The translations under genes were made by a program, and so were the position numbers. Positions 1 to 64,000 of a stretch of 64,000 nucleotides of DNA are shown here, one piece after another; positions within the stretch are counted from its first letter, which is position 1; each line of letters opens with the position of its first letter. The stretch is taken from positions 1-64,000 of the forward strand of contig JAFMFB010000007.1 of the NCBI GenBank assembly GCA_017856435.1, given 5' to 3'. Source of the stretch: Burkholderiaceae bacterium (lineage in GTDB: Bacteria > Pseudomonadota > Gammaproteobacteria > Burkholderiales > Burkholderiaceae_C). The notes below the pieces were generated by a model. It searched no databases, had not been told where the DNA came from, and saw nothing but the letters and a program-made list of their open reading frames with translations.

Positions 1-997
1 ATTCAGCCTTGATATTGTTGTCACGAATCGCTTTGCCATAACGGTCAAGCTGACTTCGCACCAACTGGCTCATCTGCTCGGGGGTTCCGCCGTTGGAACG
101 CAAGCCCAGGCCGGCATAACGTGCCTTGATCACCGGATCGGTCAAGGCCTTGGCAACTTCCTGCTGCAGCTTGTCAACAATCGCCTTGGGGGTGCCCTTG
201 GGCGCGGTCAAGCCAAACCAGGTGCTGTACTCAAACCCCTGCACCCCTTGCTCCTTGAGCGTTGGCGCATCCGGGTACTCTGGATTGCGCTGATCAGTGA
301 CGACGCCCAGTAGCTTCATCTTGCCCGCCTTGGTCAAGGCCGCCACCGTGGCCAGGCCCTGCACGGACAGGTCAGTCTGGCCCGCTGCCGTGCCTTGGGC
401 CGCCAGGCTGGCACTGCGGTAAGGAACATGCTTCATCTTGATGCCCATGTGTGAAGCAAACAGGGCCCCGCCCAGATGCTGCGGGCTGCCATTGCCCCCC
501 GAGGAATAGGTGATCATGTCTGGCGCGGCCTTGGCGGCCGCCACCAAATCATTGACCGTCTTGTATTTGGAGTCCGCCGGCACGGCCAGACTGAACTCGA
601 TGATGGCCACTTGAGAGACATGCTCAAAATCGGAAACCGTGTTGAAGGGCATGCTCTTGTTGAGATTGGGCACCATGGTCAGCACGCTGTCATTAAAGCC
701 GCCGATGGTGTAACCGTCCGGGGCGGCCTTGGCCACCTTGTCCGCACCGATGATGCCAGAGGCGCCGGTGATGTTCTCGATCACGATGGATTGACCCATG
801 TTTTCTGACATCTTCTGGGCCAGCAGACGCGCGGCCACATCCACCGCGCTGCCAGCTCCCAGAGGCACAATCATTCGGATCGGCTTGCTGGGATAGCCGC
901 CCTGTGACCAGGCCGGTGCAGCCAGCCCCAGCCCGGCGAGCGCAGCGGCTGCCAGCAGCAAGCGGCGGGAGGTAGCGGAAAAATGGACTTGTTTCAT
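1..997 (-). CDS. Bug/TctC-family tripartite tricarboxylate transporter substrate-binding protein (partial, stop just outside window)
   Basis: Reverse-strand translation from ATG at 995-997: MKQVHFSATSRRLLLAAAALAGLGLAAPAWSQGGYPSKPIRMIVPLGAGSAVDVAARLLAQKM...DNNIKAE. Signal peptide and Bug-family motifs; frame still open at base 1. Confidence 0.9.
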   Translation of the reverse strand, partial: MKQVHFSATSRRLLLAAAALAGLGLAAPAWSQGGYPSKPIRMIVPLGAGSAVDVAARLLAQKMSENMGQSIVIENITGASGIIGADKVAKAAPDGYTIGGFNDSVLTMVPNLNKSMPFNTVSDFEHVSQVAIIEFSLAVPADSKYKTVNDLVAAAKAAPDMITYSSGGNGSPQHLGGALFASHMGIKMKHVPYRSASLAAQGTAAGQTDLSVQGLATVAALTKAGKMKLLGVVTDQRNPEYPDAPTLKEQGVQGFEYSTWFGLTAPKGTPKAIVDKLQQEVAKALTDPVIKARYAGLGLRSNGGTPEQMSQLVRSQLDRYGKAIRDNNIKAE

Positions 998-1030
998 GGT
1001 GTCTCCTTTGAGTTGTAGAAAATTTGGGAA

Positions 1031-2137
1031 TCAGAGCTTGAGCTTAAGTACCCGAATGGCATTCTCCCCCAGGATGGCCCGCTGGTCATCTGGGCTGATT
1101 TCGGGTGTTGCCATCACATGGCCAACCGGGTCGTCTTCCCATGGAATGGGATGATCGGTTCCGATCATGATCTGGCTGGCGCCCACCTCGGCCACCAGAT
1201 GGCGCAGGGCTTCGCCGGTAAACACCAGGGAATCAAAATAGATCTGCCGGATATAGTCGGTCGGTTTTTTCTGCAAGGCGATGTCTGCGTTGCAATTCTG
1301 AGGCGACACAAAGCAGGACCGGTCCATGCGCGGCGCATACGAGCCCAGAAAGCCGCCGCCATGCGCGCCCAGCACCTTGAGTTCGGGGAACTTGTCAAAC
1401 ACGCCCTCAAAAATAAGTTTTTGCAGGGCAATGGTGGTGTCCAGCGGGTTGCCGATCACATTGGACAACCAGCCATTGCCCTTGAAGCGCGCCGCCAGCT
1501 CGGGCGTGCTTTGGGGGTGGATGAACAGCATGACACCAAGCTCCTGCGCCTTGGCCAGCACGGGATGAAATTGCGGCAGGGCAAAATCTTGGCCCGCCAC
1601 ACTGCCGCCGATGGCAGCCCCCTTGAGGCCGAACTTGAGAACCGCTTCTTCCAACATGGCCACCGCCAGATCAGGAAACTGCATTGGCAGGGACGCGAAG
1701 GCGGCCAGGCGTGTGGGATGACGGGCGCACAGTTCGGCCAGGCTGGTGTTGTGAATGCGGCAGATTGCCTCGGCGGTTTCACGGTCCTGCTTGTACCAGA
1801 ACGGGTTGATGCTGAGCACCTGCATATCAACGCCCATGCGGTCCATATCGGCAAAGCGGGTGGCCAGCTGTTGCTCCACCTGCAAGAAATGCTCGGGCAC
1901 CCCTTTGACCGGCGGCAGCACACTCTTGGCCTCAGCCCCCATCAGGTCGAGCGCCGCCTGGAAATAGCAATGCGCATGCACATCAATTGCGCGTGCACGT
2001 TGGCCACGGATGAACACCGGTGCTCGGCGCGCGCTGGTGGCACCGCCCTCGTTGGGCACGATGGGCAAACCGGCACAGCCGCAGAACCAGAATCCGCGTG
2101 CGCCGTGGGAGTGGGAGGATGGAAGTAACCAGCTCAT
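1031..2137 (-). CDS. amidohydrolase family protein (ACMSD-like metal-dependent decarboxylase/hydrolase)
   Basis: ORF 1031-2269; likely start MSWLLPSSHS at 2137 to avoid overlap with upstream gene. Motifs IDVHAHCYF, GAHGGGFLGSYAPRMD, IGTDHPIPWEDD. Confidence 0.85.
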   Translation of the reverse strand: MSWLLPSSHSHGARGFWFCGCAGLPIVPNEGGATSARRAPVFIRGQRARAIDVHAHCYFQAALDLMGAEAKSVLPPVKGVPEHFLQVEQQLATRFADMDRMGVDMQVLSINPFWYKQDRETAEAICRIHNTSLAELCARHPTRLAAFASLPMQFPDLAVAMLEEAVLKFGLKGAAIGGSVAGQDFALPQFHPVLAKAQELGVMLFIHPQSTPELAARFKGNGWLSNVIGNPLDTTIALQKLIFEGVFDKFPELKVLGAHGGGFLGSYAPRMDRSCFVSPQNCNADIALQKKPTDYIRQIYFDSLVFTGEALRHLVAEVGASQIMIGTDHPIPWEDDPVGHVMATPEISPDDQRAILGENAIRVLKLKL

Positions 2138-2162
2138 CTTGAAAATCGGATTGGGTGAAAGT

Positions 2163-2645
2163 TCAGGAATCCGCTGTATCGGCCATCGCGGCGGCAGCGC
2201 GCTGAATGGCCCGTACCATGCGGTTATGCGCGCCACAACGGCACAAATGTTTGTCCAGAGCCTCAACAATAGCCTCGCGGCTTGGATTGGGTTGGCTCTT
2301 CAGCAGGGCTGCTGCAGTGGTAATGATTCCGGCCACACAATACGCACACTGAGCCGCCGATTCCTCTAAAAAAGCTGTCTGCAGGGGATGTGGTGCCTCC
2401 ACGGTACCCAGGCCCTCCAGCGTGGTTATCTGACGGTTTTCGAGCGACCACAAGGGCAAGTTACAGGACGTCTGCGGCTGGCCGTCAACCAGGACCATGC
2501 AGGCCCCACACTCGCCCTGACCGCAACCGAACTTCGGCCCACACAGGGCCAGGTCCTCGCGCAGGACCGATAACAGCGGCACCTGATCACCGGCAGCCGG
2601 ACTGCAGAGCTTTCCATTCACATGAAATTTTGCTTTGGCGTTCAT
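2163..2645 (-). CDS. (2Fe-2S)-binding small subunit of a xanthine dehydrogenase-family molybdenum hydroxylase (IorA/NicA-like)
   Basis: Two [2Fe-2S] motifs: CGPKFGCGQGECGACMVLVDG...C and CAYCVAGIITTAAALL...CRCGAHNRM. Confidence 0.93.
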   Translation of the reverse strand: MNAKAKFHVNGKLCSPAAGDQVPLLSVLREDLALCGPKFGCGQGECGACMVLVDGQPQTSCNLPLWSLENRQITTLEGLGTVEAPHPLQTAFLEESAAQCAYCVAGIITTAAALLKSQPNPSREAIVEALDKHLCRCGAHNRMVRAIQRAAAAMADTADS

Positions 2646-4879
2646 GAGCCACTTGCCTCCATGGCACGCACGATGTTTTCAGCGTTCAGGGGCAAGGTCC
2701 GGACCCGCACCCCCAGAGCGTCAAATACCGCATTGGCAATGGCTGCAGCCACCGGGCCCTGGGCCGCCTCACCAGCACCCAGGGGCGCTTGCTCGGGCCG
2801 ATCCAGCACATGCACACGTACCTCTGGCACTTCGGTAAAACGCAGCACCGGGTAAGTGTCCCAGCCAACACTGGTGACCCCCGACTGGTCAAAGCTGACC
2901 TGCTCCTTCAGTGTCCAGCTGGTGCTCTGCAGGGCACCGCCTTCAATCTGGTTGCAAATACCATCCAGATCCACTGCCATGCCCACGTCAACGGCGAGGT
3001 CAAGGTTGAGCACACGGACCTCCTGCGCCACCTGCACCCGCGCAATCACTGCGCACCAGGCACCAAAGTTTTTGTAGCGGGCCCAGGCCAGGCCATGGCC
3101 GACTCCTTCGGGCTCCTGGCTACGCTGGCTCCACCAGCTGGACCGCTGCGCCACCGCCTCCAGCACGGCGCGACTGCGCGGCTCATTGAGATGCCTGAGC
3201 CGAAAGCTCAAGGGGTCCTGACCCAGCTCGCGTGCCATTTCATCCATGAACGACTCGATCGCAAAGACATTGGCATAGGCTCCCAAGCCGCGCATGGCGG
3301 AGGTTCGTAAAGGCATCACCGTCAGGCGGTGGTTGATCACTTCCAGATTGGATACGTCATACGCTGGTACCGCATTGCGGTCAGCCCCGCCCCCTGAAGC
3401 CAGGGGCGGATTGATCGGTAGGGGCAGGGCTGTGCCATTTGCGCACTCGCTGGCGGCCAGCAGCGAGGGCGTTTTAGCACGACCCGGCCGTGAGCTGTAG
3501 CCATTGGCCCATAGCGCATGGTGCCAATGGGTAAGCAGTCCGTCTTCGCTGGTACGGGCCCGCAAACTCACAGCGTGGGCCGAACCCACGGGGCTGTGCG
3601 AGAGTTCATCAGCGCGTGACCACAGTACCCGGACCGCCTGTTGCGGATAGCGCAAGGCCATCATCACTGCATCCATCGCCACATCATCGGCACCGTTGTG
3701 GCCATAACAGCCCGCACCCTCGACATGGTGGATGATGATGTCCTCCTTGCTGATGGCCTGCGACTGCACTGCGAGGGCCAGCACCAGATCGTCGCGCAGG
3801 TTATGGATTCCCTGGCTGTGGGTCCAGATTTCCAGTTGACGGCCATCCCAGCGCGCTAGCGCACAGGACGGACCGATCGAGGCATGGGCCAGATAGGGTT
3901 TGAAGTAGTCGGCCTGGAAATGGTGTCCATCCGCTGGCAGCTCTGAACTGCCACGCTGCACTGCCACCACCCGCTCATGGGGCGCTGCGCGCAGGAAATC
4001 AGGCAGATCCCTGGCCTGGGGCAGCGGCTGGCTTACCTGCCAGCTGAGCCGGTCTTTCACCCGTTGTGCGGTGGCATCGGCGTCGCGTTCCTTGGCGGCC
4101 ACCACCGCAATGAAACGACCATCCGCCCAACATTCGGTATTGGCTGGCAACTCACCCAGTTCGCTGGGTGACCAGTTGGAAAGTTGCGCCTGCAGGGTGG
4201 GAGGCCTCAGAACCCGGCCATGCAGCATGCCGGGCAAGCGCAGATCGTGGATGAATCTCGGCCGGCCAAAAATCTTGTCCGGCAAATCCAGACGCTGGGG
4301 TCGAACCACACCGATCAAGCGGCGCTGCGCCACCGGCTTGGGTTGCCAGCGGCCCTGGTACTCAGCCTGCAAATCCTCGGGCATGAGCAAATTCCAGTAG
4401 TCACCCAGCACCTGATCATCCGGTCCGACCATGCAGCCCAGACGGACCTGGATCTGACCCACATCCAAGCCATGCTGTTGGGCAGCGCTCAACAGGGCCA
4501 GACCGCGCACTTCGGCGCAGGCATGGCGCAATGCTCCCCCACTGTCCTGCACCGAAAGGCTGCCGGAAGTCACCCCCTCGTCGGGCCCGCGCTCCGTGCT
4601 GGCCGACAGCACAACCACCGCCTGCAAGGCCACATCCAGTTCCTCCGCCACGATCAGCTGCAAGGCCGTCAGGATGCCCTGACCGAGTTCGGCCTTGCCC
4701 GTCATGACTTGCACCACCCCGGGGGTGGCCAGGCTGAGCCACTGCGACAGACGTCGGTTGGTATGCAAGCTGCCCGGCAACTGTGCCTTGCCGTCACCAC
4801 GGTCAATCACAAAACCGCGCACAGTCGGCTTGGATTCTGCGGGAGCAGGGCTGCCCGAACGGGTTGACATGTCAGACAT
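2642..4879 (-). CDS. molybdopterin-binding large subunit, xanthine dehydrogenase/aldehyde oxidase family (isoquinoline 1-oxidoreductase beta-like)
   Basis: 745 aa, motifs GKAELGQGILTALQLIVAEEL, VEGAGCYGHNGADDVAMDA, MRGLGAYANVFAIESFMDEMA; 4-bp overlap with small subunit gene. Confidence 0.9.
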   Translation of the reverse strand: MSDMSTRSGSPAPAESKPTVRGFVIDRGDGKAQLPGSLHTNRRLSQWLSLATPGVVQVMTGKAELGQGILTALQLIVAEELDVALQAVVVLSASTERGPDEGVTSGSLSVQDSGGALRHACAEVRGLALLSAAQQHGLDVGQIQVRLGCMVGPDDQVLGDYWNLLMPEDLQAEYQGRWQPKPVAQRRLIGVVRPQRLDLPDKIFGRPRFIHDLRLPGMLHGRVLRPPTLQAQLSNWSPSELGELPANTECWADGRFIAVVAAKERDADATAQRVKDRLSWQVSQPLPQARDLPDFLRAAPHERVVAVQRGSSELPADGHHFQADYFKPYLAHASIGPSCALARWDGRQLEIWTHSQGIHNLRDDLVLALAVQSQAISKEDIIIHHVEGAGCYGHNGADDVAMDAVMMALRYPQQAVRVLWSRADELSHSPVGSAHAVSLRARTSEDGLLTHWHHALWANGYSSRPGRAKTPSLLAASECANGTALPLPINPPLASGGGADRNAVPAYDVSNLEVINHRLTVMPLRTSAMRGLGAYANVFAIESFMDEMARELGQDPLSFRLRHLNEPRSRAVLEAVAQRSSWWSQRSQEPEGVGHGLAWARYKNFGAWCAVIARVQVAQEVRVLNLDLAVDVGMAVDLDGICNQIEGGALQSTSWTLKEQVSFDQSGVTSVGWDTYPVLRFTEVPEVRVHVLDRPEQAPLGAGEAAQGPVAAAIANAVFDALGVRVRTLPLNAENIVRAMEASGS

Positions 4880-5970
4880 TACACCAGGGGTGGCAAACCA
4901 ATTTCGCTGGCCAGAGTCTTCAATTCAGCCAGGACCCCATCCGCAACGGGAATGCCCTCGCGTAGATAGCGAACACGACGTTCATGGCTTTGCTCTCCAG
5001 GCAGCCAGATTCGCTCCACGCCTGGCAAGCGCTCGCTGCCCCGAATATCGCGGATCAGTTTGTCAACCGACGCTTTGAACGGGTCGAGTTCTGCAAAGGC
5101 CTTCAAGTCAAGCACCAGGATAGCCTGGCCGGTATTGGTCACGCTCTTGTGGTCGGCATTGAAATCTATCACCTCACGCCCCATGGCGGCTCCCCCCAGC
5201 GTGCCAGCGAGCACGCCCACCATCAGTGCCAGGCCATAGCCTTTGTGACCCCCGATGGGCAGCAGGAATCCTTCATCGGCACGCTTGGGATCGAGCAGGG
5301 CATTGCCCTTGCGGTCGATCATCCAGCCCTCGGGCATCATTTCCCCGCGCTTGGCCTTGGCCTTGACCTTGCCATAGGCCGCCACGGTCGTGGCCATGTC
5401 CAACACCAGAGCCGGCTCCTCGCCTGCGGGAACCGCGGCGGCAATCGGATTGGTCGATAACAGCATGTCCATGCCACCCCAGGGCGGCAGGTGATTGGCA
5501 TTGCCAACGGCGAAATAGATGCCGATCATGTCGTGCTGCAAGGGCATGCGCGCGTACAGCGATGCCGGACCGGCATGGTTGCTGAAGCGGGTCCCGACCC
5601 AGGCCACGCCAGTTTCTCGCGCCTTGCTGATCGCGAGCTGAACCGCCCGTGACACCACCAGGTGGCCCATGCCGTTGTCCCCATTGACGATCGCCATGGA
5701 GGCGCGCTCGCGCTCCACCCGAATCTGCGGATGAATGTTGATGCCTCCGGCACGAATGCGCCGGATGTACTGAGGCAGGCGGATCACACCATGACCATCC
5801 GAGCCTTGCAGGTCGGCATCCGCCATCAGGGTTCCGACTTCGGTGGCATCGGCCTCGGAAAGCCCCTGGCTGAGAAACGCAGCGCGGATGAAGTCGCTCA
5901 GTTGCTGGTGACTCACGCGGGTGGAATTTTTGGCGGTGGTATTCAAGCAGGCCTCGACAGTTTGAACCAA
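4879..5970 (-). CDS. Ldh family oxidoreductase (malate/L-lactate/ureidoglycolate dehydrogenase fold)
   Basis: 363 aa with DGHGVIRLPQYIRRIRAGGIN, FSNHAGPASLYARMP, GHKGYGLALMVGVLAGTLGGAAMG typical of the family. Confidence 0.88.
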   Translation of the reverse strand: MVQTVEACLNTTAKNSTRVSHQQLSDFIRAAFLSQGLSEADATEVGTLMADADLQGSDGHGVIRLPQYIRRIRAGGINIHPQIRVERERASMAIVNGDNGMGHLVVSRAVQLAISKARETGVAWVGTRFSNHAGPASLYARMPLQHDMIGIYFAVGNANHLPPWGGMDMLLSTNPIAAAVPAGEEPALVLDMATTVAAYGKVKAKAKRGEMMPEGWMIDRKGNALLDPKRADEGFLLPIGGHKGYGLALMVGVLAGTLGGAAMGREVIDFNADHKSVTNTGQAILVLDLKAFAELDPFKASVDKLIRDIRGSERLPGVERIWLPGEQSHERRVRYLREGIPVADGVLAELKTLASEIGLPPLV

Positions 5971-6023
5971 TAAGGGGCCGACTCTAAACCCATGGGCGCC
6001 ATCCGTCCAATGCCAAATTAAGC

Positions 6024-6066
6024 GAATGGAATATCATTTTGTTATCGTTATTGAATTATTCCGTTC
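6024..6066. promoter_or_regulatory. candidate LysR-type operator: inverted repeat GAATGGAATA-N23-TATTCCGTTC
   Basis: 10-bp arms with one mismatch (6024-6033 / 6057-6066) in the AT-rich divergent intergenic region between the LysR gene and the ldh/molybdenum hydroxylase operon. Confidence 0.4.
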
Positions 6067-6092
6067 CGCCCAAGCCGCGGTCAACGCTCGCC

Positions 6093-7025
6093 ATGGATTT
6101 ACGTGCCCTTCGTTATTTTGTTGCCATTGCCGATGCCGGCAGTCTGACCGCCGCGGCGGCGGCCATCCGCATCGCCCAGCCAGCGCTGACGCGGCAGTTG
6201 CGTGAGCTTGAAGCGGACCTGCAGGTACAACTGCTGCAACGCCTGCCGCGTGGCGTTCGCCTGACTCAGGCCGGGGTCACCCTGTATGAGTCAGCCAAGC
6301 GAATCCTGGGTGAAGCACAGCGGGTTCGTCAACAACTCGCCGAAGGCCGGGAGCAGGCTGGCGGCAGTCTTTCCCTAGGGGTTTCGCCCACGCTGGCCCG
6401 GGTGCTGTTGCCCGGCCTGTTTGAAACCTGTCACCTCTCACCTGACGGCATCCGATTGCTCACCCGGGAAGCCTTCACCCCTGCGCTGCTGGACTGGCTG
6501 GAGCGTGGCATCGTTGATGTCGCAGTGCTGACCAACCCCCAGTCTCGGCGCGGGCTGATCATGCAACCACTTTTGGGTGAGCCGTTTGTTCTGGCCGGCA
6601 ACCCGTCCCTCAACCTGGCACCGTCCATGTCGGTCAGTCAGCTCGAGCGCATTCCCTTGCTCATGACCAGCCTGCACAGGGACCTGGTAGAGCAGCAGCT
6701 GAGGCCCCTCGGGCGTCAACTCAATGTCGAGGCGGTGATCGACTCGGTGGATTCAATCTGCGAACTGATCCAGCGGGGCCGGTGGGCGACCCTGATGCCG
6801 GTATCGGTCTTCAAAAGTCAGCTCGCCATGACAGGCGTTGACCTGGCAGAAATCTCGGGTGTTCAGCTCAACCGGCTGCTGGTCATGGCCAGCCGACTCG
6901 AGGACAGCAACAGCACCAGACTGCCAGTGATCCGCGAGATGCTGGTGGCCGAATTTGCCCGCTTGACCCAGCGTGGCATCTTCAGCCTAGTTCAGTTGCG
7001 ACCTGAGGATTTCGCCTCGAACTGA
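6093..7025 (+). CDS. LysR family transcriptional regulator
   Basis: MDLRALRYFVAIADAGSLTAAAAAIRIAQPALTRQLRELEADL - classic LysR HTH; internal start chosen over ORF start 6039. Confidence 0.93.
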   Translation: MDLRALRYFVAIADAGSLTAAAAAIRIAQPALTRQLRELEADLQVQLLQRLPRGVRLTQAGVTLYESAKRILGEAQRVRQQLAEGREQAGGSLSLGVSPTLARVLLPGLFETCHLSPDGIRLLTREAFTPALLDWLERGIVDVAVLTNPQSRRGLIMQPLLGEPFVLAGNPSLNLAPSMSVSQLERIPLLMTSLHRDLVEQQLRPLGRQLNVEAVIDSVDSICELIQRGRWATLMPVSVFKSQLAMTGVDLAEISGVQLNRLLVMASRLEDSNSTRLPVIREMLVAEFARLTQRGIFSLVQLRPEDFASN

Positions 7026-7214
7026 GACTGGGCCTAATTCACCGGGTGGGCTACTTGCAAGGGCTTGTTCATTAATCCAGCCCAGACTAGTTGAAACGAC
7101 TCGAATTCGATTAGACTTTGCCGGCGAAAGCAAACGACGTTTCCAATGCCCCGGTTCAGTCCCGTGCTGGGCAGGGTTTCTTCACTTCCAGCTCTAACAA
7201 CGAGGAGTTCCATA

Positions 7215-8198
7215 ATGCGTTCCATTTTTTCGGTCGCAAAGTCGCTGCGGCTTTTGTGGCTCGGTCTGCTGTGCCTGATGGCTGTTTCAGTACAGGCCCA
7301 GGGTTTCCCGAATCGTCCGGTCAAACTGGTCGTGACCTATCCAGTGGGCGGCAGTTCCGATTTGATGGCCCGCATCATGGGGCAAAAACTCAGCATGCAT
7401 TGGGGCCAACCCGTCATCATTGAAAGCAAGCCCGGTGCAGCCGGTTCGATCGGGATGGACTTCGCGGCCCGCCAGCCCGCTGACGGCTATACCTTCGTGA
7501 TCGGCAATCTGGGGCCCGCCGCCGTCAACCCCCTGCTGTCCAAGGTGCCCTATAACATGGACAAGGATTTCATTGCGGTTTCGCTGACCGCCGTGGGGCC
7601 CAATATTCTGGTGGTACCCGCTGGCTCTCCCTACCGCACGTTGAACGATTTGCTGGCTGATGCCCGTGCCAAGCCCGCAACCCTGAATTTTGGCACCAGT
7701 GGTCCGGGCAGCATGTCCCATCTCGGCGGCGAGCTCATCATGCGACAGGCCAAAGTCAAGATGCTGGCCGTGCCCTACAAAGGCGGCGGCCAGGCAGTGA
7801 CTGACCTGCTGGCCGGCACGCTCAGTATGATGGTTTCGGATGCCCTGCCGGTGTCGCAGCACATCAAGTCAGGACGTCTTCGCCCCTTGGCCATTACCAG
7901 CGCAAAACGTTCCCCCATGACACCGGATATTCCAACCTTTGCCGAGGCGGGGCTTGATGGTTTGGTTGCTGAGAACTGGTGGGGCGTGTTTGTTCCTGCC
8001 GGTACGCCCAAGGCTGTGGTGGACAGCTACCAGGCGGCTTTGGTCAAGATCATGGCGGACCCCGACCTGAAGGAAAAATTTGCCGGCCTGGGTGTGGTGG
8101 CCATGGCCAGCTCGCAGGCTGAATTTCGTAGCTTCCTGGCGGCCGAAACTGCTAAATACTCCAAACTGATTGCGGACAACAATATCAAGAGCGAGTAA
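7215..8198 (+). CDS. Bug/TctC-family tripartite tricarboxylate transporter substrate-binding protein
   Basis: MRSIFSVAKSLRLLWLGLLCLMAVSVQAQGFPNRPVKLVVTYPVGGSSDLMARIMGQKL...; signal peptide and family motifs. Confidence 0.92.
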   Translation: MRSIFSVAKSLRLLWLGLLCLMAVSVQAQGFPNRPVKLVVTYPVGGSSDLMARIMGQKLSMHWGQPVIIESKPGAAGSIGMDFAARQPADGYTFVIGNLGPAAVNPLLSKVPYNMDKDFIAVSLTAVGPNILVVPAGSPYRTLNDLLADARAKPATLNFGTSGPGSMSHLGGELIMRQAKVKMLAVPYKGGGQAVTDLLAGTLSMMVSDALPVSQHIKSGRLRPLAITSAKRSPMTPDIPTFAEAGLDGLVAENWWGVFVPAGTPKAVVDSYQAALVKIMADPDLKEKFAGLGVVAMASSQAEFRSFLAAETAKYSKLIADNNIKSE

Positions 8199-8211
8199 AG
8201 GACCCCTTCCC

Positions 8212-9117
8212 ATGGCCAACCTGGACCCCAACGAAGAAGGATTGCCAAGCCGACGCGTTCCCTACAGCGCCATCGTTGATCGCCCGAGCCTGCAGCTGCC
8301 CGACGGCGGGCGCATGCTGGTGTGGGTGATTGTCAATGTCGAGCACTGGAGCATGGAGCGCGCCATGCCCCGTACCGTGCTGAGCCCACCCATGGGCCAA
8401 CCCTTGCAGCCTGACCTACCCAACTGGGCCTGGCATGAGTACGGCATGCGGGTGGGATTCTGGCGCCTGCACGATGCGTTGACCAATCAGGGAATCGTGC
8501 CCACATTGGCGCTCAATGGTGTGGTGTGCAAAACTTATCCCCGCGTGGCCCAGGCAGCTCTGAAGTCGGGATGGGAATTCATGGGCCACGGCTTCGTCCA
8601 GGGCCCGATGCATGCCCTGCCCGACCAGCGTGCAGCCATCGCCAGCACGGTGCAGACCATTCGCGATTTCACGGGTCAGGCGCCGGTCGGCTGGGAGAGC
8701 CCGGGTCTGACCGAAACGCCTGACACCATCGATTACCTGGCCGAGGCGGGCATCGAGTATGTTGCAGACTGGGTGATGGATGACCAGCCAGTCTGGATCC
8801 AGGCCAAACCCAAACCGGTGTTATCGGTGCCTTACAGCGTGGAAATCAACGACATCCCGATGATGCTTCTGCAGCAACACGACAGTGAAGAGTTGTACCG
8901 CCGCGGGGTTGCCCAACTCGATCGCCTCTGGCAGGAAAGTGCCAAGACCACCCGGGTGATGGCGATCAGCGTACACCCCTACATCACCGGGGTGCCGCAT
9001 CGCATTGCCGTGTTTGAACGTCTGCTGGATTACGTGCGGTCCAAACCCGGAGTTCTGATTCGCACCGGCGCGCAGATCAACGACTGGTATCGCGGCCAGG
9101 TTCCCGCCCCAGTCTGA
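8212..9117 (+). CDS. polysaccharide deacetylase family protein (PuuE-like)
   Basis: NodB-fold features: VIVNVEHWSMER, YGMRVGFWRLHDAL, EFMGHGFVQGPMHALPDQRAAIASTVQTIRDFTGQAPVGWESPGLTETPDTIDYLAEAGIEYVADWVMDDQP. Confidence 0.85.
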   Translation: MANLDPNEEGLPSRRVPYSAIVDRPSLQLPDGGRMLVWVIVNVEHWSMERAMPRTVLSPPMGQPLQPDLPNWAWHEYGMRVGFWRLHDALTNQGIVPTLALNGVVCKTYPRVAQAALKSGWEFMGHGFVQGPMHALPDQRAAIASTVQTIRDFTGQAPVGWESPGLTETPDTIDYLAEAGIEYVADWVMDDQPVWIQAKPKPVLSVPYSVEINDIPMMLLQQHDSEELYRRGVAQLDRLWQESAKTTRVMAISVHPYITGVPHRIAVFERLLDYVRSKPGVLIRTGAQINDWYRGQVPAPV

Positions 9118-10056
9118 TCAGCCGCCGCACATGCGGCGCAACACGTCGTACACCGCAGCGGTGTCATGATCGCCGTGGCCGGCCCCCAGGGCTGCGTTGT
9201 AGATAGCCTCGGTGGCAGTGAACAGCGGCGCTGGGGTCTTGGTGGCGGCTAGCGCAGCGTTGATCAGCTTCATGTCCTTTTGCCAGATCGAGACCTTCAT
9301 GGTGGCATCATCCCAGCTTTCCTGCGCCATCACAGGTCCGCGAACATCCAGCATGCGCGAGCCGCCCGCGCCATCAGCCAGGACCTTGACAGCAAGATCT
9401 GGCGCAATACCCAGCCGCTTGCCAAAGAGCAGGGCCTCGGCGGTGGATACATTGTGAATGGCCACCAGCAGGTTGGCCATCAGCTTCATCTTCATGCCGT
9501 TGCCAAATTCACCAAGGTAATAGTTGGCCTTGGAAAAGCCTTCGAACACTGGCTTGAGCTGTTGCACCACCTTGGCCGGACCGCTTGAGTAAACGGTCAA
9601 ATCCTTGAGTCTGGCCTGAGCACCCGTGCCGGAGAGTGGGCAATCTAGCATGACCACCCCGCGCGCGGCCAGTACAGCGCGGGCTGCCATCTTGTCCTCC
9701 ACATCAAAGGTACTGGTTTCAATCACCACCAGCCCTTTGCGCGCGCGCAAGGCCACTGCTCGGGAGGTACTCATCAAGGCGTCCGGGTTGGGCAGTGAGA
9801 ACACGATCACATCGACGCTGGATGCCACCTCGGCGGCATCCTTGCAGACCACGCCACCTTGGGCACGAAAGCTTTTGCGGGCAGCGGGCAGGGGGTCAAA
9901 GCCGCAAACCTTGAAACCGGCCTTCACCATGTTGCTTGACATGGCCGACCCCATGATGCCCAGCCCGACAAAGCCGATCGGTTTTGAATTTTGTGCCGGC
10001 GCCTTGGAAGCTTTGGCCTGGACAGATTTGGATGTGGACTTTTTGACGGTTGCCAT
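9118..10056 (-). CDS. NAD(P)-dependent oxidoreductase, 3-hydroxyisobutyrate dehydrogenase-like
   Basis: IGFVGLGIMGSAMSSNMVKAGF, DCPLSGTGAQARLKDLTVYSSG, GNGMKMKLMANLLVAIHN; preceded by a K/A/S-rich N-terminal extension. Confidence 0.9.
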   Translation of the reverse strand: MATVKKSTSKSVQAKASKAPAQNSKPIGFVGLGIMGSAMSSNMVKAGFKVCGFDPLPAARKSFRAQGGVVCKDAAEVASSVDVIVFSLPNPDALMSTSRAVALRARKGLVVIETSTFDVEDKMAARAVLAARGVVMLDCPLSGTGAQARLKDLTVYSSGPAKVVQQLKPVFEGFSKANYYLGEFGNGMKMKLMANLLVAIHNVSTAEALLFGKRLGIAPDLAVKVLADGAGGSRMLDVRGPVMAQESWDDATMKVSIWQKDMKLINAALAATKTPAPLFTATEAIYNAALGAGHGDHDTAAVYDVLRRMCGG

Positions 10057-10099
10057 CGGATAACTCCATTTTTGGTGAAAAATATTTGATGAGGATGCT

Positions 10100-10113
10100 C
10101 TAGACTAGTCTAG
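10100..10113. promoter_or_regulatory. perfect 14-bp palindrome CTAGACTAGTCTAG, candidate repressor operator
   Basis: Perfect palindrome in the divergent intergenic region (10057-10144) controlling the gene pair upstream of the TetR gene. Confidence 0.45.
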
Positions 10114-10144
10114 CCGAGAACATTGATGACATTGGAGACATTGC

Positions 10145-11203
10145 ATGACAAACCAAACCCTAGCCAACGACAACTCAGCCCAGCCAACGTCCCCGGTCCG
10201 GGTCGGCATTGTGGGCTACGGCTGGTGGGGCAAAACACTGGCCAGGCTGATCACCCAGAGCGCATGGTTCGAACTGATCACAGTGGTCGAACCCAATGCC
10301 CAGACCCGAGCCCAGATGAGTGAAGACGCTGGGCGCATGGGGTTTGGCGTTGAGGAAAACTTCGAGCGTTTTCTTGAGACACCGGGTTTGGAGGCCGTGA
10401 TCCTGTGTTCTCCACACCAGGCCCATGTCGATCAAATTGTTGCGGCCGCCAAACAGGGCCTGCATGTTTTTTGCGAAAAGCCGCTCTCGCTGACGCTTGA
10501 GGATGCGAGACGCGCCGTCAGCACATGTGTCCAACACCAGCGCATCCTGGGCATTGGTCATGAGCGCCGTTTTGAGCCCCCAGTCATCCAGTTGCGTCAG
10601 GATATTGCTGCCGGCAAGCTGGGCACCATTCTGCAGATCGAGGCCAATTTCAACCAGAACAAGTTTCTTGCCCTACCCAAGGACAACTGGCGGCTATCGA
10701 ACCAATTTGCGCCCGTCGGGCCCCTGACCGCCACCGGCATCCATCTGGTGGACCTATCCATTGCTCTGTTGGGACCGGCAGAATCCGTGTTGGCGCGTCT
10801 GTCCACCCTGGGATCAAATTTCGAAAATGGTGACACCCTGGGCATCATGCTGTCCTTTCCAGGTGGTGCCAACTCTCTGATCAGCGCCGTGCTGGCCACA
10901 CCCTTTGACGGTCGTCTGGCGGTTTATGGTACCGAAGGCTGGGTTGATATTCGCGACCTCACCCATCCGGAAAACCCGACTGGCTGGGATGTCACCATGG
11001 TTTCGCGCGATGGCCAGCGAACCAGCCACTTTGTTCCGGCTCATCCGGCAGCATTGTCCAATCTGGAGGCCTTTGCAAAAGCGGTGCGCGGCATCAGTGC
11101 CTACCCGGTGTCGCACACCGAACTCCTGGCCAATGTGGCAGCGGTGCAGGCCATCATGACCTCGGCACGAACCCGTGCTGTCGAAGCGGTGGCCAAGGTC
11201 TGA
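10145..11203 (+). CDS. Gfo/Idh/MocA family oxidoreductase
   Basis: VGIVGYGWWGKTLARLI, VILCSPHQAHVDQIVAAAKQGLHVFCEKPLSLTLEDA. Confidence 0.92.
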   Translation: MTNQTLANDNSAQPTSPVRVGIVGYGWWGKTLARLITQSAWFELITVVEPNAQTRAQMSEDAGRMGFGVEENFERFLETPGLEAVILCSPHQAHVDQIVAAAKQGLHVFCEKPLSLTLEDARRAVSTCVQHQRILGIGHERRFEPPVIQLRQDIAAGKLGTILQIEANFNQNKFLALPKDNWRLSNQFAPVGPLTATGIHLVDLSIALLGPAESVLARLSTLGSNFENGDTLGIMLSFPGGANSLISAVLATPFDGRLAVYGTEGWVDIRDLTHPENPTGWDVTMVSRDGQRTSHFVPAHPAALSNLEAFAKAVRGISAYPVSHTELLANVAAVQAIMTSARTRAVEAVAKV

Positions 11204-11209
11204 TTGCCG

Positions 11210-11875
11210 ATGAACAGCAACCCGATTGTCAAACGACGCAGCCGTCTGAGCGGCCCCGCGCGCGCTCAGGAGATTGTGCGTGAGGCGGTACGTTTTTTTG
11301 CCGAGCTGGGCTTTGATGGCGATACCCGACAACTGGCTCGCCGACTGGGCGTGACCCAGTCCCTAATCTACAAGTATTTTCCCAACAAGGCCGCTCTGAT
11401 TGAAGAGGTCTACAAAGAGGTCTACCTGGGGCGCTGGGACCCGTATTGGGAAGCGGTGTTGCGCGATCGCAGCATTGCCCTGGAAGAGCGCCTTATTCGC
11501 CTGTACCAGGAGTACGCGAAGGCGGCACTGACCTGGGACTGGGTGCGAATCTTCATGTTCAGTGGCTTGCGTGGTGAAGATATCAACCGCAAATACCTTG
11601 ATCTGCTTCGCCAGCGCATTCTTGAGCCAGCTGTGATCGAACTCAGACATGAAATGCAACTGCCGGGCATCGATCAGGTGCCCATCAACACCTCAGAAAT
11701 TGAGATGGTCTGGAGCATCAATGCCCGGATCTTCTACTTTGGGCAGCGCCAGTGGATTTTTGCGGTTCCGGTCGAAGAACCGCTCAACGACATGATCGCC
11801 CTGACCATACGCCATTTCATGGCTGGCGCGCGGGCGGTCTGGCCAGCGTTAGTACAGGCTCGCACAAGCTCATAA
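11210..11875 (+). CDS. TetR/AcrR family transcriptional regulator
   Basis: ARAQEIVREAVRFFAELGFDGDTRQLARRLGVTQSLIYKYFPNKAALIEEVYKEVY; ATG at 11210 preferred over TTG at 11204. Confidence 0.92.
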   Translation: MNSNPIVKRRSRLSGPARAQEIVREAVRFFAELGFDGDTRQLARRLGVTQSLIYKYFPNKAALIEEVYKEVYLGRWDPYWEAVLRDRSIALEERLIRLYQEYAKAALTWDWVRIFMFSGLRGEDINRKYLDLLRQRILEPAVIELRHEMQLPGIDQVPINTSEIEMVWSINARIFYFGQRQWIFAVPVEEPLNDMIALTIRHFMAGARAVWPALVQARTSS

Positions 11876-11937
11876 TTTGCCAAAACCAAGGGTAATCCCT
11901 TATATCAAAATACCCTTTCCGCCCCTAAAGTGATCAC

Positions 11938-12477
11938 ATGAACACCACGATCACATCTTTTGATGCACGCGACCTGCGCCGCGCCTTTGGCAGTTTTGGC
12001 ACGGGCGTAACCGTGGTCACGGCCCGTTCCAATGACGAGCGATTGGCGGGGCTGACCGTCAACTCCTTTTCATCGGTTTCACTGGAACCGCCCATCGTCG
12101 CCTGGAGCCTGGCGACGCAATCGGCCAGCCTGGAACTCTTCAAGGAAGCGGGACGCTTTGTGATCAATGTGCTCACCGTTGATCAGTTGCGACTGGCTCG
12201 CCAGTTCTCCAACCCTTTGGCCGACAAGTTTGCCAATGTGGACTACCAAGCTGGCCTGGCTGATCAGCCGGTGCTCGAAGACTGTGCTGCCACCCTGGAA
12301 TGCCGCATAGTGGGCACCCATCTGGTGGGAGACCATTGTATGTTTTTGGGGCAAGTTGAGCGCTACTCGCACTGCGCCAGGCGGCCCCTGCTGTTCTGCC
12401 AGGGCGCCTTTCAACAGGGGATCGAGTTGGTTGAGGCCCCTCAACAAAACCTGCTGGATCAACGGAGAACCGCATGA
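11938..12477 (+). CDS. flavin reductase family protein (HpaC/RutF-like)
   Basis: LRRAFGSFGTGVTVVTARSNDERLAGLTVNSFSSVSLEPPIVAWSLATQSASLELFKEAGRFVINVL. Confidence 0.93.
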   Translation: MNTTITSFDARDLRRAFGSFGTGVTVVTARSNDERLAGLTVNSFSSVSLEPPIVAWSLATQSASLELFKEAGRFVINVLTVDQLRLARQFSNPLADKFANVDYQAGLADQPVLEDCAATLECRIVGTHLVGDHCMFLGQVERYSHCARRPLLFCQGAFQQGIELVEAPQQNLLDQRRTA

Positions 12478-13565
12478 AATACAGCACCTTCATGATGCCC
12501 TTGCACCCGCCAGGTCGCAACGTTACCGAGGCCTTGCAGGAAGACCGCCAGGCCATCATCCTGGCTGACCAGTTGGGATTTAGCGAAGCCTATGTCGGCG
12601 AGCATGTCACCGATTCCGCCGAGATCGTGACCTCGTCCATGATTTTCCTGGCCAGCCTGATCTCTGAGACCAAGCAAATTAAGCTTGGTACTGGAACCAT
12701 CAACGTTCCCAATTCCCACCCGGCCCATATCGCTTCCCAGGCTGCGATGCTCGATCACCTGCTCCAGGGTCGATTTGTCATGGGCATCAGCCCCGGTGGC
12801 CTGATCTCGGATGCCGAAGTCTTTGGCAATTTCGGCAAGGACCGCAATGCCATGTTTGTCGAGGGCATCAACACGGTTCTGAAAATCTGGGAATCCGATC
12901 CCCCGTACGACATCGAAGGCCAGTTCTGGAATGTCTCGGTCGGCAAGACCATGATTCCTGAAATCGGTCAGGGCTTCATCATGAAACCCTTTCAAAAGCC
13001 CCACCCGCTCATTGTTGGCACGGCCGTCGCGCCCTTTTCCAAAGGGGTCACCGAAATGGCCAAGCGTGGCTGGCAGCCCATCTCAGCCAACTTCCTGATG
13101 CCCGAATGGGTCAAGTCGCACTGGCCCAAGTATGTTGAAGGGCGGGAAGCAGTTGGCGCCACCGCGTCGCCCTCCGAGTGGCATGTGGCCAAGAGCATTT
13201 TTGTCGCTGACGATGAGGCCACGGCCAAACGCTACGCCCTGCAAGAGGGGGGGCCCTACCACTTCTACTTCAAGCAGCTGGTTCGCAAGCTGGTGCAAGG
13301 TGTTGGACGCTCGAACCTGTTCAAGACCGACCCGGAGATGCCCGACAGTGAGATCACCCCCGACTATGTCACCAACCGGCTGGTGATTGCCGGCACAGTC
13401 AACTCGGTGGTGGATCAGATTCTTGCCTTCCGTGAACAGGTTGGCGATTTTGGCACCCTGGTCTACGCCTGCCACGACTGGCAGGACCCGCAACTTGGCA
13501 AGCGTTCGATGGAGCTGTTTGCCAAAGAGGTGATGCCGCGGGTGAACCGAGCCATCGGCCAATGA
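12474..13565 (+). CDS. LLM class flavin-dependent oxidoreductase (FMNH2-dependent monooxygenase)
   Basis: Luciferase-like motifs: ADQLGFSEAYVGEHV, LGTGTINVPNSHPAHIASQAAMLDHLLQGRFVMGISPGGLISDAEVFG; 4-bp overlap with flavin reductase gene. Confidence 0.92.
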   Translation: MKYSTFMMPLHPPGRNVTEALQEDRQAIILADQLGFSEAYVGEHVTDSAEIVTSSMIFLASLISETKQIKLGTGTINVPNSHPAHIASQAAMLDHLLQGRFVMGISPGGLISDAEVFGNFGKDRNAMFVEGINTVLKIWESDPPYDIEGQFWNVSVGKTMIPEIGQGFIMKPFQKPHPLIVGTAVAPFSKGVTEMAKRGWQPISANFLMPEWVKSHWPKYVEGREAVGATASPSEWHVAKSIFVADDEATAKRYALQEGGPYHFYFKQLVRKLVQGVGRSNLFKTDPEMPDSEITPDYVTNRLVIAGTVNSVVDQILAFREQVGDFGTLVYACHDWQDPQLGKRSMELFAKEVMPRVNRAIGQ

Positions 13566-13625
13566 CCGGCTGGATTGCTGTCCCTATCCATTTTTAGTTT
13601 TCACTTACCCAACTGAGGGCGCTTC

Positions 13626-14774
13626 ATGTTCTTCACCTGTTCACCGACCTGTACCGACCCCAGCCACCAGCACGGCCCCCGCCATGCGGCGGCCACCAAG
13701 ACCGCGGCCAAGCGCAGCACCAGCGTGACGCCCAAACGAGCTGCCCAGAAGATTGTTCGCAACGCCAAGGGCCAATCCAAGGTGGTTGATATTCATTGCC
13801 ACTACCTCAATCCAGTGGTCGCTGAAAAAACGGCCGCCCTGAACGCGGCAGCACACGATTACTCGATCATTTTTGCCAATGACCTGACCCGTCAAACCAA
13901 TGTCAAGCAGATGCGGGAGCGGCACCCCAAACTGATCGGCATTGCCGAGCGGCTCAAGGACATGGACAAGATGGGCGTGGACATTCAGGCGGTCGCCCCT
14001 GCCCCCTTCCAGTATTTCTATTTCACTGAACCGGATCTGGGCGCTAGCTTGGCGCGTGATGTAAACGAAGGCATCGCCGACCTGGTGGCACAGCACCCGG
14101 ACCGCTTTGTTGGCCTGGGCTCGGTGCCCCTGCAAAATGCCCAGTTGGCGGTGCGTGAACTGGAATATGCCGTGAAAAAACTCGGCTTGCGGGGCGTCGA
14201 GATCAACACCAATGTCAACGGCCTGAATCTGACCGACCCCAAACTCGGACTGGAAAGGTTTTTTGCCAAGGCCAGCGAACTGGGTGTGGTGATCTTCCTG
14301 CACCCTGTAGGTTTCAGCCAGGCCGAGCGACTGACCAATCATTACTTCAACAATGTGATTGGCAACCCGATGGACACCACCATTGCTGTCAGCCACCTGA
14401 TCTATGACGGTATCGTGGCGCGTCATCCGAAAATCAAGTTCATTGCTGCCCATGGCGGTGGCTACCTTGCCCACTACTGGGCACGCATGGACCACGCCTG
14501 GAAAGCGCGCCCGGATGGCCGCACCGTGATCAAGAAAAAGCCCTCCAGCTATCTGGAAAAGTTTTACTTCGACACCATCACCTTTGACCCGGACATGCTG
14601 CGCCACCTGATTGACCGCTATGGCGCCGATCATGTGCTGCTGGGGACCGACTACCCCTATGACATGGGCGAGACCGATCCGCGCGGGCTGATTGCTTCAG
14701 TGAAAAGACTGCCTGCCGAGCAACGCCGCCTGATCGAAGGCGGCAACGCCATGAAACTGTTTCGGATCAAGTAG
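13626..14774 (+). CDS. amidohydrolase family protein (ACMSD-like)
   Basis: VVDIHCHYLNPVVAEK, FIAAHGGGYLAHYWARMDHAW, LLGTDYPYDMGETDP; basic N-terminal extension of about 50 aa. Confidence 0.88.
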   Translation: MFFTCSPTCTDPSHQHGPRHAAATKTAAKRSTSVTPKRAAQKIVRNAKGQSKVVDIHCHYLNPVVAEKTAALNAAAHDYSIIFANDLTRQTNVKQMRERHPKLIGIAERLKDMDKMGVDIQAVAPAPFQYFYFTEPDLGASLARDVNEGIADLVAQHPDRFVGLGSVPLQNAQLAVRELEYAVKKLGLRGVEINTNVNGLNLTDPKLGLERFFAKASELGVVIFLHPVGFSQAERLTNHYFNNVIGNPMDTTIAVSHLIYDGIVARHPKIKFIAAHGGGYLAHYWARMDHAWKARPDGRTVIKKKPSSYLEKFYFDTITFDPDMLRHLIDRYGADHVLLGTDYPYDMGETDPRGLIASVKRLPAEQRRLIEGGNAMKLFRIK

Positions 14775-14794
14775 GGCACAGGGCCCAAACGACC

Positions 14795-14832
14795 AGGCCC
14801 GGCCTCATCGGGCCTTGCCTGCCGGCAAGGCC
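14795..14832. terminator. overlapping hairpins between convergent genes (candidate bidirectional terminator)
   Basis: AGGCCCG-N7-CGGGCCT (14795-14815) and GGCCTTGCC-TGCC-GGCAAGGCC (14811-14832) at the shared 3' ends; no clear T-tract. Confidence 0.4.
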
Positions 14833-15296
14833 CGGGTTGGCAAAGGCAGCGATGTTTTGTAGCGGACCTGCTTGAGGGCAAAGCTGGAACGGATCTTCTC
14901 CACCCCGGGGATTGGCGTGAGTTGCTCCAGAATGAATTTTTCCAGCGCGGCAATATCGGTGACCGCCACCCGAATCAGGTAATCGGAATCTCCGGTCATC
15001 AGGTAGCACTCCATCACCTCATCATGCTCGGCAATGCGCCGCTCGAATTCGGCCAGGGCCTCCTTGCTTTGGGTCTTCAGGCTGATATTGATGAACACAT
15101 TGAGTCCCAACCCCAGTGCGGCCGCGTTGGCCAGCGCCACATAACGGCTGATCACCCCTGACGCTTCCAGCGCCTTGACGCGGGCCAGGCAGGGCGAGGG
15201 TGACAGATGCACTCTGCGGGCCAATTCCACATTGGACAAGGCGCCATCCGCCTGCAACTCAGTGAGTATGCGCAAATCAAGTTTATCAAGATTCAT
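14805..15296 (-). CDS. Lrp/AsnC family transcriptional regulator
   Basis: MNLDKLDLRILTELQADGALSNVELARRVHLSPSPCLARVKALEASGVISRYVALANAAALGL. Confidence 0.95.
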   Translation of the reverse strand: MNLDKLDLRILTELQADGALSNVELARRVHLSPSPCLARVKALEASGVISRYVALANAAALGLGLNVFINISLKTQSKEALAEFERRIAEHDEVMECYLMTGDSDYLIRVAVTDIAALEKFILEQLTPIPGVEKIRSSFALKQVRYKTSLPLPTRALPAGKAR

Positions 15297-15297
15297 A

Positions 15298-15331
15298 TGC
15301 TGTAAATATTTTAATTAACGGCATATTATGC
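15298..15331. promoter_or_regulatory. candidate Lrp-type operator cluster
   Basis: TGCTGTAAAT-N6-ATTAACGGCA (15298-15323, arms with two mismatches) abutting the perfect dyad GCATA-T-TATGC (15321-15331) in the divergent intergenic region. Confidence 0.4.
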
Positions 15332-15400
15332 TTCTTAAATACTGAATAAACGATATTTCAGCAACTCATGTTTTGAGCCAACAGGTACAGTGAAGGCATC

Positions 15401-18049
15401 ATGAATGCACCCATTCCCTCCAATCTGCTGACTTTTCTTAACAACCAGACTGACCTTGACCCACAGGAAACTGCCGAATGGCAACAAGCCTTTCTGGCCC
15501 TGCTGACCCAGGAAGGACCGCAACGTGCCGGCTTCATCCTGGATGAACTGGCCCGGCTGGCCCGCCATCACCACACCGGCTGGCAGCCCAGTCTGGTGAC
15601 GCCCTATGTCAACACGGTCAGCGTGGCGCAGCAGCCCAACTTTCCGGGTGACCTGGCGATCGAAGAGCGGCTGGCCTCGATCATGCGCTGGAATGCGCTG
15701 GCCATGGTGGTGCGCGCCAACCAGGCCTACGGTGAGCTGGGCGGTCATATCGCCAGCTACGCCAGCGCGGCCGATCTGTTCGAGGTCGGCTTCAACCACT
15801 TCTTTCAGGCGCGCAGCCCGCAACACCGGGGCGACCTAGTGTTTTTCCAGCCTCACAGCGCGCCCGGTGTCTATGCCCGCGCCTTTTTGGAGGGCCGACT
15901 ACAGGAAGAGGATTTGCACCACTACCGTCAGGAGATCACCGCCGCCAGCGCCCAGGCGCGTGGGCTGTCGAGTTACCCGCACCCCTGGCTGATGCCGGAT
16001 TTCTGGCAGTTCCCAACCGGCTCGATGGGGCTGGGGCCAATCAGCTCGATCTACCACGCGCGCTTCATGCGCTACCTGACCCACCGCAGCCTGCTCAACT
16101 GTGACAACCGAAAAGTCTGGGGCGTATTTGGCGATGGCGAAATGGATGAGCCCGAATCCATGAGCGCCCTCACCCTGGCTTCGCGCGAAAAGCTGGACAA
16201 CCTGGTCTGGGTTGTGAACTGCAATCTGCAGCGCCTGGATGGGCCAGTGCGAGGCAATGGCCGCATCATCGACGAATTGGAAAAGTTGTTTGCCGGCGCT
16301 GGCTGGCATGTGGTCAAGCTGTTGTGGGGCAGTGACTGGGACGGCTTGTTTGCCCGCGACAGCGATGGCGCCCTGCTGCGGGCTTTGAGCGCAACAGTTG
16401 ACGGCCAGATGCAGACCTTCGCGGCCAAGGACGGCCGCTTCAACCGTGACAATTTCTTTGGCCAGAACGAAGCCCTGGCGCGGCTGGCCCAAGGCATGAC
16501 CGATGAGCAGATCGATCGCCTCAAGCGTGGCGGCCATGACCTGGTGAAGGTGTATGCCGCCTACGCAGCCGCTGCTGCGCATCGGGGCCAGCCCACGGTG
16601 ATTTTGGCGCACACCAAAAAAGGCTACGGCATGGGACAGGCCGGTCAGGGCAAGATGACCACCCACAGCCAGAAGAAGCTTGAGGCAGAGCACCTGCTGG
16701 CGTTTCGCAACCATTTCAACCTGCCCATCACCGACGAGCAGGCCTGCAAGCTCGATTTCTACAAGCCTGCCGATGACAGCGCAGAGATGCGCTACCTGCA
16801 TCAACGCCGCCAAGCACTGGGGGGCTACCTGCCCCAACGCAGCACCGCATGTGCGGTCGTCCCCACGCCGAGCCTTGAGTCATATGCCGACTTTGCCCTG
16901 AATGCGGCCGGCAAGGAAATGAGCACCACCATGGCCTTTGTGCGGCTGCTGGGCCAGCTGCTCAAGGACCCGGTGCTGGGTCAGCGCATCGTGCCGATCG
17001 TGGCCGATGAAGCCCGTACTTTCGGCATGGCCAATCTGTTCAAACAGGTCGGCATCTACTCCAGCCTGGGCCAGTGTTACGCCCCGGAGGACATCGGTTC
17101 GGTGCTGTCCTACCGCGAAGCACTCGAGGGGCAGATTCTGGAAGAGGGCATCTCCGAGGCCGGCGCCATCGCCAGCTGGACCGCCGCTGCCACCAGCTAC
17201 AGCGTGCATGGCCTGGCGATGTTGCCCTTCTACATCTACTACTCGATGTTCGGCTTTCAGCGGGTGGGCGACGCTATCTGGGCAGCGGCTGACCAGCGCG
17301 CTCGCGGCTTTTTGCTAGGGGCCACTTCCGGACGCACCACCCTGGGCGGTGAAGGCCTGCAACACCAGGACGGCTCCAGCCATCTGGTGGCTGCGACCAT
17401 TCCGAACTGCAAGGCCTACGACCCGGCCTTTGCCTGTGAGATGGCGGTCATCGTGGACCAGGGCATGCGTGAGATGCTGATCGACCAGCAGGATGTTTTT
17501 TATTACATCACCCTGATGAATGAAAACTATGCCCAGCCCAACCTGCAAGCCGGGGCTGCTGCCAACGTGATCCGGGGTTGCTACAAGTTCAAAAGCTTTC
17601 CCTCAGCGTCGAAGGCCACGCCACTTCAGGCCGTCACCCTGCTGGGATCGGGCGCCATCCTGACCGAAGTGCTGAAAGCCGCTGAGCTGCTGGCCGAACA
17701 AGGCATTGCGGTGGATGTCTTCAGCGTGACCAGCTGGAGCGAGCTGGCACGAGATGGCCTGGCCTGCGAACAGGCGCTTATAGCCGGTCAGCCCAACAGC
17801 CGCGTACCCTTCATCGCGCAGCAGTTGCAGAAAAGCCGCGGTCCGGTGATTGCCGCCACCGACTATGTGCGTGCGGTGCCTGAGAGTGTGCGGGCTTTTG
17901 TGCCGCCACAAAGGCCTTACTACACACTGGGCACCGATGGCTTTGGCCGCAGCGACACCCGGGCCGCCCTGCGACAGTACTTCGGTGTTGATGCAGGTCA
18001 TATAGTGACCACTTCACTGCAGGCCCTCAAACGATCGCAAGCGGGCTGA
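15401..18049 (+). CDS. homodimeric pyruvate (2-oxo acid) dehydrogenase E1 component, AceE/MdeB-type
   Basis: 882 aa; MRWNALAMVVRANQAYGELGGHIASYASAADLFEVGFNHFF, VWGVFGDGEMDEPESMSALTLASREKLDNLVWVVNCNLQRLDGPVRGNGRIIDELE (ThDP motif), LMNENYAQPNL. Confidence 0.93.
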   Translation: MNAPIPSNLLTFLNNQTDLDPQETAEWQQAFLALLTQEGPQRAGFILDELARLARHHHTGWQPSLVTPYVNTVSVAQQPNFPGDLAIEERLASIMRWNALAMVVRANQAYGELGGHIASYASAADLFEVGFNHFFQARSPQHRGDLVFFQPHSAPGVYARAFLEGRLQEEDLHHYRQEITAASAQARGLSSYPHPWLMPDFWQFPTGSMGLGPISSIYHARFMRYLTHRSLLNCDNRKVWGVFGDGEMDEPESMSALTLASREKLDNLVWVVNCNLQRLDGPVRGNGRIIDELEKLFAGAGWHVVKLLWGSDWDGLFARDSDGALLRALSATVDGQMQTFAAKDGRFNRDNFFGQNEALARLAQGMTDEQIDRLKRGGHDLVKVYAAYAAAAAHRGQPTVILAHTKKGYGMGQAGQGKMTTHSQKKLEAEHLLAFRNHFNLPITDEQACKLDFYKPADDSAEMRYLHQRRQALGGYLPQRSTACAVVPTPSLESYADFALNAAGKEMSTTMAFVRLLGQLLKDPVLGQRIVPIVADEARTFGMANLFKQVGIYSSLGQCYAPEDIGSVLSYREALEGQILEEGISEAGAIASWTAAATSYSVHGLAMLPFYIYYSMFGFQRVGDAIWAAADQRARGFLLGATSGRTTLGGEGLQHQDGSSHLVAATIPNCKAYDPAFACEMAVIVDQGMREMLIDQQDVFYYITLMNENYAQPNLQAGAAANVIRGCYKFKSFPSASKATPLQAVTLLGSGAILTEVLKAAELLAEQGIAVDVFSVTSWSELARDGLACEQALIAGQPNSRVPFIAQQLQKSRGPVIAATDYVRAVPESVRAFVPPQRPYYTLGTDGFGRSDTRAALRQYFGVDAGHIVTTSLQALKRSQAG

Positions 18050-18113
18050 TAAAAAATTCGCCCTCGCTGGGCTAAGCTTGCACCATGGTGTTCACAGACT
18101 CGAAAGGACCACC

Positions 18114-19229
18114 ATGCAAGTTGGCGTACCCAGAGAAATAAAGACGCATGAATACCGTGTCGGTCTGACTACGGACAGCGTGCGTCAGCTGGTGGCCCAT
18201 GGCCACACGCTGCTGGTCCAAAGCGGCGCTGGCCAAGGCATTGGCCTGCTGGACCAGGACTACCGCCACGCGGGAGCTCACATCTTGGCAGATGCTGCGA
18301 GCATCTTTGAACAGGCCGACCTGATCATCAAGGTCAAGGAGCCCCAGGCCAGTGAATGGCCTCTGCTGCGGCCTGGACAAATGCTCTTCACCTATCTGCA
18401 TCTGGCACCCGACCCGACCCTCACTTCGGCCTTGCTGAAAAGCGGCGCCGTCTGCATTGCTTATGAAACCATCACCGGCCCTGGTAACCAGCTGCCGCTG
18501 TTGGTCCCCATGAGCGAAGTGGCCGGGCGCATGGCCGTGCAGGTTGGGGCTCACTGGCTGGAAAAGTCACAGGGCGGCCGGGGCGTTCTGCTCGGGGGAG
18601 TGGCGGGGGTGCCCGCTGCCCATGTGGTGATTCTGGGTGCCGGCACGGTGGGCGCCAACGCCGCGCAGATCGCCATCGGCATGGGCGCGCGGGTGACCCT
18701 GCTCAACCGCGGTAGCGAAAAGTTGCGCACGCTGGATCTGCGCTATGGCAACCGCATCACCACCCAGTTGGCCAATGAGCAGACGATAGCCCAAGCGGTC
18801 ATGGATGCTGATCTGGTGATTGCCAGCGCGCTGGTCGCCGGGGCCAATGCGCCCAGGCTGGTATCGCGTGAGCTGGTCAGGCGTATGAAAAGAGGGGCGG
18901 TGGTGGTGGACGTGGCCATCGATCAGGGCGGCTGCTTTGAGACCTCACACCCCACCACCCACGCCGAGCCCACATTCATTGAAGAGGGCATCGTGCACTA
19001 CTGCGTGGCCAACATGCCGGGCAACGTGGCGCGCACCTCGACCTTTGCCCTGAACAATGCCACCCTGCCGCACGCTCTGGCCCTGGCCGACAAGGCGTGG
19101 GCCCAGGCCATGCGGGACGACCCGCATCTGCGCAACGGACTCAACCTGGCGCAGGGTCAGGTGACCCATGCGGCAGTCGCCCAGGCCCAGAATCTGCCCT
19201 GGGTTGCGGCCAGCAGCCTGCTTGGCTGA
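18114..19229 (+). CDS. ald: alanine dehydrogenase
   Basis: MQVGVPREIKTHEYRVGLT, VIKVKEPQASEWPLLRPGQMLFTYLHLAPDP, VVILGAGTVGANAAQIAIGMGARVTLLNR. Confidence 0.93.
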   Translation: MQVGVPREIKTHEYRVGLTTDSVRQLVAHGHTLLVQSGAGQGIGLLDQDYRHAGAHILADAASIFEQADLIIKVKEPQASEWPLLRPGQMLFTYLHLAPDPTLTSALLKSGAVCIAYETITGPGNQLPLLVPMSEVAGRMAVQVGAHWLEKSQGGRGVLLGGVAGVPAAHVVILGAGTVGANAAQIAIGMGARVTLLNRGSEKLRTLDLRYGNRITTQLANEQTIAQAVMDADLVIASALVAGANAPRLVSRELVRRMKRGAVVVDVAIDQGGCFETSHPTTHAEPTFIEEGIVHYCVANMPGNVARTSTFALNNATLPHALALADKAWAQAMRDDPHLRNGLNLAQGQVTHAAVAQAQNLPWVAASSLLG

Positions 19230-19232
19230 TTT

Positions 19233-20306
19233 TCAGACGGTCGCCACCGGTGTGGCCGGTGACCCCACGGCGCCGGGCAGACGAAGCGGCGGTGCGGTCA
19301 GCAGGAACCGGTATCTCTGATGGGCATGCAGCCAGCTGGCCAACTCACTGAGGTACCACAGCTCACCCAAATGGACGCCCAACTTGAACAGGCAATGCTC
19401 ATGCAAGGGCAAGGCGGCGCAACCCATGGGCTGCTCCCGGGCCGGTAGCCCTTCCACAGCATAGTTGTCGGCTATCAGCACCGACAGTCCGCTGTCAGTG
19501 ATCCACTGCAGCAGCTCAGGGTCGCGCCCGTCCAGCACGGCACAGCTGTTTTCCAGGGAATGCTTGTCCGGCTCACGCTTGAGCTCTAGCAGCATCTGCC
19601 CAAAGCCGGTATGCAGGCACACCATGTCACCGGCCTCAACCGTGACACCATCGTGCTGCAGCACCGCCATCAGTTCCTTGTGGCCTATTAGTTTGCGTTC
19701 ACGACCGTAATGACGGTGCAGATCAATCAGCACTGCACGTCCCTGGACGCATCGCTCGGCCATCTTTTCAATCCCAAGGGCATTTGCGCTTGAAGTGGAT
19801 TGGGCAGGCACCTTGGCAAAGTCAAAAATTCCGGCATCTTCGGCCCGCTCCGATCCGACCACATCGATACCGGCCCGGTAGCCGTTGTAGTACAGCGGCT
19901 CAGCAACCCCGTCAGCGTCTGCATCGAACATCTGCCCCATGTGGGCAAAACTGTCCCACTGGGTCGAATACTGCAGATGGATCACTGCCAGATCATCACA
20001 GGTCACATCGGTGCAGGCCGGGTCGTCACAACGCAACTGGTAGTTGTAATTTGATTTTTTGCTGCGTAGCGTGGGCCTGAGCACCGGCGGCTTGCGCCTC
20101 GGGTTGAGCAGGCTGCCGCCCGGGTAGTCCAGCGGCAAGCTGAGGCAAAAAGTCTTGCCTTCCTTCACTTCGGCCACACCCTGACGCACCTTGAGTGGCG
20201 TGATCAGGTTGAGGCGTCCACATTGATCGTCGGCCCCAAAGTCACCCCAGGTGGATCCCGGCGGACGCTGTTTCCAGCGTGGGTTGCTGTTGCTTTGCTG
20301 GCTCAT
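19233..20306 (-). CDS. cyclase family protein (kynurenine formamidase-like metal-dependent hydrolase)
   Basis: QYSTQWDSFAHMGQMFDADADG, AVLIDLHRHYG, VTVEAGDMVCLHTGFG, PLHEHCLFKLGVHLGELWYLSELA. Confidence 0.88.
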   Translation of the reverse strand: MSQQSNSNPRWKQRPPGSTWGDFGADDQCGRLNLITPLKVRQGVAEVKEGKTFCLSLPLDYPGGSLLNPRRKPPVLRPTLRSKKSNYNYQLRCDDPACTDVTCDDLAVIHLQYSTQWDSFAHMGQMFDADADGVAEPLYYNGYRAGIDVVGSERAEDAGIFDFAKVPAQSTSSANALGIEKMAERCVQGRAVLIDLHRHYGRERKLIGHKELMAVLQHDGVTVEAGDMVCLHTGFGQMLLELKREPDKHSLENSCAVLDGRDPELLQWITDSGLSVLIADNYAVEGLPAREQPMGCAALPLHEHCLFKLGVHLGELWYLSELASWLHAHQRYRFLLTAPPLRLPGAVGSPATPVATV

Positions 20307-21283
20307 GCCGGTGCCCTCCCTGTGCTGGTTGTTCTGGGTTGAAGAATAGTCAGGCGCGGCCTGTCACCTTCGGCCTTGCCGGTAATGGGCGGCTTGGGCA
20401 GGCGGGCTTCGCCGGGCTCGATCACGAAATGATGGGCCAGGCTGTACCACGCACCGGCAACATCGTCAGCGGGCGCGGTCTCGTCACGGTGCAATACATA
20501 TTGACCAATCAGGGCCTGGGTGACGCCAAACTGCACATCGGTTGCCAGGTTGGGGTCGTCACTTGAATAGACCTGGGAGAACTGGGTCTTGTAACCATCC
20601 TTGTGGATCAGAAAATGAATATGGGCGGGGCGTAAATTGTGGCGTCCCTGGGCGCGCAATAAGGCGCCGACCGGCCCGCTCACCGGGATCGGGTAGCCGG
20701 CCGGCTTGACACTGCGAAACCAGATATGGCCCTGGGCGTCTGTGACAAAGCGTCCACGCAGGTTCATGTCAGCCTGGCCCGGGTCCTGATTCTCATAGAA
20801 GCCGTCGCTGGAAGCATGCCAGATGTCTATCTGGGCATCGGCCACCGGGCGTCCTTCAGGATCACGTACCCAGGCATCCACAAAAATTGGCAGGTCGGTG
20901 CTCAGCGTTGCTGAGCCCGGCTTGACGATTGAAGCACCATTGGGATAGATCGGGGCGCCTTGACGCCAAAATGGGCCCAGCATGTTGGCGGTGGTTTCGG
21001 TCTGGCCCTGGTTGCCATTGTTGAGCAGGCATACCAGTGCAGAGAGCCCAATGGAGCCACTGGCCAGGACGACTTCATTATGAGATTCGGTGCTACGCTG
21101 CCCGAGCTGAGCCACGATGTCGCAGGCTTGGCGTAATTCCGCTTCAGTCAGCCTGACCTCACGGGCAAAGTCATGCAGGTGCCTGACGGCCGCGCTCATG
21201 ATCTCCCGAAATCGCGGGTTGTCGGCATGCTGCAGTTCGGCCAACACCGCCCGAGTGACATCTTCCTGGGTTTTGATGATCAT
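20303..21283 (-). CDS. intradiol ring-cleavage dioxygenase (catechol/hydroxyquinol 1,2-dioxygenase-like)
   Basis: Candidate Fe ligands present: DIWHASSDGFYENQD, RSVKPAGYPIP, LRPAHIHFLIH; overlaps downstream cyclase gene by 4 bp. Confidence 0.92.
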   Translation of the reverse strand: MIIKTQEDVTRAVLAELQHADNPRFREIMSAAVRHLHDFAREVRLTEAELRQACDIVAQLGQRSTESHNEVVLASGSIGLSALVCLLNNGNQGQTETTANMLGPFWRQGAPIYPNGASIVKPGSATLSTDLPIFVDAWVRDPEGRPVADAQIDIWHASSDGFYENQDPGQADMNLRGRFVTDAQGHIWFRSVKPAGYPIPVSGPVGALLRAQGRHNLRPAHIHFLIHKDGYKTQFSQVYSSDDPNLATDVQFGVTQALIGQYVLHRDETAPADDVAGAWYSLAHHFVIEPGEARLPKPPITGKAEGDRPRLTILQPRTTSTGRAPA

Positions 21284-21395
21284 CGTGTCTCCTTGAATGG
21301 TGTTGACCGGGGCATGAGCGGGTCAACGCTCAGCTCTATCCATTCGCGCACGCCGACAGCCCACAGGTACAAGGCATCAACCAGCCAGGGCTAAT

Positions 21396-22529
21396 TCAAG
21401 CAGCTCCGATGTGCGGCACCAGACCCGCGGTGGGCTGGCCGGCCTTGAGCGCGGCAGTAAAGGCCAGCATTCGGTCAATTGGAACGCGCGCGCGCGGAAT
21501 CAGCTGTGGGTCGACCAGCACCTCATTGGCGCCTGTTTCCAGCACATGGGCGACACCGGCCAAGCTGTTCATCGCCATCCAGGGACAGTGAGCGCAGCTC
21601 TTGCAGGTAGCGCTGTTGCCCGCCGTCGGCGCCTCAATAAACGTCTTGCCCGGATTGAGGGTGCGCAATTTGTGCATCATCCCCTTGTCGGTAGCCACAA
21701 TGAATTCGGTCGCATCAAGCTCTCTTGCTGCCTTGAGAATGCCCGAGGTGGAGCCAACCGCATCGGCCAGCGCCACCACGGCAGCCGGCGACTCGGGATG
21801 AACCAGCACCTTTGCTTTTGGGTGACTCTTGATCAGTTGCTCCAGCTCGAAGGCCTTGAACTCATCATGAACGATGCAGGAGCCGTTCCACATCAGCATG
21901 TCGGCGCCAGTCTCGCGTTCAATGTAGCCGCCCAGATGCTTATCGGGTGCCCACAATATCTTTTGGCCCTTCTCCTTGAGGGCTCGCACGATGTCCAGGG
22001 CACAGCTGGAAGTGACCAGCCAATCCGAGCGCGCCTTGACCGCCGCACTGGTGTTGGCATACACCACCACCGAGCGGTCCGGGTGAGCATCACAGAACGC
22101 CGAAAAGTCTTCCACCGGACATCCCAGATCAAGGGAACAGGTCGCGTCAAGATCCGGCATCAGGATCTGCTTGTGGGGCGACAGTATCTTGGCCGTCTCC
22201 CCCATGAAGCGGACCCCGGACACCACCAGGGTGGTGGCAGGGTGATCGCGCCCGAACCGGGCCATTTCCAGCGAATCGCTGACCAGGCCGCCGGTTTCTT
22301 CGGCCAGATCCTGCAAGTCAGGGTGAACATAGTAGTGCGAGACCATCACCGCATTTTTTTGCTTCAGAAGTTGGCGGATTTTTTCTTTCAGGGCAAGGCG
22401 CTCGGCGGCAGCGGGCTCAGGAGGCACTCGGGCCCAGGCGTGATGAGTGGCACAGACAGCACCATCGCCGTGCAGGGCATCAGGCTGTTCGTATTCGACA
22501 TCGATAACTGGATCAAGGGTTGAACTCAT
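21396..22529 (-). CDS. nadA: quinolinate synthase NadA
   Basis: [70 protein letters not shown]. Confidence 0.96.
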
Positions 22530-22572
22530 GACAACGCTGGGTGAAATTCAGAAAATCAGGGGATTATTGCGC

Positions 22573-23076
22573 TTACAGGAAACGATCCAGCAGTTTGCGG
22601 CTGTCGCGGTTGAGAGCGGTCAAATCGCGCACATAAAACTGAATTCCGTGGGAATCGGTGATCAACAAACCGTTGCCACCCCCGAGACGCCGAATATCCT
22701 CTTCACCCCGCAGCACAAATTCGGTATCGCCTCGATCGGTTCTCACACGCCAGGTGCACGGAGTGGAAAAACTCGTTACCGCAAGAAGTGCTTCGATCAC
22801 TGGCATGAATTCACGTGCCCGCAAGGCATCACGAATCAATTGCTGGCGGGGTTGCGGCAGGGTGCTGAGATGCTCGATCCAGGCAAGTTCATGGCCGTCG
22901 GCATCCATCAGGGCTATCCCGAACTCGGGGGCCTGGATCGGATAGGAACGTACCGGCACCACCCCAACATGGCGACCGCCCTCGGCCAAGGTCAAGACCA
23001 ATCGGCCAAAGGCATCCCGCTCAAGCTCAAAGTCGCCTGGTGGTACTTTTTCATTGCTCAGAGCCACATCGCTCAT
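22573..23076 (-). CDS. DUF1854-family protein, cyanophycin metabolism-associated by context
   Basis: ALSNEKVPPGDFELERDAFGRLVLTLAEGGRHVGVVPVRSYPIQAPEFGIALMDADGHELAWIEHL; 4-bp overlap with the ABC exporter gene, next to cphA genes. Confidence 0.8.
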   Translation of the reverse strand: MSDVALSNEKVPPGDFELERDAFGRLVLTLAEGGRHVGVVPVRSYPIQAPEFGIALMDADGHELAWIEHLSTLPQPRQQLIRDALRAREFMPVIEALLAVTSFSTPCTWRVRTDRGDTEFVLRGEEDIRRLGGGNGLLITDSHGIQFYVRDLTALNRDSRKLLDRFL

Positions 23077-25367
23077 GCCTTCACCTTAGGATCGGTCATC
23101 AAGTCGCGCTTTTCGGCCACATCATCAAGGTCCACATCCATATTGCGAGCTTGCGCCGTGTAGAGGTTGTAATAGGTCCCCTGGAGGGACATCAGCAGGT
23201 CATGGGTGCCTTCTTCAACCACCTGCCCCTTGTCCATCACCACCAGCCGATCGGCTCGCTGCAGCGTCGACAATCGGTGCGCAATGGCAATCGTTGTTCG
23301 ACCATGCACCAGATTGTCCAGCGCCTTCTGAATTTCCTTTTCCGTCTCAGAATCAACCGACGCGGTGGCCTCATCCAGAATCAGGATGCGCGGATCGATC
23401 AGCAAGGCACGGGCGATCGAAATTCTCTGGCGCTCACCGCCTGACAGCCCTTGCCCGCGCTCGCCCACCAGGGAGTCGTAGCCCTGCGGCAGACGCAGGA
23501 TGAACTCATGGGCATGCGCGGCGCGCGCGGCGGCAATGATTTCCTCGCGAGTGGCATCGGGCTTGCCATAGGCAATGTTTTCAGCAATCGACCCGAAGAA
23601 CAGGTAGGGTTCCTGCAACACCAGGCCGATATGGCGACGGTAATCGGCCACCGAAAAAGAGCGGATATCGACTCCGTCCAGCCGGATGGAACCTTCGGTC
23701 ACATCGTAGAAGCGACAGATCAGGTTGACCAGGGTACTCTTGCCCGAGCCGCTATGGCCCACCAACCCGATCATCTCGCCGGGCTGGATGGTCAGGGAGA
23801 TATCCCGGTTGACGCCCCGGTTGCCATAGCGGAAACCGACATGACGCAACTCGATCAAACCCCTCACCTGTTGAATTTGTACCGGCTGGGCTGGCTCGGG
23901 CACGCTGGAGACATGGTCGAGGATGTCAAAGATCCGCTTGGCGGCCGAAGCTGATTTTTCGGTCCAGGAAACAATTCGGCTCATTGAGTCCAGGCGACCG
24001 TAAAAACGGCTGATATAGGCAATGAAGGCGGTCAGGACACCCACTGTGATCTGATCGTTGGCAACCAACCAGATACCAAACCCCCAGACCACCAGCAAGC
24101 CAGCCTCAGTCAAAAATGAAATGCTGGGCGTAAAGAGGGACCAAATCCGGTTGATTTTGTCGTTCACCACCAGGTTATGTCGGTTGGCCTCCAGGAAGCG
24201 GCCCGATTCACGTCCTTCCTGGGCAAACGCTTTGACCACGCGAATGCCTGGAATGGTATCGGTCAGGACATTGGTCACCTCTGACCAGACCCGGTCAATT
24301 TTTTCAAAACCAGTTTTCAGATGTTCCCGTACCGCGTGAATCATCCACATGATGATGGGCAGAGGCAACAGGGTCACCAGCGCCAACCAAGGGTTGATTG
24401 AGAACAGGATGGCAGCAGTCATCAGAAGCATCACCACATCGGTGATGAAATCCAGCAGGTGCAGTGATAGAAACAGGCAGATACGGTCGGTTTCGCTGCC
24501 AATGCGCGCCACCAGATCACCGGTCCGCTTGCCGCCAAAATATTCCAGGGACAGACGCATCAGATGGTCATAGGTGGCGGTTCGCAGATCGGCTCCAATC
24601 CGCTCGGACACCAGGGCCAGAATATAGGTGCGCGCCCAGGTCAGGGCCCAGGCCACGACGGCCGCAAGCAGCAATCCGCCCAGGTAGAGCCCTACCAGTC
24701 CAGGGTCAATCTGCTTGCCGCTCTGAAAGGGAATCAGCACATCGTCCATCAAGGGCATGGTGAGATAGGGCGGTACCAGGCTGGCCGCCGTCCCCAACAG
24801 GGTCAGGATCAGGCCCCAGAGGAGTTGGCCGCGATAGGGGTGGGCAAAGCGCCAGAGGCGCAGCAGGGTCCAGGTGGACGGTGGCGTATGGATGACCTTG
24901 GCACAAATTGGACATTCGTCCTGGTCGGGCTCCAGGGGGGCCTTGCAGCTGGGGCAGAGCTGAGTATCAGGCTGCGCCACCGGTTGCCCGCTGGCCTGAC
25001 TTTCGCTGCGCAACTGAAACTGCTCAAATAGGCGCATGGCCTGTAGATTGCGCCCCAAGGTAAAACACCAGTCTGCCTGCCGTCCCTGCGCATCCAGCAG
25101 TTCAAGGTGTCCCACTCCGGCATGGTCTGAGTGCCGCAGCTGCAGCTCGGGGCGATAAGGCCAGGACCGCCAATCGGCAGCACCAACCTCCCGTGCCAGC
25201 AGGCGCTCATCGGTGGCCAGAACCAGGCCTTCGCCAAACGACAAGGCAGCGTCGAGGTCAACCTCCAGCGCGGCCCGGACGTTCTCCCCTGCGTGGAGCT
25301 GTGATTGAACGTCTGCTCGCCAGGAGGCGGGGATTTCGTTCAATAATTCGTCTGCTGTGGGCTTCAT
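23073..25367 (-). CDS. ABC transporter ATP-binding/permease (exporter type) with N-terminal extension and zinc ribbon, cyanophycin-associated
   Basis: Zinc ribbon CPSCKAPLEPDQDECPICAK, TM region, Walker A GLVGHSGSGKSTLVNLICRF, signature LSGGERQRISIARALL, Walker B RILILDEATASVD. Confidence 0.9.
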   Translation of the reverse strand: MKPTADELLNEIPASWRADVQSQLHAGENVRAALEVDLDAALSFGEGLVLATDERLLAREVGAADWRSWPYRPELQLRHSDHAGVGHLELLDAQGRQADWCFTLGRNLQAMRLFEQFQLRSESQASGQPVAQPDTQLCPSCKAPLEPDQDECPICAKVIHTPPSTWTLLRLWRFAHPYRGQLLWGLILTLLGTAASLVPPYLTMPLMDDVLIPFQSGKQIDPGLVGLYLGGLLLAAVVAWALTWARTYILALVSERIGADLRTATYDHLMRLSLEYFGGKRTGDLVARIGSETDRICLFLSLHLLDFITDVVMLLMTAAILFSINPWLALVTLLPLPIIMWMIHAVREHLKTGFEKIDRVWSEVTNVLTDTIPGIRVVKAFAQEGRESGRFLEANRHNLVVNDKINRIWSLFTPSISFLTEAGLLVVWGFGIWLVANDQITVGVLTAFIAYISRFYGRLDSMSRIVSWTEKSASAAKRIFDILDHVSSVPEPAQPVQIQQVRGLIELRHVGFRYGNRGVNRDISLTIQPGEMIGLVGHSGSGKSTLVNLICRFYDVTEGSIRLDGVDIRSFSVADYRRHIGLVLQEPYLFFGSIAENIAYGKPDATREEIIAAARAAHAHEFILRLPQGYDSLVGERGQGLSGGERQRISIARALLIDPRILILDEATASVDSETEKEIQKALDNLVHGRTTIAIAHRLSTLQRADRLVVMDKGQVVEEGTHDLLMSLQGTYYNLYTAQARNMDVDLDDVAEKRDLMTDPKVKA

Positions 25368-25427
25368 GTCTGTTGTAATCTAACCGGTGTGATTATTTGC
25401 GGCAAAACGGCCAACCCATAGAAAGTG

Positions 25428-25440
25428 TTATTGGCAATAA
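25428..25440. promoter_or_regulatory. perfect dyad TTATTG-G-CAATAA in the divergent cphA/ABC intergenic region
   Basis: 13-nt perfect inverted repeat between divergent gene starts at 25367 and 25495. Confidence 0.3.
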
Positions 25441-25494
25441 AAAACTCACAACCCACCTAGGCTCAATGGCCTGCGGTAGGAACCGGCTGGATTC

Positions 25495-27660
25495 ATGACA
25501 AGGAAAAACATTCAATTGCTCAGGGTGACCCACCTCAAGGGCCCCAATATTTGGACCTACCGTCCCGTCATCGAAGCTTGGGTCGATATCGGCGAGCTGG
25601 AAGATTTCCCCTCCAACACCCTGCCCGGATTCTACGAGCGTTTGACAGCCTGGCTGCCCGGCCTAATCGAGCATCGCTGCGGCGTCGGTGAACGCGGAGG
25701 GTTTTTGTTGCGCTTGCGCGAGGGAACCTGGGCCGGCCATATCCTGGAACATGTTGCGATTGAACTGCAGAACCTATCCGGCATGCAGTTGGGTTTTGGC
25801 AAGGCCCGCCAGACCAGCCAGCGCGGCATCTACAAGGTGGCATTTCGAACCCGACAGGAAGAGGTGGGCCGCGCCGCGCTCGAGTCTGCCCGCGACCTGG
25901 TCATGGCCGCCATCGAGGACACGCCGTTTAACGTCGATTTGGCCGTGGCCAGGCTGCGCGAACTGCGCGAACGCTGGTATCTGGGCCCGAGCACCGAGCA
26001 TATAGTGGCGGCCGCGATTGACCGCCAAATCCCGCACATCCGACTCAATGAGGGCAATTTGGTTCAACTGGGCTATGGCGCGGCCCAACACCGAATCTGG
26101 ACTGCAGAGACTGACCTGACCAGTGCGATTGCCGAGGGCATCGCGCGCGACAAGACCCTGACCAAAACCCTGCTGAAAACCTGCGGCGTCCCGGTCCCTG
26201 AAGGAGAAGAGGTGGAAAGCCCCGAGCAGGCCTGGGAAGTGGCTCAGGAGATTGGCCTGCCGGTGACCGTCAAGCCAACCGATGCCAACCATGGACGGGG
26301 GGTGTTTACCGACCTGCGTGACCGCAAGGATATTGAACAGGCTTATCAGGCAGCCGACAAGGAAGGCAACGGGGTGCTGGTGGAGCGCTTTGTCAAGGGT
26401 GAAGCCCATCGCCTGCTGGTGGTTGGCAGCCAGGTTGTAGCCGCCACGCGGGGCAAGATGCAGACCGTGGTGGGCGATGGCCAATCCAGTGTGCTGCAGT
26501 TGATTGACCTGCAAATCAACAGCGACCCGCGCTGCGGCGAGGAAGAGGAGTTTCCGCTAGAACCCCTGGTGCTGGACAAGGAACCCATCGTACAGCTTGA
26601 ACTGGCTCGCCAGGGTCTGAGCGCTCAGGCAATTGTCCCAGCTGGCCAAACTGTCCTGCTGAAACGAAACGGCGATCTAGCCTATGACGAGACCGACCTG
26701 GTCCATCCCAAGGTGGCTGAAGTGGCGGCCTTGGCGGCACGTGTGGTGGGCCTGGACATCGCCGGCATAGACATGGTGGTTCAGGATATTTCCCGACCCC
26801 TGCCTGAACAGCAAGGCGCCATTATTGAAGTAAACGCTGGCCCCGGCCTGCTGATGCACCTCAAGCCCGCTGAAGGCGAGCCGCGAAATGTAGGCAAGGC
26901 CATCATGGAGCATTTGTTTCCAGGCCAGGATCAGGGGCGGATTCCTGTTGTGGGCGTCACTGGCAGCGGCAACACCACCCGCATTGCACGGCTGGTGGCC
27001 TGGCTTTTGCACATCAGCGGCAAGCAGGTCGGGCTCGCCTGCCATGATGGTTTTTTCCTGAATGAGCGTCAGGTGGATGCAAGCAACGCCATGAACTGGG
27101 AAACCGGACAGCGCCTGCTGATCAACCGCAGCCTGCAAGCTGCCGTGTTTGAGAATGACAGCCGCATGATTTTGTCTGAAGGCTTGGCGTATGACCGCTG
27201 CACCGTGGGTGTGGTGACCGGTCTGGGCGACCCCTCGGAGCTGCAGGAGTTTTACATCGACGACCCGGACCGTCTGTTCACCGTCCTGCGCACCCAGGTG
27301 GATGTCGTGCTGCCCTGGGGCGTGGCGGTCCTCAATGCTGATGACCCCAAGGTGGTTGAAATGGCCGAACTGTCTGACGGGGAAGTGATCTTTTACGGCC
27401 TGCAGGCGGACTCAGCGGACTTGCTCAGTCACGCCAGCACGGGCGGGCGCACTGTCTTTTTGCGCGACGGTCAGATCACCCTTGCCAAAGGCAAAGAGGA
27501 ATCCATCCTGATGCCGCTGCATTCCCTCAAGCCTTCCAAGGTTGCCCAACCCCAGATGGTTTTGGCCGCTGTGGCAACCGCCTGGGCGTTGGACATACCT
27601 CTTGAATTGATGGGGGCGGGTCTGCGCACCTTTGACGCCAAACAAGAACCAAATTTCTGA
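25495..27660 (+). CDS. cphA': cyanophycin synthetase-like protein (CphA' / CphA2-like, degenerate Mur-ligase half)
   Basis: 721 aa; N-domain and intact ATP-grasp motifs (GLPVTVKPTDANHGRGV, IIEVNAGPGL), but P-loop reads GVTGSGNTTR and the C-terminal Mur lobe is absent. Confidence 0.85.
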   Translation: MTRKNIQLLRVTHLKGPNIWTYRPVIEAWVDIGELEDFPSNTLPGFYERLTAWLPGLIEHRCGVGERGGFLLRLREGTWAGHILEHVAIELQNLSGMQLGFGKARQTSQRGIYKVAFRTRQEEVGRAALESARDLVMAAIEDTPFNVDLAVARLRELRERWYLGPSTEHIVAAAIDRQIPHIRLNEGNLVQLGYGAAQHRIWTAETDLTSAIAEGIARDKTLTKTLLKTCGVPVPEGEEVESPEQAWEVAQEIGLPVTVKPTDANHGRGVFTDLRDRKDIEQAYQAADKEGNGVLVERFVKGEAHRLLVVGSQVVAATRGKMQTVVGDGQSSVLQLIDLQINSDPRCGEEEEFPLEPLVLDKEPIVQLELARQGLSAQAIVPAGQTVLLKRNGDLAYDETDLVHPKVAEVAALAARVVGLDIAGIDMVVQDISRPLPEQQGAIIEVNAGPGLLMHLKPAEGEPRNVGKAIMEHLFPGQDQGRIPVVGVTGSGNTTRIARLVAWLLHISGKQVGLACHDGFFLNERQVDASNAMNWETGQRLLINRSLQAAVFENDSRMILSEGLAYDRCTVGVVTGLGDPSELQEFYIDDPDRLFTVLRTQVDVVLPWGVAVLNADDPKVVEMAELSDGEVIFYGLQADSADLLSHASTGGRTVFLRDGQITLAKGKEESILMPLHSLKPSKVAQPQMVLAAVATAWALDIPLELMGAGLRTFDAKQEPNF

Positions 27661-27661
27661 C

Positions 27662-30235
27662 ATGAAAGTTTCACGCATTCGCGCGCTGCGAGGCCCTAAT
27701 CTGTGGAGCCACCATACTTCGATCGAAGCGGTAGTGCACTGCACCCCTGAGGAGATCAGCCTCAATCCCCGGGAGGAATTCGGTTTCCGTTTGCGTGCCC
27801 GTTTTCCCGGCATTCTGCCCCTCACCCCAATCGGCCAGGATGAAAATGTATCGATGGCCCATGTACTGGAGGTGGCCGCTTTGGCCCTGCAGGCCCAGGC
27901 CGGATGTACGGTCAGCTTCAGCCGCACCACCGCCACCGTCGAGCCCGGCGTATTTCAGGTGGTGGTCGAATACACCGAAGAGGATGTCGGTCGAATGGCG
28001 ATTGACATGGCCGAGCAACTTTGCCAGGCGGCCCTAGAAGACTCGCCCTTTGACCTGGCCAAGGCTTTGGCGGAGTTGCGCGAGCTGGATGAAGACATCC
28101 GCCTGGGGCCCAGTACCGGATCGATTGTGAACGCAGCCCTGGCCCGTGGCATTCCCTACCGCAGGCTGACGACTGGCAGCATGATTGCCTTTGGATGGGG
28201 CAGCAAGCAACGCCGGATTCAGGCCGCCGAGATCGACAAAACCAGCGCCATCGCTGAATCGATTGCACAAGACAAGGAACTCACCAAGAAACTTCTGGCG
28301 GCCGCTGGTGTGCCTGTGCCGACGGGACGCGAAGTCGATTCGGTTGAGCAGGCCTGGGAAGCCGCGCAGGTCATTGGTTTGCCCGTGGTCATCAAACCGA
28401 AGAAGGGTAACCAGGGCAAGGGTGTCACCGTCAATATCAACAGCCGCGAGCAACTGGCGGCGGCTTACGCAGCGGCACAGGAATACGACAACGAAATCCT
28501 GGTCGAGCGATTTTTGCCCGGTAACGACTACCGCCTGCTGGTGGTTGGAGACCGTCTGGTGGCTGCGGCTCGCCGGGATCCTCCCAGCGTGGTGGGCGAT
28601 GGTATCCATAGCGTGCGCGAACTGGTGGAAACGGTCAACAAGGATCCGCGACGCGGAACCGGACATGCCACCTCACTGACAAAAATACGCTTTGATGACA
28701 TTGCCTTGACCTGCCTGGGCCTGCAAGGGCTTCAGGCTGACTCCATTCCTGCCAAAGGCAACCGTGTCAACCTGCGTCACAACGCCAACCTCTCAACCGG
28801 CGGCAGTGCCACCGATGTCACGGACGACGTTCATCCTGAGGTCGCCATGCGCGCTGTTGCTGCCGCCCAGATGGTGGGGCTGGATGTCTGTGGCGTTGAC
28901 ATGGTCTGCGAGAGCATTTTGAATCCCCTGGAAAAGCAGGGTGGCGGTATTGTGGAAGTCAATGCTGCGCCTGGCCTGCGCATGCACCTGGCCCCGTCCT
29001 ATGGCAAGGGGCGTGCCGTGGGTGAAGCCATCGTCCAGCACATGTTCGGCGATCATGAAACTGGGCGTATCCCCGTGGTTGCCGTCACTGGAACCAATGG
29101 CAAGACCACCACCGTACGCCTGATTGCCTACCTGCTCGAAATCAGCGGCCTGCGGGTGGGCATGACAGGAACCGACGGCGTCTATATCAGCGGCGAATGC
29201 ATCGACACCGGTGACTGCAGCGGCCCGAAAAGCGCGCGCAGCGTCTTGGCCCACCCCAATGTGGATGCTGCCGTGCTGGAAACAGCGCGGGGCGGTATCT
29301 TGCGCGAAGGGCTGGCCTTTGATCGTTGCGATGTCGCGGTGGTCACCAACATCGGAGCGGGTGATCATCTGGGATTGAACTTCATTACCACGGTGGAGGA
29401 TCTGGCGGTGCTCAAGCGGGTCGTTGTCCAGAACATTGCCCCCGCCGGCATGGCCGTGCTCAATGCAGCCGATCCCATGGTGGTTGAGATGGCCAACCAT
29501 AACCGGGGGGCCCAGGTTACTTTCTTCGCCCTCGATCGAAACCATCCGGTGATGGCGACCCATCTGGCGCAGGGCCGGCGAGCCGTGTTTACCGAATCGG
29601 GCCATCTGGTGATTGCAGAAGGCAACCGCAGGCAAAGCGTTCCCTTGTCCGATATACCGCTTACCCATGGCGGCCTGATCGGATTCCAGGTCGAAAATGT
29701 GATGGCAGCCGCGGCAGCGGCCTGGGCGCTGGGTCTGGACTGGCAGGTGATTTGCCGTGGCCTGGCCAGCTTTACCAATGACAACGACAACGCGCAGGGG
29801 CGCTTCAATGTCTTTAACTTTCGTGGCGCCCAGGTGATCGCCGACTATGGCCACAATCCCGATGCGATGCAGGCCCTGGTCCGCGCGGTCGAGGCCATGC
29901 CGGCTCGGCGGCGCTCGGTGGTCATCAGTGGCGCCGGTGATCGGCGTGATGAAGACATACGCGAACAGACCCGCATTCTGGGTCGGGCCTTTGACCAGGT
30001 TGTTTTGTACCAGGATGCCTGCCAGCGCGGTCGCGCTGACGGCGAGGTTCTGGCGCTGCTACGCGAGGGCCTGGCAGGTGCGCAGCGAACCGGTGAAGTC
30101 CAGGAAATCTATGGTGAATTTCTTGCCATTGACACCGCACTGGACCGGCTTGGGGACGGTGATCTGTGTCTCGTTCTGGTCGACCAGGTGGAACTGGCAC
30201 TCGAACATATCCGTAAGCGTGTCGCCCAGGGATAG
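27662..30235 (+). CDS. cphA: cyanophycin synthetase
   Basis: About 857 aa; ATP-grasp VIKPKKGNQGKGV, Mur-ligase P-loop VTGTNGKTTTVRL, DCSGPKSARSVL, C-lobe DYGHNPDAMQALV; starts 1 nt after cphA' stop. Confidence 0.95.
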   Translation: MKVSRIRALRGPNLWSHHTSIEAVVHCTPEEISLNPREEFGFRLRARFPGILPLTPIGQDENVSMAHVLEVAALALQAQAGCTVSFSRTTATVEPGVFQVVVEYTEEDVGRMAIDMAEQLCQAALEDSPFDLAKALAELRELDEDIRLGPSTGSIVNAALARGIPYRRLTTGSMIAFGWGSKQRRIQAAEIDKTSAIAESIAQDKELTKKLLAAAGVPVPTGREVDSVEQAWEAAQVIGLPVVIKPKKGNQGKGVTVNINSREQLAAAYAAAQEYDNEILVERFLPGNDYRLLVVGDRLVAAARRDPPSVVGDGIHSVRELVETVNKDPRRGTGHATSLTKIRFDDIALTCLGLQGLQADSIPAKGNRVNLRHNANLSTGGSATDVTDDVHPEVAMRAVAAAQMVGLDVCGVDMVCESILNPLEKQGGGIVEVNAAPGLRMHLAPSYGKGRAVGEAIVQHMFGDHETGRIPVVAVTGTNGKTTTVRLIAYLLEISGLRVGMTGTDGVYISGECIDTGDCSGPKSARSVLAHPNVDAAVLETARGGILREGLAFDRCDVAVVTNIGAGDHLGLNFITTVEDLAVLKRVVVQNIAPAGMAVLNAADPMVVEMANHNRGAQVTFFALDRNHPVMATHLAQGRRAVFTESGHLVIAEGNRRQSVPLSDIPLTHGGLIGFQVENVMAAAAAAWALGLDWQVICRGLASFTNDNDNAQGRFNVFNFRGAQVIADYGHNPDAMQALVRAVEAMPARRRSVVISGAGDRRDEDIREQTRILGRAFDQVVLYQDACQRGRADGEVLALLREGLAGAQRTGEVQEIYGEFLAIDTALDRLGDGDLCLVLVDQVELALEHIRKRVAQG

Positions 30236-30262
30236 CCGACAGCTCCGAACCTGAAAAGTCCT

Positions 30263-31270
30263 TCAGCGCTCCCTGGCAGGGTCTCGCCCCATCAGCGTTG
30301 CCACCGCCGCTGAAGGCTGCAAGCGCCCATCCAGCAGGGCCACCACCCCTTCGGAAATCGGCATCGAAACACCAAGCGCCTGGGCTCGCTGAACCACGGT
30401 ACGGGCCGAATAGACACCCTCGGCCACATGGCCCAGTGAGGTGACGGCCTCTTTAAGGCTAAGTCCCTTGGCCAACTGCAGTCCCACCTGGCGATTGCGA
30501 CTGAGGTCGCCAGTGGCCGTCAGGACCAGATCCCCTAAGCCCGAAAGTCCCATGAAGGTCTCGGCCTTGGCGCCCAGCGCGATACCCAGCCGGGTCATCT
30601 CTGCCAGCCCACGTGTGATCAGGGCTGCCCTGGCGTTGAGTCCCAGTTGCAAGCCATCGCAGAGTCCGGTAGCAATAGCCAACACATTCTTGACCGCACC
30701 GCCCACCTCCACGCCCACAATGTCCTCATTGGCATAGACCCGCATCACGCTGTTATGAAACGCGGCCACCAGGGCATCACGTACGGCGCTGTGGGCACTG
30801 GCTGCCACCAGAGCTGTGGGCTGGCCAAGCGCTACCTCCTGGGCAAAACTCGGGCCGCTAAGAACCCCGGCTTGCAACAAGGGCGCTGCCTGCGCTTGAA
30901 CTTCATGCCCCAACATGCCGAAGGCCTCGCCCTGGGCGGCTTCAAACCCCTTGCAAAGCCATGCCACCGGGCGGCCACAATCGTGCACCGCCTGCAACAT
31001 ACCGCGTAGACCCGCCATCGGTGTGGCAATTACCACCAGTTCATGGTGGTGCGCCAATTCAGCCACCGTTTGTTGCCTGCAGATCTGCAGGGACTCAGGC
31101 AGTTCAATGCCCGGGAGATAACGGCGATTGACTCGCTGCGCAGTCATCTGGGCAGCCTGCGCTGTATCCCTGGCCCACAGACTGACCTGGTGGCGTCCCT
31201 GGCCGTGGCGACTGGCACTGATGGCCAAAGCCGTACCCCAAGCCCCTGCACCCAGCACCAGTATCTTCAT
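30263..31270 (-). CDS. gpsA: NAD(P)H-dependent glycerol-3-phosphate dehydrogenase
   Basis: [81 protein letters not shown]. Confidence 0.96.
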
Positions 31271-31303
31271 CTTTGCCCAGGCCCGGTGACTTCAGGTCTG
31301 CCC

Positions 31304-31735
31304 TTACTGCAGACCCGCCTCTTGCGCCTGCTGCTGTTCGTACATTGACTGGAAATTGATTTCAGCCAGATGAACAGGAGGGAACCCCGCACGCTGAATC
31401 AGGTCTGCCACATTGCCGCGCAGGTAGGGGTAAACGATCTGAGGGCAGGCAATCCCCATGATGGGTCCCATCTGGTCTTGGGCAATATTGCGAATCTCGA
31501 AAATGCCAGCCTGCTTGACCTCTGCCAGAAACACCGTCTGCTCGCCGATCTGGGTATGAACCGTTGCAGCGACCGACACTTCAAAAACATCGTCTGCCAC
31601 CGGGGTCACCTGCACACCCATCTGGATATCCACCGAGGGCTGCTCCTCACTTAAAAGGATGGCTGGGGAATTTGGTTGCTCCAGTGAAGCCTCCTTAAGG
31701 TAAACGCGCTTGATCTGGAATACGGCTTCTTGCAT
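31304..31735 (-). CDS. secB: protein-export chaperone SecB
   Basis: [92 protein letters not shown]. Confidence 0.96.
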
Positions 31736-31891
31736 TTAAGTACTTTCATTAATTGAACAAGGCCTGACAAAGAACACGCTCTGCCAGGCGATTCAGTTCG
31801 GACTGAAGGATTATCTCAGGGCAGCACGCCCTCGAGAGACGCCAATTCCGGTTGCCCTTGGCAGGGCTGGCCTCAGGGTTCGGCAGTACTT

Positions 31892-32152
31892 TCAGGATGC
31901 CTCTAACAGGGGCACCAGGCCGCCACGTCCATCCAGCGCAATCAGGTCATCGCATCCACCTACATGGGTGTCGCCAATGAAAATCTGGGGCACGGTTCGG
32001 CGACCGGTGATTTCCATCATTCTGGCACGGGCATCCGGATCGGTATCAATACGAATTTCCTCAATCTGGCCTACCCCCTTGGCCTGAAGAATCTGCTTGG
32101 CACGAACGCAATAAGGACAGACTGCGGTGGTGTACATCTTGACTGCTGGCAT
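31892..32152 (-). CDS. grxC: glutaredoxin 3
   Basis: VKMYTTAVCPYCVRAKQIL with CPYC active site, TVPQIFIGDTHVGGCDDL. Confidence 0.94.
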   Translation of the reverse strand: MPAVKMYTTAVCPYCVRAKQILQAKGVGQIEEIRIDTDPDARARMMEITGRRTVPQIFIGDTHVGGCDDLIALDGRGGLVPLLEAS

Positions 32153-32177
32153 GAAAACTACTCCATTGAATTGATGA

Positions 32178-32594
32178 TCAGGCCCGGTCTACCGGCAAAT
32201 TGGCAGCCCGCCAACTGGACAGGCCCCCGTTGAGGGACTGAGCGTTCTGATATCCCAGACCCTTGGCGATTCGCATGGCGCTGCCCGAACGCATACCACT
32301 CTGACAAACAAAGATCAGGGGCAAGGCTTTGTCCTTGACCTCCTGCGGCAATTTCTGCGCCAGCTGAGCCAGCGGAATATGCCTGGCGCCACTCACGTGG
32401 GCAGACGCATATTCGTTGGCCTCGCAAACATCGATCACGATCGCCTTTTCACGGTTGATCAGCTGCACCGCCGCACTAGCCGTCAAGGATCCGCCAGCAG
32501 CACCACGAATGCTGGGCCATAGCAGGAGGCCGCCAGAAGTCAGCGCCAGCAAAAACAAAGTCCAATTGTCCAAAAAGAATTTCACTTGATACAC
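32178..32594 (-). CDS. rhodanese-like domain protein (membrane-anchored)
   Basis: N-terminal TM helix, [60 protein letters not shown]. Confidence 0.92.
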
Positions 32595-32711
32595 CCTACG
32601 GGTTTAGGTTGGCAAGCTGGAGATTTTAAAATGGCTGCTGGCATGCTGCCTGGACCGGTCATTTCACCCGCCAGTGGCTGTGGCATTTACCTTCCATCAA
32701 TCACTCTCTTC

Positions 32712-33455
32712 ATGTACAAACTTGTTCTTATCCGCCACGGCGAGTCAACCTGGAACCTGGAAAACCGCTTCACTGGCTGGACCGATGTTGACCTCACGCC
32801 CACGGGTGTCTCGCAGGCCATGTCGGCCGGAAAATTACTGAAATCCGAAGGCTATGAATTCGACCTGGCCGTCACCAGTGTACTCAAGCGAGCCATCCAC
32901 ACCCTGTGGTATTGCCTGGATGAGATGGACTGCACCTGGCTGCCGGCTGTCAAGGACTGGCGCCTCAATGAACGTCACTATGGCGCCCTGCAAGGGCTCA
33001 ACAAGGCCGATATGGCCAAGCAGTATGGTGATGAACAGGTGCTGGTCTGGCGCCGCAGCTATGACACCCCACCCCCCGCCCTGGAGCCCTCAGACCCACG
33101 CTGTGAGCGCACCGATCGACGCTACCGGGGCTTGCGACCAGATCAGGTACCCCTGACCGAATGCCTGAAGGACACCGTGGCCCGGGTCTTGCCGTGCTGG
33201 AACGAGGTGCTGGCTCCGGCCATCCTGGCCGGCAAACGGATCGTGCTTTCGGCCCATGGAAATTCAATCCGGGCCCTGGTCAAGTACCTGGACGGGATTT
33301 CTGATCAGGACATCGTCAGCGTGAATATCCCCAACGGCATCCCGCTGGTCTACGAGCTTGACTCCCAGCTCAAACCTATACGTCACTACTACCTGGGTGA
33401 TGCAGAAGCAGCTGTGCGCGCGGCCGCAGCCGTTGCCGCTCAAGGCAAGGGCTGA
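32712..33455 (+). CDS. gpmA: 2,3-bisphosphoglycerate-dependent phosphoglycerate mutase
   Basis: [70 protein letters not shown]. Confidence 0.96.
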
Positions 33456-33586
33456 CGCCAGCGTCCAGGCACTCCCCTTGGGCCCAGGCCAAATTGTCTT
33501 GATATTCCGCTATCGCCATATGGGAACTCGTCTGCCTGAGCCGGGTCTTAGCCAACAAGCGTGTATATTGCGCTGAGAGGGAATTT

Positions 33587-35020
33587 ATGGGTCACAAATT
33601 TAAGATTGCAGGCTGGATTTCACTGGGAGCACTGGCCGGTGTGCTGACGACTGTTTCAATCCAGACCGTTGCACGCGGCAACATGGCGCCGCTACCCCTG
33701 GAAGAGCTGCAACAGTTTGCGGCTGTCTTTGGCTTGATCAAGTCCGACTATGTGGAACCGGTGGACGAGAAAAAACTCATCACCGATGCCATTTCCGGCA
33801 TGGTTTCCAGCCTCGACCCGCATTCTCAGTACTTCGATAAGAAAACTTTCAAGGAATTTAGGGAAGGGACCAGCGGCCGTTTCGTCGGTGTGGGCATTGA
33901 AATTACCCAGGAAGACGGGCTGGTCAAGGTGGTTTCGCCCATCGAAGGTTCACCCGCTTACCGGGCTGGGCTGAAGTCTGGCGATCTGATTACGCGGATT
34001 GATGAGACCGCGGTGCGGGGTCTGACCCTGAACGAAGCGGTCAAGCGCATGCGCGGTGAACCAAAAACCAAGGTGATCCTGACCATCTATCGCAAGGACG
34101 AGAACCGCAGCTTCCCGGTCACCATCGTTCGTGAGGAAATTCGTACCCAGTCGGTGAAATCCAAAATGGTCGAGCCGGGCTATGCCTGGCTTCGATTGAG
34201 CCAGTTTCAGGAACGCACCGTGGATGACTTCGTTCGTAAGGTCGAAGAGATTTACCGGGCCGAACCTCAACTCAAGGGGTTGGTGCTGGACCTGCGTAAT
34301 GATCCGGGCGGCTTGCTGGATGCAGCTGTTGCCGTTTCCGCCGCCTTTTTGCCAGAGAACGTCACGGTAGTTTCCACCAATGGACAAATCGATGAGAGCA
34401 AATTTGTCTACAAGGCAGCTCCGGAGTTCTACCAGCGTCGCGGTAACGATCCACTCAAACGGCTTCCTGCCGCGATCAAGAGCGTACCGCTGGTGGTGCT
34501 GGTCAACGAGGGATCGGCCTCTGCCAGCGAGATTGTGGCTGGCGCCCTGCAGGATCACAAACGCGCCAAGATCATGGGCAGTCAGACTTTTGGCAAGGGA
34601 TCGGTGCAGACCGTTCGACCCCTGGGCCCGGATACCGCCCTCAAGATCACGACGGCCCGCTACTACACCCCCAGCGGTCGCACCATTCAGGCCAAAGGGA
34701 TCGTCCCCGATGTCATGCTTGATGAAACTCAGGATGGCAACCTGTTTGCTGCCTTGCGCATGCGGGAAGCTGATCTGGAGAAACACCTGAGCAATGGCCA
34801 GAGTGAGGAGCAAAAGGATCCAGCGCGGGTGAAGGCGCGCGACGAGGCACTCAAGAAGCTGGAAGAAGAGTCCAAGAACCCACCTAAAGAGCGCAAGCCG
34901 CCGGAGTTTGGTGGCGACACCGACTTCCAGTTGCAGCAAGCCCTCAATCAGCTCAAGGGGCGACCGGTCGTTGTCAGCAAAACCCAGACCGAGCGCAAGG
35001 ATCCCCCCAAGGACAACTAA
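33587..35020 (+). CDS. ctpA: S41 family C-terminal processing peptidase
   Basis: PDZ region GIEITQEDGLVKVVSPIEGSPAYRAGLKSGDLITRID, catalytic region VLVNEGSASASEIVAGALQDHKRAKIMGSQTFGKGSVQT. Confidence 0.94.
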   Translation: MGHKFKIAGWISLGALAGVLTTVSIQTVARGNMAPLPLEELQQFAAVFGLIKSDYVEPVDEKKLITDAISGMVSSLDPHSQYFDKKTFKEFREGTSGRFVGVGIEITQEDGLVKVVSPIEGSPAYRAGLKSGDLITRIDETAVRGLTLNEAVKRMRGEPKTKVILTIYRKDENRSFPVTIVREEIRTQSVKSKMVEPGYAWLRLSQFQERTVDDFVRKVEEIYRAEPQLKGLVLDLRNDPGGLLDAAVAVSAAFLPENVTVVSTNGQIDESKFVYKAAPEFYQRRGNDPLKRLPAAIKSVPLVVLVNEGSASASEIVAGALQDHKRAKIMGSQTFGKGSVQTVRPLGPDTALKITTARYYTPSGRTIQAKGIVPDVMLDETQDGNLFAALRMREADLEKHLSNGQSEEQKDPARVKARDEALKKLEEESKNPPKERKPPEFGGDTDFQLQQALNQLKGRPVVVSKTQTERKDPPKDN

Positions 35021-35036
35021 GCCCAGCAGTCAGCGC

Positions 35037-35804
35037 ATGACGGATGATCAGCTGCTCCGCTACTCGCGGCATATCCTGCTCGAGGAAATCGGGATCGAAG
35101 GACAGCAGCGCATCCTCGACAGTCATGCCCTGATCATCGGTGCCGGTGGTCTTGGCTCCCCGGTAGCCTTGTATCTGGCTTCAGCCGGTGTTGGGCAGCT
35201 CACGGTGGTGGACCATGACACCGTGGATGTCACCAACCTGCAGCGACAAGTCGCCCACACCCAGGCGCGGGTTGGCAGCCTCAAGAGCGAGTCCATCCGT
35301 GCAGCAGTCACAGCCATCAACCCAGAGGTGAAGGTGAGCGCAATCTGTGCCCGTGCCGATGCCACGCTGCTTGAGCAGTTGGTGGCTGATGCAGATGTGG
35401 TGCTGGACTGCAGCGACAACTTTGCCACCCGTCACCTGGTCAATGCCGCCTGTGTGCACCATGCGAAACCGCTGGTCTCGGGTGCTGCGATCCGCTTTGA
35501 CGGACAGGTAACGGTCTATGACACCCGAAATGCCCAGGCCCCCTGCTATGCCTGCGTCTTTGCCCCTGATGAAAGTTTTCAGGAAACCCTGTGTGCCACC
35601 ATGGGTGTGTTTGCACCTCTGGTCGGAATCGTAGGCACCATTCAGGCTGCCGAAGCCCTGAAGCTGCTTGTGGGCGCTGGGCTGCCACTCAACGCCCGCC
35701 TGATGATGATCGATGGGCGCAACATGGACATCAGTGAGTTAAGGCTGGCACGCAATACCGACTGCCCTGTCTGCGCCGGCCGCGAAACAGCCCCTTCTCA
35801 ATAA
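35037..35804 (+). CDS. HesA/MoeB/ThiF family adenylyltransferase
   Basis: MTDDQLLRYSRHILLEEIGIEGQQRILDSHALIIGAGGLGSPVALYLASAGVGQLTVVDHDTVDVTNLQRQ. Confidence 0.93.
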   Translation: MTDDQLLRYSRHILLEEIGIEGQQRILDSHALIIGAGGLGSPVALYLASAGVGQLTVVDHDTVDVTNLQRQVAHTQARVGSLKSESIRAAVTAINPEVKVSAICARADATLLEQLVADADVVLDCSDNFATRHLVNAACVHHAKPLVSGAAIRFDGQVTVYDTRNAQAPCYACVFAPDESFQETLCATMGVFAPLVGIVGTIQAAEALKLLVGAGLPLNARLMMIDGRNMDISELRLARNTDCPVCAGRETAPSQ

Positions 35805-36331
35805 CAACTCCCATGCTTGTGGCGAAAAACCATGGGCGGCATGGGCACGTCGTCCTGCCACAGTCCGACCCTGGCGGCTCTGGCCTGCAACTCCTCGTTG
35901 ATGTAGGGGCCTTGACTCTTGCGGTAACGGTAAGACCAGGCCAGACCGTGGCTCACCAGCCACTGGCCCATATCCTGGCCTCTCAGCTGGATTCGGGCCA
36001 GCAGACGACCATAGTCATCTGTGCGCCGCCCGATGACGACAACCTCCTGCCCCAGAAGCTGTGCGAGCAGCCCGTCCCGCGCCTGCATGCCAAAAGGCTG
36101 GCAAATTTCAGGCGCATCGATACCGATAAGCCTGACCTTTACCGCGTCAGATCCTTGTTGGCTGCCCTTCACCCACAACGTATCGCCATCGGTGACATAA
36201 ACCACATTGCCAATCCATCGTGCACTTGCAGCTTCACTCGAGATGCCCAAACCGACACAGCAAAGCAACAGCAATCCCTTGAACCAGCGGGCCCTGGCTC
36301 GGAGGTCGGCAAAAGTATTCTTAAAGCGCAT
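35798..36331 (-). CDS. thermonuclease (SNase-like) family protein with signal peptide
   Basis: VTDGDTLWVKG...VKVRLIGIDAPEICQPFGMQARDGL, VIGRRTDDYGRLLARIQLRGQDMGQWLVSHGLAWSYRY; converges on the moeB-like gene with a 7-bp tail overlap. Confidence 0.9.
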   Translation of the reverse strand: MRFKNTFADLRARARWFKGLLLLCCVGLGISSEAASARWIGNVVYVTDGDTLWVKGSQQGSDAVKVRLIGIDAPEICQPFGMQARDGLLAQLLGQEVVVIGRRTDDYGRLLARIQLRGQDMGQWLVSHGLAWSYRYRKSQGPYINEELQARAARVGLWQDDVPMPPMVFRHKHGSCY

Positions 36332-36413
36332 GGTTGGCTGATTTTCAACGGATGACGCGCCGATTGGCTGACTGCAGTGCTAACCCTGGCGCCATACCGT
36401 TGGATGTGTGGGT

Positions 36414-37250
36414 TCAGGCCGTCACAATCCAGCCCTCCAGTGGATCAAACTGGTCCGGCAGTCCATAGCGCGGCTCACCCTGCTGGCTGGCCCAGGCCGC
36501 CTGCACCAGACACAGTACCGCGTCCAGCGAATCCCCTTTGGCATCATCCACCAGCCCATCATGCATTGCAGGGCTGAGCCGTAAACGCAGGCCCAACCGG
36601 TGACGGCCTTGCTCCAGAGCCGTCACCAAGTCCTTGCGGGCGATCAGTCGCTGCGGTGTTTGCTGGTCTCGCTGATCGCTTTTGTAACTGCGTGCGCCCA
36701 ATACCTCACGCGCCAACAAGCCCGGGTAGCCCTCCAGCGCAACACGGGCGGGATCACCCGGATGCAACCCAGGCAGATGGACCCCGGCCTGAATCAGCAG
36801 AGGAACCCCTGCATGAAGCATGTAAGCCACTGGCGGGTTCACCCATTTCATCGAAGGGCTTGAGCGGGCTGGCAGGTCGGTCGCACGATGGGCAAACTTG
36901 GCGCCCTTGGGTCGGGCATTGCAAAAAGCGGCGAAGTGCTCGCGAATGGATGCCCGGCTGAGGCCCGCATAATGCGCCATGCAAGCCGCCCAACTCGTCG
37001 GCCAGTCCAGCGTCTCGACCAACTCACGCGGCAGACCAAAGGGAAAGTCAAACGCACCCAGCCAGTGGCCGGGAAGCGCAAGCCAATCTGCAAATTCCTC
37101 CAGCGTGTTGAGATATTCAAATCGCAACACTTGGACTTGCTGGCGCTGCAAACGGCCAAGCGCCAACACGATGGGCTTGCGTCGCGTGGGACGACTGGAA
37201 AAATCGCACCCAAGCAGCAGCGGGCTGACGAGGGCCTCAGGGGCTGACAC
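36414..37250 (-). CDS. DUF429-like domain protein
   Basis: LLGCDFSSRPTRRKPIVLALGRL, GAFDFPFGLPRELVETL, ALEGYPGLLAREVLGARSYKSD, GDSLDAVLCLVQAAWA (RNase H-like fold pattern). Confidence 0.7.
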   Translation of the reverse strand: MSAPEALVSPLLLGCDFSSRPTRRKPIVLALGRLQRQQVQVLRFEYLNTLEEFADWLALPGHWLGAFDFPFGLPRELVETLDWPTSWAACMAHYAGLSRASIREHFAAFCNARPKGAKFAHRATDLPARSSPSMKWVNPPVAYMLHAGVPLLIQAGVHLPGLHPGDPARVALEGYPGLLAREVLGARSYKSDQRDQQTPQRLIARKDLVTALEQGRHRLGLRLRLSPAMHDGLVDDAKGDSLDAVLCLVQAAWASQQGEPRYGLPDQFDPLEGWIVTA

Positions 37251-37262
37251 CGCCTCGCAAAC

Positions 37263-37685
37263 TCAGGCTCGCCCGATGATCGACGCTGTGGCGATCAGTT
37301 CTTCCAGCAAGGCCAGCGAGACTCGCCCGGATACAGCGTAGGGGTCGAGTTCGGGCCGCTCGGAATATTTCAGGACAATGGAGGCATTGACCCGCTCAAG
37401 GTTGACCTGCCCCATTGTCCAACCGCTGAAGCGACGTTCGGAAATCTCTTCGTAGTGCAGGATGGCGACACTTTTGTGCCGCGTATCGCGCTGGATATAC
37501 CCAAACAAGTCACTCACCGGCTGGCGACCACCTTCGATGGCCTGAAGAAAGATTCCGCCCCCATAGCAAAGAATGCCAGTAATACCGTGCTGAGGGTTGT
37601 ACTGCCTTGACTGGGACAGGATGGCCTCAATCGAAGGAGGGCTCGCGTCAACAGCGCGGCTGGCATAGAGCAGGCGAACAAGCAT
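37263..37685 (-). CDS. BLUF-domain blue-light sensor protein (stand-alone short BLUF)
   Basis: MLVRLLYASRAVDASPPSIEAILSQSRQYNPQHGITGILCYGGGIFLQAIEGGRQPVSDLFGYIQRDTRHKSVAILHYEEISERRFSGWTMG: BLUF Tyr, Asn, Gln and Trp/Met positions present. Internal start chosen over ORF start 38018. Confidence 0.9.
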   Translation of the reverse strand: MLVRLLYASRAVDASPPSIEAILSQSRQYNPQHGITGILCYGGGIFLQAIEGGRQPVSDLFGYIQRDTRHKSVAILHYEEISERRFSGWTMGQVNLERVNASIVLKYSERPELDPYAVSGRVSLALLEELIATASIIGRA

Positions 37686-37687
37686 GG

Positions 37688-38413
37688 TCAGCTCCTTTGG
37701 GGTATGAGCGCAAGGAATTCGCGACGCAGGTTGGGGTCTTTCAGAAATACGCCCCGCATGACCGAGTTGATCATCCGGCTGTCCATATCCTTGACGCCAC
37801 GCCACGCCATGCAATAGTGACTGGCCTCCATCACAATCGCCAGGCCGTCGGGCTGGGTTTTGGCCTGGATCAGGTCGGCCAGTTGGATCACTGCCTCTTC
37901 CTGAATTTGCGGCCGCCCCATGATCCACTCGGCCAGCCGGGCGTATTTGGACAAACCGATGACATTGGTATGTTCGTTGGGCATGACGCCGATCCAGATC
38001 TTGCCGATGACCGGACACATATGGTGGGAACAGGCGCTTCTGACGGTGATCGGGCCGACGATCATCAACTCGTTCAGGTGCTCGGCATTGGGAAATTCAG
38101 TGATTGCCGGGGCCTGGACATAGCGACCCCTGAAGACCTCGTTGAGGTACATTCTTGCCACGCGGCGGGCCGTATTGGCAGTGTTGTGATCGTTGTTGGT
38201 ATCGATGACCAGGCTGTCAAGCACGCCCTGCATCTTCACCTGCACCTCATCCAGCAGGCGCTCAAGCTCGCCAGGCTCGATGAAATCTGCAATGTTGTCA
38301 TTGGCATAGAAACGCTTGCGCGCCGCCAGCAAGCGCTCTCGGATCTTGGCGGAAACCGGGGTTCCCTCATCGGATGGTTTCGAACTCATGGCGCCCTGAC
38401 TTTTCATCAACAT
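37688..38413 (-). CDS. folE: GTP cyclohydrolase I
   Basis: FANDNIADFIEPGELERLLDEVQ, ITVRSACSHHMCPVIGKIWIGVMPNEHTNVIGLSKYARLAEWIMGRPQIQEE. Confidence 0.95.
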   Translation of the reverse strand: MLMKSQGAMSSKPSDEGTPVSAKIRERLLAARKRFYANDNIADFIEPGELERLLDEVQVKMQGVLDSLVIDTNNDHNTANTARRVARMYLNEVFRGRYVQAPAITEFPNAEHLNELMIVGPITVRSACSHHMCPVIGKIWIGVMPNEHTNVIGLSKYARLAEWIMGRPQIQEEAVIQLADLIQAKTQPDGLAIVMEASHYCMAWRGVKDMDSRMINSVMRGVFLKDPNLRREFLALIPQRS

Positions 38414-38427
38414 GGGTCAATACTAAC

Positions 38428-39666
38428 TCAGTAGCGAGATCCGCTGATCAGCACCGCCAGTCGCATCAAGCCATACGCCAGACGATCGAGCAGCCGTTCA
38501 CGCCAGGGTCTGCTGGCATAACTGGCCGGATCGACCTGTCGGGCGCCAGTTTCAATGGCTCGCGACAGGCGCTCGTGCAGATCCTCGGCAAAGCTTTCAT
38601 CCTCTAACACGATATTGGCCTCACGAGCCAGCAACAGACTCAAGGGGTCCAGGTTGGATGAGCCCACAGTAGCCCAACGGCGGTCAATCACGGCGACCTT
38701 GGCATGCAAAAAACTGGCCCGGTATTCCCAAATTTCGATACCAGCCGCCAGTAATTGACCATAGACCATGCGAACGGCGTGATACTGCATGAAGTACTCA
38801 TAGCGTCCCTGCAACAGCAGTCGGACGCGCACACCACGCTGGACAGCCTTGATCAGCGCCCGTCTTAATTTTCGGCCCGGTAAAAAGTACGCGTTGGCTA
38901 TCAGAATATTCTGCCGTGCATCGGCAATTGACTTTCGGTAGGCGCGCTCGATCTGGGTGCGAAAGCGCAGATTGTCCCTGAGCACCAGCGCGGCTCGCGC
39001 ACCGTTGCCAGCGGGCGCCAGCTCGTCCTGTTCCAGAATGGATCTGCCGGACTTTTCCCAGGCCAGCCTCACGGCATCCTGCAGGGTTTTCCAACTGGCC
39101 GACCAGTCTGCATGGCGTAGCTCATGCGCCGCTTCCTGACGCAGCCACAGTTGCGTGGCAGTCTCATGGCCCAATCGCACCAGTGGGCCGCTAACCCTAA
39201 CGGCAAAATCCAAACGGGGCGACTGCAGCTGGCCATGGTTGGGATCGATCCAGTCATCCAGAATATTGATTCCGCCACAAAACATGACCTGGCCATCTAT
39301 CACACACAGCTTGCGATGCAGGCGCCGCCAGTGACTGGGAATCAGCAGCCCCACATGTCCCAGCGGCAAGAAGATTCGCCATTGCACCCCCGCCGCATCG
39401 AAGCGTTGCGTCCAGTCAGACGGCATCTCCGGCGTGCCGACCCCATCCACCATGAGAAAGACTTGCACGCCACGCCGGGCCGCGCGCTCCAGCGCCTGCG
39501 CCACCTTCTGTCCGGATTCGTCGAAATTGAAGATGTAAGTCTCCATCCGGACTTCGCGAACGCAAGCATCAATTCCGCGCACCATTTCAGGGAACAAATC
39601 CTGGCCACCTTCGAGCAAGCCCACCTGATGGCGGGCACGAAGAATGGGCAGATGGCGGCCTTTCAT
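38428..39666 (-). CDS. clsB: phospholipase D-family cardiolipin synthase (ClsB-like)
   Basis: Two HxK PLD motifs: RRLHRKLCVIDGQVMFCGGINILDD and ASFLHAKVAVIDRRWATVGSSNLDPLSL; start taken as MKGRHLPIL. Confidence 0.88.
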   Translation of the reverse strand: MKGRHLPILRARHQVGLLEGGQDLFPEMVRGIDACVREVRMETYIFNFDESGQKVAQALERAARRGVQVFLMVDGVGTPEMPSDWTQRFDAAGVQWRIFLPLGHVGLLIPSHWRRLHRKLCVIDGQVMFCGGINILDDWIDPNHGQLQSPRLDFAVRVSGPLVRLGHETATQLWLRQEAAHELRHADWSASWKTLQDAVRLAWEKSGRSILEQDELAPAGNGARAALVLRDNLRFRTQIERAYRKSIADARQNILIANAYFLPGRKLRRALIKAVQRGVRVRLLLQGRYEYFMQYHAVRMVYGQLLAAGIEIWEYRASFLHAKVAVIDRRWATVGSSNLDPLSLLLAREANIVLEDESFAEDLHERLSRAIETGARQVDPASYASRPWRERLLDRLAYGLMRLAVLISGSRY

Positions 39667-40403
39667 TAGCGCCTCTCGATACCAAACTCCGCAATCAATG
39701 GCAAATGATCCGACATCTGCCACCAGATGCGGCCTCGCGGTACTTGGACACTCAGGGGGATCAGACCACGTGCATACACATAGTCGAGCTGAACCAATGG
39801 TAGGCGGGCCGGGAAAGTTGGATGGGTTTCCGGCTCAAAGGTACGGAGGCCAATATCTGAAAAAATTCTGTGCACCCGTTCACCCCAGTCGTTGAAGTCT
39901 CCAGCCACCACCAGGGGGGCATTGGCCGGCACCACACGTTCAATGAACTGTTGCAGCTGCTTTGCCTGTCGCACGCGACTGGCCCTGATCAGCCCGAGGT
40001 GGACAACCACTACATGAACCGTCAGCCCATCCACATCGACTTCGCTGTGCAGCAGACCCCGCTGCTCAAAGCGATGATCAGACATGTCCTCGTGCTGGTG
40101 CGACAGTACCTGCCATCGCGTCAACATGGCGTTGCCATGCTCCCCTTGGCGAGTGTAGGCATTGGTGCGGTATACCGTGGCATAGCCCTCGGGCGCGAGG
40201 TACTCGGCCTGGGGCAGTTCCGGCCACCGGTCAAACCGGTGCTGATGGCGACGGTGAGAGTGCCGAACCTCCTGCAGGCAGACAATATCGGCATCGAACT
40301 GCTCGACGGCGTGGCCCAAGTTATGAATCTCCAGCCGGGATCGCAAGCCCAGACCATTGACCCCTTTGTGGATGTTGTAAGTGACAACCCGCAGTGTTTC
40401 CAT
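39666..40403 (-). CDS. endonuclease/exonuclease/phosphatase family protein
   Basis: METLRVVTYNIHKGVNGL, ADIVCLQEVRHSHRRHQ, LVVAGDFNDWGER, WWQMSDHLPLIAEF. Confidence 0.92.
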   Translation of the reverse strand: METLRVVTYNIHKGVNGLGLRSRLEIHNLGHAVEQFDADIVCLQEVRHSHRRHQHRFDRWPELPQAEYLAPEGYATVYRTNAYTRQGEHGNAMLTRWQVLSHQHEDMSDHRFEQRGLLHSEVDVDGLTVHVVVVHLGLIRASRVRQAKQLQQFIERVVPANAPLVVAGDFNDWGERVHRIFSDIGLRTFEPETHPTFPARLPLVQLDYVYARGLIPLSVQVPRGRIWWQMSDHLPLIAEFGIERR

Positions 40404-40407
40404 GGTG

Positions 40408-40869
40408 CTATTCTGGCCGGTAGAAGCGCGGGAGCAACAGGCAGGCCTCGGCATTGCTGGGTGAAAAACAGACTTCGGCCGCCTCGCGCCAGCCCAACCA
40501 TTGCCAGTCTGTATGTTCCTCGGGGTTGAGGCGAACGCTGGTGACTGAAGGAACGCACAGACCGAACAAATGCTCGGTGTTTCGAGTGACCCCAGGCGCA
40601 TAGCGATGTCGCCACCCGGGATAGATTTCGTAGACGTTTTCCAGCTGCCAGTCTTTCAGATGATGACCGGCAGCCCGGACGTCTATGCCGGTCTCCTCCA
40701 TCACCTCGCGCACCGCAGTGGCCGCAAAGTCTTCATTCTCATGAGCCTTGGAGCCGGTGACTGACTGCCAGTAGCCCGGGGCATCGGCCCGGTTGATCAG
40801 CAGTACCTGCAGGTCCGGTGTATGAATGACAACGAGTACAGAGAGGGGAATTTTGTACTTATGCGGCAT
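40408..40869 (-). CDS. nudB: dihydroneopterin triphosphate diphosphatase
   Basis: KIPLSVLVVIHTPDLQVLLINRADAPGYWQSVTGSKAHENEDFAATAVREVMEETGID (Nudix box). Confidence 0.9.
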   Translation of the reverse strand: MPHKYKIPLSVLVVIHTPDLQVLLINRADAPGYWQSVTGSKAHENEDFAATAVREVMEETGIDVRAAGHHLKDWQLENVYEIYPGWRHRYAPGVTRNTEHLFGLCVPSVTSVRLNPEEHTDWQWLGWREAAEVCFSPSNAEACLLLPRFYRPE

Positions 40870-40923
40870 AAAAAAGGGCGCCCTGAAAGCGCCCATTCAT
40901 TCTGCCTCAGCAGTGCGTATCAC

Positions 40924-42720
40924 TCAAGCTACCACCGTTGGATTACGCAGCCGGATATGCAACTCACGCAATTGCTTCTCGTCAACCGTGCTGGGCGCCT
41001 GGGTCAGCAGGCACTGGGCGCGTTGGGTTTTGGGGAAGGCAATCACGTCACGAATCGACTCCGCGCCGGTCATGAGTGTGACAATGCGGTCCAGACCAAA
41101 GGCGAGGCCGCCGTGCGGAGGCGCTCCGTACTGGAGTGCATCGAGCAGGAAACCAAATTTAACTTGGGCCTCTTGCGGGGTGATCTTCAAGGCATCGAAC
41201 ACTTTCTGCTGAACATCGGCGCGATGGATACGTACCGAACCGCCGCCGATCTCCCAACCGTTGAGCACCATGTCATAGCCCTTGGCAATGCACTTTTCAG
41301 GCGCGCTCACCATCCAGTCCTCGTGGCCGTCCTTCGGAGCGGTGAATGGATGGTGCACTGCGGTGTAGCGCTGCGCTTCCTCGTCATACTCGAACATGGG
41401 GAAATCCACCACCCACATCGGCGCCCACCGGTCTTCGAACAGGCCGTTCTTTTTGGCGAACTCGCTATGGCCGATTTTCAGGCGCAAAGCACCGATGGCA
41501 TCGTTGACGATCTTGGCCTTGTCCGCGCCGAAGAAAATCAGGTCGCCATCCTGGGCACCGGTGCGGACCAGTATCTCAGTGATAGCCTGATCGTGCAGGT
41601 TTTTCACAATCGGTGACTGCAGGCCATCCCGGCCTTTGGCTACCTCGTTTACCTTGATCCAGGCCAGCCCTTTGGCGCCGTAGATCTTGACAAATTCAGT
41701 GTAGCCATCGATCTCGCCACGGCTCATGGCGCCACCACCTGGGATACGCAGGGCCACCACGCGACCGCCTGGCATGGTCGCCGGCGTTGAAAAGACCTTG
41801 AAGTCGACACTGGCCATCACATCGGTGAGCTCGGTGAACTCAGGCTTGACGCGAAGGTCTGGCTTGTCAGAACCAAAGCGGTGCATCGCTTCGGCGTAGG
41901 GCATCACCGGAAACTCGCCCAGATCAACATTCAGCACATTCTTGAATACCGAGGTGATCATGCCCTGGAACATGTCACGGATGTCCTGCTCAGTCAGGAA
42001 GCTGGTTTCAATATCGATCTGGGTGAATTCGGGCTGCCGGTCGGCACGCAGATCTTCATCCCGAAAGCACTTGGTAATTTGGTAGTAGCGATCGTAGCCA
42101 GCCACCATCAGCAGCTGCTTGAATAACTGGGGCGATTGCGGCAGGGCGAAAAACTGGCCATCGTGCACCCGGCTGGGCACCAGATAATCGCGCGCCCCTT
42201 CCGGTGTGCTCTTGGTCAACATCGGGGTCTCGATGTCGATAAAGCCATTGGCGTCCAGAAACTTGCGCACCTCCATGGCTACCCGGTAACGCAGCATCAG
42301 ATTGTTCTGCATGTAGGGGCGTCGTAAATCGAGTACCCGATGGGTCAAGCGGGTGGTCTCGGAGAGGTTTTCGTCGTCCAGCAAAAACGGGGGCGTGACA
42401 GAAGGATTCAGGACGATGAGCTCCTGGCAGAGCACCTCGATCTTGCCGCTCTTGAGCTGCTCATTGACCGTCCCTTCCGGGCGCGCCCGCACCAGTCCCT
42501 TGACCTGAATGCAGAATTCATTGCGCAGGCCTTCGGCGGCGGCAAACATGTCCGCACGGTCCGGGTCACACACCACCTGCACATAGCCTTCTCGGTCTCG
42601 CAAATCTACAAAAATCACACCGCCATGGTCACGCCGTCGGTTGACCCAGCCGCACAAAGACACCGTCTGGCCCAGCAGGGCTTCAGTCACCAGACCGCAA
42701 TAGTGGGAACGCATACCCAT
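40924..42720 (-). CDS. aspS: aspartate--tRNA ligase
   Basis: [100 protein letters not shown]. Confidence 0.97.
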
Positions 42721-42758
42721 GAAAATTTCACTTTCAGCAAATTAGGGTCGCCCCGGCA

Positions 42759-43388
42759 TCAAGCCTTTGGGGTCCCCACAGGTTTATTGGATCCAGGGAC
42801 AATGACCCCCATGGAAATTACATAAGTCAGCGCCTCATCCACACTCATGTCAAGCACAAAGCAATCGCTTCGTTTGACCATGACAAAGTAGCCGCCAGTC
42901 GGGTTCGGCGTGGTCGGCACATAGACGCTGAGATAGTCACCCGCCAGATGTTTGGCAACATCCTCCCCGGGTGAGCCGGTCAGAAATGCAATAGTCCACA
43001 TGCCCTCGCGGGGCCACTGCAACAGAAGGGCCTGGCGAAAGGCATTGCTCTTCTCAGAAAAAAGCGTATCCGATACCTGCTTGACGCCCGAATAGATGGA
43101 TCGCACAACAGGAATGCGATGCAGCAACGCATGCCACCAGCTGACCAGGCGCTTGCCGATAAAGTTGGAAGCCAGGGCGCCAATCAGCAACAGCACCAGC
43201 AAGGCAAAGATCACGCCCAGCCCAGGAATGTGCTGGCCAAACAAAACATCCGGATGCCATGCCCGCGGGAGGATTTGCAGGGTTTGGTCAAGGGTAACAA
43301 CGACCCACTCAATCACCCAGAGAGTGATGATGAGCGGCACCAGCACCAGCAGGCCCGCGAACAGCCATTTTCGAAACTTGGCCATCAT
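42759..43388 (-). CDS. DUF502 domain-containing membrane protein
   Basis: FRKWLFAGLLVLVPLIITLWVIEWVVVTLDQTLQILP, IPVVRSIYSGVKQVSDTLFS, YLSVYVPTTPNPTGGYFVMV. Confidence 0.9.
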   Translation of the reverse strand: MMAKFRKWLFAGLLVLVPLIITLWVIEWVVVTLDQTLQILPRAWHPDVLFGQHIPGLGVIFALLVLLLIGALASNFIGKRLVSWWHALLHRIPVVRSIYSGVKQVSDTLFSEKSNAFRQALLLQWPREGMWTIAFLTGSPGEDVAKHLAGDYLSVYVPTTPNPTGGYFVMVKRSDCFVLDMSVDEALTYVISMGVIVPGSNKPVGTPKA

Positions 43389-43394
43389 GGGTTG

Positions 43395-43709
43395 TCAGCT
43401 TTCAGCGGCGGTGGTCGCCGTTGAACTGGCCGAGGTCGTACTTGAACTGGCCGGCGTCGTCGTTGCAGGGGAGGCAGGGCTCGATGTCCCTTCAGATGCA
43501 GGAGCGGCAGGCGTTGCACTGCTGCTGCCGCCCTTGAAATCGGTTTCGTACCAGCCACCGCCCTTGAGTTGGAAACCCGCAGCGGTCAACTGCTTCTTGA
43601 AGCTTGGCTTGCCACAGGCCGGGCAGTCCGAGAGCAGAGGATCGGAGATTTTTTGTAAAACGTCCTTGGCATGGCCGCAGGACTCACACTTGTAGGCGTA
43701 AATAGGCAT
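43395..43709 (-). CDS. FmdB family zinc ribbon protein with Ser/Thr/Ala-rich tail
   Basis: MPIYAYKCESCGHAKDVLQKISDPLLSDCPACGKPSFKKQLTAAGFQLKGGGWYETDFK then low-complexity tail. Confidence 0.92.
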   Translation of the reverse strand: MPIYAYKCESCGHAKDVLQKISDPLLSDCPACGKPSFKKQLTAAGFQLKGGGWYETDFKGGSSSATPAAPASEGTSSPASPATTTPASSSTTSASSTATTAAES

Positions 43710-43724
43710 GGCAGGGTCGTATAT

Positions 43725-43757
43725 GGGCTTGGCTCAAAAGCCAAACCCGACATTATA
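43725..43757 (-). promoter_or_regulatory. TATAAT -10-like box with adjacent dyad at the predicted start region
   Basis: Reverse strand TATAAT at 43757-43752 followed by GGGTTTGGCT-TTTG-AGCCAAGCCC (43748-43725, one G.U position), upstream of fmdB. Confidence 0.35.
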
Positions 43758-43780
43758 GGTTGCCCGACTGACCTTGCGGC

Positions 43781-45226
43781 TTATTCCACGCCTACCAGCC
43801 TATGGTGCCCGGCGTGTCTGTTGGCAATGGTCTGGGGTCCGAGCGAACCCAGCAACATGCCGGTGGTGGCGGCTAGAACTCCCGCCAGTTGGGCAGGAAA
43901 TTCCTCCCCGGCCGGGGTTGCCAGGAACAGCAACCAGGTCACCAGTCCCAAAACGACCGCAAAGACTGCCCCCTGGGTGGTGGCGCGCTTCCAGTACAGG
44001 CCAAAAACCAGCGGCACAAAGGCGCCGACCAGAGTGACTTGATACGCCCCCGATACCATCTCATAAATCGACGTTCCGTGCATGGCAATGGCGTACGCCA
44101 ACACAAAGGCGCCAAAAATCAATACCGTCAGGCGCATTGTTTTGAGTTCTTGCCGATCGCTCATATGCGGTCTGAATTGACGCCAGATATTTTCCACAAA
44201 AGTCACACTGGGTGCGAGCAAGGTGGCCGAGGCACAGGACTGAATGGCGGACAAGAGGGCACCAAAAAACAGTACCTGCATGACAAAAGGCATGTGTTCC
44301 AAAACCAGTGTTGGAAGCACCTTTTGAGGGTCTTCACTTAGCAAGGACTTGGCCTGCTCGGGCATGATGATCAATGCACTGGTCACCAAAAAAATCGGGA
44401 CAAATGCAAAGAGAATGTAGAGGACGCCCCCAATCACCGGCCCCCGGGTTGCCGACTTGACACTGTCGGCTGACATGACGCGCTGGAAAACGTCCTGTTG
44501 CGGGATGGATCCCAACATCATGGTGATGGCTGCCGCGATGAAGAAAACAATATCCTTGAAATTAGGTTCTGGCAGAAAGTTGAACATCTCCCGGCTGGCC
44601 GCAAGATTCAGCACCTTATCGGCCCCGCCGGCCATGTTGCCGGCAAAAATTGCCAAAGTCGCCAAGCCAACAACCAGAATGATCATCTGGACGAAATCGG
44701 TCACCGCCACCGACCACATGCCCCCAAAGAGGGTGTAAGCCATGATCACCATGACGCCGATCACCATCCCCTGCGGCATGGAGACTGCCCCCCCCGAAAG
44801 AAGGTTGAAGACCAGCCCCAGCGCAGTGATTTGGGCTGAAACCCAGCCGAGGTAGCTGAGCATGATGATGATTGAGCAGGCCACTTCAATGCTTCGGCCA
44901 TAGCGCTCCCGGAAAAAATCGCTGATGGTTAGCAGATTCATCCGATACAGCTTGGCGGCAAAGAATATCCCGACCAGGATCAGGCAGGTCCCGGCCCCGA
45001 AAGGATCCTCGACCACACTGCCAAGACCACCATTCACGAATTTAGCGGGGATACCCAATACAGTTTCTGAGCCAAACCAGGTCGCAAAAGTCGTGGTGAC
45101 AATCATGATCAAAGGCAATTTATGACCAGCCACCGCAAAGTCTGCGGTGTTCTTGACCCGCTTGGCCGCAATCAAACCAATTGAAATCGTGATCAGAAGA
45201 TAGACGATGACAAGTGTTAACAGCAC
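43781..45226 (-). CDS. sodium:solute symporter family protein
   Basis: Multi-TM; TTFATWFGSETVLGIPAKFVNGGLGSVVEDPFG, YTLFGGMWSVAVTDFVQM, LGSIPQQDVFQRVMSA. Confidence 0.92.
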   Translation of the reverse strand: MLLTLVIVYLLITISIGLIAAKRVKNTADFAVAGHKLPLIMIVTTTFATWFGSETVLGIPAKFVNGGLGSVVEDPFGAGTCLILVGIFFAAKLYRMNLLTISDFFRERYGRSIEVACSIIIMLSYLGWVSAQITALGLVFNLLSGGAVSMPQGMVIGVMVIMAYTLFGGMWSVAVTDFVQMIILVVGLATLAIFAGNMAGGADKVLNLAASREMFNFLPEPNFKDIVFFIAAAITMMLGSIPQQDVFQRVMSADSVKSATRGPVIGGVLYILFAFVPIFLVTSALIIMPEQAKSLLSEDPQKVLPTLVLEHMPFVMQVLFFGALLSAIQSCASATLLAPSVTFVENIWRQFRPHMSDRQELKTMRLTVLIFGAFVLAYAIAMHGTSIYEMVSGAYQVTLVGAFVPLVFGLYWKRATTQGAVFAVVLGLVTWLLFLATPAGEEFPAQLAGVLAATTGMLLGSLGPQTIANRHAGHHRLVGVE

Positions 45227-45268
45227 GACAGCCTCCTGTTCAGTCTGGTAGTTAGAGAATTCAAGAAA

Positions 45269-46825
45269 TCAGATCCGAATGAAAAACTGCATGGCCAATA
45301 GACCCAGCAAAAAACCGATTGCGGAATAAACCAGTCCTTGCAGCAGTCGATTGGTGCGGCGCTGCTCGGCAATCAGGCTGGCCAGCTCGCGCTGCTGGCC
45401 GCCCTGTCGCTGCTGAAGGTAGTCATGCAGCAGACGCGGCAGTTCGGGCAGCAGCTTGGCGTAGCGAGGCGCCTGATTGCGCAACTCTTCCCATAACTTG
45501 CGTGGGCCAATTTGATCAGCCATCCACTTTTCAAGAAATGGTTTGGCAGTACTCCACAGGTCCAGGTCAGGGTCCAGATCCCGACCCAATCCCTCGATGT
45601 TGAGCAAGGTCTTCTGCAACAAGACCAGCTGGGGCTGAATCTCCACATTGAAACGCCGGGAAGTCTGGAAAAGCCGCATCAACACCATGCCCAGTGAAAT
45701 TTCCTTCAGGGGTCGGTCAAAGTAGGGCTCGCACACGGCGCGTACCGCGGCCTCGAGTTCGTCCACCCGGGTCGAGGGCGGCACCCATCCCGATTCGATA
45801 TGCAACTCAGCCACACGCTTGTAGTCGCGCCTGAAAAAAGCGGTGAAATTCTGCGCCAGGTACTCCTTGTCGAACTCGGTAAGGGTACCCACAATCCCAA
45901 AATCCAGAGATATATACCGACCGAAGGTGGCCGCATCCGTGCTGACGAAAATATTGCCCGGATGCATGTCGGCGTGAAAAAAACCGTCGCGAAAGACCTG
46001 GGTGAAAAAAATTGTGACCCCATCACGCGCCAACTTTTTCAGATCGACGCCGGCCTCAAGCAGTCGGGCGGTCTGGCTGATGGGAACGCCCCTCATGCGC
46101 TCCATCACGATCACATCGCTGTGGCAAAAGTCCCAGAACATCTCCGGAATCAGCACCAGATCCAGGCCCGCCATATTGCGCCGCAGCTGAGCTGCACTGG
46201 CCGCCTCGCGCACCAGATCGAGCTCATCATGCAGGTATTTGTCAAATTCAGCCACCACCTCACGGGGCTTGAGACGCTTGCCATCAGCAGAAAGGGATTC
46301 GAGCCAGCCCGCCATCATGCGCATCAGGCTCAGGTCTTTTTCAATAGCCCTAAGCATCCCGGGACGAAGGACCTTGACCGCCACCTCACGGAGCTGCCCC
46401 TGCGGGTCTTTGAGCTTGGCCAAATGAACCTGTGCAATGGACGCGCTGGCCACGGGTTGGCGCTCAAACTCAGTAAATATCTGCGCCAGTGGTCGCTGAA
46501 ATGAGCGCTCAATGGTTGCTACGGCCACCTCTGAGTCAAAAGGTGGCACCCTGTCCTGTAACTTGGCCAACTCTTGCGCCACATCGGCAGGCAACAAGTC
46601 ACGTCGGGTCGACAAGACCTGACCAAACTTGACAAAGATCGGGCCCAGCCGCTCCAGCGCCTCGCGCAGACGTTGGCCGCGCGGCGCCTTCAGGTTGCGG
46701 CCAAAGGAAACGATTCGCGCGATAAGACGTAGCCAGGGCTTGCGAAAGCTGTTGAGAACCAGCTCATCTAACCCATAACGCAGCACAATCCAAAGGATGA
46801 ATGACCCACGCAGAAGACGGTTCAT
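45269..46825 (-). CDS. ubiB: ubiquinone biosynthesis accessory kinase-like protein UbiB
   Basis: [45 protein letters not shown] (KxGQ), [14 protein letters not shown]-terminal TM. Confidence 0.96.
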
Positions 46826-46827
46826 GC

Positions 46828-47352
46828 CTAACCTCGCCGGCCTGCAATAAACCGCTGGACACCCTCCTTCATGCGTCGCACAGCCCCAGCCAGCGCATGG
46901 GCGGGTGCGTCACCGATCAGACGGGACAGATCCTCCTCCAGGTCCCAGCGCACATTGCTGATCACCCAGTTCAAGGTGCTCGCCAACTCGACATCCCCCT
47001 CGATACGCACCGAGGGACGAATCCCATCCAGCGCAGACTGAACCAGGGCAATTGGGGACTCCTCGAGGACCGACAAGGTCAGGTCTGCAGTGGCTGAGGG
47101 ATCGGCCAGATCCAGCAAACCCGCAGGGGTGACTGAGAGCTTGAAGTGAAACTGGCGCCAATAGAACATGAGCACCTTGCCCTGAAGGGCAAGCAGGCGT
47201 TGGGTGGCTTGCGGCTCTTGCTGCAAGACATGATTGAGCATCAGCACGATCCGTCGTTGAGCCTCCTGAACCGCCCATTCGGGGGGTTGCAGCTGGCTGG
47301 CGACCTTTTGAATCGCGTCATCCAGAAAAGGAAACGGGGACTGTGTTGCCAT
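46828..47352 (-). CDS. ubiJ: SCP2-domain ubiquinone biosynthesis accessory factor (UbiJ-like)
   Basis: Position directly upstream of ubiB near ubiE; SCP2-like pattern [22 protein letters not shown]...[39 protein letters not shown]. Confidence 0.75.
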
Positions 47353-47405
47353 AGTCCCCGATGATAAGCTTGGTCTTGCAGCGGTCTGCCGCAAATCTTC
47401 AGACC

Positions 47406-48368
47406 TTACTGCAAGGCCTGTACACCGGCCACCAACCAGCCGCTGGAGCCCCCCTTGGCTTTGGTCATGTTCCAGACTTCTCGGAATGGGCTCGGCCCGG
47501 AGGAAGGTTCCTCACGAATCAGGCCGGAGAATTCAACACTGGCCATGTAGCCATTGTCCAGTTCTTCAATCCCCAGCAATTGGGCTTCCAGCATGACCAC
47601 CTCGGTCTGATTTTGGGCACTTTGCTCACCCATCTGCTGGCGAATTTCAGCCAGCATCTCATCGGTCATCATGGCGCGCAGTGCGGCCAAATCCATCTTG
47701 TCCCAGGCCGCCTGCAAGGCAACAAAGTTGTTTTTGGCAGCCTGCAAGAAACCATCGGTGTCAAAATCAGCCGGGATGGTCCAGCTTTGGGACCCGCCGG
47801 CCAGGGCTGAGCCGATCACGACTCCAGACCCGCCGCGAACGGCCTCGGTATCAAATTGGGTCGATTGACGCTCCCAGGGGCGTGCGGAGGCATCATTGCC
47901 AACATTCTCGGGGCGGTATTGCGGTTGGACGGGCACTTCACCGGCTGCCGCACCCTGCATGGCATACGCACCGGTATTTGAATGGGCCGTTTGTTGACGG
48001 CGGCGCATGATCATTCCAATGATCATCATGACCGCCAGAACCATCAAACCGATCATCAGGAATTGACCAAATTCTTCACCCAGACCCAGAGAATGCGCCA
48101 ACCAGGCCAGTCCCAGACCAGCAGCTAGCCCACCCAGCATGGCCCCCCAGGGCTTCTTGGGCGCCGCTGCCGGAGCTGCCGGGGCTGGTTTGGGCGTCGC
48201 TGTGGCGGCATTCTGTGCCGGCGCAGCCGGTGCAGTGGGCGCGGCCTGGCGCTGGGTCACATTGCCGGATTGTTTGCCAAACGACTTCCCACCGCCCATT
48301 CGCTTGGCTTCGGCCGTCACCCCGACCAGGGCCAGCGCCAGCGCCAAAATTACGGTAGAGAATTTCAT
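47406..48368 (-). CDS. Tim44 domain-containing protein
   Basis: Signal peptide, AP-rich linker, TM segments, then FLQAAKNNFVALQAAWDKMDLAALRAMMTDEMLAEIRQQ...FSGLIREEPSSGPSPFREVWNMTKAKGGSSGWLVAGVQAL. Confidence 0.88.
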   Translation of the reverse strand: MKFSTVILALALALVGVTAEAKRMGGGKSFGKQSGNVTQRQAAPTAPAAPAQNAATATPKPAPAAPAAAPKKPWGAMLGGLAAGLGLAWLAHSLGLGEEFGQFLMIGLMVLAVMMIIGMIMRRRQQTAHSNTGAYAMQGAAAGEVPVQPQYRPENVGNDASARPWERQSTQFDTEAVRGGSGVVIGSALAGGSQSWTIPADFDTDGFLQAAKNNFVALQAAWDKMDLAALRAMMTDEMLAEIRQQMGEQSAQNQTEVVMLEAQLLGIEELDNGYMASVEFSGLIREEPSSGPSPFREVWNMTKAKGGSSGWLVAGVQALQ

Positions 48369-48425
48369 ATCAGGTACTCCAAAGTTAGACAGTCCAGAAG
48401 ATTCAGAAAATCAAATCAATGCACT

Positions 48426-49157
48426 TCAGCACTTGATTCCAACATGCAATGCCACAACCCCGCCACTCATGTTGTGAAAATCCACATGGTTGAATCCGGA
48501 TTTCTTCATCAAAGCCTTCAGCTCTTCCTGACCCGGGTGCATCCGGATCGACTCAGCCAGGTAGCGGTAACTGTCTGCGTCTCCCGCCACCCACTGGCCC
48601 AGCCGTGGCAGGACCTTGAAAGAGTACCAGTCGTAAATTTTTTCAAGCGGGGGGATGACCTTGGAAAACTCAAGCACCAGCAAGCGACCGCCCGGCCTGA
48701 GAACCCGGCACATTTCTGCCAGGGCCATGTCCTTGTGCGTCATGTTGCGCAGCCCAAAAGCGACACTGACCAGATCAAAGTGACCGGGCTGGAAAGGGAG
48801 TCTTTCAGCGTCACACACCACGGTGGGAAGTACTCGCCCGTCATCGATCAGGCGGTCTCGGCCAACCCGCAACATGGCCTCATTGATGTCGGTATGAACC
48901 ACCTGCCCGGTTGTCCCCACCTTGCGGGCAAAGGCCAGGGCCAGGTCCCCCGTGCCACCGGCAATGTCCAGAACGCGGTCACCCTCTTTCAGGTTGGCGA
49001 CCATGACGGTGTAAGCCTTCCAGGCACGGTGCATGCCAACCGACATGAGATCGTTCATCAGGTCATATTTGGAGGCAACCGAATCAAAGACGCCGCGTAC
49101 CCGACGCGCTTTCAGGTCCTCATCGACCGATTCAAAGCCGAAATGAGTTTTGCTCAT
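48426..49157 (-). CDS. ubiE: demethylmenaquinone/2-methoxy-6-polyprenylbenzoquinol methyltransferase UbiE
   Basis: [79 protein letters not shown]. Confidence 0.97.
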
Positions 49158-49178
49158 CGGCGATTTATGCGAATGCCA

Positions 49179-49592
49179 TCAGTGATTTCCGCAGGCATGC
49201 CCCGCCTTTTCTGGCATGGGGGCATCACGATCAACACCGGCCGCCTGTAGCCTTGCCTGGTAGTCAGCCCATAACTGCTCCTGCTCGGAGCCCAGGAAGT
49301 ACAAATACTCCCAGGAGAAGATGCCGCTGTCGTGACCGTCGGAAAAGGTCGGCTGCACCGCATAGTTGCCCACGGGTTCCAGGGCGTTGATGTCCACCTC
49401 GCGCTTGCCCGTCTGCAGGGTCTCCTGCCCGGGTCCGTGCCCCTGCACTTCTGCCGATGGGGAATAGACGCGCATCAGTTCGAACGGGATCAGAAACCGT
49501 GCACCATCAGAAAAACTGATTTCAAGCCGGCGCGACTTGCTGTGAACCGTGAGATCTTCAGGTGTAGGCTTATTGGATTGCGGAGCTGACAT
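49179..49592 (-). CDS. DUF971 domain-containing protein
   Basis: LTVHSKSRRLEISFSDGARFLIPFELMRVYSPSAEVQGHG, VGNYAVQPTFSDGHDSGIFSWEYLYFLG. Confidence 0.93.
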   Translation of the reverse strand: MSAPQSNKPTPEDLTVHSKSRRLEISFSDGARFLIPFELMRVYSPSAEVQGHGPGQETLQTGKREVDINALEPVGNYAVQPTFSDGHDSGIFSWEYLYFLGSEQEQLWADYQARLQAAGVDRDAPMPEKAGHACGNH

Positions 49593-49619
49593 GGTGATAC
49601 CTCGTTGAATTCAGTCTGT

Positions 49620-52600
49620 TTATACCAGCACGCGCTCGATGCCGCCGGTGTTGGCAGCTGCGACATAGTCTGGCAGCCAGTGCTCACCCAGCAACTGGTG
49701 CGCCATCTCGACCACAATATAGTCAGCCTGCAGCAAGCCGTTGGACAAATCATCCTGGTACCGGTTCAGGCCCTGCAGGCAACTTGGGCAGCTGGTCAGG
49801 ATTTTCAGATTCGCGGTCTTTTGCAGCCGACCCGAGGCTCTCAACTGGGACTCCGCCCTGCGCAACTCCTCCTGCTTGCGAAAGCGGACCTGGGTTGAAA
49901 CATCCGGCCTGGTTACCCCCAAAGTGCCTGACTCACCACAGCATCGCTCGCTCAACATCACCTGGTCACCCACCAAGGCACGGACGGTTTTCATTGGGGC
50001 CTGCCGTTTCAGCGGGCTGTGGCAGGGATCATGGTAAAGGTAGCTTGAGTCAGTGCCAGATAGGCTGATCCCTCGTTCAAGCAGGAATTCATGGATGTCC
50101 AGGATGCGCGAACCCGGAAAGATTTCCTCGAATTTATAGCCTTGCAGCTGGTCAAGGCAAGTGCCGCAACTCACGACAACTGTCTTGATGTCCAGGTAGT
50201 TGAGGGTATTGGCAACCCGATGAAACAGCACCCGGTTGTCAGTGATCATCTTCTCGGCCCGATCAAACTGCCCACTGCCCCTTTGTGGGTAACCGCAACA
50301 GAGATACCCCGGGGGCAACACGGTCTGCACACCGGCATGCCAAAGCATGGCCTGGGTCGCCAGCCCCACCTGGCTGAACAGGCGCTCCGAACCACAGCCA
50401 GGAAAATAAAACACCGCATCACTGTCGGCTGTCGTGCTCACCGGGTTACGAATGATGGGGACATAGTTGCGGTCCTCAATGTCCAATAGGGCCCGCGCCG
50501 TCTTCTTGGGCAGGCCACCCGGCATCTTTTTGTTGATGAAGTGAATCACCTGCTCCTTGAGAGGGGCGGGTCCAACGCTGGCAGGAGGGCTGGCCGTCTG
50601 GCGCCGAGCGGCCACGCGAAGTACCCGGTTGGCAAGGCGTTGCAGCTTGAAGCCAAGACCCGTCATGACAGAGCGCATCAGCTTGATGGACTCGGGTCGG
50701 GTGGCGTTGAGAAAAGCCATCGCCGCAGCCTGCCCCGGACGCCAACTCTTTCGCCCCATCTTGCGCAACAGGTTACGCATGTTCATGGAAACATCGCCAA
50801 AATCGATTTTCACGGGGCAGGGCGAGAGGCACTTGTGGCAGACCGTGCAATGGTCAGCCACATCTTCAAATTCCTGCCAGTGCCGAATTGAGATGCCGCG
50901 GCGGGTCTGCTCCTCGTACAGAAACGCCTCGACCAGCAAGGAAGTGGCCAGGATCTTGTTGCGCGGGCTGTAGAGCAGATTGGCGCGTGGCACATGGGTG
51001 GCGCATTCAGGCTTGCACTTGCCGCAACGAAGACAATCCTTCACGCTGTCAGCGATCGCACCGATATCACTCTGCTGCATGATCAGGGATTCATGCCCCA
51101 TCAGGCCAAAGCTGGGGGTGTAGGCCTGACTCAGGTCAGCTGCTGCGTGCAGCCCTGGTTGCTGGCGCAACAACTTACCCTTGTTGAAACGGCCCTGCGG
51201 GTCAATCCGCTGCTTGTAATCGGCAAAGGGCCTGAGTTCCGTGTCGCTGAGGAATTCAAGCTTGGTGATTCCAATGCCATGCTCGCCAGAGATCACCCCG
51301 TCCAGGGAACGGGCCAAGGCCATGATGCGTCTGACCGCTTCATGCGCCGTCTGCAGCATCTCATAATCGTCGCTGTTGACCGGAATGTTGGTGTGGACGT
51401 TGCCATCGCCGGCATGCATGTGCAGGGCAACCCAGACGCGCCCTTTGAGCACCTGTTGATGAATCCGTTCACATTCGATCAGAATCGGGGCCAGGGCATC
51501 ACCAGCAAAGAGTTTTGCCAGTGGGGCCTGCAACTGGGTTTTCCAACTCGCCCTCAGGGTGTGGTCCTGCAATTGCTCAAACATCAGATCCAGCTGGCTC
51601 AGCCAGCTCTGCCACTGCAGCCTGACTTCACGCACCAACACCAGCGCCTGGGATACCCGCTCGCCCAGAAGTTCTGTGGCAGGCAACTCACCCGCCAACA
51701 GCCATTTGTTTTGAATCAAATCACGACTGTCTAGGAAATTTTCAAGCCGGTCGCATAGCGCAATCTTGTTGCGCAGGCTCAACTCGATGTTGATGCGCTC
51801 AATGCCATCGGTGTACTCGGCCATGCGTGGCAGGGGGATCACCACATCCTCATTGATCTTGAATGCGTTGGTGTGCCTGCTGATGGCCGCTGTGCGCTTG
51901 CGATCAAGCCAGAATTTCTTGCGGGCCTCCTCGCTGACCGCGACAAAACCCTCGCCGTTGCGCGAATTCGCAATGCGCACCACCTCGCTGGTGGCTCGCG
52001 CCACTTCGTCTGAATCATCGCCGACGATGTCGCCAATCAGCACCATCTTGGGCAGACCGCCACGCTTGCTTTTGGTGACATAGCCCACCGCCTTGAGATA
52101 GCGCTGGTCAAGATGCTCCAGCCCTGCCAACAAAACGCCCTGTCCCGCAGGTTCACCAGGGGGGTGGGTACTGCGCTTTTGTTGCGCAAACATGAAATCC
52201 TTGATCTCGACGATGCTGGGCACCGCTTCCCGCGCATGACCAAAGAATTCAAGGCAGACCGTCCTGGTGTGGCTGGGCATGCGATGCACCACCCAGCGGG
52301 CGCTGGTGATCAGGCCGTCACACCCCTCTTTTTGCACGCCGGGCAAACCACTCAGAAACTTGTCGGTGACATCCTTGCCCAGACCGACCTTGCGGAATCT
52401 GGAACCTGGGATATCCAGACGTTCGGTTTTGTTCAGGGTTTTGCCGTCCGCTCCAAAATAGTTCAATTCGAAACTGGCAAGCTCAGCATCATGAATCTTT
52501 CCCAGGTTGTGGTTCAGTCGAGTGACTTCAAGCCACTGGGCATCGGGCGTCACCATGCGCCAGCTGGCCAGGTTGTCCAGCGCAGTGCCCCACAGGACTG

Positions 52601-53531
52601 CCTTTTTGCCACCTGCGTTCATTGCAATATTGCCGCCCACACACGAGGCTTCAGCCGAGGTGGGGTCGACTGCAAAAACCAGATTGGCCCGCTCGGCCGC
52701 ATCGGCGACCCGTTGGGTGACCACCCCGGCCTCGGTCCAGAGGGTTGGAACCGGCCGATCCAGGCCGGGCAGCTGTACCCATTGCACCTCCGTCATGGCT
52801 TCCAGCTTTTCGGTGTTGATTACCGCACTCTTCCAATGCAGCGGTACCGCCCCGCCGGTGTAGCCGGTGCCACCACCCCGGGGAATGATGGTCAGTCCCA
52901 AGTCGATGCAGCCTTGCACCAGTCCTGCCATTTCAGTCTCATTGTCTGGGGTGAGCACGACAAAGGGGTACTCGACCCGCCAGTCTGTGGCATCAGTCAC
53001 ATGCGATACGCGCGACAGTCCATCAAACTTCACGTTGTCCCTGGCAGTCAGGCGTGACAAGGTGCGCATCACACGCCGGCGCAGATCAGCCATCTCCATA
53101 AAGGAGCGGTCAAATTCCTGCACCGCCAGCTCGGCCGCCGCCAATAAATCCACGACCATTGCGTCGCGCGACAGGTCGTCCTCGGGGCTACGACGCTTGT
53201 GAATTTCAGCCAGACGGTGATGCATGGCCTGCACCAGAAGCATCCGACGCTTGGGATTGTCCAGAAGATCGTCCTGCAGGTAGGGATTGCGCTGGACGAC
53301 CCAGATGTCGCCAAGCACCTCATACAACATGCGGGCCGACCGTCCGGTTCGACGTTCCTGTCGCAATTGAAAAAGCGTTGTCCAGGCCTGACTGCCCAGC
53401 AAACGGATGACAATTTCCCGGTCTGAAAACGAGGTGTAGTTGTAGGGAATTTCCCGGATGCGCTCAGGCTTCTGGCCGGGCATTTCCTGCCCGGCAGCGT
53501 CGGCCCTTTGATCCGGCAGCGTCGTGTTATC
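49620..53531 (-). CDS. large FAD-linked oxidase fused to 4Fe-4S / CCG-domain iron-sulfur protein (D-2-hydroxyacid dehydrogenase-like)
   Basis: FAD-binding [20 protein letters not shown] oxidase C-term [30 protein letters not shown] and [21 protein letters not shown] motifs [14 protein letters not shown] and [11 protein letters not shown]. Confidence 0.92.
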
Positions 53532-53655
53532 CATGAATTCCAGCAAGACGGCCATCAGTTGGCCCAGAGTAGTGGAGCGATATTACCCCAGCACCCTGTC
53601 GCTTCAGCCCGGTCGGGTTGAGGCTCCTGGCCTTGCGGGCTTAGGCGACAAGGGT

Positions 53656-53931
53656 TCAGCGCCAGGCCCGAAGCAGCAGCCACTGTGATGAAGCCATCGC
53701 CAGGACAAGGGCGCCGTAAGCGGTCATCTTGCCGTCCCGGCCCATCAGCCAAAAACCCAGGGCCAGGGTGATGACACCAACTAGCGCATTGATGGCCACC
53801 TGAACCCACCAACTGGGCGATCCTCTTTGATGGCGCCGCATCAGCCGTCCGGTCAACGGCATCAGCAATGCAAGGACCAAAGCAGGCGCAACAAAATTTA
53901 GAAAATGAATCGAAATATCCAGAAAATCCAT
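53656..53931 (-). CDS. small membrane protein of unknown function
   Basis: MDFLDISIHFLNFVAPALVLALLMPLTGRLMRR...; three hydrophobic segments, plausible start. Confidence 0.6.
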   Translation of the reverse strand: MDFLDISIHFLNFVAPALVLALLMPLTGRLMRRHQRGSPSWWVQVAINALVGVITLALGFWLMGRDGKMTAYGALVLAMASSQWLLLRAWR

Positions 53932-54014
53932 GTCGGTCTCGTGGGGATCAGCGGCAAGTGCCTGATTCAATTCAAAATTTTATAATCAGCTTCTTTTTGA
54001 ACCAATAACACCAT

Positions 54015-55286
54015 ATGGCAGTCTGGGCCTTAGGCATCAACCACACCACCGCGCCGCTTGACTTGCGCGGTCGGTTTGCGTTCGCCCTCGACCAGATCGG
54101 ACCGTCCCTGCAGGCCTTGCGCCAGGCCCTGAACCAACCCCCAGAGGCAGCCATCCTGTCCACCTGCAACCGCACCGAGATTTATTGTGCCGGGCAAACC
54201 CTTGAAATTGCGCCCACCCTGAATTGGTTGGCCCATTGTGGTGGCGTAACGGCCGATGAGCTACGTAGCCACACCTATGCGCTTGAATCTGGCCAGGCAG
54301 CCCGCCATGCCTTTCGGGTGGCTAGCGGGCTTGACTCCATGGTCCTGGGGGAGCCCCAGATACTGGGCCAGATGAAAGACGCTGTGCGGGTGGCCGAGCA
54401 GGCAGGCGCCCTGGGCAGCACCCTCAACCAACTGTTTCAGCGCAGTTTTGCCGTGGCTAAGGAAGTTCGCAGCACCACAGAAATCGGTAGCCACTCGATC
54501 AGCATGGCAGCCGCGGCCGTTCGACTTGCGGGCAAATTATTTGAAGACCTGCATGAGGTTCGCATCCTGTTTGTCGGCGCTGGCGAGATGATTGAAATGG
54601 CCGGCACCCACTTCGCTGCAAAAAACCCCAAGGCCATGGCCATCGCCAACCGCAGCCTGGATCGGGGCGAAAAGCTGGCTGCCCGTTTTGGTGCTGAAGC
54701 GATGCGGCTGGCCGATTTGCCCGACCGTCTGCATGAATTCGATGTGGTGATCAGTTGCACTGCCAGCACCCTGCCGCTGATCGGCCTGGGCGCCGTCGAG
54801 CGGGCCCTGAAGACGCGCAAGCACCGCCCGATGTTCATGGTGGACCTGGCCGTGCCGCGCGATATTGAGCCCCAGGTGAAAGACCTGCCGGATGTCTACC
54901 TCTACACGGTCGATGACCTGGCCAAGGTGGTGCAAACCGGGCAGGCGAGCCGACAGGCCGCCGTGGCCCAGGCCGAAGTCATCATCGATGCCGGCGTGCA
55001 GAACTTCATGCACTGGATGGACCAGCGTGATCCGCGTACTGGCATCGTGCCCCTGATCCAGCAACTCAACAGCCAGACGGATGAATGGCGTGCCACCGAG
55101 ATGGCACGCGCGCGCAAAGCGCTGGCTCGGGGTGATTCGATGGATTCGGTCCTGGAGGCCTTATCGCGCGGACTCACCCAAAAATTGCTGCACGGCGCCC
55201 TGGCCGAACTCCATGCCGGCGATGCGCAATCGCGTGAGCGCGCCAGCCACGCCATCCAGCAATTTTTCCTGCGCAAGGAAAGGTAA
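54015..55286 (+). CDS. hemA: glutamyl-tRNA reductase
   Basis: [58 protein letters not shown]. Confidence 0.97.
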
Positions 55287-55372
55287 TGGCTCGGCCACCG
55301 ACGCCCATTGCGTGCAGCGCCCATGGCGCGGCTACTGACGCACCTGACTGCAACCGTTGCGCCTGGCATTAG

Positions 55373-55388
55373 CTGGCCTGAAGGCCAG
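55373..55388. other. hairpin CTGGCC-TGAA-GGCCAG between hemA and prfA
   Basis: Perfect 6-bp stem with 4-nt loop; no following T-tract. Confidence 0.3.
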
Positions 55389-55441
55389 TACCCCCGCTTG
55401 ACGACACCCTGTTTCAGGAGATCACTGCTCCTGCCCAATTG

Positions 55442-56527
55442 ATGAAGCCATTTCTACGACAACAACTCGAACGCTATGTCCAGCGGCTGGAAGAGCTCAA
55501 TTTCCTGCTCTCGCGAGAAGACATCATGGCCAACATGACGCAGTTTCTCGCCCTCTCCCGGGAGCACAACGAGGTCAGCGCCGTAGCCGGGCGCTTCGAG
55601 CGATTCAAGCAGCGCGAGGCTGATCTGGCAGGCGCCCGTGACATGCTGGGCGACCCGGACATGGCCAGCATGGCGCAGGAGGAGATCGACAGTGCCGGGG
55701 CTGAACTGACGCAGTTGGAGGACGAGTTGCAACGCATGCTGCTGCCCAAGGATCCGGAGGACGCACGCAACGCCTTTCTGGAAATTCGCGCCGGCACTGG
55801 CGGCGATGAATCGGCCTTGTTTGCCGGTGACCTGCTGCGTATGTATACCCGTTATGCCGACAAACGGGGTTGGAAAACCGAACTGATGAGCGAGTCGCCC
55901 AGCGAGCTTGGTGGTTACAAGGAGGTGGTTTTGCGGATCGAAGGCGACCACGTCTATGGCGACCTGCGTTTTGAATCGGGGGGCCACCGCGTACAACGAG
56001 TTCCCACCACCGAGACGCAGGGACGCATTCACACCAGCGCCTGCACCGTGGCCGTTCTGGCCGAGCCGGATGAGGCCCAGGCGGTGCAAATCAACCCGGC
56101 CGATCTGCGCATCGATACCTTTCGCGCCAGTGGCGCCGGCGGCCAGCACATCAACAAGACCGATTCGGCGGTGCGGGTGACCCACATTCCCACAGGCATC
56201 GTCGCCGAATGCCAGGATGACCGAAGCCAGCACCGCAACAAGGCCAAGGCCCTGCAGGTGCTGGCTGCCCGGCTGCAGGAAAAAGAGCGCAGCGAACGCG
56301 CTGCCAAGGATGCGGCGCTGCGCAAGGGCCTGATCGGCAGTGGTGACCGCAGCGACCGCATCCGAACCTACAACTTTCCCCAGGGTCGGCTGACCGATCA
56401 CCGCATCAACCTCACCTTGTACAAGTTGTCCTTCATCATGGAAGGCGATCTGGATGAAGTGGTCCAGGCCCTGCGCCACGCCCGCGAGGCCGAGCAATTG
56501 GCCGAGCTTGAAATCAGCGCCGCCTAG
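55442..56527 (+). CDS. prfA: peptide chain release factor 1
   Basis: [70 protein letters not shown] (GGQ motif). Confidence 0.97.
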
Positions 56528-56531
56528 ACCG

Positions 56532-57359
56532 ATGGAAATCCGCCAGGCGCTTCAATCGATCATCTCCACATTCGGGCTGGACCGGCTGGATGCGCAATGC
56601 CTGCTTCTGCATACGCTGGGACGACCGGCCAGTGACCGGGCCTGGCTGCTGGCCCATGACACAGAGGTTCTGGCTCCTGTCTTGTCCTCACAGTTCATCA
56701 CTTTGGCCCAGCGTCGGGCCAGCGGCGTTCCCCTGTCCTACCTGACCGGTGAGCGCGAGTTCTATGGCCTGAGCCTTCAGGTGGATGAACGCGTGCTTGA
56801 CCCAAGAGCGGATACCGAAACCCTGGTGGATTGGGCGCTTGAACTACTGCCGCAACTACCACCTCAGCCAAAAGTCATTGACCTGGGTACTGGCAGTGGC
56901 GCCATCGCGCTGGCGATCAAATTTTCTTTTGCGCCGGCACAGGTCAAAGCCCTGGACACCAGCCTTGCGGCCCTCGCTGTTGCCCGCGAGAATGCAAAGC
57001 GACTCAGGCTGGACCTTCAATTCCTACATGGCAACTGGCTGGAAGGGCTTGACGATCAATTCAATCTCATCGTCTCCAACCCGCCCTATATTGCGGAAAA
57101 CGACCCCCACCTGAGCCAGCTTGGCTATGAACCCAGTCTGGCTCTGAGCAGCGGGGCCGATGGGCTGGACGCTATCCGCACCCTGCTTGAACAGGCCCCG
57201 TCTCGCTTGGCAACTTCGGGCTGGCTGATTCTGGAACATGGCTGGGATCAGGCGGCCACTGTGCGTCACCTGTTGCAGCAGACGGGTTTCAGCCAGGTTC
57301 AATCGCGCCGGGATCTGGCCGGGATTGAGCGGTGTAGCGCCGGCTGCTGGGCCGGTTGA
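56532..57359 (+). CDS. prmC: peptide chain release factor N5-glutamine methyltransferase
   Basis: RVLDPRADTETLVDWALELL, VIDLGTGSGAIALAIK, NLIVSNPPYIAENDPHL (NPPY). Confidence 0.95.
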   Translation: MEIRQALQSIISTFGLDRLDAQCLLLHTLGRPASDRAWLLAHDTEVLAPVLSSQFITLAQRRASGVPLSYLTGEREFYGLSLQVDERVLDPRADTETLVDWALELLPQLPPQPKVIDLGTGSGAIALAIKFSFAPAQVKALDTSLAALAVARENAKRLRLDLQFLHGNWLEGLDDQFNLIVSNPPYIAENDPHLSQLGYEPSLALSSGADGLDAIRTLLEQAPSRLATSGWLILEHGWDQAATVRHLLQQTGFSQVQSRRDLAGIERCSAGCWAG

Positions 57360-57376
57360 ACCAACGGCAGCGCGGG

Positions 57377-58114
57377 TCAGCGAGAAAACAGGCCCTTGAT
57401 CTTTTCGCCAGCCTTCTCCAAGGCGCCACCCACCGATTGGGTCAGGTTGTCAAAGCTGATGGCATGGCTCAACTTGCTCTTGAGCGCCTGCACGATCTCC
57501 TGCCCTAACTCGCCTGGTAGCAATCCGCCCTTGTTTTTGCCCAAGTTGCGCATCGTGATGTCCGGCAGATCGACCGATAGGGTCTTGCCCTGCAGAATTG
57601 GGGCGCTGGCCTCTGCTTTGACATTGAGCAACGATAACTCCTCAATGATCAGTTTTTTCCCGGACTGATCACCTGACTTAGTCTTGGCTTTCTGGCCGCT
57701 GTCGGCAGCAGCAAGATGGGCAGCGATGTTTTTCTGCAAGGCATCAAAGTTGGTCATTGCCTCACCCTTTTCGTAGATTACATCGGGCGACTTGATCAGA
57801 ATCTTGCGGATCACCAGCACATCCTGCGTGAGGCTGGCCATGTCGATAAGCAAGTCGATCTCACCCACCTCAAGCGCATACGGGGTCTTGAAGCCGGCCG
57901 GGTTTCCAAGATGCAAATTACGGATCACCGCCTGACCGTCCTTGACCTTCAATTCGACGGATCCCACCGAGACCTTGGCCTCGGTCATTTCCGAGCCATA
58001 TTTGACGATGGATGACTTGATCAGCGCATCCAGGTTGCCGCTGAGCCACCACAGAACTGCTCCCACCAAAACAAGCAAAGCAGCCAGGCCACCAAAGATT
58101 ATTTTTTTCATCAC
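57377..58114 (-). CDS. AsmA-like periplasmic/membrane-anchored protein
   Basis: N-terminal TM, then SIVKYGSEMTEAKVSVGSVELKVKDGQAVIRNLHLGNPAGFKTPYALEVGEIDLLIDMASL (AsmA-type repeat pattern). Confidence 0.65.
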   Translation of the reverse strand: MMKKIIFGGLAALLVLVGAVLWWLSGNLDALIKSSIVKYGSEMTEAKVSVGSVELKVKDGQAVIRNLHLGNPAGFKTPYALEVGEIDLLIDMASLTQDVLVIRKILIKSPDVIYEKGEAMTNFDALQKNIAAHLAAADSGQKAKTKSGDQSGKKLIIEELSLLNVKAEASAPILQGKTLSVDLPDITMRNLGKNKGGLLPGELGQEIVQALKSKLSHAISFDNLTQSVGGALEKAGEKIKGLFSR

Positions 58115-58147
58115 GCCTTACTACCTCCTAAAGCGTAGAAGTAGTGA

Positions 58148-58624
58148 TCAATGATGATGGCCATGGGCGCCATGCGCATGGCCGTGAGCAATCTCTTCTT
58201 CGGTTGCGGCGCGCACTTGCGTCACCGCGACATCCAGACGCAGCGCCTTGCCCGCCATTGGATGGTTGCCGTCCAGATGCACCACTGGCCCCTTGATCTT
58301 CACCACCGTGAAAAGATGGGTTTGTCCGTCCGGGCCCCGTCCCTCAAGCTGTCCTCCCACCTTGACACCGGGGGGAAACTCGGTTTTTGGAATAGTCTGG
58401 ACCAGGCTTTCATCCCGCTCGCCGAAGGCATCCGCCGGCGCCAGCGAGAGCGTCACCCGATACCCAGCTGCCTGGCCCTCCAGCGCCTCTTCCACCTTGG
58501 CAAAGGTGTTGCCATAGCCCCCATGCAGGTAGGCCGAGGGTTCTTTGCCATCTTCAAGCAGTTTGCCAGAGGCCTCCATAACCTTGTAACGCAAGGTGAC
58601 AACCGTGTTTTTTTCAATTTTCAT
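58148..58624 (-). CDS. slyD: FKBP-type peptidyl-prolyl cis-trans isomerase, SlyD-like
   Basis: VVTLRYKVMEASGKLLEDGKEPSAYLHGGYGNTFAKVEEALEGQAAG..., His-rich C-terminus HGHAHGAHGHHH. Confidence 0.9.
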   Translation of the reverse strand: MKIEKNTVVTLRYKVMEASGKLLEDGKEPSAYLHGGYGNTFAKVEEALEGQAAGYRVTLSLAPADAFGERDESLVQTIPKTEFPPGVKVGGQLEGRGPDGQTHLFTVVKIKGPVVHLDGNHPMAGKALRLDVAVTQVRAATEEEIAHGHAHGAHGHHH

Positions 58625-58695
58625 GATGGGGGGCGGCCAACGCGCACGGGCCAGAAGTGAAATAATGCGGCAATTAATTACCTAGGACTTAAAAA

Positions 58696-59013
58696 ATGAA
58701 TGATACCCAGCAACGCATCGATGATCTGGTCAAATCCAGCGAAGTCCTTCTGTTCATGAAGGGCAACGCTAGTTTTCCGATGTGTGGTTTTTCTGGCCGC
58801 GCAATTCAGATTCTCAAGGCCTGTGGCGTTGACCCCAAACAGCTCAAAACCGTCAATGTGCTGGAAGATGACGCGATTCGGCAAGGCATCAAGGAATACA
58901 GCAACTGGCCGACCATTCCGCAGTTGTATGTCAAGGGCGAGTTCATTGGTGGCTCAGACATCATGATGGAAATGTACGAAAGCGGCGAACTGCAAAAAGT
59001 TCTGAACGACTGA
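58696..59013 (+). CDS. grxD: Grx4 family monothiol glutaredoxin
   Basis: LFMKGNASFPMCGFSGRAIQIL, NWPTIPQLYVKGEFIGGSDIMMEMYESGEL. The active-site Cys is in FPMCGFS. Confidence 0.95.
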   Translation: MNDTQQRIDDLVKSSEVLLFMKGNASFPMCGFSGRAIQILKACGVDPKQLKTVNVLEDDAIRQGIKEYSNWPTIPQLYVKGEFIGGSDIMMEMYESGELQKVLND

Positions 59014-59027
59014 AAAAACCGAACAGA

Positions 59028-59606
59028 TCAAGGCGCGTTCAGGTCGCTGTCCTTGAAATATTTGGTTCCCTGAATGGTGGCTTGCAGAGCCAGGCCACTT
59101 TCCGTCAGTTGGTATAGCGTGACGCCAGGTGCCACCGTAATGGCGCCAGCCAGGGCGTCACCCTTGTTGCCTGACTTTGCCGCGGCATCGACCTGCGCAC
59201 TGGCCTCCCAACCCTGATTAATGAAGAAATCCAGCTTGTCGGGGCTGGCAAACACAAACACGCCTCGAAAATCCTTGACGCCCAGACCAAAGCCAAAGCC
59301 ACCGGACACCATCTTCATATAGACGTCCTTCCCGGTCTTGTTGTTGTGCGCCACACCGGAGCCGCCAGCGGCTGACAACAAAATGAGATTGATGCCCACA
59401 TTGCTGAACACCGCGTAGCCAGCAGCTTTCTGGATGGCAGCTTGTGCCTCCGGGTGAACCTTGTACAAGCGCGTCAGTGTTTCTCGACGCATTTTGTTGA
59501 TTTCGGCGCGTTTTTCATCGGCGCTGCTTGCCAGGGCCAGTTCGGTCAGGGCCCCCATCGCAAGAACTAGGGCCGTATTTCGCTGAAATATCCGACGATT
59601 CATCAT
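59028..59606 (-). CDS. YSC84-related lipid-binding/signal-peptide protein
   Basis: AIQKAAGYAVFSNVGINLILLSAAGGSGVAHNNKTGKDVYMKMVSGGFGFGLGVKDFRGVFVFASPDKLDFFINQGWEASAQVDAAAKSG. Confidence 0.88.
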   Translation of the reverse strand: MMNRRIFQRNTALVLAMGALTELALASSADEKRAEINKMRRETLTRLYKVHPEAQAAIQKAAGYAVFSNVGINLILLSAAGGSGVAHNNKTGKDVYMKMVSGGFGFGLGVKDFRGVFVFASPDKLDFFINQGWEASAQVDAAAKSGNKGDALAGAITVAPGVTLYQLTESGLALQATIQGTKYFKDSDLNAP

Positions 59607-60003
59607 GTGCTCCGCTTGGACCTCTTTGCGCTTTAACCCAGTCACCACTGGGTATCAGAGGGTGCTGCTGACCATACCTCGGATTGATCTCATACACCAG
59701 ACAACTCAAGGCGCCAGCATTGACCTCGATCATCACCTGGCGCTTGAAATACTCGCTCTCGCTGCCTGGCCTGATGTCCTCGATACCGTCAAGTACCGCT
59801 TCCAGGGCAGGATCCATGGCATAGACCTCCCCGCTCACCCAGCCCCCCTGGCCAAGCAGCAATCCCGGATAGGCGCCAAGGTTGTGCAGCACGCCCATGA
59901 CTTGCCCCATGCCGACAAAGACCGGTCTTGGGTGCAAGCGGTTGATGTCATTCGATTGGCCCTGGCGCAAGGTGCCATAGACAAAAACATGGCGGACAGT
60001 CAT
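59515..60003 (-). CDS. gamma-glutamylcyclotransferase (AIG2-like) family protein
   Basis: MTVRHVFVYGTLRQGQSNDINR, GVLHNLGAYPGLLLGQGGWVSGEVYAMDP, ending ...LIPSGDW plus a ~35-aa non-typical tail. Confidence 0.85.
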   Translation of the reverse strand: MTVRHVFVYGTLRQGQSNDINRLHPRPVFVGMGQVMGVLHNLGAYPGLLLGQGGWVSGEVYAMDPALEAVLDGIEDIRPGSESEYFKRQVMIEVNAGALSCLVYEINPRYGQQHPLIPSGDWVKAQRGPSGAHDESSDISAKYGPSSCDGGPDRTGPGKQRR

Positions 60004-60008
60004 GCCGC

Positions 60009-63000
60009 TTACTGGCGCGCCAGCACTGGCCCCAGGGCCTGGCCGGTGTGAGTGCCCAAGCGAACCAGCCCCTCAGGCGTTGCCGCTGCCACGATACGCC
60101 CGCCATCCGCACCCCCCTCAGGACCAAGATCGATAACCCAGTCTGCCTCGGCGATCACATCCAGGTCGTGTTCGATCACCACCACGCTGTGACCTCCATC
60201 CACCAGACGGTGCAACACCCGAATCAGCTTGTCGACATCGGCCATGTGCAGCCCCACCGTTGGCTCGTCCAAGACATAGAGGGTATGGGGTGCCTTTTGA
60301 CCCCGCCGCCCGACCTCATCGCGCACCTTGCTCAGTTCGGTGACCAGTTTGATACGTTGCGCTTCGCCGCCTGAGAGCGTGGGAGAGGGCTGGCCCAGGG
60401 TCAGGTAGCCCAGGCCCACATCCTTCAGCAATTGCAGCGGGTGGGCGATGGAGGGCATGGTGGCAAAGAACTCGACCGCGTCGTCCACTTCCATTTGCAA
60501 GACCTCACCAATGCTCTTGCCACGCCAGGTCACCGCCAGGGTTTCCGGGTTGAAGCGCGCGCCCCGGCAGGACTCACACAACACCTTGACATCTGGCAGA
60601 AAGCTCATCTCGATCGTGCGCACCCCCTGCCCTTCACAACCCGGGCAACGGCCCTCGCCGGTATTGAAGCTGAAGCGACCGGCAGCATAACCGCGCGCCT
60701 TGGCTTCCAACGTCTCGGCAAACAGCTTGCGGATCGTGTCCCAAAAGCCGATATAAGTGGCAGGACAACTGCGTGGTGTCTTGCCAATCGGGGTCTGGTC
60801 CACTTCAAGCACGCGATCGATTGCCTCAAATCCCGTGACCTGTTCACAACCACTCCAGGTCATGCCCTTGGCAGCCAAGGCCTCCCGCCCGGCTTTGCTG
60901 GCGCGCTGGCTGACGGCCGCTGCCACATTGGCCAGCAGCACATCACGCGCCAGGGTGGATTTTCCTGAGCCGCTGACGCCCGTGACAGCCACCAGTCGCC
61001 TCAGGGGAAGCCGCAGCGTCACATCCTGCAGGTTGTGGAGCTTGGCCCCGCGGACTGTGAGCCACTGAATGCTTTGGCCATGATCGGTCAAATCTGCTTC
61101 GGCCCGAGTACCTCCTTCAGCAATCAGCCGGCGTGACTGCAAGGGATGTTTGATCGCATGCAGCAGATAGCGCCCGGTTTGCGACTCACTTGAGCAGGTG
61201 AGCGCCTCCACTGAACCCTCCGCCACCAATCGGCCACCCCGTTTGCCCGCGCTGGGACCGATATCGATCAAGTGGTCAGCACGCCGGATTGTTTCTTCAT
61301 CATGCTCGACGACCACCAGCGTATTGCCCTTGCTGCTCAACTGATGCAGCGCATTGAGCAGTATCTGATTGTCACGCGCATGCAATCCAATAGTGGGCTC
61401 ATCCAGCACATAGCACACGCCCTGCAAATTGCTACCCAGCTGGGCCGCCAGACGGATCCGCTGCGCCTCGCCGCCGGAGAGGGTCGGTGCACCACGGTCC
61501 AGAGTCAGATACCCCAGCCCTACCTGTTCCAGAAACTCGAGCCGGCTTCTGATTTCTGGCACCAGATCGCGCGCAACCTCCGCCTCGCGCCCAAAGAGCT
61601 GAAGCTGCTCCACCCAGGCGCGGATATCCCGCACACTCAGTCGGGCTAGTTCATGAATGCCAACACCAGCAAACTTCACCGCCCTGGCGGTTGGATTGAG
61701 CCGGGTGCCTGCACAAGCCACACAGGCCTGGTCGGCCACCTCGTCAAGTTCAGGCTCGGCAAAAGTCTGCTCGCGGCCGCGGTCCTTCTCATCACGCACA
61801 GAATCATCCATCAGCTTGCGCTGTTCCCGGTTGAGTTGTACGCCAGTTCCGACACAGTCCGGGCACCAGCCATGTTTGCTGTTGTAGGAAAACAGACGCG
61901 GATCCAACTCGGCATAGGAGGTGGCGCAGACGGGACAGGCACGCTTGACCGAATACACCTGCAACACGCCAATCGATGCTGTCGGTTGGCCGCTCTGCAT
62001 CGCTTGCGCCAGTCCGTCCAGGTCGCTGAGCACATGCAGCACCCCTTTGCCATGTTCCAGCGCCTGGCTCACCTGCTGTCGGATCAAGGCCTCTTGCTCG
62101 GCTTGCACGGTAAGACTGGCGATCGGCAACTCGATAGTGTGTTCCTTGAAGCGGTCAAGGCGGGGAAAGGGTTGGGTTGGCAGAAAATTACCATCGACCC
62201 GCAAATGGGTGTAGCCCCGTGGCCGTGCCCACTCGGCCAGCTCGGTATAAACCCCTTTGCGGTTCATGACCAGAGGGGCCAGCAGGCCAATCTGCTGGGC
62301 GCGAAACTGGCGCATCAACTGCGCCACGATGCTCTCCGGCGTCTGGGGCGCCACCGCTGCGCCGTCATGGATGCAATGCTGGATACCAAGCTTGACAAAC
62401 AGCAGCCGCAGAAAGTGCCAGACCTCAGTGGTGGTGCCCACCGTGCTCTTGCGTCCGCCGCGCGAAAGGCGCTGCTCAATCGCCACAGTAGGAGGGATGC
62501 CATAAACCGCATCCACTTCGGGACGGCCTGCCGGTTGCACGATGCTGCGCGCATAGGCGTTCAGACTTTCCAGGTAGCGTCGCTGACCTTCGTTGAAGAG
62601 GATGTCAAAGGCCAGGGTGGACTTGCCCGAGCCGCTGACCCCGGTGATGACATTGAACTTGCCGCGGGGTATGTCCACACTCAATGACTTGAGGTTGTGC
62701 TCCTTGGCATTGACGATCTGAATCGCGTCTTGCCAGGCCGGCACAGGTCGGGTTGATGTGTTGATGTTGGCAGCCACAGCCTCAGCGGGTGGCTCTGCCT
62801 CCCAACTCGCCATGGACGACGGCAGTCTTTCGGCCACCAGAAGACTGTGGCCGTCACCCATGGCCATTGCATAGTCACGCAGCGCCCGCCCGGTGTGGGA
62901 TGTGGGATGAAGACGAACCTCCTCGGGCGTGCCCACGGCAACCACCTGACCGCCTTCGTCCCCGCCTTCGGGTCCCAGATCAATCAACCAGTCACTGGCC

Positions 63001-64000
63001 CGCATCACGTCCAGGTTGTGCTCGATCACCAGCAGGGAATGCCCGGCATCCAGCAACTTGCGCAGGGCTCTCATCAGCTTGGCAATGTCGTCAAAGTGCA
63101 GGCCGGTGGTTGGCTCATCAAACAGAAACAGCATGCCTTTCTTGGCCAGCAGCTGCTTGCTTGCGCTCATGGTCTTGGCCGCTTCGGCCAGAAAACCAGC
63201 GAGCTTGAGCCGCTGTGCTTCGCCCCCTGAAAGCGTGGGTACGGGTTGACCCAGACGCACATACTCCAGCCCGACGTCCACAATTGGCTGCAGGGCTCGA
63301 ATCACATCACGGTCATTGGCAAACAGGGACGCCGCCTCGCTGACTGTGAGTTCCAGTGTCTGCGCCACGTTCAGCAAGCGTCCGCCGCGCTCTACCCTGA
63401 CCTCCAGGATTTCTGTGCGGAATCGCTTGCCATCGCAATCCGGGCAACGCAAATAGACGTCGCTGAGAAACTGCATCTCAACATGCTCAAACCCCGAGCC
63501 GCCACAGGTCGGGCAGCGGCCGTCCCCGCTGTTGGCACTGAACTTGGCAGCGGTGTAGCCGCGTTGCCGCGACAGGGGCGCATTGGCAAAGATCTCCCGA
63601 ATGGCGTCCCAGGCACCGACATAGCTCACCGGATTGGAGCGCGCTGTCTTGCCAATGGGGGACTGATCGACAAACACCACCCCGGCAAGTTGTTCCGCGC
63701 CAAGCAGGCGGTCATGAGCACCCGGTGTTTCGGTTCCCTGGCCAAAGTGCCGCATCAAGGCCGGCGTGAGAACATCCTGAATCAACGTGGATTTGCCAGA
63801 ACCGGAAACGCCGGTCACACAAACCAGCCGGCCCAGCGGCACTTCGATGTCAACAGACTTCAGATTGTGCTCCCGCGCACCTTCCAGCAACAAGCGCGGG
63901 GTGTTGGCCGCGACCATGCGCTTGAATCCCATGCCGACCTGTTTGCGCGATCCCAGGTAGGCACCCGTCAAGGTGTCGGCCTGGCGCAGGGCCTCGGTGC
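60009..64000 (-). CDS. uvrA: excinuclease ABC subunit A, double-length (fused tandem UvrA); 5' end outside window
   Basis: Three Walker A motifs (GVSGSGKSTLIQD, GVSGSGKSTLAFD, GVSGSGKSTLARD), three LSGGEAQR signatures, UvrA zinc motifs; frame reads through 63971 (TTG, in ...ADTLTGAYLG) with no stop up to 64000. Confidence 0.93.
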   Translation of the reverse strand, partial: TEALRQADTLTGAYLGSRKQVGMGFKRMVAANTPRLLLEGAREHNLKSVDIEVPLGRLVCVTGVSGSGKSTLIQDVLTPALMRHFGQGTETPGAHDRLLGAEQLAGVVFVDQSPIGKTARSNPVSYVGAWDAIREIFANAPLSRQRGYTAAKFSANSGDGRCPTCGGSGFEHVEMQFLSDVYLRCPDCDGKRFRTEILEVRVERGGRLLNVAQTLELTVSEAASLFANDRDVIRALQPIVDVGLEYVRLGQPVPTLSGGEAQRLKLAGFLAEAAKTMSASKQLLAKKGMLFLFDEPTTGLHFDDIAKLMRALRKLLDAGHSLLVIEHNLDVMRASDWLIDLGPEGGDEGGQVVAVGTPEEVRLHPTSHTGRALRDYAMAMGDGHSLLVAERLPSSMASWEAEPPAEAVAANINTSTRPVPAWQDAIQIVNAKEHNLKSLSVDIPRGKFNVITGVSGSGKSTLAFDILFNEGQRRYLESLNAYARSIVQPAGRPEVDAVYGIPPTVAIEQRLSRGGRKSTVGTTTEVWHFLRLLFVKLGIQHCIHDGAAVAPQTPESIVAQLMRQFRAQQIGLLAPLVMNRKGVYTELAEWARPRGYTHLRVDGNFLPTQPFPRLDRFKEHTIELPIASLTVQAEQEALIRQQVSQALEHGKGVLHVLSDLDGLAQAMQSGQPTASIGVLQVYSVKRACPVCATSYAELDPRLFSYNSKHGWCPDCVGTGVQLNREQRKLMDDSVRDEKDRGREQTFAEPELDEVADQACVACAGTRLNPTARAVKFAGVGIHELARLSVRDIRAWVEQLQLFGREAEVARDLVPEIRSRLEFLEQVGLGYLTLDRGAPTLSGGEAQRIRLAAQLGSNLQGVCYVLDEPTIGLHARDNQILLNALHQLSSKGNTLVVVEHDEETIRRADHLIDIGPSAGKRGGRLVAEGSVEALTCSSESQTGRYLLHAIKHPLQSRRLIAEGGTRAEADLTDHGQSIQWLTVRGAKLHNLQDVTLRLPLRRLVAVTGVSGSGKSTLARDVLLANVAAAVSQRASKAGREALAAKGMTWSGCEQVTGFEAIDRVLEVDQTPIGKTPRSCPATYIGFWDTIRKLFAETLEAKARGYAAGRFSFNTGEGRCPGCEGQGVRTIEMSFLPDVKVLCESCRGARFNPETLAVTWRGKSIGEVLQMEVDDAVEFFATMPSIAHPLQLLKDVGLGYLTLGQPSPTLSGGEAQRIKLVTELSKVRDEVGRRGQKAPHTLYVLDEPTVGLHMADVDKLIRVLHRLVDGGHSVVVIEHDLDVIAEADWVIDLGPEGGADGGRIVAAATPEGLVRLGTHTGQALGPVLARQ

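Follow-up and report, generated by a model that had tools for sequence, protein, structure and literature searches.

Two adjoining cyanophycin synthetase genes, here called A and B, lie in the window (the whole 64,000-nucleotide stretch of DNA that was analysed) and share out between them the residues of three active sites that CphA1 carries in a single protein. Reading these residues, we favour, at about even odds (a probability of roughly 0.5), the hypothesis that A and B are a split and subfunctionalised CphA1, in which B would elongate the chain and A would supply the primer-making cut in trans. In CphA1 this cut is made by the N domain, a zinc endo-cyanophycinase that makes primers (PMC9262961).

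Gene A (25495..27660, forward strand, as are all features of A and B given below; 721 aa) encodes a reduced CphA1 paralogue consisting of the N domain, the ATP-grasp G domain and the M-core, with the M-lid absent. Gene B (27662..30235, 857 aa) encodes a full-length CphA1 paralogue. The listed start of B, a TTG at 27632, falls within A; the homologous start is the ATG at 27662, which leaves one base between the stop codon of A and the start of B. Profile searches placed both proteins in the cyanophycin synthetase family, both matching NF010623. A scored 1001 bits against this broader model, the only one it passed, and 692 bits against TIGR02068, under the equivalog cut-off of 850, which B exceeded with 996 bits. 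Pfam matches to the Mur middle and C-terminal domains were found in B only, and none in A. That the cphA genes stand in tandem, as the first-pass annotation had proposed, is both real and very common: at least two copies were present in 101 of the 112 Burkholderiales genomes with a match. Searches of the source genome found no third cphA copy and no cyanophycinase. Divergent from A, on the reverse strand, are a gene for an ABC transporter (23073..25367; 1388 bits to NF052233, an NCBI model named as cyanophycin metabolism-associated, with a cut-off of 880) and, overlapping its end, one for a DUF1854 protein (22573..23076; 225 bits to NF052234, likewise cyanophycin metabolism-associated, cut-off 150). 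We detected no similarity between the ABC and DUF1854 proteins, and no sigma-70-like promoter was found in the gap between the divergent ABC gene and A. The ABC transporter (within 22573-25367) has an N-terminal extension with a zinc-ribbon-like CxxC...CxxC stretch.

Tandem loci yielded 61 A and 60 B proteins, which we aligned to SuCphA1 and read in SuCphA1 numbering, with 25 single-copy CphA1 proteins from the same class as controls; the counts that follow for A, B and single CphA1 ignore the relatedness of the sequences. The states seen in the source A and B recur across these 61 and 60 homologues. All sites are kept in 24 of the 25 single CphA1 proteins, apart from one H267Q, and the remaining protein (L166) is a truncated sequence with Q267 and a degenerate Mur half.

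The clearest division concerns the N domain. Its primer-making motif, Cx19HxxEH, is present in 61/61 A and 0/60 B. In the source A the zinc-peptidase motif is intact (25672..25752), with H60, C62, H82, E85 and H86 corresponding to H57, C59, H79, E82 and H83 of SuCphA1. The metal ligands C59, H79 and H83, the base E82 and the supporting residues H57, R70 and E87 are invariant in all 61 A proteins of this first sample, so that A has every residue expected of an N-domain endo-cyanophycinase. The corresponding site of B (27839..27892, HVLEVAALALQ) is degenerate: C59 and H83 are lost and the loop from C59 to H79 is shortened. About 83% of CphA1 proteins have Cx19HxxEH, and the motif is therefore not strictly defining for CphA1.

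The Mur half shows the reverse pattern. Here the first-pass annotation had described A as lacking the Walker Lys, the catalytic His region and the C-lobe, and alignment and Pfam bear out all three losses. The degenerate Mur P-loop of A, VTGSGNTTRIARL (26956..26994), has T494, within VTGSGNTT, at the Walker Lys position, and B has the canonical loop VTGTNGKTTTVRL (29084..29122). Each is 13 letters long and the two align without a gap, so the A loop is not one residue shorter, as had been thought. K499 is found in 13/61 A against 59/60 B. The catalytic Asp-His of the Mur site is lost from A at TGLGDPSELQ (27217..27246), where the DH of DHLG reads SE; D585 is kept in 15/61 and H586 in 11/61 A proteins, and R561 is lost in every one of the 61. 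A ends where the M-core ends. With K499, R561, D585 and H586 lost and the C-lobe absent, it has none of these features of the Arg-adding Mur site of CphA1. The C-lobe survives in only five, basal-looking A proteins (L089, L100, L103, L112 and L114), and these, together with the residual K499, indicate that the Mur half of A decayed stepwise. B has a complete Mur site, with GTNGKTT, R561, the DH pair (29363-29368) and the M-lid, or Mur C-terminal lobe (29798..30232), which is matched by PF02875 in B and not in A. D585 and H586 are both kept in 58/60 B proteins, the other two being truncated sequences, and the few B proteins that deviate from the intact Mur site do so at single positions.

The ATP-grasp half is divided in a subtler manner. 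Its ATP and metal residues are retained in A and in B. In CphA1, the beta-carboxylate of the incoming Asp is bound by R323 and N394 and its alpha-carboxylate by R458, and Ala mutants of these three residues are impaired; the acyl-phosphate is stabilised by H267 and R309, the former being Tyr or Phe in GshF relatives (PMC9427784). The view that the ATP-grasp half of A is intact holds for the ATP and acyl-phosphate residues (K220, K261, H267, R309, D431 and E450 are retained, and the P-loop VKPTDANHGRGV, 26269..26304, has His266 in the place of H267, which is retained in 56/61 A), but it does not hold for Asp recognition. At the R323 position the source A has Gly320 (26452..26454); Gly occurs here in 58/61 A proteins, against Arg in all 60 B and all 25 single CphA1 proteins. 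Five residues of the G-omega Asp-recognition loop, S396-I400, are deleted after Leu395 (26659..26682); S396 is a gap in 61/61 A, while every B (60/60) and every single CphA1 (25/25) has Ser there. Leu453 replaces R458 (26851..26853), with Leu in 57/61 A and Arg again in all 60 B and 25 single CphA1 proteins. N394, which is Asp in the source A, is mostly kept across the A family, so that the source A reads G, D and L at the three Asp-binding positions. The acceptor side of this half has thus been remodelled uniformly across the family and is not a product of random decay.

B, by comparison, keeps the whole Asp pocket: the Asp-recognition loop RHNANLSTGG, with N394 and S396, is intact (28775..28804), R458 is kept (28979-28981), and R323, N394, S396 and R458 are each present in 60/60 B. 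The first-pass annotation had considered B canonical, which is correct for its Mur motifs and C-lobe, but B has lost the N-domain peptidase motif, and Gln251 stands at the His267 position of its ATP-grasp P-loop, VIKPKKGNQGKG (28388..28423). Position 267 is Gln in 56/60 and His in 4/60 B proteins, and it is the only departure from the pair H267 and R309, R309 being kept in 60/60. With the H267A substitution, SuCphA1 has an inactive G site and TeCphA1 is impaired, which raises the possibility that B with Gln267 is inactive at this site. There is, however, a single CphA1 of the same family (L152, genome G564), with a cyanophycinase gene adjoining, which has Gln267 and otherwise intact catalytic residues, and this suggests that Gln is probably tolerated at position 267.

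The A/B pattern is repeated in Herbaspirillum, Limnohabitans, Azospira and several Comamonadaceae. In a phylogenetic tree, which is unrooted, the A proteins form one clade and the B proteins another, each with an SH-aLRT support of 100, and the single CphA1 proteins and the solved cyanobacterial enzymes fall opposite A and B, a topology that fits one duplication. Every domain of A is under purifying selection: the median dN/dS values for its N, G and M parts are 0.10, 0.10 and 0.13 in Herbaspirillum, and medians of 0.04-0.05 were obtained in Limnohabitans-like strains. The AlphaFold2 model of A has a confident N-G-Mcore fold (pLDDT 91). Its best match in the PDB is TeCphA1 with substrates bound (7wae, TMq 0.90), and the Foldseek match to SuCphA1 has 36% identity. 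The AlphaFold model of B (pLDDT 79, pTM 0.63) was too weak to be used. The many Mur residues lost from A could also be explained if A were a decaying pseudogene or if its changes were sequencing errors, but this is scarcely credible and we rejected it: 61 homologues share the same states, dN/dS is about 0.04-0.13 in every domain and the protein retains a confident full fold. An error hiding GTNGKTT and the C-lobe, which had been raised at first pass, is excluded by the identical states across the 61 A and 60 B homologues.

How might two such proteins work together? We propose that A and B arose when an ordinary CphA1 with all three sites was duplicated once, after which the active sites would have been shared out. 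B would add Asp with its ATP-grasp half and Arg with its Mur half, and would be incapable of making its own primers. In most lineages, the N-domain zinc endopeptidase of A would cut nascent chains into primers in trans, while its Mur half would persist as a dead but folded scaffold and its remodelled ATP-grasp half would still use ATP, on an acceptor that is presumably no longer Asp held in the fashion of CphA1. A and B would probably form a hetero-oligomer, or at least be co-expressed partners. Cleavage in trans has a precedent: a primer-dependent CphA1 regains synthesis without primer when it is supplied with an N domain alone, or with SuCphA1 whose G and M sites are dead (PMC9262961). The authors of that work remarked that expression level cannot set the balance between cutting and building when a single enzyme carries every site (PMC9262961); with A and B as separate proteins, this ratio could become adjustable through expression. 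The first-pass annotation had suggested that A is a partner of B dedicated to Asp addition, primer making or dipeptide re-ligation. A reduced partner is indeed found almost always beside B, and primer making is the best supported of the three roles, since only A of the pair keeps Cx19HxxEH. A dedication to Asp addition is not supported: Asp is unlikely to be added by A, whose own Asp-binding residues are lost or changed, while B keeps them all.

Asp addition by A would nevertheless be needed if the two proteins formed an alternating polymerase, with the ATP-grasp half of A adding Asp and the Mur half of B adding Arg. This arrangement, which we regard as unlikely, draws on the strict pairing of A and B and on the distribution of position 267 (His in 56/61 A, Gln in 56/60 B), as well as on two lineages (L120 and L121) in which His267 is lost from A and found in B (hypergeometric p 0.03, uncorrected). 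It is opposed by R323G, the deleted Asp loop and R458L in A, by the Asp-binding residues present in 60/60 B, by four loci (L092, L119, L122 and L210) with no His267 in either protein, and by the single CphA1 with Gln267 and the rest intact (L152). With an Asp pocket and an Arg site in B and a primer site in A, we rate Asp addition by A below a role for A in making primers combined with some other use of ATP. One such use would be that of a CphA2-like ligase, whose opened acceptor pocket joins beta-Asp-Arg dipeptides or oligomers, for example the pieces released by its own N domain. A resembles CphA2 in being reduced, with one plausible ligase site and a truncated, non-working Mur half. Its ATP and acyl-phosphate residues are retained beside a uniformly remodelled acceptor side, and CphA2 structures are the next-best matches to its model after CphA1 (0.62-0.68). 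However, CphA2 does not have the N-domain motif (PMC9262961) that is conserved in A, A is clearly nearer to CphA1 (456 bits to SuCphA1 against 190 bits to CphA2), and a dipeptide-releasing cyanophycinase is not recognisable in 46 of 54 pair genomes, all of which make a ligase of this kind quite improbable.

This scarcity of cyanophycinase bears on two further readings. Cyanophycinase (TIGR02069 above cut-off) was found in 25/25 single-CphA1 genomes as against 8/54 pair genomes (Fisher 6e-14, with kinship ignored), and in these 54 genomes its gene never adjoins the A/B pair. Genes for the ABC transporter and the DUF1854 protein adjoin 56/60 A/B pairs and 0/20 single CphA1 loci. It could be that A mainly degrades polymer, its N-domain endopeptidase mobilising the store where cyanophycinase is absent, with B as the synthetase. 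This fits the cyanophycinase counts, and most pair genomes are left with no recognised cyanophycin-cutting site other than the N motif. But the N domain cleaves slowly and releases mainly tetramers, not dipeptides (PMC9262961), the motif is missing from the Zwartia group too, and an unrelated depolymerase may exist; we therefore hold this reading to be very unlikely. A further, decidedly doubtful idea is that A, B, the ABC transporter and the DUF1854 protein form an export-coupled system for a cyanophycin-like product, in which B would build the chain, the N domain of A would cut it to oligomers and the ABC transporter would export them. Export would account both for the missing cyanophycinase and for the lack of visible polymer in Ralstonia eutropha, where, according to a review, the two homologues of strain H16 gave no cyanophycin when overexpressed or when expressed in E. 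coli (PMC8560796, citing Adames 2013). Under the split-CphA1 hypothesis, this negative result could reflect a wrong ratio of subunits, a missing primer or a soluble or exported product, or it could mean that our reading of the partition is wrong.

The partition has exceptions. In the Zwartia group (five loci, L216-L218, L226 and L228, from Zwartia hollandica and related MAGs), A is without C59 and H79 and retains its ATP-grasp residues; B and the ABC gene are still there, and in the two loci with complete flanks (L226 and L228) the ABC and DUF1854 genes still adjoin the pair. Comamonas avium and C. jiangduensis (L223 and L224) have a degenerate A of about 664 aa that has lost the N motif, and no B, ABC or DUF1854 gene was found in the fetched flanks of these loci; such orphan A genes may be decaying. 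The A proteins of L119-L122 keep the N site despite the loss of His267 or of other ATP-grasp residues. They suggested that the N-domain site is the sole irreducible function of A, an idea that the Zwartia group refutes. Together, the Zwartia, Comamonas and His267-less loci indicate that each site retained by A is dispensable in some lineage.

The tandem layout itself is already published. Activated-sludge 'Group 1' clusters have two adjoining cphA genes and an ABC gene and no cphB (PMC10687191), which is the layout seen here, Sideroxydans has two adjoining cphA copies (PMC5178258), and two-copy beta-proteobacteria are also noted elsewhere (PMC5670224, PMC11362209). Like our locus, R. eutropha H16, Sideroxydans and the Group 1 clusters have two cphA genes, but the accessible reports on them deal only with the number and layout of the copies and give no partition of active sites; nor did we find a report of one in a literature search that largely left out subscription journals. 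Among well-characterised enzymes, CphA1 (SuCphA1, TeCphA1) shares its three-domain fold with the family of the A/B pair, and B is above its TIGR02068 cut-off, but CphA1 has three sites in one protein and here they are spread over two adjoining genes. Like B, the primer-dependent TmCphA1 is without the N-domain motif (PMC9262961); unlike B, it keeps H267, and B has a motif-bearing partner in A.

Of the complete genomes encoding CphA1, 903/1614 are beta-proteobacterial, and 2.8% of these have a recognisable cyanophycinase (PMC10206079). If most CphA1-encoding beta-proteobacteria have the split pair, more than half of known cyanophycin genomes would be without the textbook one-protein enzyme. Roughly 20% of CphA1 proteins are labelled primer-dependent for want of the N-domain motif. 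Some of these may be B proteins whose primer-making site is encoded on the adjoining gene, and published negative expression results would be worth re-testing with both proteins together at controlled ratios. The old puzzle of why these bacteria have no cyanophycinase and a conserved adjoining transporter also becomes directly testable.

Additional CphA-like genes were observed at several loci. In genus g462 (L091 in genome G1027, and genomes G820 and G1055), the A/B pair is accompanied by a third CphA-like gene, and in G1027 there are cyanophycinase genes as well, at other places in the genome. Three single-copy CphA1 loci of the same order (L154, L157 and L158) have an adjoining second ORF with 34-43% identity to the Mur half of B. 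Outside the order, L021, L022 and L028 (genomes G230 and G015) encode divergent CphA-like proteins in which catalytic residues of the ATP-grasp half are altered and the Mur motifs are degenerate.
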